Source: Acidobacteriota bacterium
Lineage (GTDB): Bacteria; Acidobacteriota; Vicinamibacteria; Vicinamibacterales; UBA2999
DNA length: 64,000 nucleotides
Reading direction: 5' to 3'
NCBI GenBank assembly: GCA_020851565.1
Contig: JADZCN010000113.1
Location: forward strand, 62,001-126,000
A program made the position numbers and the translations under genes. Positions within the stretch are counted from its first letter, which is position 1. The number at the start of each line of letters is the position of its first letter. Of the stretch, positions 1 through 64,000 are shown in pieces. The notes below the pieces were generated by a model. The model did not search any database. It saw nothing but the letters and a program-made list of their open reading frames with translations, and had not been told where the DNA came from.

Positions 1-19
1 GCAGGAACTGGCCGCGGCG

Positions 20-670
20 ATGCGGGCGATCGTCGACGGCGTCACCAGCACGCCGGCCGCGTCTGCGGCATCGGGCGACGGCTGGAGCCTGACGGGATCG
101 GTGAGCGGCGCCCGGCGAGGCGCGCTCGAGGTGTGGGTCGACCTCGGAGGCGCCGAGACCCTCGCCCGGCGCATCACCGGCGTCGAGGCCCCGGACAAGC
201 CGGCGATCATCGCGCTGCTCCGCGACCTGTGGACGCGGGCGGCGACGGCGCTCTGCAGCCAGCCGGCGCACGCGGGACTGGCCATCGGCTTCGGATCGGC
301 ACGGGCCATGGGGTCGCCCCGGAGCGGGACGGTGTACGAACTGTGCGCGGACGGGTTCGTGGCGCGCGTCGTCGTGGCCGACCGCCTGTCGGCGCCGGGC
401 GCCGGCGTGCACGAGAACCTCGATGTCGTGCTCGACATCGATCTGCCGCTGGTGGTGCGGTTCGCGCGGACCATGCTGCCCATCCGGACCCTGGCCGCAC
501 TCGGGCCCGGCAGCGTCGTCGACATGGAGCGATCGCCCGACGAGCCCGTCCAGATCCTGGTGGGCGATCGCGTGATCGCGCACGGCGAGGTGGTGGTCGT
601 GGGCGGCAACTACGGCGTGAGGATTACGGACGTGACGAGCCCCGCGGCGCGGGTGCGGCTGGAGGCATGA
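20..670 (+). CDS. fliN: Flagellar motor switch protein FliN/FliY-type (C-terminal SpoA domain); probably 5'-truncated because the frame is open to the window edge
   Basis: C-terminus LDIDLPLVVRFARTMLPIRTLAALGPGSVVDMERSPDEPVQILVGDRVIAHGEVVVVGGNYGVRITDV is a classic FliN/SpoA signature; frame open upstream to base 2. Confidence 0.85.
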   Translation: MRAIVDGVTSTPAASAASGDGWSLTGSVSGARRGALEVWVDLGGAETLARRITGVEAPDKPAIIALLRDLWTRAATALCSQPAHAGLAIGFGSARAMGSPRSGTVYELCADGFVARVVVADRLSAPGAGVHENLDVVLDIDLPLVVRFARTMLPIRTLAALGPGSVVDMERSPDEPVQILVGDRVIAHGEVVVVGGNYGVRITDVTSPAARVRLEA

Positions 671-1063
671 GTGGTGACGTCGGACGTGTTGATCTACGGA
701 GTGGCGGCGGTGGGGCTGGTGGCCCTCGCCGAAGCGCTGGTGCTGTTCCGGCTGTCGAAGGCCCTCGGTGCGGTCGCGCGCTTCGGGGAGCGCATGGCCC
801 ATCTCACCTCGGCCCTCGAGCTGCTCACCGACACCACGGAGGCCGGATTGACCAACGTGGCCCGCGAGCTCGAACGGAGCGCCGCGCCTCGGGCGGCGCG
901 CTCCAGCCGAAGCTCGACGGCCCGCCGCATCGCGGGCGCGGCGCGCCGCGGCGAGGCCGTCGGCGACATCGCCTCGCGGGAGGGCCTGTCGGAGAGCGAG
1001 GTCAACCTGCACCTCCAGCTCTCGAAGCCGAAGGGAGGCGGGCGTGGCGCGATGCGCAGTTGA
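671..1063 (+). CDS. Membrane-anchored DUF2802-like protein of flagellar operons
   Basis: N-terminal TM helix, coiled coil, C-terminal HTH-like RGEAVGDIASREGLSESEVNLHLQL; GTG start abutting fliN stop. Confidence 0.6.
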   Translation: MVTSDVLIYGVAAVGLVALAEALVLFRLSKALGAVARFGERMAHLTSALELLTDTTEAGLTNVARELERSAAPRAARSSRSSTARRIAGAARRGEAVGDIASREGLSESEVNLHLQLSKPKGGGRGAMRS

Positions 1064-1895
1064 GAGCTGCGGGCGCTGGCGCCCCGACCTGTTCGTCAGG
1101 CGCGGCGTGGGCGCGCGCGTGGACGGCCGGTGGTTCTGCTCGCGCGCGTGCATCGAGCTCATGGCGCGCGAGCGCCTGTCAGCGGGCAAGCCGTTCGCGG
1201 CGGGCCTGCCGAGCGTCCCGCCCGTGCGCCTGGGGACCCTCCTGGCCGCCAGGGGGGTGTGCGACAGCGCGTCGCTGTCGCGTGCGCTGGAGGCGCAGCG
1301 GGAGTCGGGGCTGAAGCTCGGCGAGCAGCTCCAGGCGATGGGCGCCGCGGACAAGCAGACCGTGCTGACCGCCCTGGCCACCCAGTTCGGCGTGCGCTGC
1401 CTGCCGGCGTTCGATCCGGCGACCGTGCGGCACGCGCCCGGCGGCCTCTCGCGCGAGGCCGTCCGCGCGCTCCGCATCGCACCGATCAGCGATCCCCTCG
1501 AGGGGCGCGTCCGCGTCGCCTCCCCGGCACCGGTCCGCCGCCGCGCGCTCGGTGCCTTGCGCCAGCTGACCGGCTGGACGCTCGAGGTGTACCTGGTGAC
1601 CGACGAAGACTGGACGGCCATTCTCGCGCACTACGGCGCGGACCCGCGCCAGGACGCGGCGCGGCCGCAGCCGGAGTTCGTGCGCACGACGAGCGTGGCG
1701 GACGCCGCCGCGCGTATCGCCGCCGCGGCCTCTCGGGGCCGGCAGGCCACCGTCATCGAGGCGCGGTGGGAAGACCACGCGTGGATTCGCGTCCAGGGAC
1801 CCGACGTGATGGAGGACGTCTGCCTCGCGCTCCCGGAGGGTCCGTCACCGATCACAGAGGAGGCGCCATGGCCGGCGGCTACTACGTCGCGCTGA
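1044..1895 (+). CDS. Standalone MshEN (GspE/PilB N-terminal) domain protein with N-terminal CxxxxC...CxxxC zinc-finger-like segment
   Basis: Tandem motif RLGTLLAARGVCDSASLSRALEAQ-RESGL-KLGEQLQAMGAADKQTVLTALATQ; no ATPase domain. Confidence 0.7.
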   Translation: MARCAVESCGRWRPDLFVRRGVGARVDGRWFCSRACIELMARERLSAGKPFAAGLPSVPPVRLGTLLAARGVCDSASLSRALEAQRESGLKLGEQLQAMGAADKQTVLTALATQFGVRCLPAFDPATVRHAPGGLSREAVRALRIAPISDPLEGRVRVASPAPVRRRALGALRQLTGWTLEVYLVTDEDWTAILAHYGADPRQDAARPQPEFVRTTSVADAAARIAAAASRGRQATVIEARWEDHAWIRVQGPDVMEDVCLALPEGPSPITEEAPWPAATTSR

Positions 1896-2590
1896 GCGCG
1901 ATGCGCACCCGCATCGACCAGCTCGATCGCCTGGCGGACGAGATCGCCAACGCGAGCACGCCGGGCTTCAAGGGCGAGCGCGCCGGCCACGCCAAGGCGC
2001 CGCGCCCGAGCTTTGCCGCCGCCTTCGAGACGGCCATCGACGTCACCACCGGCGCCAGGCGGCTCGACACGCGTGCCGGGACGATCGTCAACACCGGCCA
2101 GGCGCTCGACCTGGCCATCGATGGCCACGGCTTCCTCGCCGTCGAGACACCCGCCGGCACCCGCTACACGCGGAACGGCCACCTCGCCCGCCAGGCGGAC
2201 GGCACGCTCATCACTGCCGATGGCGCCCCGGTGCTGGGTGAGAACGGCCCGATCAAGGTCGGCGCCGGACCGGTCCACGTCCAGCCGGACGGAACCGTGA
2301 CGAGCGACGGCGCCACGGCCGGCCGCCTGCGCATCGTCACGTTCGCGGATCCGACGAAGCTGGTCCGCGAGGGCACGTCGCTGCTCAGGGCGGACGAGGG
2401 CTCGGGGCCGACCGTGGTGGCCGAGCCCACGGTCTTCGCGGGCTCCCTCGAGCAATCCAATGTCTCGGTCGTCGAGCGGGTGGCCGAGCTCACGACCGTG
2501 TCACGCAACTTCGAGGCCCTGCAGCGGGCCGTGGCCGTGCTGATGAACGACATCGACGGACGCACCATCGAGTCGATCGGCCGGCGCTAG
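1868..2590 (+). CDS. flgF: Flagellar basal-body rod protein FlgF
   Basis: MAGGYYVALSAMRTRIDQLDRLADEIANASTPGFKG; ATG at 1868 in the 1130-2590 frame; immediately upstream of flgG. Confidence 0.88.
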   Translation: MAGGYYVALSAMRTRIDQLDRLADEIANASTPGFKGERAGHAKAPRPSFAAAFETAIDVTTGARRLDTRAGTIVNTGQALDLAIDGHGFLAVETPAGTRYTRNGHLARQADGTLITADGAPVLGENGPIKVGAGPVHVQPDGTVTSDGATAGRLRIVTFADPTKLVREGTSLLRADEGSGPTVVAEPTVFAGSLEQSNVSVVERVAELTTVSRNFEALQRAVAVLMNDIDGRTIESIGRR

Positions 2591-2610
2591 GGCCAGGAGG
2601 ACAAAGACCC

Positions 2611-3399
2611 ATGATTCGCGCACTCTACACGGCGGCCAGCGGCATGAACGCGCAGCAGGCCAATATCGACAACGTCGCGCACAACATCGCCAACGTCAAC
2701 ACGTCGGGGTTCAAGAAGACCCACATGCAGTTCGAGGATCTCGTGTACCAGGAGACGCGGGTCCCCGGCTCGCCGACGTCGGTGGCCGGCGAGAGCCCGG
2801 TCGGGCTCGCCACCGGCCTGGGCACGCGCCCCCTCGCCTCGTCGCGGGACTTCAGCTCCGGCAACCTGCGCGCCACCAACGCGCCGCTCGATCTGGCCAT
2901 CGAGGGCGACGGGTTCTTCAAGGTGACACTCCCCGACGGCACGACGGGCTACACCCGCGCGGGCGCGCTGGTCCGCGACGCGCAGGGCATGCTCGTCACC
3001 ATGTCGGGCTACCCGCTCGAGCCGCAGATCGCCGTGCCGGAGAACGCCACCTCGGTGAGCATCTCGCGCGAGGGTATCGTCTCGGCGGCGATCGCCGGGC
3101 AGAACGGCGCCCAGCAGCTGGGCAACATCGAGCTCGCGACGTTCCAGAACCCGGCGGGACTCAAGGCTACGGGGGGCAACATCTTCGTCACGACCACGGC
3201 CTCGGGAGAGCCGCAGGCCGGCGCGCCGGGCACCGACGGCCGCGGCACGATTGCCCAGGGCTTCCTCGAGGACTCCAACGTCAGCGTCGTCGAGGAGATG
3301 GTCAACATGATCCTCGGCCAGCGCGCGTACGAGGCCAACTCCAAGGTGATCAGGGCCGCCGACGAGATGCTGGCGCAGGTCAACAACCTGGTGCGGTGA
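2611..3399 (+). CDS. flgG: Flagellar distal rod protein FlgG
   Basis: MIRALYTAASGMNAQQANIDNVAHNIANVNTSGFKK... C-term NVSVVEEMVNMILGQRAYEANSKVI. Confidence 0.97.
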   Translation: MIRALYTAASGMNAQQANIDNVAHNIANVNTSGFKKTHMQFEDLVYQETRVPGSPTSVAGESPVGLATGLGTRPLASSRDFSSGNLRATNAPLDLAIEGDGFFKVTLPDGTTGYTRAGALVRDAQGMLVTMSGYPLEPQIAVPENATSVSISREGIVSAAIAGQNGAQQLGNIELATFQNPAGLKATGGNIFVTTTASGEPQAGAPGTDGRGTIAQGFLEDSNVSVVEEMVNMILGQRAYEANSKVIRAADEMLAQVNNLVR

Positions 3400-4088
3400 T
3401 GCGCGCACTGCTCTTCGGCCTCATCGTCGCCTCGACGAGCGGATCGGGGGCGCAGGCGCCCGACGCCGATGCGATGGTTCGCGAGGCCATCGTCGAGGCG
3501 CTGCGCTCCCGCATGGGCACCGAGGCGGAGGTCGCCATCGAGCGCCTCCGCCTGCCGGATGGGTGGCCGCACGGTGCCGTGCAGGCGCGACCCGATCCGG
3601 GCGCACGGCTCGGGCGGCCCATGCGCTTCGCCCTGGGAGCCACGCCCGATCGAACCGGCGCGGCCGTGGCCTGGACCGGCGTGGCGGAGGCCAACGTGCA
3701 CGTGCAGGTGCCGCACCTCCACACCCGCCGCGCCGTGCCGCGCGGCGCGACGATCACCGAGGCCGATGTCGCCCTCGTGCGCCATGCCGTCGATGGCGCG
3801 CTGCGCGCGTGGCCGTCGGCCGACGCCATCGGACGAAGCCGGGCGCTGCGCGACGTCGGCCCGGACACGTGCCTCGTACCCGCCAGCCTGGCGATGGCGC
3901 CCCTGGTGCGCGCCGGCCAGGAGGTGCAGGCCACCGCACGCGTCGGCGTCATCGTGGCCGAGGCCCGGCTGGTGGCCGCCGACCGCGGCGACATTGGATG
4001 GGTGATTCGGGTCGTGAATCCACGGAGTCGCCGGACGCTGAAGGCACGCGTCGTCGGCGCGGGAATGGTCGAGGTGATCCATGACTAG
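3396..4088 (+). CDS. flgA: Flagellar P-ring assembly chaperone FlgA
   Basis: SAF-like C-term (VPRGATITEADVALV... GQEVQATARVGVIVAEARLVAADRGDIGWVIRVVNPRS) between flgG and flgH. Confidence 0.85.
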   Translation: MMRALLFGLIVASTSGSGAQAPDADAMVREAIVEALRSRMGTEAEVAIERLRLPDGWPHGAVQARPDPGARLGRPMRFALGATPDRTGAAVAWTGVAEANVHVQVPHLHTRRAVPRGATITEADVALVRHAVDGALRAWPSADAIGRSRALRDVGPDTCLVPASLAMAPLVRAGQEVQATARVGVIVAEARLVAADRGDIGWVIRVVNPRSRRTLKARVVGAGMVEVIHD

Positions 4089-4782
4089 GCGACTGCTGCT
4101 CGCCGTGGCGATGGCCGTGCTGCCGTGCGCGGCGTGGGCCGGCCAGAAGCAGGAGTCCGGGGCCCAGGCGCCGGGCGGGACCGACAACTACGACGTGCTC
4201 GTCGCCCGCTACCTGGATGCCGCCCGGCGCACCGCCGCCGGTCCGGGGCTCGAGCCCGGCGCCTGGATGAACGGGCTGATGGGCGACCTCCGGGCGCGGC
4301 GCGTGAACGACCTGGTGACCGTCCGCGTGGAAGAGGTCATCGCCGCCAGCGGCACCGCCGACTCGACGCTGGCGAAGAACGGTTCGGCCTCCGCCGGCGT
4401 GAGCAGCTTCTTCGGCGCCGAGAAGATCATCCCCGACGCGCTCGACCCGTCGAACCTGGCGTCGCTCTCGTCGGGCACCGGCTTCAAGGGCGCGGGCACG
4501 ACCACCCGTGCCGGCACGCTGAGCGCGACGCTCACGGCCCGCGTCGCCGAGGTGCTGCCCAATGGCGACCTGGTCATCGAGGGCGTGCGCGAGATCGACA
4601 TCAACGGCGACCGCCAGATCGTCGTGCTGACCGGCGTGGCCCGTGTCGTGGACATCCGTCCCGGCAACATCCTGCCCTCCCCGGCCATCGGCCAGCTGCG
4701 CATCCGCTACTTCGGCAGGGGGCTCATCAAGGACAGCCTGTCGCCGGGCTGGCTGATTCGCGTGCTCAACAAGATTTTCTGA
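4081..4782 (+). CDS. flgH: Flagellar L-ring protein FlgH
   Basis: LRARRVNDLVTVRVEEVIAASGTADSTLAKNGS...LPNGDLVIEGVREIDINGDRQIVVLTGVARVVDI. Confidence 0.95.
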   Translation: MTRRLLLAVAMAVLPCAAWAGQKQESGAQAPGGTDNYDVLVARYLDAARRTAAGPGLEPGAWMNGLMGDLRARRVNDLVTVRVEEVIAASGTADSTLAKNGSASAGVSSFFGAEKIIPDALDPSNLASLSSGTGFKGAGTTTRAGTLSATLTARVAEVLPNGDLVIEGVREIDINGDRQIVVLTGVARVVDIRPGNILPSPAIGQLRIRYFGRGLIKDSLSPGWLIRVLNKIF

Positions 4783-4789
4783 AAGGGCG

Positions 4790-5908
4790 ATGATGCGACG
4801 TCTCTCACGTGACTGGCGGCTGGCGGTCGTGCTCGCGACGCTGCTCGCCGCACCCCTCTCGGCGCGGTCCGCCGCGCGGCTCAAGGACGTGGCCTCGCTG
4901 CAGGGCGTCGCCTCCACGCCGCTCATCGGCTATGGCCTCGTCGTCGGGCTCAACAAGACGGGCGATCGGCGGCAGACCATCTTCTCCACGCAGACGCTGG
5001 TCAACATGCTCGAGCGCCTGGGCGTGTCCGTCTCCGCCGGGCGCGTGAACATCGAGAACGTCGCCGCGGTCCTGGTCACGGCGGAGCTGCCCGCGTACGC
5101 CCGCGCCGGCGCGCGCCTCGACGTCACCGCCTCGTCGGTGGGCGATGCCCGGAGCCTCCAGGGCGGTACGCTCCTCGCCACGCCGCTTCGAGGTCCGGAG
5201 GGCCAGGTACACGCGATCGCCCAGGGGCCGCTGTCGATCGGCGGCTTCGGCGGCGGGGGCGCAGGCAACAGCGTCGCCGTGAACCATCTCACCGTCGGCC
5301 GCGTCCCGAGCGGCGGCCTCGTGCAGGTGGGCAGCGCCGCGGTTCTGCCATCGTCGGACACGCTGGCGCTCGCCCTGCGCGAGCCCGACTTCGTCAGCGC
5401 GTCGCGGGTGGCGCGCGCCGTCAACGAGGAGATGGGCAACGACACGGCACGCGTCGTGGATCCAGGGACGGTGCTCGTCCGCGTGCCCGAACAGTATCGG
5501 GGTGCGGTGGCCGACCTGATGGCACGCATCGAGGCCCTGCCGGTCGACACCGACGTACCCGCCCGCGTCGTCATCAACGAGCGCTCGGGGACCGTGGTGG
5601 TCGGCGGAGCCGTTCGGCTCGGCCCAGCCGCCGTCGCCCACGGCAACCTGTCGGTGCGCATCACGACCAGGTTCGAGGTCTCGCAGCCCGCGCCGCTCTC
5701 GCGCACGGGCGAGACGGCCATCGTCCCCAACGTGGGCGTGGACGTCCGCGAGCAGGCCGCCCGCCTCGTGACGCTCAGCGAGGGCACGACGCTCGACGCC
5801 GTGGTGGCGGCGCTCAACGCGCTCGGCGCCACCCCGCGCGACATCATCGCCATCATGCAGGCGCTGAAGGCCGCCGGGGCGCTCAGGGCCGAGATCGTGA
5901 TCCTGTAG
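4790..5908 (+). CDS. flgI: Flagellar P-ring protein FlgI
   Basis: RLKDVASLQGVASTPLIGYGLVVGLNKTGD...; full-length FlgI similarity by eye. Confidence 0.96.
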   Translation: MMRRLSRDWRLAVVLATLLAAPLSARSAARLKDVASLQGVASTPLIGYGLVVGLNKTGDRRQTIFSTQTLVNMLERLGVSVSAGRVNIENVAAVLVTAELPAYARAGARLDVTASSVGDARSLQGGTLLATPLRGPEGQVHAIAQGPLSIGGFGGGGAGNSVAVNHLTVGRVPSGGLVQVGSAAVLPSSDTLALALREPDFVSASRVARAVNEEMGNDTARVVDPGTVLVRVPEQYRGAVADLMARIEALPVDTDVPARVVINERSGTVVVGGAVRLGPAAVAHGNLSVRITTRFEVSQPAPLSRTGETAIVPNVGVDVREQAARLVTLSEGTTLDAVVAALNALGATPRDIIAIMQALKAAGALRAEIVIL

Positions 5909-5970
5909 GTTCTCGGGTTCTCAGGTGCGGGGGTTCTCGGGTTCGAGGTTCTCAGGTTCGGGGGTTCGAG
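5908..5970 (+). repeat. Degenerate tandem octamer GGTTCtCG/GGTTCtCA/GGTTCGGG, about 8 copies, between flgI and flgJ
   Basis: ggttctcg ggttctca ggtgcggg ggttctcg ggttcga ggttctca ggttcggg ggttcgag. Confidence 0.8.
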
Positions 5971-5972
5971 AG

Positions 5973-6785
5973 ATGAGCGACGTGACGGCAAGCCAGGGGA
6001 TCGGACGGGGTGGGGCGCCGGTGGCGGGCGACACCGACCGGGTGAGGATCCGGGCACTGGCCCAGCAGTTCGAATCGATGCTCCTGGCCCAGATGCTCGA
6101 GGGGATGAAGCAGGCCATGACCCCCGACGCCGAGAGCCAGGGCCTTGGTGGTCAGATCATGGGCGACACCATCAGTGCGGAGCTCGCGCTGGCGCTCGGG
6201 CGCGCGGGCGGCCTCGGTCTGTCCGAACTGGTGGGAACGGCGCTCGCCCGCCTCGACGCCGTTGGGGGCGGAAGACGCGCGCCCGAGGTCCCCTCCGGGG
6301 ACCCTCTCCCCGACCACATCGCCCCGCCGGTGGCCCCGTCCCTCGCATCTGCGGCCACGGCGCTTCCGGCGCCCGAGGGGCGGCCGTCCACGGTCACCTC
6401 CGACTTCGGCTGGCGGGTCGACCCCTTGAACGGCCGGCATCGCTTCCACGCCGGGCAGGATCTCCGCGCCGCCTACGGAGAGGAGGTCCGCAGCGCCACG
6501 GAGGGGACCGTCACATTTGCCGGCGAAAAGTCCGGCTACGGCCTCGTCCTCGTCGTCAGCCATGGAAGCGGGCTCGAAACACGGTATGCACACCTCTCGT
6601 CGGTGAACGTTCCCGAGGGCGCCCGCGTGCGGGCCGGGGACCTGATTGCCCGATCCGGCAGCAGCGGCCGTGTCACGGCTCCCCACCTGCACTTCGAGGT
6701 ACGGCAGCACGGGCAACCGGTGGATCCCGGGACGGTGGCCGGGCTCGTGCCAGCCGTTGGCTCGCCACCGGGTGGGGCGGACTGA
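5973..6785 (+). CDS. flgJ: FlgJ-type rod-binding domain fused to M23 (LytM) peptidase domain
   Basis: N-term RIRALAQQFESMLLAQMLEGMKQAM (rod-binding); C-term SDFGWRVDPLNGRHRFHAGQDLRAAYGEEVRSATEGTVTFAGEKSGYG...HLHFEVRQHGQPVDPG (M23). ATG at 5973 preferred over 5925 because the latter would translate the octamer repeat. Confidence 0.88.
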   Translation: MSDVTASQGIGRGGAPVAGDTDRVRIRALAQQFESMLLAQMLEGMKQAMTPDAESQGLGGQIMGDTISAELALALGRAGGLGLSELVGTALARLDAVGGGRRAPEVPSGDPLPDHIAPPVAPSLASAATALPAPEGRPSTVTSDFGWRVDPLNGRHRFHAGQDLRAAYGEEVRSATEGTVTFAGEKSGYGLVLVVSHGSGLETRYAHLSSVNVPEGARVRAGDLIARSGSSGRVTAPHLHFEVRQHGQPVDPGTVAGLVPAVGSPPGGAD

Positions 6786-6798
6786 TGCACGGTCGGGC

Positions 6799-6825
6799 TA
6801 AAGCCGATAACGCGAACGCCGATTG
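6799..6825 (+). promoter_or_regulatory. Candidate sigma28 (FliA) promoter TAAAG-N14-GCCGATTG upstream of flgM
   Basis: taaagccgataacgcgaacgccgattg. Confidence 0.65.
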
Positions 6826-6894
6826 CCTGATATATCGCGTCAGGGACGGATCCGTTCGGGCGGCGAGCCACGCCCGTGTTGAAGGCACACGACG

Positions 6895-7194
6895 ATGAAG
6901 ATCGACACCAACCGCACGAGCCTCGATTCGCTCGGCACCGTGAGGACCGACGGCACCGAGTCGACGGCGACGTCATCGGCTGGACGCACCGTCCGCCCGG
7001 CCCCGTCCGATGAGGTTCAGTTCTCGTCGAGCGCCCAGCTGGCGGGCGCCGCGGCCAAAGCTGCGGCGGGCGTGCCGGACATCCGCCCGGGAGAGGTCGA
7101 GCGCGCCCGTTCGCTGCTCGAGTCGGGAAAGCTCGGCGCCGATCCGTTCAAACTCGCCGACGCGCTGATCGACCGCGCGATCGAGGGCGACTAG
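6895..7194 (+). CDS. flgM: Anti-sigma28 factor FlgM
   Basis: DEVQFSSSAQLAGAAAKAAAGVPDIRPGEVERARSLLESGKLGADPFKLADALID. Confidence 0.88.
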   Translation: MKIDTNRTSLDSLGTVRTDGTESTATSSAGRTVRPAPSDEVQFSSSAQLAGAAAKAAAGVPDIRPGEVERARSLLESGKLGADPFKLADALIDRAIEGD

Positions 7195-7201
7195 TCACGC
7201 C

Positions 7202-7558
7202 ATGGGAGCGCTCGATGCCGCGGCCCGGCTGAACGCCTCGCTCGACGAGGTGGCCGCCGCTCTGGCCGCGCCCGATGCCGAGGCGCTCCTGGCGGCCGAG
7301 GCCGGCCTGGCGGCGGCGCTGGACGGACTCCGCCTGCCTGCCGACGCGGCCCCCGGCGAGCGGGCGGCCCTGGCCGCCGCCGTCGCCCGGGCCCGCGCCA
7401 CCCTGGCGCGGTGCCGCATCCTCGGCACGGCCCTCACCGATGCCACCCGCATCGCGCTCGCGGCCCAGGGCCGCGCCGCCGACTACGGCCCGTCGGGCGG
7501 GCCGATGCCCGTGCCCGCCAGCGGTACCCGCGGGCGCCATGTGCGCGCGAGGCTCTGA
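7202..7558 (+). CDS. flgN: FlgN-like flagellar chaperone
   Basis: Small Ala/Leu-rich helical protein between flgM and flgK; no strong motif. Confidence 0.55.
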   Translation: MGALDAAARLNASLDEVAAALAAPDAEALLAAEAGLAAALDGLRLPADAAPGERAALAAAVARARATLARCRILGTALTDATRIALAAQGRAADYGPSGGPMPVPASGTRGRHVRARL

Positions 7559-8913
7559 TGTCAGGTCTCTTCGGCACGCTCTCGATGACCGCCCGCGCGC
7601 TGGACGCGCAGCGCGCTGGCCTCACCGTCACCGGGCAGAACATCGCCAATCTCAACACCGAGGGATACGCGCGGCGTGCGCTCCTGCTCGCCGAATCGCT
7701 CATCGGTGGCGTGGAGGTCCAGGGCGTACGCGCGCGGCGCGACCTGCTGCTCGAAGCCCGGGTGCGCCAGGAGATTCCCGCGGAAGCCCGCGAGGCAGCG
7801 CTGGCCGACTCGCTGAGCGTCGTCGAGGCGGCACTGGGGCGCCCCGGCGAGTCGATCGACGCCCGCCTGTCGGCCTTCTTCGACAGCTTCTCCGCACTGG
7901 CCTCCGATCCGGCATCCACGGTCGCGCGCGACGGCGTGCTTCAGCAGGGACGACTCCTGGCCGGCGCCTTCAACGACATCGCGCGACGGCTCGCGTCGGC
8001 ACGGCGCGAGGCCGACGTGCAGGTGCGATCCGGCGTGGACCAGCTGAACGCGCTCGCCGCGCGGGTCGCGCGCCTGAACGAGGCCCTCGGCGGCACCGCC
8101 GGGGCCGACGGGGAGGCCCTGCGTGACGAGCGGGAGCTGGCCCTGCAGCAGATGGCCGAACTCGCCGACGTCGCGGTGCTCCACCGCGACGACGGGGCCG
8201 TGGACGTCTCCATCGCCGGCGGCAAGCCGCTGGTCATCGGCGCGTCGAGCTACCAGGTGGAGGTCACCAGCGCGCCCCCGGCAGGCCTGGCCACGCTGTC
8301 GATGGCGGGCGTGGACATCACCGGGGCCATCACTCGCGGCCGCATCGCCGGAGCGCTCGACTCGCGCGACACGCGCATCCCGGCCTATCTCGCCCGGCTC
8401 GACGAGCTCGCCTACGCCGTGGCTGATTCGGTGAACACGCTGCACCACACCGGGTTCGACCTGAACGGCGCAGCGGGGCAGGACTTCTTCACGCCGCTCG
8501 GCGGCGTCGCGGGGGCCGCCGCCGCCCTGCAACTCGATTCCGCCATCGACGCGGATCCGGCTCTGGTCGCCGCGTCCGGCACCGGCGCGCCGGGAGACAA
8601 CCAGGTGGCGCGGGCGCTCGCGGACTTGCGCGGCGCGCGCGCCGTCGGCGGGACGGCCACTTTCGCCGAGAGCTGGGGCCAGCTCGTGTACCGCGTCGGC
8701 AGCGACACCCAGGTCGCCCGGGCCGAGCAGCAGAGCCGCCACGAAGTGGTGGCGCAGGTGGCGCGGCTGCGCGATCAGGTGTCCGGCGTCTCGCTCGACG
8801 AGGAGTCGGCCAACATGCTCAAGTTCCAGCGGGCCTACGAGGCCAACGCCCGCTTTTTCACGACGGTCAACTCCGTGCTGGACACGCTCATGAACGTCGT
8901 CGGAGTCGCCTGA
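7558..8913 (+). CDS. flgK: Flagellar hook-associated protein FlgK
   Basis: MSGLFGTLSMTARALDAQRAGLTVTGQNIANLNTEGYARR... C-term SGVSLDEESANMLKFQRAYEANARFFTTVNSVLDTLMN. Confidence 0.95.
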   Translation: MSGLFGTLSMTARALDAQRAGLTVTGQNIANLNTEGYARRALLLAESLIGGVEVQGVRARRDLLLEARVRQEIPAEAREAALADSLSVVEAALGRPGESIDARLSAFFDSFSALASDPASTVARDGVLQQGRLLAGAFNDIARRLASARREADVQVRSGVDQLNALAARVARLNEALGGTAGADGEALRDERELALQQMAELADVAVLHRDDGAVDVSIAGGKPLVIGASSYQVEVTSAPPAGLATLSMAGVDITGAITRGRIAGALDSRDTRIPAYLARLDELAYAVADSVNTLHHTGFDLNGAAGQDFFTPLGGVAGAAAALQLDSAIDADPALVAASGTGAPGDNQVARALADLRGARAVGGTATFAESWGQLVYRVGSDTQVARAEQQSRHEVVAQVARLRDQVSGVSLDEESANMLKFQRAYEANARFFTTVNSVLDTLMNVVGVA

Positions 8914-9800
8914 TGCGCGTCACGTTCAACAACCTGAATGACGGCGTGGCCGCCCTCAACGTCGCCGCGTCCGCCCTCGACCGCGCGCAGGATCAGCTCG
9001 CGACCGGCCGGCGCCTTCGAGCCGCCAGCGACGACCCGGCTGCGGCGCAGCGCGCCGTGGACAGCCGCGCCGAGATCGCCACGCTCGACGCCTACACGCG
9101 CACCGCGGACTCGGCCGAGGCCCGACTCACGTCCATCGATGCGGTGCTGACCGGCATCATCGAGCGGATTACCGAGGCCAAGGTCACCGCGGCCGGCGCC
9201 CGGGGCGACACGGCCACGACGGAGGCCCGCGAGGCCATGGCCGACAAGATCGACGGCATCCGCGACGCCATCCTGGGCGCCATCAACACCTCGGTCGGCG
9301 GCACGCATCTCTTCTCGGGCGGACAGGCGTTCGCCGCCGCGTACGTGTTCACGGCTGGGGCGTGGGTCTACCAGGGTGATTCGAACGCCGTGGCAGTGGC
9401 GACGGCCGGCAACAGCACGGTCGCGGTGTCGCTCGATGGGCAGGAGATCATCCAGGGCGCGGATGCCGCCGATCTGTTCAGCGAGATCGACGCGCTGGCC
9501 GCGGCCGTTCGCAGCGGCGATCAGGCCGGCATCCAGGCCGGCATCGAGTCGCTCGACCGTGCGTTCAACCGCACCGTCCGAGCCCAGAGCCAGGTGGGCG
9601 TGCACATGAACGGCCTCGAGGAGGATCAGCGACAGGTCACGGCCCTCCGCCTGGCGAGCCAGAAGCGCCTGTCGAAGGACGAGGACGCGAACCTCGCGAA
9701 GGCGGCAAGCGATCTCTCCCGCGCCGACACGGCCTATCGTGCCGCGCTCGGCGCCATCAGCACGGCCGGCCGCGTCTCGCTGATGGACTACCTCCGATGA
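8913..9800 (+). CDS. flgL: Flagellar hook-associated protein FlgL
   Basis: ALDRAQDQLATGRRLRAASDDPAAAQRAVDSRAEI...; flagellin-like; follows flgK. Confidence 0.93.
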   Translation: MRVTFNNLNDGVAALNVAASALDRAQDQLATGRRLRAASDDPAAAQRAVDSRAEIATLDAYTRTADSAEARLTSIDAVLTGIIERITEAKVTAAGARGDTATTEAREAMADKIDGIRDAILGAINTSVGGTHLFSGGQAFAAAYVFTAGAWVYQGDSNAVAVATAGNSTVAVSLDGQEIIQGADAADLFSEIDALAAAVRSGDQAGIQAGIESLDRAFNRTVRAQSQVGVHMNGLEEDQRQVTALRLASQKRLSKDEDANLAKAASDLSRADTAYRAALGAISTAGRVSLMDYLR

Positions 9801-10231
9801 GCGCCGCATCCGCACTTTCAGCAGCGCCGGGCGTCGCGACGATGGAGGTGGCATCCCGCGACGTGGTCACGCTGCCCGACGGACTGCCGGGCTTCGAGCG
9901 GTGCCGGCGGTTCGTGGTCCTCTCGTCCCCGGATCTCGAGCCCCTCGTGCAGCTGCAGGGGCTCGACTCGGTGCGCCCCTCGTTCGTGGCGCTCGACCCG
10001 CGGCAGGTCGTGCCCGACTACGACACGACCCTTTCGGCCGCGGATCGCCGGCGCCTCGCCGCCGCTGGCGCGGAGCCGCTGCTCTGGCTCGCGCTCGTGC
10101 GTCTCGAGGGCGAGCGACTCTTCGTGAACATGCGGGCGCCCGTGGTCATCAACCCGCGCCGGATGATCGGCCTGCAGGTCATCTCCGCCGACAGCCCGTA
10201 CACCACTCACCACGAACTGACGGCGAGCTGA
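9797..10231 (+). CDS. fliW: Flagellar assembly factor FliW
   Basis: VVTLPDGLPGFERCRRFVVLSS...RLFVNMRAPVVINPRRMIGLQVI. Confidence 0.94.
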   Translation: MSAASALSAAPGVATMEVASRDVVTLPDGLPGFERCRRFVVLSSPDLEPLVQLQGLDSVRPSFVALDPRQVVPDYDTTLSAADRRRLAAAGAEPLLWLALVRLEGERLFVNMRAPVVINPRRMIGLQVISADSPYTTHHELTAS

Positions 10232-10237
10232 TTCACC

Positions 10238-10510
10238 GTGCTGGTCTTCACCCGCAAGCGGGACGAGGCCATCGTCATCGGCGATGGCATCGAGGTGCGC
10301 GTCCTTCGCGTCGGCAAGGATGGCGTTCGCCTGGGCATCGCGGCGCCGCCCGACGTCGCGGTCCATCGCCGCGAAATCTACGACGCGGTGTGTGCGGCGA
10401 ACAGATCGGCCGCGTCGACGGGCGCAGCCGAGGCCTCCGGGCTGGCCCGTCAGCTGCGCGCGCGGTTTCCTGCCCCCGCGCCGGCCCCGGCCGGGCCGGG
10501 CGGCGCCTGA
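10238..10510 (+). CDS. csrA: Carbon storage regulator CsrA (C-terminally extended)
   Basis: MLVFTRKRDEAIVIGDGIEVRVLRVGKDGVRLGIAAPPDVAVHRREIYDAV; GTG start. Confidence 0.95.
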   Translation: MLVFTRKRDEAIVIGDGIEVRVLRVGKDGVRLGIAAPPDVAVHRREIYDAVCAANRSAASTGAAEASGLARQLRARFPAPAPAPAGPGGA

Positions 10511-10519
10511 CCGCCTGAC

Positions 10520-11509
10520 ATGCGGGCCCGCGACTGGCGCGACATCGACAGCGCCGCCATGCACGACCTGTACGCCGGCGAGCTCGCACGCTGGCGCGAC
10601 GCGCTGTCCTGGGACACCACCGCCACCTGGCCCATCGTGGATCGGGGGCGTCGCCTCGGCACCGTGGCGGGGGCCGTCGCCTTCGATGACGACGGCGAGC
10701 CGGCGGGCTGGTGTTTCGCGCTGCTCCAGAACGAGACCTTCCAGGTCGGCGGCTTCGTGGCTCGATCCGAAGCGGCGACGGCCGCACTGTTCGAGGCGCT
10801 CGCCTCTTCTCCGATGGGCCGCGCCGCACGCCGGTGGATCTGGTTCGGCTGGTTCGATGCGCCGGGCCTCGACGACGCGCTGGCGACGCAGGGGGCGACT
10901 CTGGCCCGCTACGTGTACCTCCGCCGGATGCTCCGCGGCCCAGATGAATCGGCGCGGCACGCCGGCACCCTCGCGCCGCCGAGCGTGCGCGGGTGGCGTG
11001 CTTCCGACCTCCGACAGCTGTCCGATCTGCTCGCCTCGGCCTACCCCACGCAGGAGGAGAGCCGGCCCTTTGCGCCCTCGGGGCGGATCGACGAGTGGCG
11101 CGAGTATGCCGCACAGATCGTCGGCGAGGCCGGCTGCGGCAGGTTCGACCCGGGCCTCAGCCTCGCGGTCGATGGCGAGGGCGGCACGGGACACCTGGAC
11201 GGCGTCGCGGTGGTCACGCGCGTCGCGCCCACCACCGCGCACCTGGCCCAACTGGCAGTCCGGGCCGGGGCACAGGCGCGGGGCCTTGGCCGGGCGATGC
11301 TCGCGCAGGCGCTGGACCGGGCCAGCGCACGCGGCTGCACGGCGATCACGCTGCTGGTACACGAGCGGAACGCGCGTGCCAGGCGCCTGTACCGGGCGGC
11401 GGGATTCGAGGAGCGTGCGGCCTTCCTGTCGGCGTTGCGGGACGTGTATCAGCCGTGGACGTCCAGCAGCGAGGCGCTGCCCACGGGCGGCGTCAGCACT
11501 CGCCGGTAG
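10520..11509 (+). CDS. Tandem GNAT-family N-acetyltransferase
   Basis: C-terminal LAVRAGAQARGLGRAMLAQALDRASARGCTAITLLVHERNARARRLYRAAGFEE is a canonical GNAT core. Confidence 0.8.
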   Translation: MRARDWRDIDSAAMHDLYAGELARWRDALSWDTTATWPIVDRGRRLGTVAGAVAFDDDGEPAGWCFALLQNETFQVGGFVARSEAATAALFEALASSPMGRAARRWIWFGWFDAPGLDDALATQGATLARYVYLRRMLRGPDESARHAGTLAPPSVRGWRASDLRQLSDLLASAYPTQEESRPFAPSGRIDEWREYAAQIVGEAGCGRFDPGLSLAVDGEGGTGHLDGVAVVTRVAPTTAHLAQLAVRAGAQARGLGRAMLAQALDRASARGCTAITLLVHERNARARRLYRAAGFEERAAFLSALRDVYQPWTSSSEALPTGGVSTRR

Positions 11510-11925
11510 GCGGCCAGCGTGGCCTCGCCGCACTCGAGATTCGCGCGCGCGGCGCGGTGCGCCAGTTCGGCATCCGCCAGCGCCTGCATCGACGCGTCGT
11601 CGCTGGAGAGGATGGCGGAGACCAGATCCGCCGCCGCCTGGCGGAGCGCCATGACTTCGGCGTAGTCGGGCTGTGCTTCGAGGACGTCATGGGGCAGCGT
11701 GGCCAGGTAGGCGCGGACGTCACGGAGGCCGGGCTCCATGGCGACGAGCGCGTGGGTCAACCGGCTGCGGATGTCGGCGTCTGCGGCCAGCCGCGTGAAG
11801 TCCCGCCGCTCGCTGCCCTCGCGCTGGCGATCGGCCACGGCCTGGAGCTGCCGGAGCAGCTCGATGCCGGTCTGCAGACCGGCGCGGTACTGGACCAAGG
11901 CATCCGTGGCGTTCTGATCGATCAT
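11449..11925 (-). CDS. Small helical flagellar chaperone, FliT-like by position
   Basis: Follows fliS on the same strand with ATGA-type overlap; helical composition. Confidence 0.4.
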   Translation of the reverse strand: MIDQNATDALVQYRAGLQTGIELLRQLQAVADRQREGSERRDFTRLAADADIRSRLTHALVAMEPGLRDVRAYLATLPHDVLEAQPDYAEVMALRQAAADLVSAILSSDDASMQALADAELAHRAARANLECGEATLAAYRRVLTPPVGSASLLDVHG

Positions 11926-12362
11926 CTCGTCTGCTCCAGGGTCTGCGGTCCGGCGGGGCGGGCGGCGACGGCCGCCACCATCGGGTCGATCGTGGCCGTC
12001 CGCGCAAGGGCCTGCCAGCCGTCCCTCAGGGTCTCGAGGAGCCGCCGCACCTCGTCGAGGGCGGCCTCGTCGTTGTGCGCGGTCACGTCGAGGATGCGCC
12101 GGGTCACGTAGTCGTACAGCCCGTCGAGCCGTGCCGCCACCTCGCCGCCGCGCTCGAGGTCGAGCGTGCTCTGCAGCTCGGAGACGATCGCCAGCAGCCG
12201 TGACGTGGCCTCGCGGCGCGCCGGGATGTCGCGCCGCCGGAGGGCGTCCTGCGCCACGGCGACGAACCGCAGCGCCCCATCGTAGAGCATCACGACCAGC
12301 TCGATCGGGGTGCGTGACTGCACCTCGGTCCTTCGATACGCGTTCAGTCCCTGCTGTCTCAT
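11922..12362 (-). CDS. fliS: Flagellin export chaperone FliS
   Basis: NAYRRTEVQSRTPIELVVMLYDGALRFVAVAQDALRRRD. Confidence 0.94.
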   Translation of the reverse strand: MRQQGLNAYRRTEVQSRTPIELVVMLYDGALRFVAVAQDALRRRDIPARREATSRLLAIVSELQSTLDLERGGEVAARLDGLYDYVTRRILDVTAHNDEAALDEVRRLLETLRDGWQALARTATIDPMVAAVAARPAGPQTLEQTR

Positions 12363-12392
12363 GACCGTCCCATGCTGCGTGCCTGCCGCCCG

Positions 12393-13721
12393 TCAGAGGA
12401 CCGCGCCGAACGCGGAGAGCGAGCTGCTCTGGCTCCGCAGCAGCGCCATCGCCTGGTCGGCGGCGATGAACTCCCGCTGCAGCGCCAGGCGGCGGATGGC
12501 GAGCCGGTCCTGCATCGCGGCCACCTGGTCGTCGAGCCGGCCCAGGCGATCGGTCACGCGATCGCGCGCGTCGTTCAGCAGCCCGTCCGACTCCGTGTAG
12601 CGCCGCACCAGCGTCCGCACGGCCGCGAAGACGCCCGGGCTGCCGTCGGTCCCCGCGAGCAGCGACGCCACGTCGTCGAACCCCCCGGCCATCGCCGCGT
12701 CGAACCGCGCCGTGTTGATCTGGAGCTGGCCATTCTGCTGCAGCTCGACGCCGATCTCGGACAGGTGACGCAGCGGGCCCGCGTTGTCGTACGCGCCGGT
12801 CAGCGCACTCCGCAGCGCGTTGCGAAGCTCGCGCAGCAGCGGGTCGCGGCCAAGGCTCGACTGGTCGCCCTGGCCGGCCGAGGCCGCCTGATCGGTGGCG
12901 AACTTCAGGAGATCGTTGTACGCGGTGACGAAGCGCTCGACCTTGGCCTTCAGCGCCGAGGGATCCGTGGCGATGTCGATGGCGATGGTGGCGGCGGGAT
13001 CCTGCCGGTACAGCGTGACCGTTGCGCCCGGGATCACGTTCTCCAGCGTGTTGCTGGTGCTCGACACGGGGAGGCTGTTCACCGTGAGCTCCGCATCAGC
13101 GGCCTCCACGGCGTTGGCGCCGAACGCGACGCCGGTCCCCCCGGTCAGGTTGCTGGTGACCGTGAAGGCATTGGCCTCGCCGGTGTTGATGCCGGTCAGG
13201 ACCAGGCGGAAGACGCCGGGCGCCGTCTGCACGACCGCGGCGCGGGCGGGGGGCTCGCTGCCGGAATTGATGGCCTCCGCGAGCTGCTCCAGGGTCACGG
13301 GATTGCTCAGCGTGACGGTATGGCCGCCAATCGTGAGCGTGCCGCCAGCGGCCACGATCGTGGAATTGCTGTCCGGCGCGGTGCTGGTCGAAGCCGTCAC
13401 CTGCGCTCGGGCCAGCTGGCTCACGACCACCTCATAGCGGCCGGGCACGGCCTCGGCGCCGGCCCCGACGTCCACGGCGCCGGTGTCACTGCTCCGGGCC
13501 GAATAGGCCGCCACCCCGTCGGTCCCCGTGAGGGCGCGCGACGCGCTCTCGAGCGTGGACAGCCGGCCGGCGAGCTGGTTGATGTTGTTGGCCTGCGCCT
13601 TGAGCGCGGCCTGGCGATCCTCGAGCAGCCGCAGCGGCAGGCTCTCCTGCTGCATGATGCTGTTCAGGATCAGGTTGAAGTCGATGTTGTTGAACCCGCT
13701 CAGTGTGACAGGAGATCCCAC
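12393..13721 (-). CDS. fliD: Flagellar filament cap protein FliD
   Basis: GFNNIDFNLILNSIMQQESLPLRLLEDRQAALKAQANNINQLAGRLSTLESA...; C-terminal coiled coil. Confidence 0.92.
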   Translation of the reverse strand: MGSPVTLSGFNNIDFNLILNSIMQQESLPLRLLEDRQAALKAQANNINQLAGRLSTLESASRALTGTDGVAAYSARSSDTGAVDVGAGAEAVPGRYEVVVSQLARAQVTASTSTAPDSNSTIVAAGGTLTIGGHTVTLSNPVTLEQLAEAINSGSEPPARAAVVQTAPGVFRLVLTGINTGEANAFTVTSNLTGGTGVAFGANAVEAADAELTVNSLPVSSTSNTLENVIPGATVTLYRQDPAATIAIDIATDPSALKAKVERFVTAYNDLLKFATDQAASAGQGDQSSLGRDPLLRELRNALRSALTGAYDNAGPLRHLSEIGVELQQNGQLQINTARFDAAMAGGFDDVASLLAGTDGSPGVFAAVRTLVRRYTESDGLLNDARDRVTDRLGRLDDQVAAMQDRLAIRRLALQREFIAADQAMALLRSQSSSLSAFGAVL

Positions 13722-13790
13722 GTCCGCTCCTTGATCGTGAAAGGCGTCGCGCCTGCCTCACGCTTCATGCCAGAAGCCTGCCAACACGCT

Positions 13791-13826
13791 CGTGGACGGG
13801 AGACCGTCTGCCGGTCCCCGTCCACG
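13791..13826 (-). terminator. Strong hairpin downstream of fliC (no clear T-tract)
   Basis: cgtggacggg-agaccg-tctg-ccggtc-cccgtccacg: 10-bp outer stem plus inner stem. Confidence 0.5.
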
Positions 13827-13863
13827 ACTCCTCAATCGCCGGCCCTCATCGCCGGCGACGCGA

Positions 13864-14664
13864 TTACCGCAGCAGCTGGAGGACGTTGCCGCTCGCCGAG
13901 TTCGCCTGCGCCAGGGCCGCGATGCCGCTCTGCGTCAGGATGTTGTAACGGGTGAGGTTCGCCGACTCCTCGGCCATGTTCGCGTCGCGAATCCGGCTCT
14001 CGGCGGCCTTGATGCTCACCACCTGCGTCGAGGCGAGGCTCACGGCGTAGGAGAGGCGGTTCTGCAGCGTGCCGACCTGGCCCTGCGTGGTACCCAGCGC
14101 CGTCACCGCGGTCGCGATGGTCGAGACCGCCGTGGCCGCGTCGCCTGCCGTGCCGATCGACAGCGTCCCGATGGCGAGGGTCGTCGTGTCCACGGCGCCG
14201 ATGGACCCGCCGACGACGCCGTCCGCGCCGTCGTTGCTCACGAACACCGAGAAACCAGCCGCCACGTCGAGGCCGGCCACGCTGGCCTCGCGGTCGATTT
14301 CCGTCAGCACGTCCTGGAACTCGGCGTCCAGCGTCGCGCGGTCCGCGCTGCTGGCGGCCGAGGCCGACTGCGTGGCCAGCACCGACATGCGGTCCAGCAG
14401 GGTCGCGATGTTGTTGAGCGCGCCGTCCTTGATCTGCAGCGTGGACAGCCCGTCGTTCGCGTTCCGGATGCCCTGGTTGAGCACGGCCTGCTGCGAGCGG
14501 TAGCTGTTGGCGACGGCCAGGCCCGCCGCGTCGTCGCCCGACGCGTTGATGCGGAAGCCGCTCGAGACGCGGGTCAGGGCCTTCTGGAGACCCATGTTGG
14601 TGATCGTCAGGTTGGCCTGCGCGTTGGCCGCCGAGATGTTGCTGACTACGGAGAACGATGCCAT
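13864..14664 (-). CDS. fliC: Flagellin, short form (266 aa)
   Basis: VSNISAANAQANLTITNMGLQKALTRVSSGFRINASGDDAAGLAVANSYRSQ... and IRDANMAEESANLTRYNILTQSGIAALAQANSASGNVLQLLR. Confidence 0.97.
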   Translation of the reverse strand: MASFSVVSNISAANAQANLTITNMGLQKALTRVSSGFRINASGDDAAGLAVANSYRSQQAVLNQGIRNANDGLSTLQIKDGALNNIATLLDRMSVLATQSASAASSADRATLDAEFQDVLTEIDREASVAGLDVAAGFSVFVSNDGADGVVGGSIGAVDTTTLAIGTLSIGTAGDAATAVSTIATAVTALGTTQGQVGTLQNRLSYAVSLASTQVVSIKAAESRIRDANMAEESANLTRYNILTQSGIAALAQANSASGNVLQLLR

Positions 14665-14674
14665 GGTTGACTCA

Positions 14675-14686
14675 CTCCATCCTTAG
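14675..14686 (-). promoter_or_regulatory. Candidate CsrA-binding site (CUAAGGAUGGAG) overlapping the fliC Shine-Dalgarno
   Basis: Minus-strand leader ...CUCUAAGGAUGGAGUGAGUCAACC-AUG; further GGA motifs upstream in the leader. Confidence 0.4.
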
Positions 14687-14756
14687 AGGTTGCGGCCGGC
14701 GTCCCTGCCGGCTCGTCGGGGGCGGCGACCACCGCCGTCCCCTCCTGTCAGGGAGG

Positions 14757-14783
14757 TAATCGGGCACCGCGCCGGAAGCTTGA
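14757..14783 (-). promoter_or_regulatory. Candidate sigma28 promoter TCAAG-N14-CCCGATTA for fliC
   Basis: Minus strand TCAAGCTTCCGGCGCGGTGCCCGATTA. Confidence 0.65.
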
Positions 14784-14801
14784 GGGCGTGCGGGCCCGGG
14801 C

Positions 14802-14816
14802 TGGCAAGCTTCTCGC
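14802..14816 (+). promoter_or_regulatory. Possible sigma54 -24/-12 element TGGCAaGcttcTcGC
   Basis: tggcaagcttctcgc; GG and GC correctly spaced, two mismatches to the consensus. Confidence 0.3.
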
Positions 14817-14843
14817 TCATGCCGCCGGGCAGGAGTGCATGGC

Positions 14844-15458
14844 ATGAGCGAGTTGCTGGTCAACGGACAGCCCTTTCCGCTCGAATCAGGCCGGAAAACG
14901 TGGGGCGACGCCCTGGCGGCGGTCGAATCCCGCGCCGTGGCCGAGGGCCGGGTGGTGACGGAGGTCCGATTCGCGGGTGTCGACCAGCCGTCATTCCGGG
15001 GGCCCGCCATCGACCTCCTGGAGGTGTCAGGGCTGGGCCGTGTCGAGGTCGAGACCGTTCCACGCCAGCGCCTGCTCAGGACCACGCTGGGTGCGGCCGG
15101 GCTCAGCCTCCCCGAGATTGCCGGCGCCGCCTGCCACGCCGCCGCCATGTTCAGGCGGGGCGACACGGCCGGCGGCCATCGGCAGCTCGGCGCCCTGCTC
15201 GCCACCGTGCGTACCCTGGTGGACCTGACGCTCGTGACCGCGACGGCCGCCGGAACGGATCTCGCGGAGCTGTCGTGCGGGACCGATTCGGCGGCGGGCA
15301 TCCTCTCCGCGGCCGGCGTCGTGCTCGACACCCTCGCCCAGCATCAGCGTGCCGGAGACTGGGTCGCGCTGGCCGACGAGCTCGAATACGAGCTGGCGCC
15401 TGCCCTCCTCAAGTGGGGCATCGTCTTCGACGTCATGCAGGAGCAGTGCGCGGTATGA
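14844..15458 (+). CDS. Conserved-looking protein of unknown function, divergent from fliC
   Basis: Good RBS (gcaggag) and long ORF overlapping the next start; no recognised domain. Confidence 0.6.
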   Translation: MSELLVNGQPFPLESGRKTWGDALAAVESRAVAEGRVVTEVRFAGVDQPSFRGPAIDLLEVSGLGRVEVETVPRQRLLRTTLGAAGLSLPEIAGAACHAAAMFRRGDTAGGHRQLGALLATVRTLVDLTLVTATAAGTDLAELSCGTDSAAGILSAAGVVLDTLAQHQRAGDWVALADELEYELAPALLKWGIVFDVMQEQCAV

Positions 15459-15976
15459 GCGCGAACCTCGAACACCCGGCACCCGGCATCGCGGCGGTCG
15501 GCTTCAGCGGGTCGTGGCGTCGCCTCACCTATCGAACGGAGCCCCACGCGCATCGCGTGACCGTTCACGACGACTTCGGCCGCCTGCACCTCGCCTTTGG
15601 CGGGCGCGGCCGCGGGCCCGGCTCGCTCGACACGCCGCTCGATCTGGTGTTCGTCCGGCCCATCTTCCCGGGAGAGCACCTGCCCGTGTGCAGCCCCGAC
15701 GCCGTCTGGCTGGCCGTGGCCGACTACGGCAACCGCCGCGTCCAGATCTTCGAGCTCGACGGCGCGCACGTCGGCGCCATCACGCTCGACGGCCTGCCCG
15801 GCCTCGGCGCGCCGTGCGCGCTGGCATGGCGGAGCCCCCTGCTCGAGGTCGAGGGCATCGAGGGCGCGCGCACGAACATCTACCTGAGCGCGGCGCTGCT
15901 CTGCAGTGCGGCATGTCCCGGCGCGCTGGCGCGCGCGCCGCGGGAATGGAGGCCGGCAAGCCTCCGGGTGAACTGA
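15455..15976 (+). CDS. Short NHL-repeat-like protein
   Basis: GRLHLAFGGRGRGPGSLDTPLDLVFV...AVADYGNRRVQIFELDGAHVGAIT. Confidence 0.6.
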   Translation: MSANLEHPAPGIAAVGFSGSWRRLTYRTEPHAHRVTVHDDFGRLHLAFGGRGRGPGSLDTPLDLVFVRPIFPGEHLPVCSPDAVWLAVADYGNRRVQIFELDGAHVGAITLDGLPGLGAPCALAWRSPLLEVEGIEGARTNIYLSAALLCSAACPGALARAPREWRPASLRVN

Positions 15977-15977
15977 G

Positions 15978-17129
15978 ATGGCGACAGTGCCCTTCGCGCC
16001 CCCGGCCATCGGACAGGAGGAAATCGACGCGGTCGTCTCCACGCTCGCGTCGGGATGGCTCTCCACGGGGCCGCGCGTGCACGAGTTCGAGCGCGCCTTC
16101 GCGGCGTACACCGGTGCCCCGCACGCCATCGCGCTCAACTCGTGCACGGCGGCGCTGCACCTCGCCCTGCTTGCCTCCGGCATCGGCCCGGGCGACGAAG
16201 TCGTCACCACCCCGCTCACCTTCTGCGCCACCGCCAACGTCGCCCTGCACGCCGGCGCCACACCGTGCTTCGCGGATATCGATCCCGAGACCTGGAACCT
16301 GTCGCCCGCCGCGGCTCGCGCGGCCGTCACCGGGCGGACACGAGCCGTGCTGCCGGTGCACTACGCCGGCCGCCCCGCGGAGACCGCCGCCTTCCGTGAG
16401 CTTGCGGCCTCGCATGGCCTGACGCTCATCGAAGACGCTGCGCACGCCGTGGAGGCGGTATCGGGCGGACGGAAGGTCGGCACCACCGCCGACTACACGT
16501 GCTTCAGCTTCTACGCGACGAAGAATCTGACGACCGGCGAGGGCGGCATGCTGACGACGGCCTCGGACGAGGGCGCGCGCTTCGCGCGCATCGCGGGGCT
16601 GCACGGGATGAGCCGCGACGCGTGGGCCCGGTACGGCGGGGCGGGCTCGCCGCACTACGACGTCGTGATGCCGGGCTTCAAGTACAACATGATGGACCTC
16701 CAGGCCGCGATCGGTCTGCGGCAACTGGCCGGTCTCGAGCGCCGCCTCGCGCGGCGCGAGGCCATCTGGCGGATCTACGACGAGGGCCTGGCGGACCTGC
16801 CGCTGACGCGGCCCGCGCCGGTGGAGCGAGGCGACGTCCACGCGCGGCACCTCTACACGATCCTGGTCACGCCCGACACGGGCTGGTCGCGCGATGCGCT
16901 GGTGGCGGCCCTGGCCGCGCGCGGCATCACGGCCAGCGTGCACTTCCGCGCCCTGCACCTGCACCCCTTCTATCAGGAACGGTTCGGCTTCGTGCGCGGG
17001 CAGTTCCCGGCCGCGGAGCGCGTGTCGGATACCGTCATCTCGCTGCCGCTCTCTGGCGCCATGCCCGGCGCCGACGCCGAGCGCGTCGTCGATACCCTGC
17101 GGCAGCTCGTCCTGGGGGAGCGCGCGTGA
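15978..17129 (+). CDS. DegT/DnrJ/EryC1 aminotransferase (PseC/SpsC-like)
   Basis: PLTFCATANVALHAGATPCFADIDPETWNL...CFSFYATKNLTTGEGGML...PGFKYNMMDLQAAIGLRQL. Confidence 0.92.
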   Translation: MATVPFAPPAIGQEEIDAVVSTLASGWLSTGPRVHEFERAFAAYTGAPHAIALNSCTAALHLALLASGIGPGDEVVTTPLTFCATANVALHAGATPCFADIDPETWNLSPAAARAAVTGRTRAVLPVHYAGRPAETAAFRELAASHGLTLIEDAAHAVEAVSGGRKVGTTADYTCFSFYATKNLTTGEGGMLTTASDEGARFARIAGLHGMSRDAWARYGGAGSPHYDVVMPGFKYNMMDLQAAIGLRQLAGLERRLARREAIWRIYDEGLADLPLTRPAPVERGDVHARHLYTILVTPDTGWSRDALVAALAARGITASVHFRALHLHPFYQERFGFVRGQFPAAERVSDTVISLPLSGAMPGADAERVVDTLRQLVLGERA

Positions 17130-18142
17130 GCCCGCAACCCGTCCCTGCCGGGCCCATCGTGTTCTGTACCGCCGCCGGACCGCGGCTCGGGTTCGGCCAC
17201 CTCGTGCGCTGCCGATCGCTGGCACGCGCCCTCGGGGTGGAGCCGATCATCGTGCTGCGGTGCCGCCCGGCCACGCGCCAGCGGGCCGCCGCCCTCGGAG
17301 GCATTCTCGTCGACATCGACGGCGTCGCCGGCCTGCGGAGGCTGAAGCCGTCGCTGGTGGTCATCGACGATCCCTCGCCCGCTCACGCGGCGTGCTGGCT
17401 CGTGCGCGCACGCCGGGCTGGCGTGCCCGTCGCCAGCGTGCACGACCTCGGACTGGCGTACATCGCCTCCGACCTGCTGGTCGACGGAGGCGTGCGGCCC
17501 GGCGCGGCGCCGGCGGGATCGACGCTGATGGCCGGGCCGGCGTACGCCATCCTCGACCCCTCCATCGAACGCGTCAGGCGGACACGTCGCCGGGCGCGGG
17601 CGGGACGCGTCCTGGTCGCGCTCGGCGGCGGTCATCATGTCCTCACGGCGGCCGCGCAGCTCTCGGCGGCCCTGGCCCGCCGTCTGCCGCACGCCGACGT
17701 GCGTGTCGCGCGCGGGTTTGCCGCGTGCGGGGAGCTGCCCGCGCTGGCCGACGCCATGTGGATTGACGCGCCTGGCGGGCTAGCCCGCGAACTGTCCGAA
17801 GCCAGCGTGGCCGTTGTCGCAGGGGGCGTGACGCTCTACGAGGCCTGCGCGCTCGGCGTACCGGTGGTCGCCGTCGCGGTCACCGCGGCGCAGCATCGTA
17901 CCGTGCGGGCGCTGGCCCGCGTGGGTGCCGTGATCGACGGGGGCTGCCCGCCGCTCGGCGCCACGGGCGCCGAGGCCGTCGCCCAGGCCGTCGTCCACCT
18001 GCTGACCCATCGCGTCTCCCGCGCGGAACTGGCGCGCGCCGCTCGCGGGATCGTCGACGGCAAGGGTGCCGCGCGCGTGGCCGCCCGGCTGCGGGCGCTG
18101 ATGCGCTGCGCGTCCCCGAAAGGAGTGCCCCGTGCGGCCTGA
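17126..18142 (+). CDS. PseG/SpsG-like nucleotide-sugar hydrolase/glycosyltransferase-fold protein
   Basis: GFGHLVRCRSLARAL...SLVVIDDPSP...; C-term VVAGGVTLYEACALGVPVVAVAVTAAQH. Confidence 0.75.
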   Translation: MSPQPVPAGPIVFCTAAGPRLGFGHLVRCRSLARALGVEPIIVLRCRPATRQRAAALGGILVDIDGVAGLRRLKPSLVVIDDPSPAHAACWLVRARRAGVPVASVHDLGLAYIASDLLVDGGVRPGAAPAGSTLMAGPAYAILDPSIERVRRTRRRARAGRVLVALGGGHHVLTAAAQLSAALARRLPHADVRVARGFAACGELPALADAMWIDAPGGLARELSEASVAVVAGGVTLYEACALGVPVVAVAVTAAQHRTVRALARVGAVIDGGCPPLGATGAEAVAQAVVHLLTHRVSRAELARAARGIVDGKGAARVAARLRALMRCASPKGVPRAA

Positions 18143-18827
18143 ACCCTGTGCGGTGCTGTTCGATCTCGACGACACGCTCTATCCGCACCGCCGCTTCGTG
18201 CTGAGCGGGTTCGCGGCCGTCGCCATTCACGTGGAGCGCTTCTGGGGGGTGGGTGCGGGCGAGGCCTTCGCCGTTCTCACCCGGGCGTATCGCTCGGTGC
18301 GCGGGCGCGAGCTGCAGGCGCTGGCGCGTCGCTTCGACCTGCCCGCCTGGCTGGTGCCCCAGCTGGTCGAGGTCATCCGCGCGCACGAGCCGCGGCTCAA
18401 CCTGCCCCGTCGTTCGGTGCGTGCGCTCCAGACGCTGCGGGAGGGATGGCGGATTGGCGTCGTGACCAACGGGCCGCCCGACATCCAGGCGCGGAAGGTA
18501 CGCGCGATGGGCCTCGAGCCGCTCGTGGACGCCGTGGTCTACGCGCATGCGACGGGGCGCGGGCTGGGCAAGCCCGATCGGGCGCCGTTCGTGGACGCCG
18601 CGCGCCGGCTGGGCGTGCGCGTGGCGCAGGCGGTCTTCGTCGGCGACGACCCCGTCGCCGACATCGGCGGAGCGCAGCAGGCCGGCATGTTCGCCGTCCG
18701 GCTGCGGCGCGGCGGCCGGCAGATGTGGGAGGCGGCGTGCGCCGCCGATGCGGTGATCGAATCACTGGACGAGGTGCCGTCGGTGGCCATGGCGTTGATC
18801 GACGGACGGAGGGCATATGTCGTTTGA
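18132..18827 (+). CDS. HAD-superfamily hydrolase
   Basis: AVLFDLDDTLYPHRRFVLSGFAAVAIH...GVVTNGPPDIQARKV...VFVGDDPVADIGGAQQAG. Confidence 0.88.
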   Translation: MRPEPCAVLFDLDDTLYPHRRFVLSGFAAVAIHVERFWGVGAGEAFAVLTRAYRSVRGRELQALARRFDLPAWLVPQLVEVIRAHEPRLNLPRRSVRALQTLREGWRIGVVTNGPPDIQARKVRAMGLEPLVDAVVYAHATGRGLGKPDRAPFVDAARRLGVRVAQAVFVGDDPVADIGGAQQAGMFAVRLRRGGRQMWEAACAADAVIESLDEVPSVAMALIDGRRAYVV

Positions 18828-19893
18828 AGGGCGGGGCTTCGAGATTGGCCATCACAGGATCGGGGCGGCGGAGCGGTTGTTCGTCATCGCCGAGATCGGA
18901 CTCAACCACGGCGGGTCGGTGGACCGGGCCCTGACGCTGGTCGATGCGGCCGCGGCAGCGGGCGCCTCGGCCGTCAAGCTGCAGACCGTCGACGCCGGGG
19001 CGCTGGTGTCGCCCAACGCCCCGGCTCCGGCCCACATCGAGGCCGGCTCGATGGTCGAGTTCTTCGCGCAGTTCGAGCTCGACGAGGCCGCGCACCGCGC
19101 CGTTGTCGCGCGTGCGCGCGAGCACGGGCTGGCCGTCCTCGCCACGCCGCTCTCGGAAGCCGCCGTGGATCTGCTCGAGCGGATTGGCATCGATGCCTTC
19201 AAGATCGCCAGCGGCGACCTGACCTGGCCCGGCCTCATCACCCGCGCCGCCCGCACGGGCCGGCCGCTGGTCATCTCCACGGGCATGTCGGACCTGCACG
19301 AGGTGTCGCGCGCCATGAAGTGGGCTCGCGAAGGAGGTGCGATCGACGTCGCCCTGCTCCATGCCGTCTCGGCCTACCCCACGCCCAGCGGCAACGAGAA
19401 CCTGCGCGCGATCGGCACCCTGGCCCACGCCTTCGACGTCCCGGTGGGCCTCTCCGACCACGGTCCCGACGGCTTCTCGCTGCCGCTGGCCGTGGCGCTG
19501 GGCGCCTGCATCTACGAGCGGCACCTGATGCTCCACGCGAACGACATGGTCGTCGACGCGGCGGTTTCGAGCACACCGACCTCGCTGGCCGCGCTGGTGC
19601 GCGCGGCCGCTCGCACGCGGGCGACCCTCGGGACGGGCAAGAAGACGTGCGCCTATGCGGAGCGGCCCAACCGGATTCCGAGCCGCCGCGCGCTGTACGC
19701 CGCGCGCCCGCTCAGGGCCGGCCATCGCGTCCAGCGGAGCGACATCATCGCGCTGCGCCCCGGCGTCGGACTTGCTCCCGACCGCGAGGGCGACCTCATC
19801 GGCCGCCGCCTGCCACGCGATGTCCCGGCGGGCGCCCCGTTCCTCGAGGGCGACGTCATCGTCAGCTACCGCGAGGCCGCGCGTGTCGCGTAA
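18817..19893 (+). CDS. N-acetylneuraminate/pseudaminate/legionaminate synthase family (NeuB-type with C-terminal SAF domain)
   Basis: LFVIAEIGLNHGGSVDRALTLVDAAAAAGASAVKLQT...; C-term RPLRAGHRVQRSDIIALRPGVGL. Confidence 0.93.
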   Translation: MSFEGRGFEIGHHRIGAAERLFVIAEIGLNHGGSVDRALTLVDAAAAAGASAVKLQTVDAGALVSPNAPAPAHIEAGSMVEFFAQFELDEAAHRAVVARAREHGLAVLATPLSEAAVDLLERIGIDAFKIASGDLTWPGLITRAARTGRPLVISTGMSDLHEVSRAMKWAREGGAIDVALLHAVSAYPTPSGNENLRAIGTLAHAFDVPVGLSDHGPDGFSLPLAVALGACIYERHLMLHANDMVVDAAVSSTPTSLAALVRAAARTRATLGTGKKTCAYAERPNRIPSRRALYAARPLRAGHRVQRSDIIALRPGVGLAPDREGDLIGRRLPRDVPAGAPFLEGDVIVSYREAARVA

Positions 19894-20893
19894 CGTCCTC
19901 ATCACCGCCGCGTCCCGGCGCGTCCCGCTCGTCCGGGCGTTCCAGCGGGCGCTCGCGGAGTCGGGCCGGGGCGGCACGGTCGTCGTGACCGACGTGAACC
20001 CGCTGTCACCGGCGGTGTACGTCGCAGACCGGGCCTTCCGCGTGCCGATGGCCACCGATCCGGACTACATCGACCGGATCCTGGCCATCGCCGTGGCAGA
20101 GGGCATCGGTCTCGTCATCCCCACCATCGACGACGAGCTCTCCCTGTTCGGCCACGCGCGCGACCGGTTCGCCGCGCACGGCATCCGCGTCGCGGTGTCC
20201 GAGCCCGGGACGACCGAGCTCTGCGACGACAAGCACGGCACGTGCGTCACCCTCGCCGACCGCGGCATCGCCGCGGCGCCGTCATGGCTCCCCGCCGAAC
20301 TGCCAGCGGAGACGCCGTTCCCCTTGTTCATCAAGCCCCGGCGCGGCCGGGGCGGCGTGGGCGCGCATCCCCTGCGCAACCGGCGCGAGCTGGAGTTCTT
20401 TCTCGGCTACGTCCCCGACCCGATCGTCCAGGCCTATCTCGATGGCCCGGAGTTCACCATCGACATGCTCTGCGACTTCGCCGGCCGGCCGCTGTCGGTG
20501 GTGCCCCGCCGGCGCGACGTCATCCGCGCGGGCGTCATCGACCGCGGCCGCACCGTCCGCGACGCGCGGCTCATCGATCTCGCGCTCGACTGCGCGCGCG
20601 CGTTGCCGATGGTCGGGGCCGTCAACATCCAGTGCCGCGTCGTGGACGACCGTCCGGTGGTGTTCGAGATCAATCCCCGGTTCTCGGGCGGCATCCCGCT
20701 CACCATCGCCGCCGGCGCCGACTTCCCGCGAATGCTCGTGGACCTGGCATGGGGCCAGCGCGTCCGCCCCGCCATCGGCCGCTTCCGCGACGGGTTGTGG
20801 ATGACCAGCTTCGAGTCCGCGGTCTTCGTGGACGAGGCCTGCATCGCGCTGCCGGACCATGCCCCGACCGCCTCGGTGGAGGCCGTCGCATGA
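19883..20893 (+). CDS. ATP-grasp protein (carbamoyl-phosphate-synthase-like) of the sugar cluster
   Basis: VSRNVLITAASRRVPLVRAFQRAL...PLFIKPRRGRGGVGAHPLRN...VFEINPRFSGGIPLTIAAGADFPRML; GTG start. Confidence 0.85.
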   Translation: MSRNVLITAASRRVPLVRAFQRALAESGRGGTVVVTDVNPLSPAVYVADRAFRVPMATDPDYIDRILAIAVAEGIGLVIPTIDDELSLFGHARDRFAAHGIRVAVSEPGTTELCDDKHGTCVTLADRGIAAAPSWLPAELPAETPFPLFIKPRRGRGGVGAHPLRNRRELEFFLGYVPDPIVQAYLDGPEFTIDMLCDFAGRPLSVVPRRRDVIRAGVIDRGRTVRDARLIDLALDCARALPMVGAVNIQCRVVDDRPVVFEINPRFSGGIPLTIAAGADFPRMLVDLAWGQRVRPAIGRFRDGLWMTSFESAVFVDEACIALPDHAPTASVEAVA

Positions 20894-21600
20894 TCCGCGC
20901 GGGCATCGTCCTGCAGGCCAGGACGGGTTCCACGCGGCTGCCGGGAAAGGTGCTGGCCTCCGTGGGCGGCCGGCCGATCGTGGCTCACTGCATCGAGCGG
21001 CTGCGCGCCTCCTCGAGACTCCCCGTCATCCTCGCGACGACCGATCGACTCGAGGACGACGTCCTGTGCGAGACCGCCGCGGGACTCGACGTCTCGATCG
21101 TTCGCGGGCCGGCCGACGACGTGCTGGCGCGGTACGTACTGGCCGCATCGATGTTCGACCTCACTCACGTCGTGCGCGCCACGGCCGACAACCCGGCCGT
21201 CGACCTGGACGCGCCCCGGCGCACGATCGATCTGCTGTGCCGCACGGGGGCCGACTACGTCAGCGAGTACGGGCTGCCGGTCGGCGGGGCCGTCGAGGCC
21301 TGCACCGTGGACGCCCTCCGCGTGGCGCACACGGCGACGACCGACCCGTACGACCGCGAGCACGTCACGCCGTTTCTCCGCCGTGGCCGGCCGGTCGTCT
21401 GGCTCGAGTCCCTCGCCCCTGCGCCGCTTCGGCGCGCGGATCTTCGCCTGACCGTGGATCGACCGGAGGACCTGGCCGTCATGCGCGAGCTCTACCACGC
21501 CATCGGCGACCATGCATCCCGCGCGCCGCTGACCGCGTTCATCGAGGCCGCCGACAAGCTCGGTGGCCGGCGGCGTGTCCCTGGAGCGCGGGGGCGGTGA
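20890..21600 (+). CDS. SpsF-like cytidylyltransferase
   Basis: MIRAGIVLQARTGSTRLPGKVLASVGGRPIVAHCIERL...VVRATADNPAVD. Confidence 0.9.
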   Translation: MIRAGIVLQARTGSTRLPGKVLASVGGRPIVAHCIERLRASSRLPVILATTDRLEDDVLCETAAGLDVSIVRGPADDVLARYVLAASMFDLTHVVRATADNPAVDLDAPRRTIDLLCRTGADYVSEYGLPVGGAVEACTVDALRVAHTATTDPYDREHVTPFLRRGRPVVWLESLAPAPLRRADLRLTVDRPEDLAVMRELYHAIGDHASRAPLTAFIEAADKLGGRRRVPGARGR

Positions 21601-22394
21601 GGGCACGTTCGAAGCCGGGCCGCGACCTCGCGGCCCTGGCAGGCGTGGGCCTGATCGTGACGGTGGTCGGGCTGGCACAGATGGCCGAGGGCGGGCGCCT
21701 GCGCGCGCTGCTGCAGCCAACGGCGGCGCTGGTCGTCTTCGGAGGCTCGGCGGCCGCGCTCCTGATCAGTTTCCCCCTCACGCAGCTTCGCCGCGCCGCT
21801 GCCGCGGTCGGCCGGGCCTTCCGCAGCGTCTCCCGTACGGACCAGGCGCTCGTCGCCTGTTTCGAGCAGTACGCGGCCCGGATGCGCCGGCGCGGCAGCG
21901 CCGCGCTCGAGTCCGAGATCGGCCCCGGCACCGAACCGTTCCTGGCGCGCGCCCTGGGCCTCGTCGTGGACGGTGTGGACGCCCACGAAATTCGCCGCGC
22001 GCTCACCACTTTCAACCGGGCTGCCGAGGAGGCGGACGAGGAGTGCGCGGTCGTGCTCGAAACCGCGGCCGGCTATGCTCCGACGCTCGGCATCCTGGGA
22101 GCGGTGCTCGGGCTCATCCGCGTGATGGAGAACCTGGCCACGCCCGCCGCCGTCGGCGCCGGTATCGCCGTGGCGTTCGTCGCCACCGTGTACGGCGTGG
22201 GCGCGGCCAATCTGGTGCTGCTGCCGCTGGCCTCTCGCCTGCGCGCGCTCGCGAGGCAGGCCGCCGTGGAGCGGGCGCTCATCACCGAAGGTGCGGTCGT
22301 GCTGCGCCAGGCGCTGCACCCGCGCGTGGTCGAGGCGCACCTGAGCGGCTTCGTGCGCGATCAGCGAACGGGCAAGCAGGAGGGCGCTGCATGA
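21597..22394 (+). CDS. motA: MotA/TolQ-type flagellar stator protein (copy 1)
   Basis: Four-TM protein with ETAAGYAPTLGILGAVLGLIRVMENLATPAAVGAGIAVAFVATVYGVGAANLVLLPLASRL; GTG start overlapping the spsF stop. Confidence 0.88.
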   Translation: MRARSKPGRDLAALAGVGLIVTVVGLAQMAEGGRLRALLQPTAALVVFGGSAAALLISFPLTQLRRAAAAVGRAFRSVSRTDQALVACFEQYAARMRRRGSAALESEIGPGTEPFLARALGLVVDGVDAHEIRRALTTFNRAAEEADEECAVVLETAAGYAPTLGILGAVLGLIRVMENLATPAAVGAGIAVAFVATVYGVGAANLVLLPLASRLRALARQAAVERALITEGAVVLRQALHPRVVEAHLSGFVRDQRTGKQEGAA

Positions 22395-23155
22395 AGCCGT
22401 CACGGCGCCCCGCGCGTCCGTCCCACGATCGGTGGCTGATTCCGTACGCCGACTTCGTCACGCTGCTCTTCGCGTTCTTCACGGCGCTCTACGCGGTGAC
22501 GGCGGTCGATGCCACCCGCCTGCCCAGCATGGCCGAGGGCGTGCGTGCCGCCACGGGCGCCCAGGGGGCCGCGGCGATGCCGCCCGCTGACGCCGCCGCG
22601 CCGACCCCGACCGACGTCGCCGCGCCGGGCGCGGAGGCCTCGCCCCCCGATGTCGTCGAGGCGCAGGTTCCCGATCTGCGCGAGACGCTCACCCGCGAGC
22701 TCGGAGACGACCTCGGGACCGGCCGCCTCGAGCTCATCGAGGACCGCAGGGGTCTGGTCCTGGCCATCCCCGAGGCGTTCTCGTTCGAGGCCGGAAGCGC
22801 CGAACTCTCGGGCATGGCCGCTGCGCTGATGGCCCGCGTTGCCGGCGTGCTGAAGACGCTGCCCAATGCAGTGCGGATCGAGGGCCACACCGACAACACG
22901 CCCATCCACACGGCGCGTTTCACGTCGAACTGGGACCTGTCCACCGCACGGGCGACCGAGGTGGTCGCCTTCTTCGTTGCGGCCGGCCTCGCGCCCGATC
23001 GGCTGTCGGCGGCCGGCTACTCGGAATATCGCCCCCGCGCTGGAAACGAGACGGCGGAGGGCCGCGCCCGGAACCGCCGCGTGGACGTCGTCATCCTGAA
23101 CGCGGTAACCGAGGCGGCCGAAGAGCCCGCCGCCGGCGCGAGAGTCACCTCATGA
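22391..23155 (+). CDS. motB: MotB-type stator protein with OmpA domain (copy 1)
   Basis: DRWLIPYADFVTLLFAFFTALYAVTAVD plus OmpA core IEGHTDNTPIHTARFTSNWDLSTARATEVVAFFV. Confidence 0.92.
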   Translation: MKPSRRPARPSHDRWLIPYADFVTLLFAFFTALYAVTAVDATRLPSMAEGVRAATGAQGAAAMPPADAAAPTPTDVAAPGAEASPPDVVEAQVPDLRETLTRELGDDLGTGRLELIEDRRGLVLAIPEAFSFEAGSAELSGMAAALMARVAGVLKTLPNAVRIEGHTDNTPIHTARFTSNWDLSTARATEVVAFFVAAGLAPDRLSAAGYSEYRPRAGNETAEGRARNRRVDVVILNAVTEAAEEPAAGARVTS

Positions 23156-24303
23156 CACCCCTTACCGACCGTGAGATCGAAACGATACTGGGGCGCCCCG
23201 TTTGCCGGCTGCTGTCCGCCGCCGACCGGCGCGCCTTCGCCGGGCGCCGGGTGCTCATCACCGGCGCCGCCGGATCCATCGGATCGCAGCTGGCGCGCCA
23301 GGTGGCCGACTGCGGGCCCGCGTGCCTGACGCTGGTCGATCACGCCGAGCACGGCCTCTTCCAGATCGAGCGCGAGATCGCGGCACGGGCGCCCGGCGTG
23401 CCGCTCGACGCCGTGCTGGCCGATGTCTCGCACATCGGGCTTCGGGCGATCTTCCGCGCCGCGCGCCCGGAGGTCGTGTACCACGCCGCGGCCTACAAGC
23501 ACGTGACCATGGTCGAGCGGGCGGTGTGCGCGGCCGCGCGGGTCAACGTCCTGGGAACCGTCGCCGTCGTCGAGGCGGCGCGCGAGACGGGCGCCCGCTT
23601 CGTGCTCATCTCGTCCGACAAGGCGGCCCGCCCGCACAGCGTGATGGGTGCGACCAAGCGCCTGGCCGAGCTGGCCGTGATGGCGCGTGCCGGCCGGATG
23701 TTTCAGCCCGTGGTCGTGCGCTTCGGCAACGTCCTCGGCAGCAGCGGCAGCGTGCTGCAGGTGATGCGCGACGCGATTCGCCGCGGCGAGCCCGTTCCGG
23801 TGACCGACCCCGACGCGACCCGCTACTTCATGTCGGCCGGCGAAGCCGTGTCGCTGGTGATGAAGGCCACGCTGCTCTCGCGCCGGGCCGAGACCTACTG
23901 GCTCGACATGGGCGACCCGGTGCGGATCGGCGACATCGCCGCCCGCGTGCTGGCGCTCGAGGCGGAGGCAGGGCATCCGCCGACGCCCATCACCGTCATC
24001 GGCCTCAGGCCCGGCGAGAAGCAGCGCGAGGACCTGACGACGCAGGGGCTGCGGATGTGCCGCACGCGGCATCGCCGGATCTGGGTGGCGCGCCAGGCGC
24101 CGGGCGATGCCGCGCGCATCCGCGCCGCGGAGGCCCGGCTCCACGAGCACCTCCTCGTCGGCGATGCCCTCGGCGCTCTCCACACGCTGGTGTCGTCCGT
24201 GCCGGAGTACGCCGTCAGCGACCAGGCCTGGTCCCTGGCCGTGGCGCAATCGCTCCACGTGGACGGCCACGCGCGGCCGGTCGCCGACAGGAGGGCGAGC
24301 TGA
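23152..24303 (+). CDS. CapD/LegB-type UDP-sugar 4,6-dehydratase, soluble
   Basis: RRVLITGAAGSIGSQLARQVADCGPACLTLVDHAEHGLFQIEREI...VYHAAAYKHVTMVERAV...ISSDKAARPHSVMGATKRLAEL. Confidence 0.9.
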   Translation: MTPLTDREIETILGRPVCRLLSAADRRAFAGRRVLITGAAGSIGSQLARQVADCGPACLTLVDHAEHGLFQIEREIAARAPGVPLDAVLADVSHIGLRAIFRAARPEVVYHAAAYKHVTMVERAVCAAARVNVLGTVAVVEAARETGARFVLISSDKAARPHSVMGATKRLAELAVMARAGRMFQPVVVRFGNVLGSSGSVLQVMRDAIRRGEPVPVTDPDATRYFMSAGEAVSLVMKATLLSRRAETYWLDMGDPVRIGDIAARVLALEAEAGHPPTPITVIGLRPGEKQREDLTTQGLRMCRTRHRRIWVARQAPGDAARIRAAEARLHEHLLVGDALGALHTLVSSVPEYAVSDQAWSLAVAQSLHVDGHARPVADRRAS

Positions 24304-24305
24304 CC

Positions 24306-25427
24306 GTGCGGATCCTCCATCTGACGACCTTCCTCCAGGGCGGAGCGGGGCTGGCCATCACCTCGCTGGCCGCGTCGCAGGCGTGTGACGGGCACGACGT
24401 CACGGTCGTGACGTCCCGCACGGAGGTGCCGGGGTACGGCAACTACCCTGCGTATCTCGAGACCCTCATCGACTCGCGGGTGCGGGTGAGGCAGGTCGAC
24501 TCGCTGTTCGACCGACGTCCCGAGGCGCACGCGCCCGTCGAACGCTGCATCGACGAACTGGGCGGCGCGGGCGCGTTCGACGTCCTGCACGCGCACGCCG
24601 CGGTGCCCGGCGCGCTGGCGCGCGACGCGGTGTCGCGGGCTGACCGGCGCGTGCCCGTGCTGCAGACCATGCACGGATGGGGCACCGCGAAGGATGCGTC
24701 ACAGACCGCGCACGACGTGCAGGTGATGAACACGGTGGATCGCCTGGTCGTGCCGGCGCGCACCTCCGCTGCACTTCTTCAATCGCTGGGCGTCGAGCCG
24801 CGGCACATCGCCGTCGTGCCGTACGGCGTTGCGCCTGCGCCGCCGGCCGGCGAGATCGATGCGCACCTCCAGCGCATGCACCAGTGGCGCCGGCGCGGGG
24901 CCCTGGTGGCCTGCTGCATCGGCACCGTGTGCGAGCGCAAGAACCAGATGCTGCTCGTCGAGGCCCTGGCGCTGGTGCCGCCCGAGCTGCAGGTCCAGGC
25001 GGTCTTCGTCGGTGACGGGCCGGCGGACGTGCTGCACGACCTGGCGCGGGAGCTCGGGGTGGACGATCGCGTGCACGTCCTCGGGTACCAGCCCGATGCG
25101 CGGCGCTATCTCGGCGAATCGCAGCTGCTGGTGCTCCCGTCGCGCAGCGAGGGCCAGCCGCTCGCGGTGCTGGAGGCCTTCTGTGACGGGGTCCCGGTCC
25201 TCGCCAGCCGCATCCCCGAGCTGGCCGAGCTCGTGGACGAGGGCCGAACAGGCTGGCTGTTCGAACCCGACGACGCCGGCGCGCTCGCGGCGGCACTGTC
25301 ACGGGCCGCGCAGTCGCCGGACCAGCTGCGTGCGCTGGCCGATGCCGCGCAGGCGAGCTACCGCGACCGGTTCACCATCGAGCGCATGGTGGCCAATTAC
25401 ATGCACGAATACGCGAGGGCTTCATGA
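24306..25427 (+). CDS. Glycosyltransferase family 4
   Basis: VRILHLTTFLQGGAGLAITSLA...GTVCERKNQMLLVEAL...PSRSEGQPLAVLEAFCDGVPVLAS. Confidence 0.9.
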   Translation: MRILHLTTFLQGGAGLAITSLAASQACDGHDVTVVTSRTEVPGYGNYPAYLETLIDSRVRVRQVDSLFDRRPEAHAPVERCIDELGGAGAFDVLHAHAAVPGALARDAVSRADRRVPVLQTMHGWGTAKDASQTAHDVQVMNTVDRLVVPARTSAALLQSLGVEPRHIAVVPYGVAPAPPAGEIDAHLQRMHQWRRRGALVACCIGTVCERKNQMLLVEALALVPPELQVQAVFVGDGPADVLHDLARELGVDDRVHVLGYQPDARRYLGESQLLVLPSRSEGQPLAVLEAFCDGVPVLASRIPELAELVDEGRTGWLFEPDDAGALAAALSRAAQSPDQLRALADAAQASYRDRFTIERMVANYMHEYARAS

Positions 25428-26332
25428 TCACCGACACGTCCACGAACCGCTATGCCGACGACTGGAACGCCTACAGTGCGGCCTGGGACGGGCAGTACGG
25501 CAGCCGGTACCGCCACCTCGGCGACGAGTGGTGCGACGACGGGACCGCCGAGCGTGCGCACGAACGCCGTGTGATGGGCCTGGTCGAGCCGTGGCTCCGG
25601 CCCGACACACGCGCGCTGGAGATCGGCCCGGGCGGCGGCAAGTGGACGGTGCGCCTCGCGCCTCGCGTCCACGCGCTGATCGCCTTCGACGTGGCCGAGG
25701 CCATGCTCGACCGCACGCAGCGGCGCTGCCGGGCCGAGGGCCTGTCGAACGTCTCGTTCGTGCTCGGCGACGGCAACGGCCTCGCGCGCGTCGCGGATGC
25801 ATCGATCGACCTGGCGTTCAGCTACGACGTGTTCGTGCACATCGCGCTCGAGGACACCGTGGTCTACATCGACGACCTGCTGCGCGTGCTGGCACCCGAC
25901 GGCGTGGCCATCGTGCACCACGCCGTCGCCGAGACCGCCGCGTCCTGGGATCGCATCGAGTCGCACAACGACTGGTACCGCGACCGCTCTCACACGCTGG
26001 GGCAGTACTACTACCATTCCCGCGAGGGCCTCCGGCGGGCCTACGAGCGTGCCGGCTTCGAGATCGTGGAGACGTGGGACTCGTACTGCACGTCGGTCTT
26101 CACCGTCCGCAAGCGGGCCGACTCGATGGTCCCGCGCATGGAGCGGGCGCTGCGGCAGGCTGCCGTGGCTGCCACGCCCGAGGCACTCGCCGCCGCCGCC
26201 GAGGACGTCGCGCGCGCTCTGGACGACGCCCGGGAACGGCTGGCGCCGCTCGTCGACTCGCTCGCGGGCACCACGCCCGGCCTGAAGCGCTACGCGATCC
26301 TGCAGCGGATGCGCCGGCTGGTCCGCGGCTGA
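25424..26332 (+). CDS. SAM-dependent methyltransferase
   Basis: RALEIGPGGGKWTVRLAPRVHALIAFDVAEAMLDRTQRRC... Confidence 0.88.
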   Translation: MITDTSTNRYADDWNAYSAAWDGQYGSRYRHLGDEWCDDGTAERAHERRVMGLVEPWLRPDTRALEIGPGGGKWTVRLAPRVHALIAFDVAEAMLDRTQRRCRAEGLSNVSFVLGDGNGLARVADASIDLAFSYDVFVHIALEDTVVYIDDLLRVLAPDGVAIVHHAVAETAASWDRIESHNDWYRDRSHTLGQYYYHSREGLRRAYERAGFEIVETWDSYCTSVFTVRKRADSMVPRMERALRQAAVAATPEALAAAAEDVARALDDARERLAPLVDSLAGTTPGLKRYAILQRMRRLVRG

Positions 26333-26371
26333 GAGCTCTCCCGCGTCCGGCGCCGGGTGACGCGGTGCGGG

Positions 26372-27241
26372 TCAGCGCAGCTCCGGCTCGAAAGCCCGCA
26401 GCGCGTCCACGGCCTCCTTCGTCGCCAGGCAGATGCGGCCGAACGACTCGAACGTGAGGCCCAGCCGGCGGTGACATGAGGCGTCCACGGTGAAGTTGAG
26501 GCCCTCGGCGCCGAGGCCGGTGCCGACCGTCTTGGCCACGAGATTGGCCAGCACCACGGCATCGAGCACGGGCGACGACCCGGCGAGGTCGCGGTCGTGA
26601 TGGTGCCGGATCGCGAAGGCCACGTCGGCCGGGAAACTCCAGTGCTCGGCGATGGCGGCACCGATGAGCGTGTGATCGAAGCCGAAGAGCTGCCGCTCGG
26701 CCTCGGTGTAGGTCACGCCCTGCTCCCGCGCGTGCGCGACGAGCGTGCCGGCGTCCACCTTGAGGTAGCGGGCGACGATCAGCTTGCCGATGTCGTGCAG
26801 CAGCGCCCCGAGGTCGGCCACCGGGTCCACGCGCAGGGCGGGACGCTCGGCCCTGAGCGCGCGCACCGCGCACTGGCTGGCCGCGCCGTGCAGCCACAGG
26901 TCGTGCTCGCCCAGCCCATAGGCTGTCGCCGAGGTCAGCAGCTTGCGCAGGTGCCCGTCGAGCAGGACGTCGAGCACGGTCACGGTGCCGAGGCGCAGCA
27001 GCGCCTCGACCAGGCTCCGGGGCGGCGAGCCCGTAAAGCGCGCCGTGCTGGCGCGCTTCAGGATGCTCGCGACCAGCGCGTGGTCGTGCTCCATCACCGA
27101 CGCGATGCTCGACAGCGACTCGTCGCCGCCGCGCAGCATGGCGACGAGCCTCCCGGCGGTGGCCGGCAGCGGATCGAGGTGGGTGATGCCGCGGACGATG
27201 TCGGCCGGCAGCATCTGGCGGAGCGAAGGTGCAAGGCTCAT
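26372..27241 (-). CDS. HDOD domain protein
   Basis: LPATAGRLVAMLRGGDESLSSIASVMEHDHALVASILKRAST...ALLHDIGKLIVARYL. Confidence 0.88.
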   Translation of the reverse strand: MSLAPSLRQMLPADIVRGITHLDPLPATAGRLVAMLRGGDESLSSIASVMEHDHALVASILKRASTARFTGSPPRSLVEALLRLGTVTVLDVLLDGHLRKLLTSATAYGLGEHDLWLHGAASQCAVRALRAERPALRVDPVADLGALLHDIGKLIVARYLKVDAGTLVAHAREQGVTYTEAERQLFGFDHTLIGAAIAEHWSFPADVAFAIRHHHDRDLAGSSPVLDAVVLANLVAKTVGTGLGAEGLNFTVDASCHRRLGLTFESFGRICLATKEAVDALRAFEPELR

Positions 27242-27792
27242 AGGCTGGCCACCACGTCACGCGCCGACGTGACCTCGACGACACCGTCCGACGCGCGCAG
27301 CGCGACGCTTCGCGGGATGGTCCCGCCCGTCGCCTCCCCGTTCACCAGCACGCCGTTCTGCCACAGGATCTGGCGTGCGACGAGCAGGTTCCGCTTGCCC
27401 ACGTTGAGCGCGGCCACGCCCTGCATGCCCGCCACCTCGGCACCGCCGACCAGGCGCACATGGCACCGCTTCTTCTCGATCCCGCTGGCATACGCCGTCT
27501 GGAACAGCAGCGGGATGCCGGTGTCGGCAAAGGTGGCCGGCTGCTTCCTCGCGCGCTCGGGGTTGATCTTCGATTCGGGCAGCAGGAAGTGCAGCAGCCC
27601 GCCGACCCGCACGACGGGGTCCCAGATGCACACCGCGATGCAGCTGCCGAGCGCGTGCGTGACGATGACGTCATCGGGCGAGGAGGAGACGGCGAACTCG
27701 CCGATGCCGACCACGATGCGCCCGCCGGCGGCGGCGCCGCGCGGAGGGACGGCAGTCGACCCGACGACCAGGCTCGGTACGGGGGAAGCCAT
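27238..27792 (-). CDS. cheD: Chemoreceptor glutamine deamidase CheD
   Basis: VIVTHALGSCIAVCIWDPVVRVGGLLHFLLPESK...CHVRLVGGAEVAGM. Confidence 0.95.
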   Translation of the reverse strand: MASPVPSLVVGSTAVPPRGAAAGGRIVVGIGEFAVSSSPDDVIVTHALGSCIAVCIWDPVVRVGGLLHFLLPESKINPERARKQPATFADTGIPLLFQTAYASGIEKKRCHVRLVGGAEVAGMQGVAALNVGKRNLLVARQILWQNGVLVNGEATGGTIPRSVALRASDGVVEVTSARDVVASL

Positions 27793-27798
27793 GGTGTA

Positions 27799-28872
27799 TC
27801 AGCTCGCGCGTCGCGCGCGCGAGAGACGATCGAAGCACTCGAAGATGAGCGCCGGCATGCCCAGCAGGGACGAGACGTGCGCGGCGCCGCCCCGGGCGAT
27901 GGCTTCCTTCGGCATCCCGAACACCACGCAGGACTCCTCCGCCTCGGCGATGGTCTCCGCTCCGGCTCGCCGCAGCGCCACCATGCCGTCGGCGCCGTCG
28001 GTGCCCATGCCCGTCAGCAGCAGCGCCACCACGGGCAGGCCGTGGATGCGGGCGACCGATTGGAACATGACGTCCACCGACGGCCGCTGGTAGTGCACCG
28101 CCGGATCCTGGTTCAGGCGCGTCAGCAGGCGGACGCCGTGCGCCTCGACGGTCATGTGATGGTCCCCCGGCGCGACGTACGCCACGCCGCGCTCGAGCGC
28201 CTCGCCGCCTGCGGCTTCGACGACCCGCATCCGGCAGACGCCGCTCAGCCGGTCCGCGAACGCCCTCGTGAAGCCGGCCGGCATGTGCTGTGTGATCACG
28301 ATCGGCGGCATGTCGGCCGGCAGCCGCGTGAGCACCGCCTCGATGGCCTGCGTGCCGCCGGTGGACGCACCGATGGCGATCACGCCGCGGCCCTTCACCG
28401 TGCGCACGGCCGGTTCGGCTGCGGGGACCCCCTCCGCGGCGGCCCGACGGTCGGCGAACCGGATGGGGCTGCCGCCGCGCAGCAGGCGGATGCGCTCGGC
28501 CACGCGGTCGGCCACCTGGCCGACGGCGTGCGGTCCGCCCGGCTTGCCGATGACGTCGATGGCCCCGATGCGGAGCGCCTCGATGCTGGCGGCCGACCCC
28601 TGCTGCGTGAGCGAGCTCACGATGATGGCCGGCACGGGGTAGTGCGCCATCAGCTTCTTCAGGAAGCTGAGGCCGTCCATCCGGGGCATCTCGATGTCCA
28701 GCGTGATCACGTCGGGCTTGTACTGCAGGATCATGTCGCGCGCGATGAACGGATCCGCGGCGCCGCCCACGACCTCGATGTCGGGATGCCTGCGGAGGGC
28801 ATCGCCCAGCAGCTTGCGGACGACGGCCGAGTCGTCCACGAGCAGCACGCGCGTTCTCGGAGCGGCGGCCAT
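27799..28872 (-). CDS. cheB: Protein-glutamate methylesterase CheB
   Basis: RVLLVDDSAVVRKLL...LDIEMPRMDGLSFLKKLM...IAIGASTGGTQAIEAVLTRLP...MGTDGADGM. Confidence 0.97.
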   Translation of the reverse strand: MAAAPRTRVLLVDDSAVVRKLLGDALRRHPDIEVVGGAADPFIARDMILQYKPDVITLDIEMPRMDGLSFLKKLMAHYPVPAIIVSSLTQQGSAASIEALRIGAIDVIGKPGGPHAVGQVADRVAERIRLLRGGSPIRFADRRAAAEGVPAAEPAVRTVKGRGVIAIGASTGGTQAIEAVLTRLPADMPPIVITQHMPAGFTRAFADRLSGVCRMRVVEAAGGEALERGVAYVAPGDHHMTVEAHGVRLLTRLNQDPAVHYQRPSVDVMFQSVARIHGLPVVALLLTGMGTDGADGMVALRRAGAETIAEAEESCVVFGMPKEAIARGGAAHVSSLLGMPALIFECFDRLSRARRAS

Positions 28873-28873
28873 C

Positions 28874-29386
28874 TCAGCTCCGCCCGGCGGGATCGGTGGG
28901 CGACAGCGCCAGCCGGATCGGCGCGTCGTTCAGCGTCATGCCGGCGCTCGCGCCCGCGCCCGTCGCGCCCTCGGGGCGCACCGCGGTGGACACCACGGGC
29001 GCGCGCAGGTCGAAGCGTTCGCTCCGGTACGAGTGGGTGAGCCACGCGCCGCACGCCATGTTGGCGAGCTCGCCCGTGAAGTCGCGCACCTGATCGGCCG
29101 CGAGATCCTCGGCCGCGAGCCCCGAGAACGACGCGCAGAGGTCCACGGCCAGGGCCTCGGGCAGAGACAGGGTCGCGATGCCCTCGAACGGCCCGACGAA
29201 GGCCACTGACGCCGACAGCCAGGGCTCTCCGGCGTCGCGCGCGGCCAGCAGCGCTTCGAACCTCGCCGCGTCGCAGGGCTCGGCCCAGGCGAACAGGCTG
29301 CCTTCGGCGACGCGCACGAGGGCGTCGCCGAGGGCGGCCAGGGCGTCACCGCCCGGCAGGTGCTGGAGTGAGATTGGAGAGGACAT
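28874..29386 (-). CDS. cheX: CheX/CheC-like chemotaxis phosphatase
   Basis: DFTGELANMACGAWLT (ExxN phosphatase motif), between cheB and cheY. Confidence 0.7.
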   Translation of the reverse strand: MSSPISLQHLPGGDALAALGDALVRVAEGSLFAWAEPCDAARFEALLAARDAGEPWLSASVAFVGPFEGIATLSLPEALAVDLCASFSGLAAEDLAADQVRDFTGELANMACGAWLTHSYRSERFDLRAPVVSTAVRPEGATGAGASAGMTLNDAPIRLALSPTDPAGRS

Positions 29387-29801
29387 CGCGCATCACCTCG
29401 GGCCGGAAGGGTTTCTCGACATACATCCGCACGTTCAGGTCCGCCGCCTCCATCCGCCGCGAGTCGGATCCGTCGGTCGAGATGACGATGCGGACGACGT
29501 CGCGCCACTCCTCCCGGTCCTGCATGGCGCGCAGCAGCTCCGTGCCGGTCATCACCGGCATGTTGATGTCGGTGAAGACGAACTGCACCGGGTGGCGATC
29601 CAGGACGCCGAGCGCCTCCTGGCCGTTCGCCGCCTCGAAGATGGTGCCGACGGGGACGCCGGCCAGTGCCGCCACGCGCTTGATCATCGCCCGCATGGTG
29701 GCCGAGTCGTCCACGATCAGGATGTTCGGCGCCGCTTCCGGCGCGGCCTCAGCAGACACGGGCTCCACGTCACACTCTCCTGGTTGCGCCCGGCGCGTCA
29801 T
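29346..29801 (-). CDS. cheY: CheY-type response regulator
   Basis: NILIVDDSATMRAMIKRV...FVFTDINMPVMTGTELL...YVEKPFRPE; ATG at 29801 overlaps the cheR stop. Confidence 0.9.
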   Translation of the reverse strand: MTRRAQPGECDVEPVSAEAAPEAAPNILIVDDSATMRAMIKRVAALAGVPVGTIFEAANGQEALGVLDRHPVQFVFTDINMPVMTGTELLRAMQDREEWRDVVRIVISTDGSDSRRMEAADLNVRMYVEKPFRPEVMRDVLSNLTPAPAGR

Positions 29802-30643
29802 GCGCGGGGCCGCCGAAACACCGCGGGCACGACCGGCTGCAGTCCGTGCCTGAGGCCGTTGAGACTCTCCGAGTGCGCGATGAAGAGGTAGCCGCCGGGC
29901 TCGAGATGGCGCTCGAGCATCGTGATCACCCGCTGCTGCACCGCCTTGTCGAAGTAGATCATCACGTTGCGGCAGAAGATGAAGTCGAAGCGCCGATCGA
30001 GCGACGCGATCTCGAGCAGGTTCATCTGCCGGAACTCCACGAGACTCCGTACCCGGGCCTGCACCCGCGCCAGGCCGGCCTGCGCCCCCAGGCCCTTCTC
30101 GAAATAGGCGCGCAGGAGCGGCTGCGGCACGTCGCCGACCCGCTCCATCCGGTAGACGCCGCCGCGCGCGGTGGCCAGGGCCTTGGTCGAGATGTCCGAG
30201 GCCAGCAGGCGCACGCGGCTGCAGCCCGCCTCGAGCAGCGACATCAGGATGGTGTAGGGCTCCTCGCCCGTCGAGCACGCGGCGCTCCAGCCGTCGAGGC
30301 CGGTGGTGCGCGCCTTCTCGGCCATCTCCGCCAGCACCGGCCCGGTGAGGAACGTGAAGTGCTGCGGCTCGCGGAAGAAGTGCGTGTGGTTGGTGGCCAT
30401 CGCGTCGAGCAGCGCCGTCAGCTCCTCGCCGGTGGCGTCGCCGTGTACGTGCTTCAGGTACTGTGAGAAGCTCTTGAAGCCGCCGGCCTTGACGCGCTTC
30501 TGCAGGCGGGCCGTCACCAGCTCGCGCTTGCCGGCGTGCAGCGTGATGCCGCTCTTCTCGTAGACGAGCTGGATGATGGCCGACAGGTCCCGCTCGCTGA
30601 GCGGCGGTGTCTGGTCGATGCCGGGCAGCAGAGGCGCCTCCAT
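29798..30643 (-). CDS. cheR: Chemotaxis protein methyltransferase CheR
   Basis: NHTHFFREPQHFTFL...AACSTGEEPYTILMSLLEAG...FDFIFCRNVMIYFDK. Confidence 0.97.
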   Translation of the reverse strand: MEAPLLPGIDQTPPLSERDLSAIIQLVYEKSGITLHAGKRELVTARLQKRVKAGGFKSFSQYLKHVHGDATGEELTALLDAMATNHTHFFREPQHFTFLTGPVLAEMAEKARTTGLDGWSAACSTGEEPYTILMSLLEAGCSRVRLLASDISTKALATARGGVYRMERVGDVPQPLLRAYFEKGLGAQAGLARVQARVRSLVEFRQMNLLEIASLDRRFDFIFCRNVMIYFDKAVQQRVITMLERHLEPGGYLFIAHSESLNGLRHGLQPVVPAVFRRPRA

Positions 30644-30644
30644 C

Positions 30645-32384
30645 TCATGCCGCCTGCCGCGCCGGGCTCTTGTCCATGACGGCCACCAGGCCCCCGGCGT
30701 CGAGGATGAGGCCGATCCGGCCGTCGCCGAGGATGGCGCCGCCCGCCACGCCGCGCACGCCCTCGAACGCCTCGCCGAGCGACTTGATCACCACCTCCTG
30801 CTTGCCGAGCAGCTCGTCCACCACCAGCGCCACCGGCCGCCCGTTGTCCTCGATGACCACGACCGTGCTGGCCGTGATGTCGCGCGTGCCGCCGTCGACG
30901 GCGAACAGGTCGCCGACGTCGAGGATGGGAATCAGCCGGTCGCGCACCTGCACCATGCAGGGGCGTCCGTGCACCGAGTGCACCTGGCTCCCGGCCGGCC
31001 GCAGCGACTCGCGCACCGCGTGGGTGGGAATCACGAAGCGCCCGTGCCCCACGCGCAGCAGGATGCCGTCGACGATGGCCAGCGTGAGCGGCAGGCGGAT
31101 GGAGAAGGTCGTCCCCTGCCCGCGCGCGGTGTGAATCTCGATGCGGCCCCGGAGGGCCTCGATGTTCCGCCGCACGACGTCCATGCCGACGCCACGGCCC
31201 GAGATCTCGGTGACGGTTTCGGCGGTGGAGAAGCCCGGCTGGAAGATCAGCTGGTGAATCTCCGCGGGCGACAGCGACGTCCCCTCGGCCATCAGCCCCT
31301 GCTTGACGGCCTTGGCGAGGATGCGATCCGTGTCCAGCCCCGCGCCATCGTCGGCGATCTCGATGACGATGTTGCCGGCTTCGTGGAACGCGCTCAGGCG
31401 GATCGATGCCTGGGCAGGCTTGCCGGCGGCGACGCGCGCATCGGCCGGCTCCACGCCGTGATCCACGCTGTTGCGCAGCATGTGCATCAGCGGATCGTGG
31501 ATGTCCTCGACCACGCGGCGATCGAGCTCCGTGTCCTCGCCCTGCAGCGTCAGGTCGATGGGCTTGCCCGATTTCTTGCCCAGGTCCCGGACCAGCCGGA
31601 CCATCTTCTGGAAGGTCTGCCGGATGGGCACCATGCGCATGGACATCGCGTTGCGCTGCAGGTCGCTCGTGATCCGCTTGAGCTGCGAGAGGCGGCGGCC
31701 GAGCCGTTCATCGGTGGACCGCGCGAGCGCGGGATCCTCGGCGAGGATCGACTGGGCGATCACCAGTTCGCCCACCATGTCGATGAGGTTGTCGAGCTTG
31801 CGCGTATCGACCTTTACCGTCCCCTGCGACTCGTCGCGGCGAATGGGCTGACCGGCGCCTGCGGCGTCCCGCTGGGGCACGGCGACGGGGAGCGGCGCTT
31901 CCCGGGCGGGGGCCGCAGCCGGAGCCGCGGCCTGTCCCTCCCCGCCGGCGACCAGCGCATCCACGGCCTCCATCAGCGCATGCCGCCGGGCATGCACGTC
32001 TGTGGCCGCCGCGCCGGCCACCCGCGCGGGCAGCTCCTGGATCATCAGCGTGAGCAGGTCCACCGCCTGCAGCACGACCTCGAACTCATCGGGCCCCATC
32101 ACGTGCCTGCCCGAACGCGCCAGGTCGAGGAGGTTCTCCACCTTGTGTGCCACCTCCTGCACGGAGGTGACCCCGAGCGCCCCGGCGTTGCCCTTGATGG
32201 TATGGAACGGGCGGAAGACGTCGTTGAGCAGCTTGACGTCGCCGGGTGTGGACTCGAGCTGCAGCACGACGCTCTCGATCGTGCCCAGGTGGTCGAGCGC
32301 CTCGGTGACGAACATGCCCGTCACCTCGGGATCGCTGGCCAGGGTGGCCAGTTCGTCCTCCGGGTTCCATGCTGTCGAGTCCAT
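30645..32384 (-). CDS. cheA: Chemotaxis histidine kinase CheA
   Basis: P1 FRPFHTIKGNAGALG; LDNLIDMVGELVIAQS; HMLRNSVDHGVE; ISGRGVGMDVVRRNIE; start at MDSTAWNPEDEL. Confidence 0.96.
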   Translation of the reverse strand: MDSTAWNPEDELATLASDPEVTGMFVTEALDHLGTIESVVLQLESTPGDVKLLNDVFRPFHTIKGNAGALGVTSVQEVAHKVENLLDLARSGRHVMGPDEFEVVLQAVDLLTLMIQELPARVAGAAATDVHARRHALMEAVDALVAGGEGQAAAPAAAPAREAPLPVAVPQRDAAGAGQPIRRDESQGTVKVDTRKLDNLIDMVGELVIAQSILAEDPALARSTDERLGRRLSQLKRITSDLQRNAMSMRMVPIRQTFQKMVRLVRDLGKKSGKPIDLTLQGEDTELDRRVVEDIHDPLMHMLRNSVDHGVEPADARVAAGKPAQASIRLSAFHEAGNIVIEIADDGAGLDTDRILAKAVKQGLMAEGTSLSPAEIHQLIFQPGFSTAETVTEISGRGVGMDVVRRNIEALRGRIEIHTARGQGTTFSIRLPLTLAIVDGILLRVGHGRFVIPTHAVRESLRPAGSQVHSVHGRPCMVQVRDRLIPILDVGDLFAVDGGTRDITASTVVVIEDNGRPVALVVDELLGKQEVVIKSLGEAFEGVRGVAGGAILGDGRIGLILDAGGLVAVMDKSPARQAA

Positions 32385-32497
32385 GCCAGGTCGTCTCGGT
32401 GCCGTTGGAGTAATCGTCAGCCCCGGACGGCTGCTTGAGCCGTGCCGGGGCACCCTGTCCCGGCTCGTGTGCGCCGCGAGCCGGGCCGTGCCACCTC

Positions 32498-34525
32498 TCA
32501 GCCCTCGTGGGGCCGCGGCACCTGCCTCAGATGCCGAGACCGCCGCGCGAGGCCCCGCGGCTCCGCCGCCATAGTCGCCGTCCGATCCGGCGCCGTCGCG
32601 GTGGCCGGCGCCGGCTCCGCGGTCCGGATCGGTTCCCAGGGCTCCCGGGCCTCCGCCGCCGGTGCGTCGCCGTGTGCGCCGGCCCCGAGCAGCGCCGCGA
32701 GCCGGCCCACGACCTCCCGTGAGGCGTCGGCCTGCGCGTTGAGTTCCTCGCTCGCCGCCGCGCCCTCTTCGGCGGTCGCCGCCGTCGCCTGCGTGACCTT
32801 CTCCATCTGCTGGAGGGCCCGGGTCACCTGGTCGATGCCGTGTGACTGCTGCTGGCTCGCCTCGCGCACTTCGGCCACGATGGCCTTCACCTGTGCCACG
32901 CTGCCGGTGATGGCGCGGATGGCCGCGGCGACCTGCGCCACACGCTCGGAGCCTTCCTGTGAACGCGCCACCGACTCCTCGATGAGACCGCTGGTGTCCC
33001 GCGCCGCCCGAGCCGAGCGCTGCGCGAGCGTGCGCACCTCGTCGGCGACAACGGCGAAGCCCATGCCCGCCTCGCCGGCCCGCGCCGCTTCGACGGCGGC
33101 GTTCAGGGCGAGGAGGTTGGTCTGGAACGCGATCTCATCGATCATCCTGATGATCTTCGCCACCTCGCCGCTCGATGACTGGATGGCGTCCATCGAGGAC
33201 ACCATGTCGGCGAGCGCGGCGTTCGACTGGTCCACCTGCGCCGCGACGTCGGCGACGAGCGCGGTGGCCCGCGTGGCGCTCTCCGCGTTCTTCGTCGTCA
33301 TCGACGCGATCTCCTCCATCGACGCGGACGTGTTCTCCAGCGAGGCGGCCTGCTCGGCGGCGCCGTGCGACAGCGACTGGGCCGACGCGGACACCTGCGC
33401 CGCGGTCGACGTGACCTGCGCGGCCCCGGCGCGCAGCTCCTGGGTCATGCGGGCCAGCGGGCCGGTGATGCTGCGCGTGATGAAGAACACCAGGCCCAGC
33501 GCCGCGGCGATGGCGAGCGCGCTCCAGCCCAGCGCCTGGAGGCGCGAGGCCCGGAGCGCCTCGAGGCGCAGGCCGAGCAGCGCGGCGAGCTCGTCGGCGC
33601 CCGCGCGGGAGAGGGCGAAGCTCGCGTCGCGTGCGGCGCGTGCCGCCTGCGCCGCATCCTCGAGACCGGCGTCGGCCGAGTCCGCGGACCGTTGCAGGGC
33701 CACCACGAGCGCGTCGTTGGCCTCGGTGTAACGCTGCAGCAGCGGGGCGAGGCCAGCGAGCGTCGGGCTGGTGCCGTGGAAGGCGGCGTCCTCGGCGAGC
33801 GCGGTCTGCAGGTCCGACACGATCCGTTGTCCGTCGGTCTCCTTGAGCATGGCGGCCGCCACGGCCAGGCCGGCCCGCGTCGCCGCGTCCGGCGGCGGGC
33901 CACCCGGACGGTCCACCGTGTCCATGATCGACGCCAGCCGATCCTGCGTCTGCGGCAGGGCCACGATCACCGCATCCATGGTGTAGTAGCTGTCGAGATC
34001 GGGATCGAGAATCAGGTTCGACGTGTCGCCCAGGTGCGCGATCATCGTGCGCACGTCGCTCATCAGGTGCGCGTGGCCGGGACCTGAGGCCGTGCCGGGG
34101 GGCGCGTTTCGCACCTGGTCCCATTCCGCGCGCACGGTCTCGAGGGCGACGTGTCGACGGTTGCGCGCTGCGAGCCCCTCGCCGGTGAACTGCAGGGCGG
34201 CCCCGTGGGCCGCGGAGGCCGCCTCGAGCGCGGCCAGTGCACGGTCGATCCGTTCGGCGTGCCGCGACATCTCGGCGGCCGCCGCGGCGTCCCCGCTGGC
34301 GGCGCGCCGGGCGAGCACCGCGTGCTCGCCGAGCGCATCGACGAGCAGGTCCAGCGGCCGGTGCATCTCCACGCCGGCGAGCTCGAGCTCGGCGAAGTCG
34401 ATGTCCTTGGTCGCCGTCTTCGCGATCAGGAAGGTCATCGTCGCCAGGGGGACGAGGAACGCGGCGCTGATCAGCATCAGCCGCTCGGCAACGGGTCGGC
34501 GCGCCAGGAAGGTGTGGAGGCTCAT
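32498..34525 (-). CDS. Methyl-accepting chemotaxis protein
   Basis: [58 protein letters not shown] hairpin signature; N-terminal TM. Confidence 0.96.
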
Positions 34526-34544
34526 GATCGTTGGATGACGGCTG

Positions 34545-34572
34545 GTCCCCGGCGCCCGCGGGCGCCGGGGAC
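34545..34572. repeat. Perfect 28-bp palindrome between cheW and mcp
   Basis: gtccccggcgcccgcgggcgccggggac equals its own reverse complement. Confidence 0.85.
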
Positions 34573-34598
34573 ACGGGACACCGGGACGCCGGCGCGCC

Positions 34599-35117
34599 CT
34601 AGAAGATGCGCCCGCCGAGCGCGCTGTCGGCGCCGAGCACGCGGTCCAGATCGAGCAGGATCTTGACCGTGCCCTTCACCTTCGCCAGGCCCAGCATGTA
34701 GTCGGTGGAGACCCGATCGCCGAACTCGGGCGCGGGATCGATCTCCGGCGCCGCGACGTTGAGCACCTCGGACACGGCGTCCACCACGATCCCCAGCTTC
34801 ACGGTCGTGTCCGACAGGGCCACGTCCACGACGACAATGCACGTCCGCTCGGTAGCCTCCTGCGAGGGCAGGCCGAACTTGGCGCGCAGGTCGATGACGG
34901 GAATCACCTTGCCCCGCAGGTTGATCACGCCCCGCACGTGGGGCGGCACCTGCGGCACCTGCGTGATGTCCATCACCTTGATGATCTCCCGTACCTTCAG
35001 CACGGGCAGCCCGTACTCCTCGGCGTCCAGCGCGAAGGTCAGGTACTTGCCCGCCAGGGCAGGGGCGGCGGAACCCGCCTGGGTCCCGGCTTCCTCGACA
35101 GCCACGGTGCCAACCAT
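34599..35117 (-). CDS. cheW: Chemotaxis coupling protein CheW
   Basis: [61 protein letters not shown]. Confidence 0.97.
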
Positions 35118-35139
35118 GTCGATGCTCCTCGGGTCCGGG

Positions 35140-36729
35140 TCAGAAGGATCCGTAGGTGCCCGTGTCGCCGAGCGGAATCACGTCCTCGGCCGACCTGGGC
35201 GTGGCGGCCGCCGTTCGCGGGGCCGGTTTCTGACGCATCGACACCACGCGGGCGGGATCGCTGGCCGCGAGGCGCGCCGGCGGTGCGGGTGCCACGGCCG
35301 CCGATGCGCCGCCCACCAGCGCATCGAGCCGGCGCACGACGCCCATCGACTGCTCGGCCTGGGCGTTGAGCTCCTCGCTCGCCGCCGCGCTCTCCTCGGC
35401 CGTCGCCGCCGTCGTCTGCGTGACCTTCTCCATCTGCTGGATGGCCTGGGCCACCTGGTCGATGCCCTGGGTCTGCTGCTGGCTGGCCTCGCGCACCTCG
35501 GCGACGATGCCCTTCACCTGCGCCACGGAGCCGGTGATGGCGCTGATGGCCGCCGCCACCTGCTCCACCTTCGTCGAGCCCTCCTGCGACCGCGCGATCG
35601 ATTCCTCGATGAGCCCCGCGGTGTCCTTGGCCGCCTGCGCCGAGCGCTGGGCCAGGTTGCGGACCTCGTCGGCCACCACCGCGAAGCCCATGCCGGCCTC
35701 ACCGGCGCGGGCCGCTTCCACTGCGGCGTTCAGGGCCAGGATGTTCGTCTGGAAGGCGATCTCGTCGATCGTCTTGATGATCTTCGCCACCTTGTTGCTC
35801 GATTCCTTGATGGCGCTCATCGAGGCGACCATCTCGGTCAGGGCGGCGTTCGACTCGTCCACCTGCTGCGCGACACCGGTGACCAGCGCCGAGGCCTGCT
35901 GCGCGTTCTCGGCGTTCTTGCGCGTCATCGACGCCATCTCCTCCATCGACGCGGACGTCTCCTCGAGCGAGGCCGCCTGCTCGGTGGCCCCCTGCGACAG
36001 CGACTGCGCCGAGGTGGACACCTGTCCCGCCGCGGATACCACCTGGCCGGCGCCTTCGCGCAGCTCGGACACCGCCGTCGACAGCACGCTGGAGGTGCTG
36101 CGCACGATGACCCAGGCCAGCCCGGCCGCCACGAGCACGCCGATGAACAGCCCGATCGCGATGCCCGTGATCGTCGAGCCGACGTTGGCCTCGATCTGCT
36201 CGCCGGCCTTCCGGCCGTTCTCGATGTTCCACTCGCTCACCGTCTCCATCGCGTCCCGGAACGGCGTGTAGGCAGGCACGAACTTCTGCGCGAAGGCCGC
36301 CACGGCCTCGCCCTCGCCCTTCTCCTTGCGCGCCTTGATGACCGCATCCTTGCCCTGGAGGAACGTCACGCGCGCCGGCGTGATGGCCTCGAAGTTCCGC
36401 CGGTCGTCCGGTTGCGTGATGGTCTTGTCGTACTCGGCCATCACCTTGTCGATGGCGTCCTTCGTCTTGCCGATCTCGGCCTCGATCTCCTGCATCTCGG
36501 CAGGAGACGCGGCGTGCGCCGCGCGCAGCGTCAGGGCGTAGTTGTCCTTCACCAGCGCCGCCATCTTTCCGCTCAGCGCCGTGCCGGGCAGGCTGTCCAT
36601 CGCGATGAGGCGGGCGTCCGCCTGAATCGACAGCACGCGCGAAATGGCGAAGCCGCCCACCACGATCATCACGGTCAGCACGGCGGCGAACCCCGCCATC
36701 AGCCTCTTGCCTATCGTCCAGTTGGACAT
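35140..36729 (-). CDS. Methyl-accepting chemotaxis protein
   Basis: [84 protein letters not shown]. Confidence 0.96.
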
Positions 36730-36899
36730 CTGAAGTTCCTCCACAAGGGCGCATCCCCGTGCGCCAGGATCACCGACTGCCGAATCCCCATCCCCGTCCT
36801 GCGTCGTGAGCGCGGCCGGTCGCATGCCGGCCGCGATCGAACCCGGACTGTGCACGAACGGTGCCAGGCGCAAGGGCCGGCCCCGCCGCTACACCCACG

Positions 36900-36926
36900 C
36901 AATCGGAGTTGCGTCGCATCGCTTGA
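36900..36926 (-). promoter_or_regulatory. Candidate sigma28 promoter TCAAG-N14-TCCGATTG for the mcp-cheW-mcp-cheARYXBD operon
   Basis: Minus strand TCAAGCGATGCGACGCAACTCCGATTG. Confidence 0.6.
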
Positions 36927-36994
36927 ATCGGAAGGAGTCGTGAACCGCGGTGTCGGCGGGCCGACCGCCTTCGTCGAAATGCTGACGGATCGCG

Positions 36995-37849
36995 CTATGG
37001 CGTGCGGGGTCGCGGGACGTGACGAACGGCGATGCCGGCGGACACGAACCACGCGGACGCTCCCGCGCTCACGCTTCGCCCGGCCGACGCGTCCAGCTGC
37101 AGGTCCGGCCCGATCAGTCGCGTGACGCCGGCGTCGACCGTCCACGCGCCGCCCCCCGCGCGCGCGGCCGGCCTCGTGCCCGACACCTCGGCGAACGCGG
37201 CCCAGCCGGCGACGAGGTCGCGGCCGAGAGACCCGGCCAGGCCACGCTGCCAGACGCGGCCGGCCCCGTCGCTCGACGCCGAGACGGCCACGTTCCCGCC
37301 GGCTTGCAGGCCCGCGGGCAGCGTGTGCTGCCACGCGAGCGTGAGCGAGGGATCGACGGCGCCGGACGAGAACGCGGCGCTGCCAGCCGGCAGCGACACG
37401 GCGGGAATCATGGCGATCTCCAGCTCGCCCCGGCGTTCGCGCACCAGCCGGATCTTGAGGCCCGCGGTGAGGTCGGCCCGGCCGGTGTGCCGCACGTGCG
37501 CGTGTACCTCCGACACGAGACCGTCAGAACCGATTCGCGCCTCCACACCCCGGCCCAGCCCCATGCGCAGCACGGTCTGCGGGGCCACGAGCGTCGTGGC
37601 ATCCACGCCGGATTCCGCCGTGACGCCGATCTCCACCTGGATGACCCCGCGGGCCAGGACCGTGGGCGGATCGCTCAACCCGGGCCGGTCGGCGGCGATG
37701 GGCGGCGCGTCGGTTCGTGGGGCCGCCGCATCCTGCGCGAGCGCCGGAGACGCCGGCAGTGCGGCGCCAACGGCGCACGCGAGAACGAACAGGCGAAGGG
37801 ATCCGCCCGGGAGCGCCACGGTCCCGCGTGTCGAACAGGAACGGCGCAC
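36995..37849 (-). CDS. Outer-membrane beta-barrel protein, Phenol_MetA_deg-like
   Basis: Signal peptide; IAADRPGLSDPPTVLARGVIQVEIGVTAE...LRMGLGRGVEARIGSDG...AWFVSAGIAVR. Confidence 0.65.
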   Translation of the reverse strand: MRRSCSTRGTVALPGGSLRLFVLACAVGAALPASPALAQDAAAPRTDAPPIAADRPGLSDPPTVLARGVIQVEIGVTAESGVDATTLVAPQTVLRMGLGRGVEARIGSDGLVSEVHAHVRHTGRADLTAGLKIRLVRERRGELEIAMIPAVSLPAGSAAFSSGAVDPSLTLAWQHTLPAGLQAGGNVAVSASSDGAGRVWQRGLAGSLGRDLVAGWAAFAEVSGTRPAARAGGGAWTVDAGVTRLIGPDLQLDASAGRSVSAGASAWFVSAGIAVRHVPRPRTP

Positions 37850-37854
37850 GGGCG

Positions 37855-38640
37855 CTACTGCACCGAGATCCCGAGGCCGCCATAGACGCGGCTCGGGAAG
37901 AGCTCGCTCGCCAGCGTCCGCGAGTAGTTGACGAAGGGCGCCACGCTCAAATGCTTCAGCGGCGTCGGCACCTTCACCTTGACGCCGAACGTGGCGTCAC
38001 TGAAGGTCGAGCGATCGATCCACTGGTGATGGTTGTAGCCGATGCTGGCACTTGGCGTGACCGCGATGCCGTGGCCCATCGGGTACTCGTGGGCCACGCC
38101 CGCATTCACGTAGGTGCCCGAGCCCGCGTGCACGTCCTGGTAGACCCGCACCGCCGGGTTCATGTACGACGCATGCGCGACGCCGGCGTACACCTCGTCG
38201 GAATGGCGCCCCGTTTCCGCCGGCGGGAACACGTAGTTGATCCAGCCGGCGGACAGCGTGAGGCGGCCGGCCGATGCCGAGTAGTCCACGATCACGTCGT
38301 GCTCGGTGAGCGGGCCACCGGCGCGGCGACCCGCCACGTTGGCCCACGACGAAACCGTCAGCCCTCCCACCCTGATCCACGACGTCGGCTGCAGGCTGAA
38401 CGCGTCGGTTGGGACGAAGCCGCGCCAGATGTAGGCGCTGGTCGCAACCAGGTCGGTGCCCGCCGTGATCTTCACCCGCCTCAGGGCCTCGGCCAGCGTC
38501 TCGGGCGCCGGCTGCGACGCCGGCGCCTGGGCCGACGACGACTCGGCCGATGCGGCCGGTGTTCCCTGCGCGTGCGCGCCGCGCACCCCCGCCGCCATCG
38601 TCGCGGCCGTGGCCGCCACGACGACGATCACGCGCATCAT
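37855..38640 (-). CDS. Putative outer-membrane beta-barrel protein (TorF-like porin)
   Basis: Signal peptide then KITAGTDLVATSAYIWRGFVPTDAFSLQPTSWIRVGGLTVSSW; alternating beta-strands. Confidence 0.6.
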   Translation of the reverse strand: MMRVIVVVAATAATMAAGVRGAHAQGTPAASAESSSAQAPASQPAPETLAEALRRVKITAGTDLVATSAYIWRGFVPTDAFSLQPTSWIRVGGLTVSSWANVAGRRAGGPLTEHDVIVDYSASAGRLTLSAGWINYVFPPAETGRHSDEVYAGVAHASYMNPAVRVYQDVHAGSGTYVNAGVAHEYPMGHGIAVTPSASIGYNHHQWIDRSTFSDATFGVKVKVPTPLKHLSVAPFVNYSRTLASELFPSRVYGGLGISVQ

Positions 38641-38722
38641 GCGCACCTGCCCGAACGAACGGAGTCCCGGTCCGAACACGATCCACCTCCTCATGCGCCC
38701 GCGGTCCATCCGTGCCCGGGCG

Positions 38723-40495
38723 CTAGAACTTCACGTTCCACATCACGTAGGGCGACCACAGCGGCGAGGCCGTCGTGGACTGCTCCAGAAACGCGCCCGG
38801 AATCAGGTAGCCGAAGCCCGCGCCGAGCGAGAGCTCCCTGGAGAACACGTAGCTCACGGCCATCCCCAGCTCGGCGCCCACGTTGCGGCTGGTCGCCTGG
38901 GGGTTGAACACGGTGCGGGCGCCGCCGGCGTTGTAGAGCCCGTCGGCCGTCGTCGCCAGGTAGGCCTGGTGCAGCGTCGTGGTGAGCTTCACCTTCGCCG
39001 CGGGGGAGAGGTCGACGCCGACGACGGCATCGCGCATGTTGCGCCACCCCACCTGATCGACCAGGCCGTACTTCGCGTGGTTGGTGGGGTAGAACTGGTC
39101 GAACGTCTGGCGCCGCCCGTCGGCGGCGTCGGTGTCACCGGACGCGTGGTTGAACTCGACGAACACCCGCGGCTTCACGGGCGACCGGCTCACCAGCCAC
39201 CCGAGGGCGTAGTGCCCCGCCCACGCGGAGAGATCCTGGCCGGCCAGCGTGCCGCGCTCGACGACGACCTCCGCGACGACGTCCACGCGGTTCGGCAGCA
39301 CGGCGGCGATACGCGCGCCTGGCGCGTAGACGCGGCCCTCCCCGCGCGCGCCGAGCTCGCCTGCGACGAGGTCGGAGTCCCTGACGAAGACGTAGGGCTC
39401 GACCACACCCTTGAACCGCGTGACCGGCACGGTGGCCGCGGCACCGTAGAGCCGTTCATCGGTACGGCGCCGATCGAAGCCGTCCTGCTCGACGCGGACG
39501 ACCGAGGCCGCGAACACGTCGACCTTGCCGCGCGGGCCGTAGAGCGTGGCGCGCGCCGCGTCGAAGGTGCGCGCCGTGTTGGTCCACTCGAGCGACCCGA
39601 TGAGGCGCTGCTCGCCGTAGCCCAGCTCCTGGCGCCCGACGCGGAGGGCGAGGCCGCTCGCCGCGCGCGGCTGGACGTCCACATAGGCCTGGCGCAGGTC
39701 GAAGGTGTTGGTCATCGTCAGCGGCTGCGTCGCGGTGTTGAAGCCGAGCGTCTGCGAGTCCTGCACCTGCACGAAGGTGCGGAGCCATGGCGTGGCGACG
39801 ACGGTGGCGTCGAGCCGGATGCGATTGAGGTAATAGCCGTCGTCGCGGCCGTTGACCGCGGCCAGCCCCTCGGTGCCTTCCGCGCGGCCGCGGTACTGCA
39901 CGCCGACCTTCACCCACTTCGGCCACTCGTCGCTCAGCCGCTCGAGGCCCGTGGGCACCGGGCGGGGCGCCTCCGGCTTTCCTCCGGGAGCAGGCGCCGC
40001 CGTGCCCTGTGCCACCGCGGGCCCGGCGGGAGCGGGCGACTCGGTCCGAGCAGGCGCGGCCGCCGGTGCGGCCGGGGCCGGCTCTTCATGCTTTGCCGCT
40101 GTCGGCGCCGCGGCCGGTGTCTCGGGCGTCGCGACGACCGGAGCGGAGGCCGGGACCACGGCTGATGCGGGCGCCGCGGTGAGCGCCGGCGCGTCCCACG
40201 CCAGCGCCACCCAGGCGTCGCGGGCCGGCGCCGGGGCCGGCGCCTTCTTCGGCGCGGTGCGCGCCGGGCGGGGCGCGGGACGGGACCGGGACGCCTCCCA
40301 TCCGCTCTCGGCGGCGCCAGCGCTGGTTCGGCTCGCGGACGACGTCGACCCGGTCCAGGCTGCGCCCGTGGCGCTTCGCTTCGCCGCCGGCCAGATCTCG
40401 GCGTCCGGCTTCGACTGCGCGTGTCCGGTCACGGCGCCTGCGCACGCAAGCGCGCACGCAAGCGCGCACCGCGCGATTCGATCCGTGTTCGTCAT
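38723..40495 (-). CDS. Alginate-export-domain-like outer-membrane protein with Ala/Pro-rich N-terminal linker
   Basis: DGYYLNRIRLDATVVATPWLRTFVQVQDSQTLGF...FDLRQAYVDVQP...LRVGRQELGYGEQRLIGSLEWTNTARTFDAARATLYG. Confidence 0.8.
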   Translation of the reverse strand: MTNTDRIARCALACALACAGAVTGHAQSKPDAEIWPAAKRSATGAAWTGSTSSASRTSAGAAESGWEASRSRPAPRPARTAPKKAPAPAPARDAWVALAWDAPALTAAPASAVVPASAPVVATPETPAAAPTAAKHEEPAPAAPAAAPARTESPAPAGPAVAQGTAAPAPGGKPEAPRPVPTGLERLSDEWPKWVKVGVQYRGRAEGTEGLAAVNGRDDGYYLNRIRLDATVVATPWLRTFVQVQDSQTLGFNTATQPLTMTNTFDLRQAYVDVQPRAASGLALRVGRQELGYGEQRLIGSLEWTNTARTFDAARATLYGPRGKVDVFAASVVRVEQDGFDRRRTDERLYGAAATVPVTRFKGVVEPYVFVRDSDLVAGELGARGEGRVYAPGARIAAVLPNRVDVVAEVVVERGTLAGQDLSAWAGHYALGWLVSRSPVKPRVFVEFNHASGDTDAADGRRQTFDQFYPTNHAKYGLVDQVGWRNMRDAVVGVDLSPAAKVKLTTTLHQAYLATTADGLYNAGGARTVFNPQATSRNVGAELGMAVSYVFSRELSLGAGFGYLIPGAFLEQSTTASPLWSPYVMWNVKF

Positions 40496-40500
40496 GGCGT

Positions 40501-41193
40501 TCACTGCATCCCCCCGGCAACGTGTTGAGTGGTTCCGAGCGAAGCGGCGCCGACGGGCGCCGAGAACGTGACGTGCCCGCTCGAGGGCTCGTAGTAGGCG
40601 CCCACGATCTGCAGGGCGCCGTCCCGCACGAGGCGGCGCAGGGCGGCGCTCTGCTTCAAGGTGTCGTTGACCACCTGCTCGACGCTGGCGAGGACGGCCG
40701 CCCGCGCCGGATCGGCGCCGGCCTTGCCGGCCGCACGCTCGACCGCAGGGCGGATGGCCGCCGCCACGTAGTCGAAGTTCGGCCCGCGCCCCACCGCGCG
40801 CTCGCGCGCGGCGGACCGGACGATGTCGCACGACGCGTGGCCCATCACGACCAGCAGGGGCACGCGAAGGTGCTGGGCGGCGTATTCGAGGCTGGCGAGC
40901 GCCGATCGGTCGGCGACCGCGCCGGCGGCATGCACGACGAACAGGTCACCCGGGGCGACGTCGAAGACCCGCTCGGGAGGGACGCGCGCCTCTGCGCACG
41001 ACAGCACGGCGGCCAGGGGGCTCCCGCCCTTGATGGACATCTGCGGCGCGGCGCCGCCGGGCGCCTCGCCCTCGGTGCCGACGAAGCGGACGTTGCCGGC
41101 CTTGAGCGCGAACAGCGCGGCGACGGGTTCCGGCGCGCCGGATGCGCCGGCCGACATGCCGGTCGACAGCACCGCGGCCAGCGCGGCGCGCAT
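40501..41193 (-). CDS. Exported beta-carbonic-anhydrase-like protein
   Basis: Signal-like MRAALAAVLSTGMSAGA; LAAVLSCAEARVPPERVFDVAPGDLFVVHAAG...LVVMGHASCDIV (Cys/His/Cys ligands retained). Confidence 0.85.
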   Translation of the reverse strand: MRAALAAVLSTGMSAGASGAPEPVAALFALKAGNVRFVGTEGEAPGGAAPQMSIKGGSPLAAVLSCAEARVPPERVFDVAPGDLFVVHAAGAVADRSALASLEYAAQHLRVPLLVVMGHASCDIVRSAARERAVGRGPNFDYVAAAIRPAVERAAGKAGADPARAAVLASVEQVVNDTLKQSAALRRLVRDGALQIVGAYYEPSSGHVTFSAPVGAASLGTTQHVAGGMQ

Positions 41194-41265
41194 GTAGGGA
41201 TCTGTGAAGGTTCGTGCCACTCGCGCCGCCTCCCCGCGGCCGTCAGGGGTTCACGATCACTCCCC

Positions 41266-41292
41266 TAATCGGCGCGGGCGCGGACGGCTTGA
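41266..41292 (-). promoter_or_regulatory. Candidate sigma28 promoter TCAAG-N14-GCCGATTA upstream of the carbonic-anhydrase/OMP operon
   Basis: Minus strand TCAAGCCGTCCGCGCCCGCGCCGATTA. Confidence 0.6.
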
Positions 41293-41376
41293 CCTGGGTG
41301 ACGGGAGCGCCGGGCGCAGGTCGCCCGAGGCTGGAAGCAGACGAGGCAGAACGACGAAGCCGAGAGAAACGATGCG

Positions 41377-43659
41377 TCACGCGACGGCAGCGAAGTCTCG
41401 CTCGGCCCGGAACCCCAGCGCTGTGAGCTGTCGCGCGATGGCGTCGCGGCCCGGCACCGACGCGATGGCGATGAAGCTCACCCCGCGCGCCGGCAGCGTG
41501 GCGGGATCCACCACCGGCACGTCGTCGATCCGCTGGTTCCACCGCGTGCGGTCGTTATCGGCGAAGCACGCGACGGCGACGCCGAAGGCGCGGAAGCGGG
41601 CCAGGGCGTTCCGGCCCCCTCGTCCGGTGCCGAAGATCGCCACGCGAAGGCCGCTGCGTGCCTCGGCCGGCGCTCGTAGGATCCACGGCATGGCCAGTTG
41701 CCCTCGAAGCCGCTCGACCTCCGCCTCCGCGGCCTGGCAGCGCCGCCACGTATCGTCGAGCCCGTCGAGTGCGCGCGCCTGTCGGTCGAGGCGACCGGCC
41801 ATCGACTCGGCAATCTGCGACCAGAACACGCCCGGACGAGCCAGCGCGTGCGGCAGCAGGTGCAGGCCGGCCGCGCACTGGCTGGCCAGATCCACGACCT
41901 GCGCCGCTTCGCGCAGGCCGAAGAGGACCGGGCGTTCGCGATCGGCCAGCAGCTCGCTCCACGGCCGGTGAAGGGCGCGTTCGGCGTGGTCGAGGCCGGC
42001 CCGCCACCACCGGGCGGCGCTGGTGAAGTCGTGCGCCTGCGCGTCCAGCCAGCCGAGCAGCCAGCACGCGCTCACGCTCTTGGTGGCGAGCAGCGGGCTG
42101 AAGACGAGCGGATCGGCGCCGGCGCAGGCCCTGAGCGCGCGCACGGCGCCCACGCGATTGCCAGCGGCCAGGGCGGCCAGGCCTTCCACGTATCGGAGCG
42201 AGATGTGCCACCGCGCCACATGCGGGTTCCCGATCGGCACAGCACAGTAGCGATCGATGGCGTCGAGCGTCTCGGATGTCATGCCCTCGGCGCCCGACAG
42301 CTCCGCGTAGGCGCGGACGCACAACGCCGCGCCGCAATCCGCGCTGGCCGGCGACGCGGTTTCGAGCAGCAGGGCGGCCAGCTCGTCGCGCAGCGCCTTC
42401 GACTCGGTGCGCAGTCCCATCGAAACCAGCGCCGGCACCATCCACGGGTGTTCGTAGTGGCGTGCGAAGTCGATCATGACGGGAGGCGCCGCCGGCGGCC
42501 CTGGCGGCGCCTCGGGCTGCCATCGCGTCGCCACGGAATCCTCGACCGCGCCCACGGGTGGTGTCATCCCGACCGCGAGCCACCACTCCGCGTCGTCCGC
42601 GCACGTGGTGGCATCCCAGAGCGCGCGCGGCGCGCCGCCCAGCTTCATCCCGCCGCCTGCGGTCTGTCCGAACACGTGCTCCAGCATGAAGTGGCGGCGG
42701 CACAGCGCTTCGAGGCGCCCGCGGTCGAAGACGTGCAGGTGGTGAGGGTTTGGGTCGACCCCGTGCTCGTCGAGCCACTCGTTCGGCACCGAGCAGACGA
42801 AGCGCCCACCGGGCGTCAGCAGCCGGCGGCAGTCGGAGAGAAACGTGTCGGGGTCGGGCAGGTGCTCGACGGTCTCGAAACTGACGATCACGTCGAACGA
42901 GGCATCCGGCAGTTCGCCGAGCGTGGCCAGGTCGCGGGCGGCGAACGTGAGCCGCGCGCGCACGGCGCCGTAATGTTCCGCGGCGTACCGGACGGCCGAA
43001 GCATCCACGTCGAGGCCCAGGACCGAGTCGGCCAGCGTGCCGTCGGCCAGCACGCGGCTGCCGTAGCCGAGGCCGCAGGCGGCATCGAGCACCCGGTCGC
43101 CCGGGCGCACGAACCGGCGCGCCCACATGTAGCGCGCGACGTGCGCGTCGGCCCGCCGGCCGGCCTCGCGCAGCATGTCCATGTGCAGATCGCGGCCCGG
43201 CATCAGGTCGTCGAGCCGGGCGCCCCACGACGCCGCGGGCACGGGCTCGAGGAGCAGCAGCGCCTCGGGCTCGCATTCGAGCGCGGCGTAGTCGGTCACC
43301 TGCTGGTAGAGCGGGTGCTTCCGCCAGCCGTGCCGCAGGATCGCCTGCTCCCAGGGGTGACGCGGCCCCTGCACCGCAGCCACCAGCACACGCGGCGATC
43401 GCGCGCGGACGCCGGCGAGCAGCCTCTCGAGGTCGCCGTTTCCGGGCGCCGGCGCCAGGCCCTCGACCCACATCAGGTCCAACGGGTCGCCGTCCCACAG
43501 GTCGTCTGGTGCGCTGGCGCGTGCGGGCACGCCGCGCTGACGCCATGCCCGCACCGTGGCCCCGATGTCGTGGCCCATGACGAGCACATCGCCACCCCCG
43601 CAGGCCGCCAACACGCGATCCACCCGGTCGATTCCCGCGCGATCCGCCCAGCCGTTCAC
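41377..43659 (-). CDS. Class I SAM methyltransferase with helical middle domain and C-terminal Rossmann-like module
   Basis: RVLDAACGLGYGSRVLADGTLADSVLGLDVDASAV...; C-term VAIFGTGRGGRNALARFRAFGVAVACFADND. Confidence 0.82.
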   Translation of the reverse strand: MNGWADRAGIDRVDRVLAACGGGDVLVMGHDIGATVRAWRQRGVPARASAPDDLWDGDPLDLMWVEGLAPAPGNGDLERLLAGVRARSPRVLVAAVQGPRHPWEQAILRHGWRKHPLYQQVTDYAALECEPEALLLLEPVPAASWGARLDDLMPGRDLHMDMLREAGRRADAHVARYMWARRFVRPGDRVLDAACGLGYGSRVLADGTLADSVLGLDVDASAVRYAAEHYGAVRARLTFAARDLATLGELPDASFDVIVSFETVEHLPDPDTFLSDCRRLLTPGGRFVCSVPNEWLDEHGVDPNPHHLHVFDRGRLEALCRRHFMLEHVFGQTAGGGMKLGGAPRALWDATTCADDAEWWLAVGMTPPVGAVEDSVATRWQPEAPPGPPAAPPVMIDFARHYEHPWMVPALVSMGLRTESKALRDELAALLLETASPASADCGAALCVRAYAELSGAEGMTSETLDAIDRYCAVPIGNPHVARWHISLRYVEGLAALAAGNRVGAVRALRACAGADPLVFSPLLATKSVSACWLLGWLDAQAHDFTSAARWWRAGLDHAERALHRPWSELLADRERPVLFGLREAAQVVDLASQCAAGLHLLPHALARPGVFWSQIAESMAGRLDRQARALDGLDDTWRRCQAAEAEVERLRGQLAMPWILRAPAEARSGLRVAIFGTGRGGRNALARFRAFGVAVACFADNDRTRWNQRIDDVPVVDPATLPARGVSFIAIASVPGRDAIARQLTALGFRAERDFAAVA

Positions 43660-45953
43660 GAGAGCACCACTTGTGCGGTCACGCCCGACACCGACACCGG
43701 CTCGAGGAAGTGCACGAAGTGCTCGGCATGCGACAGGCCCATCTCCTCGAGCTGATGGAAGATGGCGGCCTTGCCCGCCTGAGACGCGACAATCACCAGG
43801 TCGTAGTCCCTCGCTTCCAGCGCCCTGGGTGGCCGCACGCCCAGCCCGTAGGCCTCGCTCTCCCAGACGGCGGCGTTGTTGTCCACGAGGTACTCCACCT
43901 TCCAGCCGCACCGCGCCGCCAGCGTCAGCGCGGCGCGTCCTCCTTCGCCGGTGCCGAACACCACCGCGCGTCGCACGTGATCCAGCCGCGCCGCGGGCGG
44001 CGGGCCGGCGGGACCCTGTGCCGGGGAATGCGCCAGGTGAAGCAGGCCCCGGAGCGGCGGAGGGACGTGCGCGAAGTAGGGCCGAAGGGCGCGCATCCGG
44101 TTGGCGTGCTGCGACGTGGAGTTCAGCATCCCCTGGCCGTGGCGATAGCGCACCAGCGGTTCGGGCACCACCATCAGGCGGCAGCCGCCGAGGGTTGCGC
44201 GCGCGAAGAACTCCCAGTCCTCGCATCCGACGCCCACGTCCTCGGTGAAGCCGCCGACGCGGCCGAAGACCGTCCGCCGCACGAACGCGTTGGCGTCGCC
44301 GAAGCTGTTTCGGGTCACGCCGGGTGACACCGCCGCGCCGAGGAACGGCCAGCAGTAGGTTCCTTCGTCCGACAGGCGGGGTTCGGCGCCCTGGAACACC
44401 CTGAGGAAGCACGTCAGGATGTCGGCGCCGCTCGCCGCCGCCGCGCGGACGAAGGTGCTCACCTCGTGCGGCTCCGCGATGTTGTCGTCGTCCATGAAGA
44501 GGATGTAGCTCCCGCGTGCCTCGCGGATGCCCCGGTTGCGCGCCGCGCCCAGGTAACGGTTCGCCTGCCGGACGATGCGCCACCTGCGTGTCTCGAACTC
44601 CTGCTCGAGCGACGCCACGAATCGGACGGCTTCCGGCGCGTCGCTCCCGTCGTCCACGAGGATCACCTCGAGATGCGGATAGTCCTGCCGGCGGATCGAG
44701 TCGAGGGCCTGCGCGAGCAGCTGCGGCCGGTTGAAGTGCGTGAGCACGATCGAGACCAGGGGCGTGAACGCCGGTCGCAGCCTGACGGGCCGGCCGCGCC
44801 GCGCGCGCGAGTGCCAGTCCAGCCAGTCGCGATTGGCGAGCTCGAATGGCACGCGCGGCCTCACCGTCCGGGCGCCGGTGATCAGCGCGCGCTGGAGATG
44901 CTCCGCCAGGGACGCGGGCGTCAGGTCGAAGAGCACCGATGCGCGGTCTTCGTCCCGGATCGTCTCCGGGATGCCGCCGGTGTTCGACGCGAGGAACGGA
45001 ATGCCCTGGGCCAGGCACTCCAGCACGGTGTAGGGCAGGTTGTCGATGCGCGAGGGGAGCACCGCCAGCCGTCCGTGCTCCGCGAGGTACGCCAGCGCCT
45101 CGTCCCGATCGCGATCGCCGATGATGTGCCAGCGGAACGGCCAGCGATGGGCGCGCTGTCGCAGGTACGTCTCGCTCGGCACGCCGCCCACCGACGCGGG
45201 CTTGCCGAGGAACGTGACGCGCGGCACCGCCACGCCGCCCTTCACGAGCCGATCGAGCCCGTCGCAGAACACGTCGAGTCCCTTGCGGGTCTCGAGCCTG
45301 CCGAAGAAGACGAGCTCCCGCACCGGGGCCGCCGGCGGCTGCGCCGCCGCGTCCCGGCCCGCCCCGAGGACGACGTACTGGCGCGTCATCACGCGGCGCG
45401 GCAGCCGCCAGCCCTCGCGCCGCATCCACTGGATCATGTGCGCGCTGGGGCTCCACAGCACGTCGGCGAGGGCCACCGACTGGCGCTCCATGAAGTCCAC
45501 CTCGAGCTCCTCGGCCGACGCGAGCTCGTTCATGCCCTCCTTGTGCCAGAGCACGGGGCTGTGGGCCCCGACGCAGACGAGCGAATCCTGCAGCGCCAGG
45601 CCCTGCCGTTTCGCCGACAGCGCATAGAACGCGATGCCGCGCCACTCGTGCGCGTGCACGACGTCGAAGTGGCGGTCCTGCAGCCAGCGATAGACCGCAT
45701 GCGCGATCTTCATCGACGAATGCCCGCGGACGTCGTGGTCGTCGGGCACCGGCACGAACTCGATGCCCATGCGCCGGTACTCCTCGACCCAATGATCGAT
45801 GGTGTGGTGCTCGCAGTGCCTGCCGAGCGCGTAGAGCACCGTCACGCGGTGCCCCGCGTCGGCCAGCAGCCGCGCCAGCGAGTAGTAGGCCGTGCCGATC
45901 CCCCCGTTCCTGATGGGGCCGACGATGTCGCAGGTGACGATGCAGATGGTCAT
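43656..45953 (-). CDS. Fused GT4-GT2 glycosyltransferase with C-terminal Rossmann-like module
   Basis: MTICIVTCDIVGPIRNGGIGTAYYSLARLLADAGHRVTVLYALG (GT4); PLVSIVLTHFNRPQLLAQALDSIRRQDYPHLEVILVDDGSD (GT2); C-term AVVFGTGEGGRAALTLAARCGWKVEYLVDNN. Confidence 0.9.
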   Translation of the reverse strand: MTICIVTCDIVGPIRNGGIGTAYYSLARLLADAGHRVTVLYALGRHCEHHTIDHWVEEYRRMGIEFVPVPDDHDVRGHSSMKIAHAVYRWLQDRHFDVVHAHEWRGIAFYALSAKRQGLALQDSLVCVGAHSPVLWHKEGMNELASAEELEVDFMERQSVALADVLWSPSAHMIQWMRREGWRLPRRVMTRQYVVLGAGRDAAAQPPAAPVRELVFFGRLETRKGLDVFCDGLDRLVKGGVAVPRVTFLGKPASVGGVPSETYLRQRAHRWPFRWHIIGDRDRDEALAYLAEHGRLAVLPSRIDNLPYTVLECLAQGIPFLASNTGGIPETIRDEDRASVLFDLTPASLAEHLQRALITGARTVRPRVPFELANRDWLDWHSRARRGRPVRLRPAFTPLVSIVLTHFNRPQLLAQALDSIRRQDYPHLEVILVDDGSDAPEAVRFVASLEQEFETRRWRIVRQANRYLGAARNRGIREARGSYILFMDDDNIAEPHEVSTFVRAAAASGADILTCFLRVFQGAEPRLSDEGTYCWPFLGAAVSPGVTRNSFGDANAFVRRTVFGRVGGFTEDVGVGCEDWEFFARATLGGCRLMVVPEPLVRYRHGQGMLNSTSQHANRMRALRPYFAHVPPPLRGLLHLAHSPAQGPAGPPPAARLDHVRRAVVFGTGEGGRAALTLAARCGWKVEYLVDNNAAVWESEAYGLGVRPPRALEARDYDLVIVASQAGKAAIFHQLEEMGLSHAEHFVHFLEPVSVSGVTAQVVLS

Positions 45954-47644
45954 GGGAGGTCCGTCGAGGGCGTGAGCGTCGATGGTCGCGATGGGGACTG
46001 GGCGGTGGCCATGGCGCGCCGCGCGAGCTGCCAGACCGCGTACTCCGGCCCGTCGAGGGCGGCGCGAAGCGCCTGGACGTCGCCGGCCGGGTCCGGCATG
46101 GTCCAGTCGTCGGGAAGCCGCCACTCCCGACGCGCGAGCTCGTCAATCCGCTCGAACAACGTGGCCGGCCCCGGCGCCGGCCGATGGACGGCCGCCAGCC
46201 GCGCCTGCACGGCGTCGGGATCGAGCGTCGGATGAGACGCGAGCGTCGTCGCGGCGCTGGCGGGATGGATGGCCGCGCCGTGCAGGATCCCCGCGCCGGT
46301 GGCGTTGACCACGCGCACCGGTGCCGCGCCGGCGGCGCGCGTCCGCATCCAGTCCCGGAACGACACCAGGTGGCCGGCCGTGCGCGCGGGGAGCCCGTGC
46401 ACGTCGATTTCGTCGGTGCGGGGCCATCGGTCCATCAGCAGGGCGAACGCGCGCTCGTAGGTGTCGCCGCCAGCCACCCAGCTGGCCCATTGGGCCTCGA
46501 GCGTAGTGCCGCGGCAGTACGGGCGGTTGTCGGTGAAAGCCAGGTCGGCGCCCACGAAGATCACGGGGTCGCACCCCATGCGCAGCACCAGGTCGAGCGC
46601 CGCCGTCACCACCGAGCCCCACACGTTCAGGTGCAGCCGATCGACGCCGGCCGCCTGCAGCCACGGCCACGGCGCGTGGTCGCCGATGCGGAAGAAGAAC
46701 GTGCGTCCCTCGAAGTGCGCGAACGCCGCCGGATGGAGGCTGGCCTCGGCGGCCAGCCACGTCCGGCGCGGCTCGTGCAGCGCGCCCAGGTGACAGGCGT
46801 TGGCCACGCTCGGATCGACCGCGACGGCCAGCTGCGGCTCGATCCCGATCGAGAGCAGGGGCCGCACCGCCGTGTCGCAGGCGACGACCAGCGCGCGGTC
46901 GCGCACGAGGTGCAGGTCGTTGATGTTGCGATCGAGCGACGGTCCCGCGGCCGCGATCACGGCCGGGGTGCCGGTGAACAGTCCCTCCAGCGCGGCCGCG
47001 TCGCCCTCGCGGGTCACGCGGGCCGCGTTCGCCAGCGTGTGCCGCAGATAGCGGCCGGCCAGCGTGCGCCGCGCGTGGCGGTTCGAGGCGGCCTCGAACT
47101 GCAGCCGTTCGACGGCCGCGCGCGCGTCGCGGACGGCCTCGGGCCAGATGCGTGCGAGGGCCGGGTGCACGTGCACGGGCGCGGTATCCACGCCCTCGAC
47201 CTGCTGGGCCACGGCGGACGTCCCCCCGTAGCCGGGGCCCGTCATGAGCGCCAGCCGACCGGCCTCGATCAACGGACGCCAGTCGCGTCGCTCCAGCAGG
47301 AGGCGCGCGAGGCCGGCATGCGGCTCGACGACGACGACGCGTGCGGGCGAGCCACGCCGCTCGATCACGTCGACGATGTAGCCGAGGCCGCCACCAATCA
47401 GGACCACCGTTTCCGGCTGGCCGTCCAGCACGGTCTCGTCGGCCCAGCGCGCGGCTTCGGCCATTGGATCGCGCGCGCTCAACAGGCGCAGCCATCGACC
47501 GTCGCCGGCGTCGAGCTCCACCGCCACGTGCGCGCCGGGCGCGAGCGGGGACCGGACGCGCACGCGCTCGTCTCCATCCGCGTCCAGACGGATACCGAAG
47601 CGGCGCTCGAGCGCCTGGGCGTTGTCGGCATGGACGGTCGACAT
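45950..47644 (-). CDS. Maf/DUF115-family motility-associated glycosyltransferase
   Basis: AVIAAAGPSLDRNINDLHLVRDRALVVACDTAVRPLLSIGIEPQLAVAVDPS...CDPVIFVGADLAFTDNRPYCRGT. Confidence 0.88.
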   Translation of the reverse strand: MSTVHADNAQALERRFGIRLDADGDERVRVRSPLAPGAHVAVELDAGDGRWLRLLSARDPMAEAARWADETVLDGQPETVVLIGGGLGYIVDVIERRGSPARVVVVEPHAGLARLLLERRDWRPLIEAGRLALMTGPGYGGTSAVAQQVEGVDTAPVHVHPALARIWPEAVRDARAAVERLQFEAASNRHARRTLAGRYLRHTLANAARVTREGDAAALEGLFTGTPAVIAAAGPSLDRNINDLHLVRDRALVVACDTAVRPLLSIGIEPQLAVAVDPSVANACHLGALHEPRRTWLAAEASLHPAAFAHFEGRTFFFRIGDHAPWPWLQAAGVDRLHLNVWGSVVTAALDLVLRMGCDPVIFVGADLAFTDNRPYCRGTTLEAQWASWVAGGDTYERAFALLMDRWPRTDEIDVHGLPARTAGHLVSFRDWMRTRAAGAAPVRVVNATGAGILHGAAIHPASAATTLASHPTLDPDAVQARLAAVHRPAPGPATLFERIDELARREWRLPDDWTMPDPAGDVQALRAALDGPEYAVWQLARRAMATAQSPSRPSTLTPSTDLP

Positions 47645-47799
47645 CGAATCTCCGTGGTCCGCGCGGGCACGTGGCGTCGGCGTGCCGACACCTGTGGTCG
47701 GCCCGCCGTCGCTGAAGCCCGCGCCGGCGGCCCGAGATCACCGTCCAGCCCGGGCTGCCTCGGCCCGCCATCCTCGGTGTGGGCAAGCCGCATGCCGCT

Positions 47800-47826
47800 T
47801 CAAGAACTTCGCGCCGGCGCCGATTC
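47800..47826 (+). promoter_or_regulatory. Candidate sigma28 promoter TCAAG-N14-GCCGATTC upstream of HD-motA-motB
   Basis: tcaagaacttcgcgccggcgccgattc. Confidence 0.65.
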
Positions 47827-47849
47827 CCCCCACGCAGGGAGGCAAAGGC

Positions 47850-48530
47850 GTGGACGGGCGCGTTTCGCAGGGAGTGATGGACCAGGCCGACCTGGCGTGG
47901 CGTCTGACGGCGGCATTTGCGGAGACAGGCGTGGGATCGACAACCGCGCTCGAGGGCCTGCTGGCCCGCCTGTATCGCGACGATGTCGAAGGTCTCGGGC
48001 ACCTCCACCGCGTCGCCGCGCTGGCCGCGAGAATTGGCGATGAGCTGGGGATCCCGGAGGGGCCGCTGGAGGATCTCGAACGTGCGGCGCTGCTTCACGA
48101 CATCGGCCGCTCGGTGCTGCCCGACCCGCCGGCGCTGGCCGCAACGCGCCAGGACGCGACCACGCTGCAGCGGCGGGCCGCACAGGTGCAGGTGGCCTGC
48201 GCCATCATGGGCACGATCCCGTTCCTCGCCCCTGCGGCGGCCATCCTGGAGGCGTCGGTCGAGTGCTTCGACGGCACCGGGTATCCCGGCGGGCGCCGCG
48301 GCGAAGACATCCCACTGCCGGCGCGTGTCCTGCATCTCGCCGACACGCTCGATACCCTCAATACCATCTGCGAGGCCCTCGCCGCACCGGCGGAGACGGC
48401 CAGCGTGGAGGTGGTGCGACAGGCCGGCTCCCGCTTCGACCCCGACGTGGTCTCCGCGTGGCTCAGGAGCGAGGAGGCCGTGCCCCCGCCGCTCGTGCCA
48501 TGGTGGTCGTCACTGGCCCGCTGGAACTAG
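47850..48530 (+). CDS. HD-GYP-like protein with degenerate catalytic residues
   Basis: AALLHDIGRSVLP and ASVECFDGTGYPGGRRGEDIPLPARVLHLADTLDTLN; canonical HHE replaced. Confidence 0.75.
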   Translation: MDGRVSQGVMDQADLAWRLTAAFAETGVGSTTALEGLLARLYRDDVEGLGHLHRVAALAARIGDELGIPEGPLEDLERAALLHDIGRSVLPDPPALAATRQDATTLQRRAAQVQVACAIMGTIPFLAPAAAILEASVECFDGTGYPGGRRGEDIPLPARVLHLADTLDTLNTICEALAAPAETASVEVVRQAGSRFDPDVVSAWLRSEEAVPPPLVPWWSSLARWN

Positions 48531-48560
48531 CGTGGGCGCGCGGCAGACCGAGGGGATCAC

Positions 48561-49427
48561 ATGCTGTTGATCGCGGGATTGATCGTCGTCGTGGGCTCGG
48601 TGGTGGGTGGATACCTGATGGCAGGCGGCCACCTGCTCCTCCTGCTGCAGCCGTCCGAGTTCGTCATCATCGGCGGCGCCGCCGCCGGCAGCCTGCTGAT
48701 CAGCACGCCGCCGAAGGTCCTGGCCAAGCTGCTGGCCCAGTGCCGCCTCCTGCTCGCACCCGGGCTGACGGCGAAGGACTACGCCGACCTGCTGGCGATG
48801 CTGTACCAGGTGTTCCGCCAGGCGCAGTCTGGCATCATGACCCTGGAGCCGCACTTCGAGAACCCCGAGCAGAGCAGTATCCTCTCGAAGTACCCGCGGT
48901 TCCTCGCCCGCCACCACTCGGTGGCGTTCCTCGCCGACTCCATCAAGGTCATCATCGTCGGCGGCATGCACCCGCACGATCTCGAGGCGCTCATGGACGA
49001 GGACCTCCAGGTGCACCACGCGAGCGAGACCAGCCCCGCGGGCGCGCTGACCAAGGTGGCCGACGCGCTGCCCGGCCTTGGCATCGTCGCCGCGGTGCTC
49101 GGTATCGTCATCACGATGCAGGCCATCGACGGCCCGCCGGAGGAGATCGGGCATCACGTCGGCGCGGCGCTGGTCGGCACGTTCCTCGGCATTCTCATGT
49201 CGTACGGCTTTGCGCAACCCATCGCCACGAGTCTGGAGCACCGCGTGCACCAGGACGGCTACTACGAGCTCTGCATCAAGGCGGGCGTGATGGCGACCTT
49301 CAAGGGCCTGCCGCCGGCCATCGCCGTGGAGTTTGCGCGGCGCGTGCTGCCCCATGATGTCCGTCCGAGCTTCGAGGAAACCGAGCGGCTGTGCCGGGCC
49401 TCGCGCTCCGAGCAGGCGGCGGCCTGA
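48561..49427 (+). CDS. motA: Flagellar stator protein MotA (copy 2)
   Basis: ALPGLGIVAAVLGIVITMQAIDGPPEEIGHHVGAALVGTFLGILMSYGFAQPIATSLEH. Confidence 0.96.
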   Translation: MLLIAGLIVVVGSVVGGYLMAGGHLLLLLQPSEFVIIGGAAAGSLLISTPPKVLAKLLAQCRLLLAPGLTAKDYADLLAMLYQVFRQAQSGIMTLEPHFENPEQSSILSKYPRFLARHHSVAFLADSIKVIIVGGMHPHDLEALMDEDLQVHHASETSPAGALTKVADALPGLGIVAAVLGIVITMQAIDGPPEEIGHHVGAALVGTFLGILMSYGFAQPIATSLEHRVHQDGYYELCIKAGVMATFKGLPPAIAVEFARRVLPHDVRPSFEETERLCRASRSEQAAA

Positions 49428-49429
49428 CG

Positions 49430-50287
49430 ATGAAGTCCACACCTGTCGTCATCGTCAAGAAGAAGGCGGCCCACCACGGCGGCCACCACGGCGGGGCATG
49501 GAAGGTGGCCTACGCCGACTTCGTCACCGCGATGATGGCGTTCTTCCTGGTCATGTGGCTCGTGACACAGAGCAAGGAGGTACGGGCCTCGGTCGCCGGC
49601 TACTTCCGGGACCCCGGCGTGTTCGACTATCAGCGATCCACGGGCATGCTGCCGGGCGGGCGGCCGGGTGTGGAGCCCGGCGGCGCGCCGACACCGGTGC
49701 CGCCGCCCGACGCGCAGGCGCTGCTCCAGGAGCAGCGGATCCTGGCGGGCGCCGCCGCGCACATCCGCGAGCGCCTGGCCCAGAGCCCGGGGCTGGCCAC
49801 GCTGGTCGACCAGATCGAGTTCACCCTGACGTCCGAGGGCCTCAAGATCGACCTCGTCGAGCGGGCCGACTCGAGCTTCTTCGACAGCGGCAGCGCCGAG
49901 CTGCGGGGCGAGAGCGAGCGCATCCTCCAGATCATCGCGGGCGAGCTCGCAGCGCTCGAGAACGAAGTGGTGGTCGAGGGGCACACCGACCGGCGGCCCT
50001 ACGCGGACGGCGCGCGCTACGGCAACTGGGAGCTGTCGGCCGATCGTGCCAACGCCGCCCGCCGTGCCATGCAGCGCGCGGGCCTGGCCGAGAGCCACGT
50101 GCGGGGCGTGCGTGGGTTCGCCGACACCCAGCTGCGGCTGAAGGACAGCCCGCTCGACCCGCGCAACCGGCGCGTGTCGATCGTCGTCCGGAGCCAGGCC
50201 GCGGCGGCGCTCGACGCGGCGATCCGCGCGGGGCAGGAGCCGCCGGCCGCGACGGACGCTCCCGTGCCGGCGCCCCCCCAGGACTGA
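49430..50287 (+). CDS. motB: Flagellar stator protein MotB (copy 2)
   Basis: VVIVKKKAAHHGGHHGGAWKVAYADFVTAMMAFFLVMWLVTQSKEVRASVAGYFRDPGVF; OmpA core VVEGHTDRRPYADGARYGNWELSADRANAARRAM. Confidence 0.96.
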   Translation: MKSTPVVIVKKKAAHHGGHHGGAWKVAYADFVTAMMAFFLVMWLVTQSKEVRASVAGYFRDPGVFDYQRSTGMLPGGRPGVEPGGAPTPVPPPDAQALLQEQRILAGAAAHIRERLAQSPGLATLVDQIEFTLTSEGLKIDLVERADSSFFDSGSAELRGESERILQIIAGELAALENEVVVEGHTDRRPYADGARYGNWELSADRANAARRAMQRAGLAESHVRGVRGFADTQLRLKDSPLDPRNRRVSIVVRSQAAAALDAAIRAGQEPPAATDAPVPAPPQD

Positions 50288-50299
50288 GCCGTGCGGGTC

Positions 50300-50327
50300 T
50301 CAAGCTTCCCATCCCGGCAGCCGAATA
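50300..50327 (+). promoter_or_regulatory. Candidate sigma28 promoter TCAAG-N15-GCCGAATA directly upstream of cheY
   Basis: tcaagcttcccatcccggcagccgaata. Confidence 0.45.
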
Positions 50328-50334
50328 CACTACC

Positions 50335-50697
50335 GTGAAGATCCTCATCGTCGACGACAGCAACATGATGCGCGCCATGGTCAAGCGCACACTGGGCCAG
50401 GCCGGCTTCACCGGCCATGAACTGGCCGAGGCGCCCGACGGCGCGGCCGCGCTCGACTACCTGACCGGCAACCCGGTGGACATCGTGTTGTCGGACTGGA
50501 ACATGCCGAACATGAACGGCATCGACCTGCTGCGGTCCCTCAGGTCCGCCGGCAACGGCGTGACGTTCGTCTTCGTCACCTCCGAGGGCACGCCGGAGAT
50601 GCGGGCGCTCGCCTCCGACGCCGGTGCGGTCGGCATGATCGAGAAGCCCTTCACGCCCGAGGCGTTCAAGCACGTGCTCGGCGGGCTCATCGGCTGA
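50335..50697 (+). CDS. CheY-type single-domain response regulator
   Basis: MKILIVDDSNMMRAMVKRTLGQAG...DIVLSDWNMPNMNGIDLLRSLR...MIEKPFTPEAF; GTG start. Confidence 0.92.
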   Translation: MKILIVDDSNMMRAMVKRTLGQAGFTGHELAEAPDGAAALDYLTGNPVDIVLSDWNMPNMNGIDLLRSLRSAGNGVTFVFVTSEGTPEMRALASDAGAVGMIEKPFTPEAFKHVLGGLIG

Positions 50698-50731
50698 CGC
50701 CGGCCACTCGCACGAGAAGGCGCGATCAGCC

Positions 50732-52039
50732 ATGCCGACCCAGGCACTCATCGTCGACCAGGCCAGCGGCGTGCGCAGCCTCTTTGCGCGCGTCCTCCGC
50801 TCGCTCAACTGCGTCACCCACGAGGCGGCGGACGGCGGCGAGGCCGTCGAGGTCCTCCAGTCCACCGACATCAACCTGGCGGTCATCGAGGCCGAGGCGG
50901 GGCTGCTCTCGGGCATCGACCTCCTGCGGGTGCTCCGCGAGTCCGAACCGTACGCGAACCTGCCGGTGGTCATCGTCACGACAGGCGCCGATCGCGACAC
51001 CGTCACCGAGATGGTGAAGCTCGGCGCCGCCGACTGCCTGACCAAGCCGTTCGACGTCGAGCTCATCAAGACGCGCCTGCAACGCCTCATCAAGTCGATT
51101 TCGGCGGCGGGGGCGCTGCCGACGACCCCCAGCTCGGGACCCGGCACGTCGGGGTCCGCGCTCATCGTGGACAAGAATCCCGAGTTCCGGCACTTCGTGG
51201 CCAACTGCCTGATGGCCACGTACGCGACCACCCAGATGGAGAGCGGCCTCGACGCCCTGCGCGCCTGCCAGGTGCGCAAGTTCTCGGTACTGGTGATGGG
51301 AAGCGACACGGGCCTGTTGACGCCGCGGCTGCTCGCGCGCCGGCTGCGCCGCCAATCGAGCCTGGGGGACATGCGCGTCGTGCTCGTGGCGCCGAAAGGC
51401 GCCGCGAAGGAGCTGGCCGACCCCACCGCCTTCGACGCGATCATGCACCGCACGTTCGTGCCCGAGGAGTTCGCGCAGCAGTTCCGCCAGCTGTTCGCCC
51501 GCTCGCAGTCCGGCGAGGCGGGCGTCATCGACATCGTGCGCGCCACCGTGATCTCGGCCACCGAGCAGGCGCTCGGCATGATGGCCGGCACCGACGTGGC
51601 CCTCGTCAGCGGTGACGACGGCTCGCCGGTGGGGACACTCGAGGCGTCGGTCGTGATGAGCCTGCAGATGGAGCGGGCGGCCATCCGGATGGCGCTCGTC
51701 AGCGAGACCGGCGCCGCCACCCGCATCGCAGCGCGGATGGTCGGCGTGGGCGACGAGGACGTCTCGCCCGAGGACGGTCTGTCGGCGCTCGGCGAGGTGC
51801 TCAACGTCATCGCGGGGCGGGTCAAGTCGCAGATCAGCGCCGACGGCGGGACGATGGCGTTCACCATCCCCAGCCTCCGCACCGTGACGCCAGACGAGGA
51901 GGTCGCCGGCGCGCCGGTCACCCTGCGCTTCGCCTCGGCCGACGGAGCCCTCCGCCTGGCCGTGCGTCTGACCGTCGCCGACGCACGTGAGGGCGACGCG
52001 GCACCGCCGGTAGAAACACCGGCGTCGACCATCGCCTAG
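50732..52039 (+). CDS. Tandem pseudo-receiver (REC-REC) fused to CheX phosphatase-like domain
   Basis: REC1 ALIVDQASG...LAVIEAEAGLLSGIDLLRVL...CLTKPFD; REC2 ALIVDKNPEFRH...SVLVMGSDTGLL; CheX GLSALGEVLNVIAGRVKSQI. Confidence 0.8.
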   Translation: MPTQALIVDQASGVRSLFARVLRSLNCVTHEAADGGEAVEVLQSTDINLAVIEAEAGLLSGIDLLRVLRESEPYANLPVVIVTTGADRDTVTEMVKLGAADCLTKPFDVELIKTRLQRLIKSISAAGALPTTPSSGPGTSGSALIVDKNPEFRHFVANCLMATYATTQMESGLDALRACQVRKFSVLVMGSDTGLLTPRLLARRLRRQSSLGDMRVVLVAPKGAAKELADPTAFDAIMHRTFVPEEFAQQFRQLFARSQSGEAGVIDIVRATVISATEQALGMMAGTDVALVSGDDGSPVGTLEASVVMSLQMERAAIRMALVSETGAATRIAARMVGVGDEDVSPEDGLSALGEVLNVIAGRVKSQISADGGTMAFTIPSLRTVTPDEEVAGAPVTLRFASADGALRLAVRLTVADAREGDAAPPVETPASTIA

Positions 52040-52064
52040 GGTTGCTGAAGAAGCCCGCAAACCT

Positions 52065-52148
52065 GAAGGCAGAAGGCAAGAGGCAGAAGGCACAACGTCG
52101 CAGATCGCCCGGGACGATCGCGTTTCTGCCTTCTGCCTTTTTGCCTTG
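52065..52148. terminator. Large imperfect stem-loop between convergent genes, with (A)GGCAGAAGGCA repeats and a T-run
   Basis: aaggcagaaggcaagaggcagaaggcac ... gtttctgccttctgcctttttgcctt. Confidence 0.6.
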
Positions 52149-52202
52149 TGCCGGGATGGATCGGACCCTTGCCGGGCCGTGTGCAGCGGGCTGAGCTCGC
52201 CG

Positions 52203-53453
52203 TCAGTTCCCTGCGTTGGCCGTGGTGAACTGCTTCACCCACTGCAGCGCGTCCTGGTAGGCGTCGGCCAGCTCCGCGATGTCCAGCGATGCCCGCGCGG
52301 CAGCGGCCCAGGCGGGCTCCCAGTCGCCGCGCTCGTAGTGGACCACCGCGTCGAGCACGCGCCGGGGCGCGTTGTCCTCGCCGAGCAGCGCGCTCCGCAC
52401 CTCGCCGCCGAGCGGCAGCTCCGCAATCGCCACGGGCATCGGCCGCTGGAGCATCACGTCGAGCAGGGACGCCAGCCCCAGGAGGAAGAGCTCCCCGGCG
52501 TGGTCGGGCCCGCCCAGCCTGGCGCCGAGCAGCTCGCACGACCGCCCGCGCAGCACCGCCATGTTGGCCAGCTCGGTCGGCCCGCTGTTCATACTGGTGA
52601 GCAGCCACACCGCTGCCCACTGCCGAATCCGGTTCAGCCCCATGAGGACGACGGCCTCTCGAATGGACTGGATCTCGCGCCGGAGGCCGAAGCCGGCCGA
52701 ATTGACGCAGCGCAGCACGCGGTAGCTCAGGCGCGAGTCCTGCTTGAGCAGCTCTTCCACGTGCATCGCCGAGACGTTGGGGCGGTTGAGGGCCGACACC
52801 AGCCGCATGTGGGCCAGGTGGTTCGGCGGGATGGAGCCGGACTCCAGCGTCTCGGGGCGGCAGAAGTAGTAGCCCTGGAACAGCGCGCACCCGGCCGCCT
52901 TCGCGGCGTCGTGGGCCTCCCGCGTCTCGACCTTCTCTGCCACGACGGTCACGCCACGGCCCTTGAGCGAGGCCACGATGGAACCGAGCCGCTCCGGAGG
53001 GGTGGCCAGCAGGTCGACCTTGGCGTAGGTGACGTACGGCAGGAACGCCTCGCTGGGGGAGCCGGGCTCGTAGTCGTCCACCGCCAGCACATAGCCCTCC
53101 TGGTGCAGGCGGCGGCACGCCTCGATCGTCTCGGGATCCGCGGGAATGTCCTCCAGCAGCTCGAGCACGCTCGCCTCCCGTGGCAGGAGCGAGGCCTTGC
53201 CGTCCACGAGGAGGTCGCGCGTGATGTTGAAGAAGGCTCGACGGCCGGCGGTGAGCGTGTCGAGCCCGATCGACAGGAGCGCGGTGTCGATGACCATGGC
53301 GCTGGCCCGCGACGACGAGCCCGTGCACGACGTGTGGTGCACGGTCTCCCGGAACAGGAGCTCGTAGCCGTGGACGTCGCCTCGGGCGTCCAGCAGAGGC
53401 TGCCGCGCGACCGCGAGACCTTCGGCCGGCACGGTCGCCGAATCGGTAGGCAT
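52203..53453 (-). CDS. EAL-HDOD (YuxH-type) protein with degenerate EAL motif
   Basis: ARQPLLDARGDVHGYELLFRE...FQGYYFCRPE; HDOD LKQDSRLSYRVLRCVNSAGFGLRREIQSIREAVVLMG; start MPTDSATVPAEGL. Confidence 0.85.
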   Translation of the reverse strand: MPTDSATVPAEGLAVARQPLLDARGDVHGYELLFRETVHHTSCTGSSSRASAMVIDTALLSIGLDTLTAGRRAFFNITRDLLVDGKASLLPREASVLELLEDIPADPETIEACRRLHQEGYVLAVDDYEPGSPSEAFLPYVTYAKVDLLATPPERLGSIVASLKGRGVTVVAEKVETREAHDAAKAAGCALFQGYYFCRPETLESGSIPPNHLAHMRLVSALNRPNVSAMHVEELLKQDSRLSYRVLRCVNSAGFGLRREIQSIREAVVLMGLNRIRQWAAVWLLTSMNSGPTELANMAVLRGRSCELLGARLGGPDHAGELFLLGLASLLDVMLQRPMPVAIAELPLGGEVRSALLGEDNAPRRVLDAVVHYERGDWEPAWAAAARASLDIAELADAYQDALQWVKQFTTANAGN

Positions 53454-53462
53454 ACGCCAGGT

Positions 53463-53490
53463 CAATCGGCACTGATGCCCCGGAGGTTGA
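53463..53490 (-). promoter_or_regulatory. Candidate sigma28 promoter TCAAC-N15-GCCGATTG for the EAL-HDOD gene
   Basis: Minus strand TCAACCTCCGGGGCATCAGTGCCGATTG. Confidence 0.45.
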
Positions 53491-53517
53491 GCGCCGGGCC
53501 GCCGATGTCGCCGCCGC

Positions 53518-53544
53518 TCAAGCCGGCGGGGAAACGGCCGATTC
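53518..53544 (+). promoter_or_regulatory. Candidate sigma28 promoter TCAAG-N14-GCCGATTC for the three-kinase operon
   Basis: tcaagccggcggggaaacggccgattc. Confidence 0.6.
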
Positions 53545-53574
53545 CCTGGAAGCCGGGCTCCTGCCTCTCCCCCC

Positions 53575-55110
53575 GTGCAGGACGGACAGCACACGATGAC
53601 GACGACAGCAGCGCGATCGGCAGGCCCCATCCAGTTCGACGCCGCCACGTGGCTCGCCGAGCGGGCGGCGGGCGACATCCTGATGACGCCGGACGGGTGG
53701 ATGACCGAGGCCAACGTGCCGGCGCGACGCCTCTTCCGCTTCCCCGAGGGCCAGACCGCGCGCGGTTTGAACTTCCGGCGGTTCTGCCGCCAGCCGACGC
53801 GGCTGGCCGAGGCCGTCCAGGCCATTCAGGCCGCCGGATACGTTCACAGCTGGGATGCCGACCTCGTGGCCTTCGACGGCTGGCCCGTCTACGCGGTCGT
53901 CAACCTCGCGGGCGACTTCGAAGGCGGGTTCCTCACGGCGGTGCGCGCGCAGCTCTTCGACATCGGCGAGTGGCGGCGCGCCCAGGAGCGCACGCTCTTC
54001 GGCCAGCGCATCGAGGCCATCGGGCGGCTGGCAGGCGGCGTGGCACACGACTTCAACAACCTGCTCACCATCATCAGCGGGCACGCCGAGTGCCTGGCGC
54101 TGGGTATCCCGGACGACAGTCCGTTGAACCGATCGGTCGCCGCCATCCAGGTCTCCGCGACCCGAGCGGCCACGCTGACCCAGAAGCTCCTCTCCTTCGG
54201 ACGGCGGCAGGTGCTGCACCCCCGAGTCATCGACCCGGCCGGACTCGTGCGGACCGTCGCGGCCGACCTCGGCCGCCGCGTGGGCACCCGTGTCTCGATC
54301 CATGTCGAGGCAGCGTCGCCGGCATGGCCGGTGCGCGTCGATCCGGCACAGGCCGAGCGCGCCGTGTCGACGATTGCCGCACACGCCGTCGAGGCGATGG
54401 CCGACGGTGGAACCCTGGTGTTTCGCGTCTCGCACGCCGACATCGGCCCCGAGTGGTCGCCGACACGGGCGTTCGTCAAGCCTGGGCGCTACGCCCGGCT
54501 CGACTTGAGCTGCACGGGCATGACGCTCGATGCCGACCTGCACATCCGCATGTTCGAGCCCTTCTTCCGTGAGAAGAGCGTGGTCCGTGACGGCCTGGGC
54601 CTCGCCGCCGCCTTCGGCCTGGTGAAGCAGACCGGCGGCTACATGTGGCTGGAAGGCGAGCGCCCCGGCGAGACCCTTTTCACGGTGCTGCTGCCGGCGG
54701 TGGCCGAGGAGGGCGGGACGCCCGAGCCGCTCCCGGCCGACACGTCGCCTGGGACCGTCCTCGTCGTGGACGACGACGACGTCCTCCGAAGTCTGGCGGT
54801 CAGGATCGTCGGCCAGCAGGGCTACACCGTGCTCGAGGCGTCCAGCGCCGATGCGGCGCTGCAGGTCGTCCACACCAGGCCCGTCGACGTCGTCATCTCG
54901 GACGTGCTCCTCGACGGGGCACGGAGCGACGACATGGCGGCCGCCCTGCTCGGTGCGCTGCCGAACGTGCGGCTGCTCCGGATTTCGGGGGCACCCGACG
55001 AACCGCCGGCGGATGCCGTCCCGTTCGATCCGGCTCGCGTGACGTTCCTGGAGAAGCCCTTCACCGCAACGCAGCTGGTCGAGCGCGTCCGCGCGCTCAT
55101 GGAGGGATGA
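53575..55110 (+). CDS. PAS-like hybrid histidine kinase with intact H-box and REC but degenerate HATPase domain
   Basis: GRLAGGVAHDFNNLLTIISG intact; N-box RAVSTIAAHAVEAMADGG (Asn lost); G1 LSCTGMTLDADL (DTGxGM lost); REC VVISDVLLDG...LEKPF intact. Confidence 0.85.
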   Translation: MQDGQHTMTTTAARSAGPIQFDAATWLAERAAGDILMTPDGWMTEANVPARRLFRFPEGQTARGLNFRRFCRQPTRLAEAVQAIQAAGYVHSWDADLVAFDGWPVYAVVNLAGDFEGGFLTAVRAQLFDIGEWRRAQERTLFGQRIEAIGRLAGGVAHDFNNLLTIISGHAECLALGIPDDSPLNRSVAAIQVSATRAATLTQKLLSFGRRQVLHPRVIDPAGLVRTVAADLGRRVGTRVSIHVEAASPAWPVRVDPAQAERAVSTIAAHAVEAMADGGTLVFRVSHADIGPEWSPTRAFVKPGRYARLDLSCTGMTLDADLHIRMFEPFFREKSVVRDGLGLAAAFGLVKQTGGYMWLEGERPGETLFTVLLPAVAEEGGTPEPLPADTSPGTVLVVDDDDVLRSLAVRIVGQQGYTVLEASSADAALQVVHTRPVDVVISDVLLDGARSDDMAAALLGALPNVRLLRISGAPDEPPADAVPFDPARVTFLEKPFTATQLVERVRALMEG

Positions 55111-56163
55111 GTGTCACGGCCCCGGAGGCAGGCGCGCCCGCCGGCCATCGCCGCGCCGACCCCCGTTGTCGGCGTGGCGACACCCGCGAATGTGCTGGTG
55201 TCGGCGCCGCTGCACACACCGGCATATGGGGGCAGGACGCCGGCGGATGGCACGCATCTCGCCCTGCCCGCGGCGATGCTGATGCCGCCCCCTCCCGGGA
55301 GGTCGCCCTTCGGTGCGGACCGCTTGCCCGGTCCTCTTGCCCCCGCCGCCCCCCGCCGGCACCCGTCCGTACCCGCCGCACGGGTCGCGAGGTTCGACCT
55401 CGCACGTCGACTCGTGCAGCTCGAAGCAGCCAATCGCGAGCTCGAAACCTTCAGCGACGCAGTCGCGCAGGACCTGCAGGCACCTCTGCGCGAGATATGC
55501 GGATCCGCCGAGCTGCTCGCGTGCGAGGCGGGCTCCACGCTGGGCGAGACGGCCCGGCAGCACCTCGACGACATCACGGGCGCGGCCGCGCGCATGAGCC
55601 GGCTCGTCGGGGCACTGCTGGACCTGTCGCGCGCCGGCCGTGCGCGGCTTCGTGCATCCATCGTGGATCTCGACTTCGTGGTGCACGAGATCGTGTCCGA
55701 TCAGGCGCGGCAGTCGCCCGAGCGCGCCATCGACTGGGTGATCGGGACGTTGCCGGCGGTGCGCGGCGACGCGACGCTGCTCGGCCAGGTGTTCACCAGC
55801 CTGGTGGCCAACGCCGTGAAGTTCACGCAGCCGCGCGCCCGGGCCTGCATCGAGATCGGCACGGCGGCAACGGCCGATGCCGCCGAGGTGGTCGTGTTCG
55901 TCAAGGACAACGGCGTGGGATTCGACATGCGGCACGCCGGGCGCCTGTTCGGCGCATTCGAGCGCCTGCACGCACCCGGCGAGTTCGACGGTGCCGGCGT
56001 CGGCCTCGCCGGCGTCCAGCGCATCGTCGATCGCCACGGCGGCCGTGTATGGGCGACGGCGGCCGTCGGGGAAGGCGCCACCTTCTTCGTCGCGCTGCCC
56101 TGCGGGCAGCCGCGCCCGGCGAGCCAGGCCGCCTTCCTGCCGCGGACGGGTGTGCCGGCATGA
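55111..56163 (+). CDS. HisKA-HATPase protein with phosphoacceptor His replaced by Gln
   Basis: LETFSDAVAQDLQAPLREICGSAELL (canonical VSHDLRAPLR); HATPase SLVANAVKFTQ and VKDNGVGFDMRHAGRLFGAFERLH intact. Confidence 0.82.
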   Translation: MSRPRRQARPPAIAAPTPVVGVATPANVLVSAPLHTPAYGGRTPADGTHLALPAAMLMPPPPGRSPFGADRLPGPLAPAAPRRHPSVPAARVARFDLARRLVQLEAANRELETFSDAVAQDLQAPLREICGSAELLACEAGSTLGETARQHLDDITGAAARMSRLVGALLDLSRAGRARLRASIVDLDFVVHEIVSDQARQSPERAIDWVIGTLPAVRGDATLLGQVFTSLVANAVKFTQPRARACIEIGTAATADAAEVVVFVKDNGVGFDMRHAGRLFGAFERLHAPGEFDGAGVGLAGVQRIVDRHGGRVWATAAVGEGATFFVALPCGQPRPASQAAFLPRTGVPA

Positions 56164-57371
56164 GCGATGCCCACGAGCGCCGCTCGCAGAAGCTCGAAGC
56201 GATGGGACGCCTGGCCGGCGGCATCGCGCACGACTTCAACAACCTGCTCACGGTCATCAACGGGTGCTGCGATCGCCTCATCGCCGCGGTGGACGAAGAC
56301 AGCCCGCTCCGCGCCGACATCGACCTGGCCCAGAAGTCCGGCCGGCGCGCGGCGGATCTCACCCGACAACTGCTCGCGTTCGGCCGCCGGCAGACGCCCG
56401 ACATCCGTCCCATCGACCTGAACGCCCTCGTGCGCGAGGCCATGGGCATCCTGGAGCGCGCGCTCGGCGAACGCACCTCGGTGATCACCGTCCTCGATTC
56501 GGGACTGGGCGCCATCGAGGCCGACCCCGGACAGATCGAGCAGGTTCTCATGAACCTGGCCATCAATGCACGCGACGCGATGCCGCAGGGCGGCACCATC
56601 ACCATCGAGACCTCGAACCTCGATGTGGCGACCGACGATCCTGCCGCCCCGTATTCCCTGCCGCCGGGCGGCTACGTTCAGCTGGCCCTGCACGACACGG
56701 GCCACGGCATGGACGAAGCGACGGCCGCGCAAGTCTTCGAGCCGTTCTTCACGACGAAGGCGCCGGGCCAGGGCACTGGCCTCGGCCTCTCCACCGTCCA
56801 CGGTATCGTCGTCCAGAGCGGCGGCCGGGTGGCCGTCGAGAGCCGCCCCGGACAAGGGACGTCGATGCGGGTGTTCCTGCCGCGCGTGAGGGCCGGGAAC
56901 GCGATGCCGCAGCCCTCGCCGCTGCCGCGGCCGGGGGAACGGGGGCACGAAACGCTGCTCCTGGTGGAAGACGAGGAGTTCGTCCGCGAGCTGGTGCGCG
57001 ACTTCCTGCGGGCAGACGGCTACACGGTCATCGAGGCGCCGAGCGCCGAGGACGCCCTCGGCCTGCTTGCCGACAACCGATTGCGCATCGACCTGCTCAT
57101 CACCGACGTCGTCCTGCCGGGGATCAACGGCGCGGCCCTCGCCGAGCAGCTCAGCCGGCGGATGCCGCACATGCTGGCGCTGTTCATGTCGGGCTACCCC
57201 GGCGACTCGATGTTCGGCGGGGAGGTGTTCGAGCCGGGCACGGCGTTCCTGCCCAAACCCTTCACCCGTCAGACCCTGACGGGCAAGGTCCGCGAGGTGC
57301 TCAACACCCGGACGCCCCCGGCGGCGAGCGCCCATGGCGCCGTCGCCCACGAGCGACGCTCACGTCACTGA
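56160..57371 (+). CDS. Hybrid histidine kinase (HisKA-HATPase-REC), canonical residues
   Basis: GRLAGGIAHDFNNLLTVING; VLMNLAINARDAMPQGG; HDTGHGMDEATAAQVFEPFFTTK; REC LLITDVVLPGINGAAL. Confidence 0.93.
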   Translation: MSDAHERRSQKLEAMGRLAGGIAHDFNNLLTVINGCCDRLIAAVDEDSPLRADIDLAQKSGRRAADLTRQLLAFGRRQTPDIRPIDLNALVREAMGILERALGERTSVITVLDSGLGAIEADPGQIEQVLMNLAINARDAMPQGGTITIETSNLDVATDDPAAPYSLPPGGYVQLALHDTGHGMDEATAAQVFEPFFTTKAPGQGTGLGLSTVHGIVVQSGGRVAVESRPGQGTSMRVFLPRVRAGNAMPQPSPLPRPGERGHETLLLVEDEEFVRELVRDFLRADGYTVIEAPSAEDALGLLADNRLRIDLLITDVVLPGINGAALAEQLSRRMPHMLALFMSGYPGDSMFGGEVFEPGTAFLPKPFTRQTLTGKVREVLNTRTPPAASAHGAVAHERRSRH

Positions 57372-57429
57372 GCGGCGGGGTCACGTCACACGGGGGGGCG
57401 GCCCAACGGTGGCTCGCGCGGGACCGTTG

Positions 57430-58323
57430 TCACCTCCGAAGCGAGGCTTCACCGAACAGGCACGTCGTGAGCGCGGCCACCGATTCACGCCGTGCAGCCA
57501 GCGCGGTCCACATCTCGCCCACGGCGCCAGGGTCCACCAGATCCGCGGGGTCGAGCCCTTCGACGTCTGCCGGGCCTTCGGGGGCCCGTTCCAGTCGCTC
57601 GGCGAGGGAGGAGGCCAGCCCGCAGGCCGCCGCGACACGCCAGTGATCGCCGCGGTAGCCCGGGGTCGCATGGTACCGCATGGCGGCAACGAGCGGGGCG
57701 GGCAGCCCCCAGGCTCGGCCCAGCGCCCCGGCGGCCTCACGGTGGTCCATGCCGACCGACGCGTGAAGGGCGTCCTCGAGGCACGCGCCGCTGGCGGCAG
57801 CGGAAAGCGCCTCGGACGTGAACAACGGCCACCGATCGGCGAGCCACAGCAGGCCCAGGTTGTGGAGCAGTCCCGCACTGCGCAAGGTGCCCTCGTCGCA
57901 GTCCGGATCGTGCGGCAGCAGGCGGGACGAGAGCAGCGCCGCCCCCTCGGCGGTCAGCAGGGCGGTCGACCAGTAGCGGACGACGTCGAAGCCGCGGCAG
58001 CGGTTCGGATCGAAGGGGCGCGCCACCGCCATGGCGAGGCTCACGCTCCGCACGACGCGCAGGCCCAGCCGCAGGCACGCGTCGTGCACGCTCGTGATCG
58101 GCCTGGCAGGCGCCGACCAGGCCGAATTCGCCAGCATCAACAGGCGCGCGGCGACGGAGGGGAACTCGCTCACCGCCGAGGCGAGGACCCGAATCCCGGT
58201 GTCGTCGCTGCCGATGGCGGCGAGCAGGCCCACCACGGCGGGTGGCACGGCCGGCGGACCGAGCGACGCCGTGTCCCCGGCCCGGCCGGCGGGGCGGCGG
58301 ACACCGCTGCGCGCGGCGCTCAT
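57430..58323 (-). CDS. HDOD domain protein
   Basis: ASAVSEFPSVAARLLMLANSAWSAPARPITSVHDACLRLGLRVVRSVSLAMAVARPF. Confidence 0.82.
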   Translation of the reverse strand: MSAARSGVRRPAGRAGDTASLGPPAVPPAVVGLLAAIGSDDTGIRVLASAVSEFPSVAARLLMLANSAWSAPARPITSVHDACLRLGLRVVRSVSLAMAVARPFDPNRCRGFDVVRYWSTALLTAEGAALLSSRLLPHDPDCDEGTLRSAGLLHNLGLLWLADRWPLFTSEALSAAASGACLEDALHASVGMDHREAAGALGRAWGLPAPLVAAMRYHATPGYRGDHWRVAAACGLASSLAERLERAPEGPADVEGLDPADLVDPGAVGEMWTALAARRESVAALTTCLFGEASLRR

Positions 58324-60710
58324 CCGGCCGCCACCCGGAGGAAGAACGCCGCCCGCGCGAGTGCGGGGATCGAGTCGGCGGGCACGGGCGGCGAGAAGAA
58401 GTACCCCTGCGCCGCCGCGCAGCCGAGAGCCTGGAGCACCTGCACCTGGTGCAGGGTCTCGACGCCTTCGGCCACCGTGGTCAACTGCAGCCCACCCGCC
58501 ATGCCGAGCACGGTGCCGAGCAGGAGGGGGGCTTCGCCATCATCGAGCAGCCCCTGGACGAACTGGCGGTCGATCTTCAGCGTGTCGATCGGCGTGTGCT
58601 TCAGCGCGGTGAGCGACGAGAACCCTGCGCCGAAGTCGTCGATGGCGATGCGCACACCGAGCTCCCGCAGCCGGCGGCACACGTCGCCGAGAAGCGGCGA
58701 ATCGCGCATGACGCTCTCCGTGAGCTCGATCTCCAGCCACCGCGGGTCGAGGCCCGTCGCCGTCAGGATCTTCTCCACGCGTTCGACGAAGGTGGGCGAG
58801 CCGAAGTGCGTGGGCGAGATGTTCACCGCGATGTCGAACGGCGCGAGACCCGCCTGCTGCCAGGCACGCGCCTGATCGCACGCCGTGCGCAGCACCCAGT
58901 CGCCGAGCGGCTCGATGAGGCCCAGGCGCTCGACGGTGGGAATGAAGGCATCTGGCGCCACGAGCCCGCGCCCGTGCCGCGGCCATCGGATGAGGGCCTC
59001 GACACCCGTCAGGCGGCCTGAGGCGAGCGCAATCTTCGGCTGGTAGAGGAGCTCGAACGCGCCGTGGTCCACGGCGGCGCGCAGTTCGGCCTCCACGGCC
59101 ATCTGTTCCTCGACCTCGCGGGTCATCCGGGGAGCGTAGAACTGGTAGCGGTGCTTTCCCGCCTGCTTGGCCGCGTACATGGCGGTGTCAGCGGTACGAA
59201 GCAGGCCCACCGCGTCGCGCGCATCGTCGGGGAACATCGCGATGCCGATGCTCGCCCGCGGCGTGACGGATCGGCCCAGGAGCTCCACCGGCGCGAGCAG
59301 CGCCGCGAGCAGCCGCTCGGCGACCTCCGCCGCACCGTGGATGCCGCCGACGGCGCTCAAGAGGATGCAGAACTCGTCGCCGCCCAGGCGGGCCACGACG
59401 TCGACCTCCCGGCACTGGGCCCGCAGGCGGCGCCCCACCTCCCGGAGCAGGTGGTCGCCCTGTTCATGTCCGAGCGTGTCGTTCACCGATTTGAAGCCGT
59501 CGAGGTCCAGCAGCAGCACGGCGAGCGCCTCGCGGCGCCGCTGCGCCATCTTCAGCGCGTCCTCGAGCGACTGGCCGAAGCCGGCGCGGTTGACCAGCCC
59601 GGTCAGCGCATCGTGGTTGACCAGGAACATCAGCTCGCGCGTGCGCTCCTCGATCCGATCCTCGAGCGCGCCATGGTGCGCGCGGAGACGCGCGGTCATG
59701 TCGTTGAACGCCATGGCCACCTGGCCCACTTCGTCGAGGGTCCGTGCCCGGATGTGGTAATCCAGGCGACCCGACCCGATCGCAGCGGCGCCTTCCGCGA
59801 GCTCACGCAGGGGCCGCAGGACCAGGGCCCGCAGGATGAGCACGGCGCCCAGGCCGGCGATGACGCCGGCGGCCGTCAGCAGGATGGCGGCGACGGAGAG
59901 CCGGGTAATCGACGTGCCGACGTCGTTTGCCGCTTCCTGCGATCGGCTCATCAGCTGGGCCTTCAGCGACGCGGCCAGGTTGGAGCTCAGCTGGTCCCGC
60001 AGCACCACGAACCGGGACCATCCGCCGCCCAGCCCCTCCACGTGATGGGCGAGTGTCTGCGCCTCGCGCTCGGCGAGCTCGACAACGCGGAGGGCGGGCG
60101 AGGCCGGCCCTTCGGCCCGCGCCGACGCGATCAGATCGGCGCGTGCCTGCTGGAACAGATCGCGCTCGACGGCCCCGCGCGTCCGCACGTAGTCGGCCGC
60201 CGCCAGCCGGAGGCCGTCGATGGCGCGGACGACTCGGGCGTGTCCTGCTGCCGTCCGTGCGGCGCCGGCGAGACGCTGGTTCACGCGATCATGGCTCACC
60301 CGGACCAGATCGTGCAGCGCGACCAGCTCGTCCCCCTGGGCGATCAGCCGCTCGTGGATGGCCTGCGTTTCGCTGCCCCAGCGGCGCTCGTCGTCCGAGC
60401 TCGCCCGTCCCCGGATGGCGCGCAACCGGTGGGCCAGCCCCCGCGCGCTCTCGACCATCCGCGCCCGCTGACTGGCGATGGGCGTCTCGATGTACTCGAC
60501 GGTGCTCTGGCTGTAGGCGGCCGTGCTCACCGCCAGGTCGAACGCGTCCGCCGTCATCGCATTGCTGGCGACGAGCTCCCGATACCGGTCGCGGACGGTC
60601 CAGGCCTCGACGTAGATCACCAGCATGGCGCCGGCGCCGCCGATGGTCACCAGCCCCACCGCGAGCTGGATCTTCCGCGCAAACGAGAGCCCGGCGATGT
60701 ACTTCAGCAT
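58320..60710 (-). CDS. Membrane GGDEF-EAL protein with N-terminal sensor and HAMP, both motifs canonical
   Basis: MLKYIAGLSFARKIQLAVGLVTIGGAGAML; HAMP; RLGGDEFCIL; GVEALIRWPRHGRGLVAP; start at 60710. Confidence 0.93.
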   Translation of the reverse strand: MLKYIAGLSFARKIQLAVGLVTIGGAGAMLVIYVEAWTVRDRYRELVASNAMTADAFDLAVSTAAYSQSTVEYIETPIASQRARMVESARGLAHRLRAIRGRASSDDERRWGSETQAIHERLIAQGDELVALHDLVRVSHDRVNQRLAGAARTAAGHARVVRAIDGLRLAAADYVRTRGAVERDLFQQARADLIASARAEGPASPALRVVELAEREAQTLAHHVEGLGGGWSRFVVLRDQLSSNLAASLKAQLMSRSQEAANDVGTSITRLSVAAILLTAAGVIAGLGAVLILRALVLRPLRELAEGAAAIGSGRLDYHIRARTLDEVGQVAMAFNDMTARLRAHHGALEDRIEERTRELMFLVNHDALTGLVNRAGFGQSLEDALKMAQRRREALAVLLLDLDGFKSVNDTLGHEQGDHLLREVGRRLRAQCREVDVVARLGGDEFCILLSAVGGIHGAAEVAERLLAALLAPVELLGRSVTPRASIGIAMFPDDARDAVGLLRTADTAMYAAKQAGKHRYQFYAPRMTREVEEQMAVEAELRAAVDHGAFELLYQPKIALASGRLTGVEALIRWPRHGRGLVAPDAFIPTVERLGLIEPLGDWVLRTACDQARAWQQAGLAPFDIAVNISPTHFGSPTFVERVEKILTATGLDPRWLEIELTESVMRDSPLLGDVCRRLRELGVRIAIDDFGAGFSSLTALKHTPIDTLKIDRQFVQGLLDDGEAPLLLGTVLGMAGGLQLTTVAEGVETLHQVQVLQALGCAAAQGYFFSPPVPADSIPALARAAFFLRVAAG

Positions 60711-60719
60711 CCGCCCGTG

Positions 60720-60746
60720 CAATCGGCGAGGGAGGGCGCGACTTGA
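60720..60746 (-). promoter_or_regulatory. Candidate sigma28 promoter TCAAG-N14-GCCGATTG for the GGDEF-EAL gene
   Basis: Minus strand TCAAGTCGCGCCCTCCCTCGCCGATTG. Confidence 0.7.
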
Positions 60747-60765
60747 GGGCCCGGCAGCCGAGGCC

Positions 60766-60792
60766 TCAAGGAGTTCGCCGACCTGCCGATTG
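60766..60792 (+). promoter_or_regulatory. Candidate sigma28 promoter TCAAG-N14-GCCGATTG for the GGDEF gene
   Basis: tcaaggagttcgccgacctgccgattg. Confidence 0.7.
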
Positions 60793-60851
60793 GGCCCTAG
60801 AGCGCTGGCGGCGCGTCCCCCCGGCCGAGCCCTGTTGCCTGGAATTGCACG

Positions 60852-61925
60852 ATGCCGTTGTCGGACCTGATTGCGCTGGACCTGAAGGGAAAGTCGCCTG
60901 AGGACGAGGCGTCGGTCGATCTCCGGCGGCTGATCGCGCGGGCGCTGACGGTCGTGTACGAGCTCGTCTCGGCGGAAGAGGAGCCCGAGGACGCGCAGCT
61001 GCTGGCCGAGTTGCAGCAGCTGGCGGCCCAGTACAACATCGAGCCGCCGGCCCGCGACGCAGCGCGGGCGGGAATGGACTGCCTCGAGCGCACGCAGCCC
61101 GTGGCCAACCGGACGAGACGGCGGCGTGAGGAGCAGCGCCGCGAACTGACCGCCATCGTCGCACTCGTCCGTGAGGCGGTGGCCACGGCCGGCGTCGAAC
61201 TCGAGTCCATTCACTCGGAGATCGAGGCGTCGGGCGATCGGTTCGAGGCTATCGCGTCGCTGGAGGATCCGAGACAGGTGCGCGACCTGGTCAAGGTCCA
61301 CGTGGCGCAGCTCAAGCAGCTGGTGGCGGAGCGGCGCGCCTCATGGGAGACGCAGCGCCGGACGTTCAGCGACCGGATCGCGATGCTCGAGGAGCAGCTG
61401 CAGGCCACGCGCCACCAGGCGTCGCTCGACCCGTTGACCGGTGTCGCGAACCAGGGCAGCTTTCAGCGGGAATGCCAGGCCCGCCTCCGCCGCGCGGGCT
61501 CGCGCCTCGTCCTGGCCATTCTCGACGTGGACGGCTTCAAGGCCGTCAACGACACCCACGGCCATGCCGCCGGCGATCGCGTGCTGACGACGGTGGGCCA
61601 GGGCCTCCGGAAAGAGCTGCGCGATGGCGACTTCGTCGCTCGCGTCGGCGGCGACGAGTTCGCGGTGCTGATGGACAACGTCACGCTGCGTCAGGCCGAG
61701 GCCCGGTTCACGACCGTGCTGAGCGCGCTCAAGTCGGCGATGGCCGGAGCGAGAATGCCGGCATGCCCGACCATCAGCTGCGGCCTGGCTGAACTCTCTG
61801 CTGGCGACACCGCCGCCAGCCTGTACGAACGAGCGGATCAGGCCCTCTACGACGCCAAGCGCGCGGGGCGCCATCGCGTCGTGTGCAAGACCCGTCCGTT
61901 CACGCGCGACCTGCTGCGGCGCTGA
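60852..61925 (+). CDS. Diguanylate cyclase (cytoplasmic GGDEF protein)
   Basis: RHQASLDPLTGVANQGSFQRE...LAILDVDGFKAVNDTHGHAAGDRVL...RVGGDEFAVLMD. Confidence 0.93.
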   Translation: MPLSDLIALDLKGKSPEDEASVDLRRLIARALTVVYELVSAEEEPEDAQLLAELQQLAAQYNIEPPARDAARAGMDCLERTQPVANRTRRRREEQRRELTAIVALVREAVATAGVELESIHSEIEASGDRFEAIASLEDPRQVRDLVKVHVAQLKQLVAERRASWETQRRTFSDRIAMLEEQLQATRHQASLDPLTGVANQGSFQRECQARLRRAGSRLVLAILDVDGFKAVNDTHGHAAGDRVLTTVGQGLRKELRDGDFVARVGGDEFAVLMDNVTLRQAEARFTTVLSALKSAMAGARMPACPTISCGLAELSAGDTAASLYERADQALYDAKRAGRHRVVCKTRPFTRDLLRR

Positions 61926-61961
61926 CGCCGCGGCATGCGGCGGCACGAACGCCGCCGACCG

Positions 61962-63908
61962 TCAGGCCAGCGCCTGATCGGGCGTCGCGAGCACTTCGCG
62001 AACCGTGCGGAGGAGCGACACGCCTGTGAACGGCTTGGCGATGAAGCGCGCGTCGAGCTGACCGAGCCGATGCTCGAACCCGTTGTCGTCCGCGTAGCCC
62101 GACGTGAACAGCACCGGGACCGGCCGCCGCTCGCGGATGCGCGCCGCGACCTCCCATCCGCCCATGCCCGGCATCAGGACGTCACTCACGACCAGATCCA
62201 GCGCCCCCTCGTGCGTCTCCACGAGGCGCAGGGCCTCTTCACCCGACCCGGCGGAGAGCACGCGGTATCCCTTCCGCTCGAGGATCCGGCCGATGGCAAC
62301 GCGCAGGAACTCCTCGTCGTCGATGACGAGGATGGTCCCCGAGCCGCGCTCCTCCTCGTCGCCGGTGGTCCCGGCGGTGCCGGCCTGTGCAGTGCCGGCG
62401 GCATCGACGCCCGGCAGCCGGATGGTGAACGTCGTGCCCTCCCCCGGCTGGCTGTCGCACTGGATGTCGCCATCGCACTGCCTGACGATGCCGTACACGG
62501 TGGAGAGGCCCAGCCCGCTTCCCTTCCCAGGCGCCTTGGTGGTGAAGAAGGGCTCGAACACGCGGGCGCGGGTGGCGGGATCCATCCCGAGGCCCGTGTC
62601 GCGCACCACGATCTGCACCAGTTCGCCGTGCGACGCCGTCTCGCCGCGGTCGGCGCGGGTCGTGCCGGCCGTGACGTTGGACAGCTCGATGGAGAGGCTC
62701 CCGCCCGCAGGCATGGCATCCCGCGCGTTGGCCGCCAGGTTGAGAAGCACCTGTTCGACCTGCGTCGGGTCCGCGTACACCCGCCACAACGGCTCGTGGG
62801 AGGTGATGGCCACCGTGATCGTCGGCCCCAGCAACCGCTGCAGGATGGGCTCGAGGCTCAACGCGTGAGCCCGCAGGTCGAGCATTTCCGGCTGAGACAC
62901 CTGCCGTCCGCTGAACGCCAGCAGCTGCCGGGTGAGAGCAGCCGCCCGCGTACCCGCCTCGCGAATCACCTCGATGTCCCGGCGCAGGGGCGCCCCGTGA
63001 GGCAGGTGGCTCAGCGCGAACTCGGCCGACGTCCCGATCACCTGCACCAGGTTGTTGAAGTCGTGCGCGACGCCTCCGGACAGCCGGCCCACGACCTCGA
63101 GCTTCTGGGATTGCCGCAGCTGGTCTTCGAGCTCGCAGCGGGCGGTCACGTCACGAACCGCCGCGATCACGGCCAGGCCCTCGTCCACCTCTATCGGGCC
63201 GAGCGCAACCTCCGCGAAGAACTCCGTCCCGTCCTTGCGAACGGCCCGCAGCCGCTGTGCATCCGATCCCATCAGCCGCGGGTGGGCCAGCGCGGAATAC
63301 GCCCGGCGATGCTCGCGATGGCCCGATCGCGTGTCGCCGGGCACCAGCACCTCCACGGGGGCGCCGACGAGCTCGGCCGCCGTGTAGCCGAACAGCCGCT
63401 CGGCCTGGTGGTTCACCTGGGTGATGGTGCCCTCGCTCGTGGCGATGACGAGGCCGTCGGGGGCGAACTGGAACAGCGCCTCGAAGCGGCGCTGCGCCGC
63501 GGTGCGGGCCTCGTCGGCCATGCGGCGGTGCGTGATCTCGGTGTGCGTCACGACGACGCGTCCGGGCGAGGCGTGACCGATGGGCGTCACCCGTACCTGG
63601 AACCACCGCCGGATCGACGGCGCATGGCACGCGTACTCATGGACGAACACGCGAAGCCGCCCGGCGAGCACGTCGCGGATCGCCTGCGCCACGGTGCGGG
63701 CCTCGATCGCGTCGGGCTCGGGCCCCCTCACGGCGTCGCACACCGCCAGGTAGCTGACGCCCTCGCCGAGCACGCGCTGGTCCCCGCCGTTCTCGACGGC
63801 AAAGCGGCGCCACGGCTCGTTGGTCATCACGATACGGCCCGTGCGATCGAGCGTCGCGACCTGCGAGGTCATGGCGTCGAGCGTGGCCATGGCGAGCGTC
63901 GCCGGCAT
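61962..63908 (-). CDS. PAS-PAS hybrid histidine kinase with REC; frame stays open to the window end so the N-terminus may be truncated
   Basis: GRLSGGVAHDFNNLVQVIG; LLNLAANARDAMPAGG; RDTGLGMDPATRARVFEPFFTTKAPGKGSGLGLSTVYGIV; REC DLVVSDVLMPGMGGWEVAARI. Confidence 0.92.
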   Translation of the reverse strand: MPATLAMATLDAMTSQVATLDRTGRIVMTNEPWRRFAVENGGDQRVLGEGVSYLAVCDAVRGPEPDAIEARTVAQAIRDVLAGRLRVFVHEYACHAPSIRRWFQVRVTPIGHASPGRVVVTHTEITHRRMADEARTAAQRRFEALFQFAPDGLVIATSEGTITQVNHQAERLFGYTAAELVGAPVEVLVPGDTRSGHREHRRAYSALAHPRLMGSDAQRLRAVRKDGTEFFAEVALGPIEVDEGLAVIAAVRDVTARCELEDQLRQSQKLEVVGRLSGGVAHDFNNLVQVIGTSAEFALSHLPHGAPLRRDIEVIREAGTRAAALTRQLLAFSGRQVSQPEMLDLRAHALSLEPILQRLLGPTITVAITSHEPLWRVYADPTQVEQVLLNLAANARDAMPAGGSLSIELSNVTAGTTRADRGETASHGELVQIVVRDTGLGMDPATRARVFEPFFTTKAPGKGSGLGLSTVYGIVRQCDGDIQCDSQPGEGTTFTIRLPGVDAAGTAQAGTAGTTGDEEERGSGTILVIDDEEFLRVAIGRILERKGYRVLSAGSGEEALRLVETHEGALDLVVSDVLMPGMGGWEVAARIRERRPVPVLFTSGYADDNGFEHRLGQLDARFIAKPFTGVSLLRTVREVLATPDQALA

Positions 63909-64000
63909 CTTCGGCGTTCCTGGCGCGGGCCGGCCGCGGAGCCGCAGACGGCCCGAGCCCGCCGAGGCGGCCGCGGCCGGTGCCTCCGGATCGCGAGCCG

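Follow-up and report, generated by a model that had tools for sequence, protein, structure and literature searches.

The 64 kb stretch of DNA analysed here (the window; GC content of 72%, from a source genome of 6.06 Mb in 171 contigs) contains an operon headed by a gene for an exported beta-carbonic anhydrase (CA) which, judging from its conserved promoter sequence, is very probably a member of the FliA (flagellar) regulon. With somewhat less assurance, we regard it as a late FliA-dependent operon with a predicted conserved core of two products, the exported CA and a small exported low-complexity protein. Carbonic anhydrase, which interconverts CO2 and bicarbonate, is to our knowledge not a described flagellar-regulon product, and no description of a FliA-dependent carbonic anhydrase was found in the open-access literature (most of the subscription literature was outside the scope of the search). 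The retention of a sigma-28-type promoter across several families suggests that an extracytoplasmic CA is worth tying to swimming. The vague idea of pH/CO2 control for motility thus becomes directly testable genetically in motile members of the Acidobacteriota, a soil phylum that is abundant yet little studied.

The operon comprises four minus-strand genes, tightly packed (neighbours overlap or stand only a few bases apart), in the order exported beta-CA, Alginate_exp barrel, a protein of no family and Phenol_MetA barrel. Coordinates and profile matches agree with the preliminary description, which had placed four tightly spaced reverse-strand genes behind a sigma-28-type promoter. Signal peptides, the basis of the term exported, were assigned by eye. 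The features are as follows.

41266..41292, minus strand: promoter of the CA operon, sigma-28-type, TCAAG-N14-GCCGATTA (flagellin-derived matrix score 22.9)
40501..41220, minus strand: exported beta-carbonic anhydrase, 239 aa (start GTG 41220 or ATG 41193; PF00484)
38723..40504 (alternative start 40495), minus strand: gene 2, Alginate_exp (PF13372) outer-membrane barrel with an Ala/Pro-rich front (profile match)
39935..40504, minus strand: N-terminal extension of gene 2, possible fused partner (position relative to the CA stop, composition, WVALAWD)
37855..38709, minus strand: gene 3, exported protein, no family match (Pfam/NCBIfam search)
36995..37849, minus strand: gene 4, Phenol_MetA_deg (PF13557) outer-membrane protein (profile match)
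36900..36926, minus strand: separate sigma-28-type site of the MCP/che operon, TCAAG-N14-TCCGATTG (score 20.6)
14757..14783, minus strand: reference site, flagellin promoter TCAAG-N14-CCCGATTA (best matrix score in the window)
6799..6825, plus strand: reference site, flgM promoter TAAAG-N14-GCCGATTG (motif search, matrix)

Downstream the operon is flanked by MCP-CheW-MCP-CheA-CheR, and upstream by genes for an MptE/Maf-like protein, a glycosyltransferase and a methyltransferase. These are the chemotaxis operon and the Maf/sugar genes reported previously, flagellin being a putative target of the latter.

The first gene product matches the Pro_CA profile (PF00484; E 3.5e-30, 105.8 bits versus a cut-off of 25.7) and its predicted structure is closest to Rv3588c. 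The Zn ligands Cys-His-Cys are kept in all 19 CA orthologs described below, the window copy included, and the catalytic dyad Asp-Arg in 16 of them. Profile match, fold and Zn ligands thus bear out its earlier identification as an exported beta-CA-like protein, with export judged by eye. The window CA resembles Rv3588c-type beta-CAs in fold, Zn ligands and sequence, but differs from them in being exported, in being encoded together with a low-complexity secreted protein in one operon, in lying behind a sigma-28-type promoter, and in its dyad, which is Glu-Arg (catalytic Asp replaced by Glu). The other altered dyads are Glu-Leu (G016) and Asp-Ala (G111), and two of these three CAs sit on the longest branches of the tree. 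Most members of the clade should be enzymatically active, while the window copy may be weakly active or changed; its assignment to the beta-CA family is by fold and descent and carries no claim of full activity.

The exact promoter string TCAAG-N14-GCCGATTA occurs only once in the 6.06 Mb genome and was absent from 100 shuffles of the window. The looser pattern TCAAG-N14/15-GCCGATT has six matches in the genome, five of which fall within the window, i.e. within 1% of the genome (binomial p about 8e-10); the five stand before CA, before an HD-domain gene with motAB behind it, and before genes for a sensor kinase, a GGDEF-EAL protein and a GGDEF protein. A sigma-28 matrix was built solely from 20 flagellin promoters of relatives in the family, where all 20 fliC-type flagellins have TMAAG-N14-[CT]CCGATTA or a one-base variant, a motif not found with the flgL controls. 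With this matrix the CA site ranked second in the window, behind that of flagellin. Nine window sites scored at least 16 (0.1 expected from shuffles), all of them a short way upstream of genes; the eight besides the CA site precede motility, chemotaxis and c-di-GMP genes and the sensor kinase gene. FliA is encoded just ahead of the window (L184:16200-16979; TIGR02479, 226.6 bits versus a cut-off of 189.6) and FlgM (PF04316) inside it. A reversed-motif control for the motif counts was discarded as unfair, because the reversed motif contains a stop-like TTAG; paralogs, flgL and shuffles served as controls in its place.

The consensus of late (class 3) sigma-28/FliA promoters of E. coli is TAAAGTTT-n11-GCCGATAA (PMC2859248). 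The window sites resemble such promoters in the -35 and -10 elements and have nearly the same spacing, and both FliA and FlgM are present; they differ in their local consensus, T(A/C)AAG-N14-[CTG]CCGATT, and in that FliA dependence is here predicted from sequence.

A search of 193 genomes of the class identified CA orthologs in 19 genomes, representing six families of one acidobacterial order (G012 entered the count through its own match). The set was split off by a gap in score (at least 257 bits versus 185 for the next match) and forms one clade (support 96/97), with no members outside the order in a sample of 396 genomes of the phylum. A strong flagellin-type site was present upstream of CA in 14 of the 18 orthologs with upstream sequence (that of G111 is missing); the remaining four comprise one marginal site (G093), two weak sites (G022 and G141) and one ortholog with no such site (G092). 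None of 27 correctly placed paralogous CAs reached the scores of the 14 strong sites; a 28th control, L159, was misplaced and excluded. In the fetched regions the CA loci lie mostly away from flagellar and che genes, which argues that the promoter site is conserved in its own right and not on account of a flagellar neighbour. The proposal of a sigma-28-type promoter has therefore been strengthened: the site fits a matrix derived from flagellins only, it is kept before CA orthologs in several families, and the genes for FliA and FlgM belong to the same cluster. Beside the CA promoter of G024 we also observed a second, divergent site, TCAAG-N15-GCCGATGA (L034, approximately 9726-9786), which faces away from CA.

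Flagellin was found in 16 of the 19 genomes with CA, as opposed to 28 of the 174 others. Counting genomes, this gives p = 2.7e-9 at the level of the class, a statistic inflated by shared ancestry; after collapsing to genera within the family, p was 0.03. Conservation of the promoter is the stronger line of evidence, as the sites have different spacers, the loci are mostly unlinked, and the paralogs serve as controls. G141 lacks a flagellin match, but FlhA is present; in G037 and G116, which have the promoter site, neither flagellin nor FlhA was found in the incomplete assemblies. CA is not required for swimming, as it is absent from most motile genomes of the class.

In all 17 readable relatives, the gene directly 3' of CA encodes a small exported protein rich in Ala, Pro, His and Lys. 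It lies on the same strand, with its start at -4 to +34 bp relative to the CA stop, and specifies 128-305 aa (in G037 the contig ends within the gene). The C-terminus carries one to three R-V-x-L-x-W-like segments in 16 of the 17 proteins, versus 0.26 in shuffles of the same proteins. The six copies tested matched no Pfam family. This partner, which defines an unnamed family of small secreted proteins, had been overlooked in the preliminary description. In G124, which belongs to another family, CA and partner are followed by CheA (63%) and CheR (57%). Inspection by eye of the partner genes in L032, L034, L035, L037-L039, L041, L181 and L183, including their cleavage sites, showed that the mature N-terminus is often Q-x-H (QSH, QAH, QTH, QHH, QLH, QEH, QDH). 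To the eye this resembles the copper/nickel-binding X-X-His (ATCUN) motif.

The start of gene 2 overlaps the CA stop and so occupies the slot held by the partner gene in relatives. The product has an exported front of about 190 Ala/Pro-rich residues before the barrel, including one partner-like segment (WVALAWD) outside the strict R-V-x-L-x-W-like pattern; no Alginate_exp homolog in the relatives has a front as long. The simplest reading of gene 2 seems to be a partner fused, in the window, to an Alginate_exp barrel. Its identification as an alginate-export-type barrel was correct (PF13372; E 2.6e-57, 194.9 bits versus a cut-off of 25.2), yet the protein is longer than a plain barrel by these residues, and the match does not imply alginate as substrate. 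Gene 4 likewise proved to be Phenol_MetA-like (PF13557; E 6.3e-19, 69.4 bits versus a cut-off of 22). Both products match their profiles well over the cut-offs and differ from Alginate_exp and Phenol_MetA_deg proteins generally in belonging to a sigma-28-type operon and, for gene 2, in the long Ala/Pro-rich front. The TorF-like assignment of gene 3 could not be confirmed, since nothing scored above cut-off in Pfam or NCBIfam and no NCBIfam match came near it; its predicted structure was unusable (pLDDT 30).

The single homolog of gene 3 in the family (G032, 47%; L061 13052-13822) has its own upstream TCAAG-N15-GCCGATTA and lies near the end of a contig that also holds the G032 flagellins, about 60 kb away. 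An Alginate_exp homolog of G032 lies apart, on the 1.8 kb contig L049; the ends of the two contigs do not overlap, so adjacency is unproven. As conserved CA partners the barrels were rejected: neither an Alginate_exp nor a gene 3 homolog occurs beside CA in the fetched relatives.

The coupling to motility put forward previously therefore stands in part. Predicted sigma-28 control of an exported CA is backed by a conserved site, whereas the idea of a conserved four-gene unit linked to che/maf genes is not supported. CA was seen to adjoin che genes in the window and in G124 only; no such neighbours appeared in the remaining regions fetched, some of which stop short at contig ends. Synteny of CA with motility genes thus appears only sporadic. 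A role in exopolysaccharide, drawn solely from the Pfam name of one barrel that does not travel with CA, is likewise unsupported. A pH/bicarbonate role of the operon is plausible, bearing in mind that the catalytic Asp is Glu in the window copy.

The pattern as a whole suggests that swimming cells may make a secreted CA as part of their motility kit. Release of FliA by FlgM would allow FliA-RNA polymerase to transcribe the CA operon along with flagellin, motAB and chemotaxis genes; we infer this timing, and the export of CA to the periplasm or surface. There the enzyme would buffer pH or supply protons near the motor or, alternatively, sharpen CO2/pH signals for chemoreceptors, while the His/Lys/Pro-rich partner would hold, metallate or anchor it. 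In the window organism an outer-membrane barrel would apparently have been fused to the partner, and the operon would have gained two more outer-membrane proteins. We put forward only tentatively that CA speeds CO2/HCO3-/H+ exchange near the motor or receptors of swimming cells and that the partner assists it in one of these ways. Slightly more doubtful is an order-wide acidobacterial motility accessory, in which a periplasmic CA and a dedicated partner, made with flagellin, would condition protons or CO2/bicarbonate at the motor or chemoreceptors. A can mutant of V. fischeri is recorded with a growth defect (PMC3948606), which we do not count as support.

The main rival to a role at the motor or receptors is a general envelope function that FliA controls in the planktonic phase, along the lines of Bdellovibrio: FliA would run a wider programme of free-swimming versus attached life, and the CA operon would have no mechanical link to flagellum or chemotaxis. 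The very similar Bdellovibrio motif (TTAAG-N16-CCGATA) precedes many non-flagellar surface genes of the FliA attack-phase regulon (PMC3627812), whose description does not mention carbonic anhydrase in its main text. The sigma-28-type sites of c-di-GMP genes in the window and the mostly unlinked CA loci agree with such a programme. We nevertheless consider it rather unlikely, given that CA is confined to a clade strongly tied to flagellin and adjoins che genes in two families, and that nearly all other window sites serve motility or c-di-GMP genes.

It is less probable still that CA is no longer a useful enzyme and that in motile cells it and its partner act as a scaffold or a surface layer. 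The three altered dyads, of which two belong to the longest branches, and the unusual, low-complexity partner would suit a structural role, but the Asp-Arg pair persists in 16 of the 19 orthologs and the Zn ligands in all. Finally, as sites resembling it also lie within genes and in genomes negative for flagellin, the motif might be a product of chance or serve something other than sigma-28, leaving the operon unrelated to motility. This appears highly improbable: the site lies just upstream of CA in several families, with different spacers and at mostly unlinked loci, it is not shared by the paralogs, and such sites are not expected from shuffles.

Several other genes in the window deserve mention. 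Two divergent sigma-28-type sites share one short intergenic region (60721-60791), for a GGDEF-EAL gene (58320-60710) and a GGDEF gene (60852-61925); through these predicted sites c-di-GMP turnover may be wired to the late flagellar regulon. At 47800-50287, a sigma-28-type site is followed by an HD_5-domain gene and then by motAB, the HD_5 gene being apparently the first of the motAB operon. Within the flagellar cluster, genes for a DegT/PseC-like aminotransferase and a NeuB/PseI-like synthase (15978-17129 and 18817-19893), neither at the equivalog cut-off, suggest a possible nonulosonic-acid decoration of flagellin.
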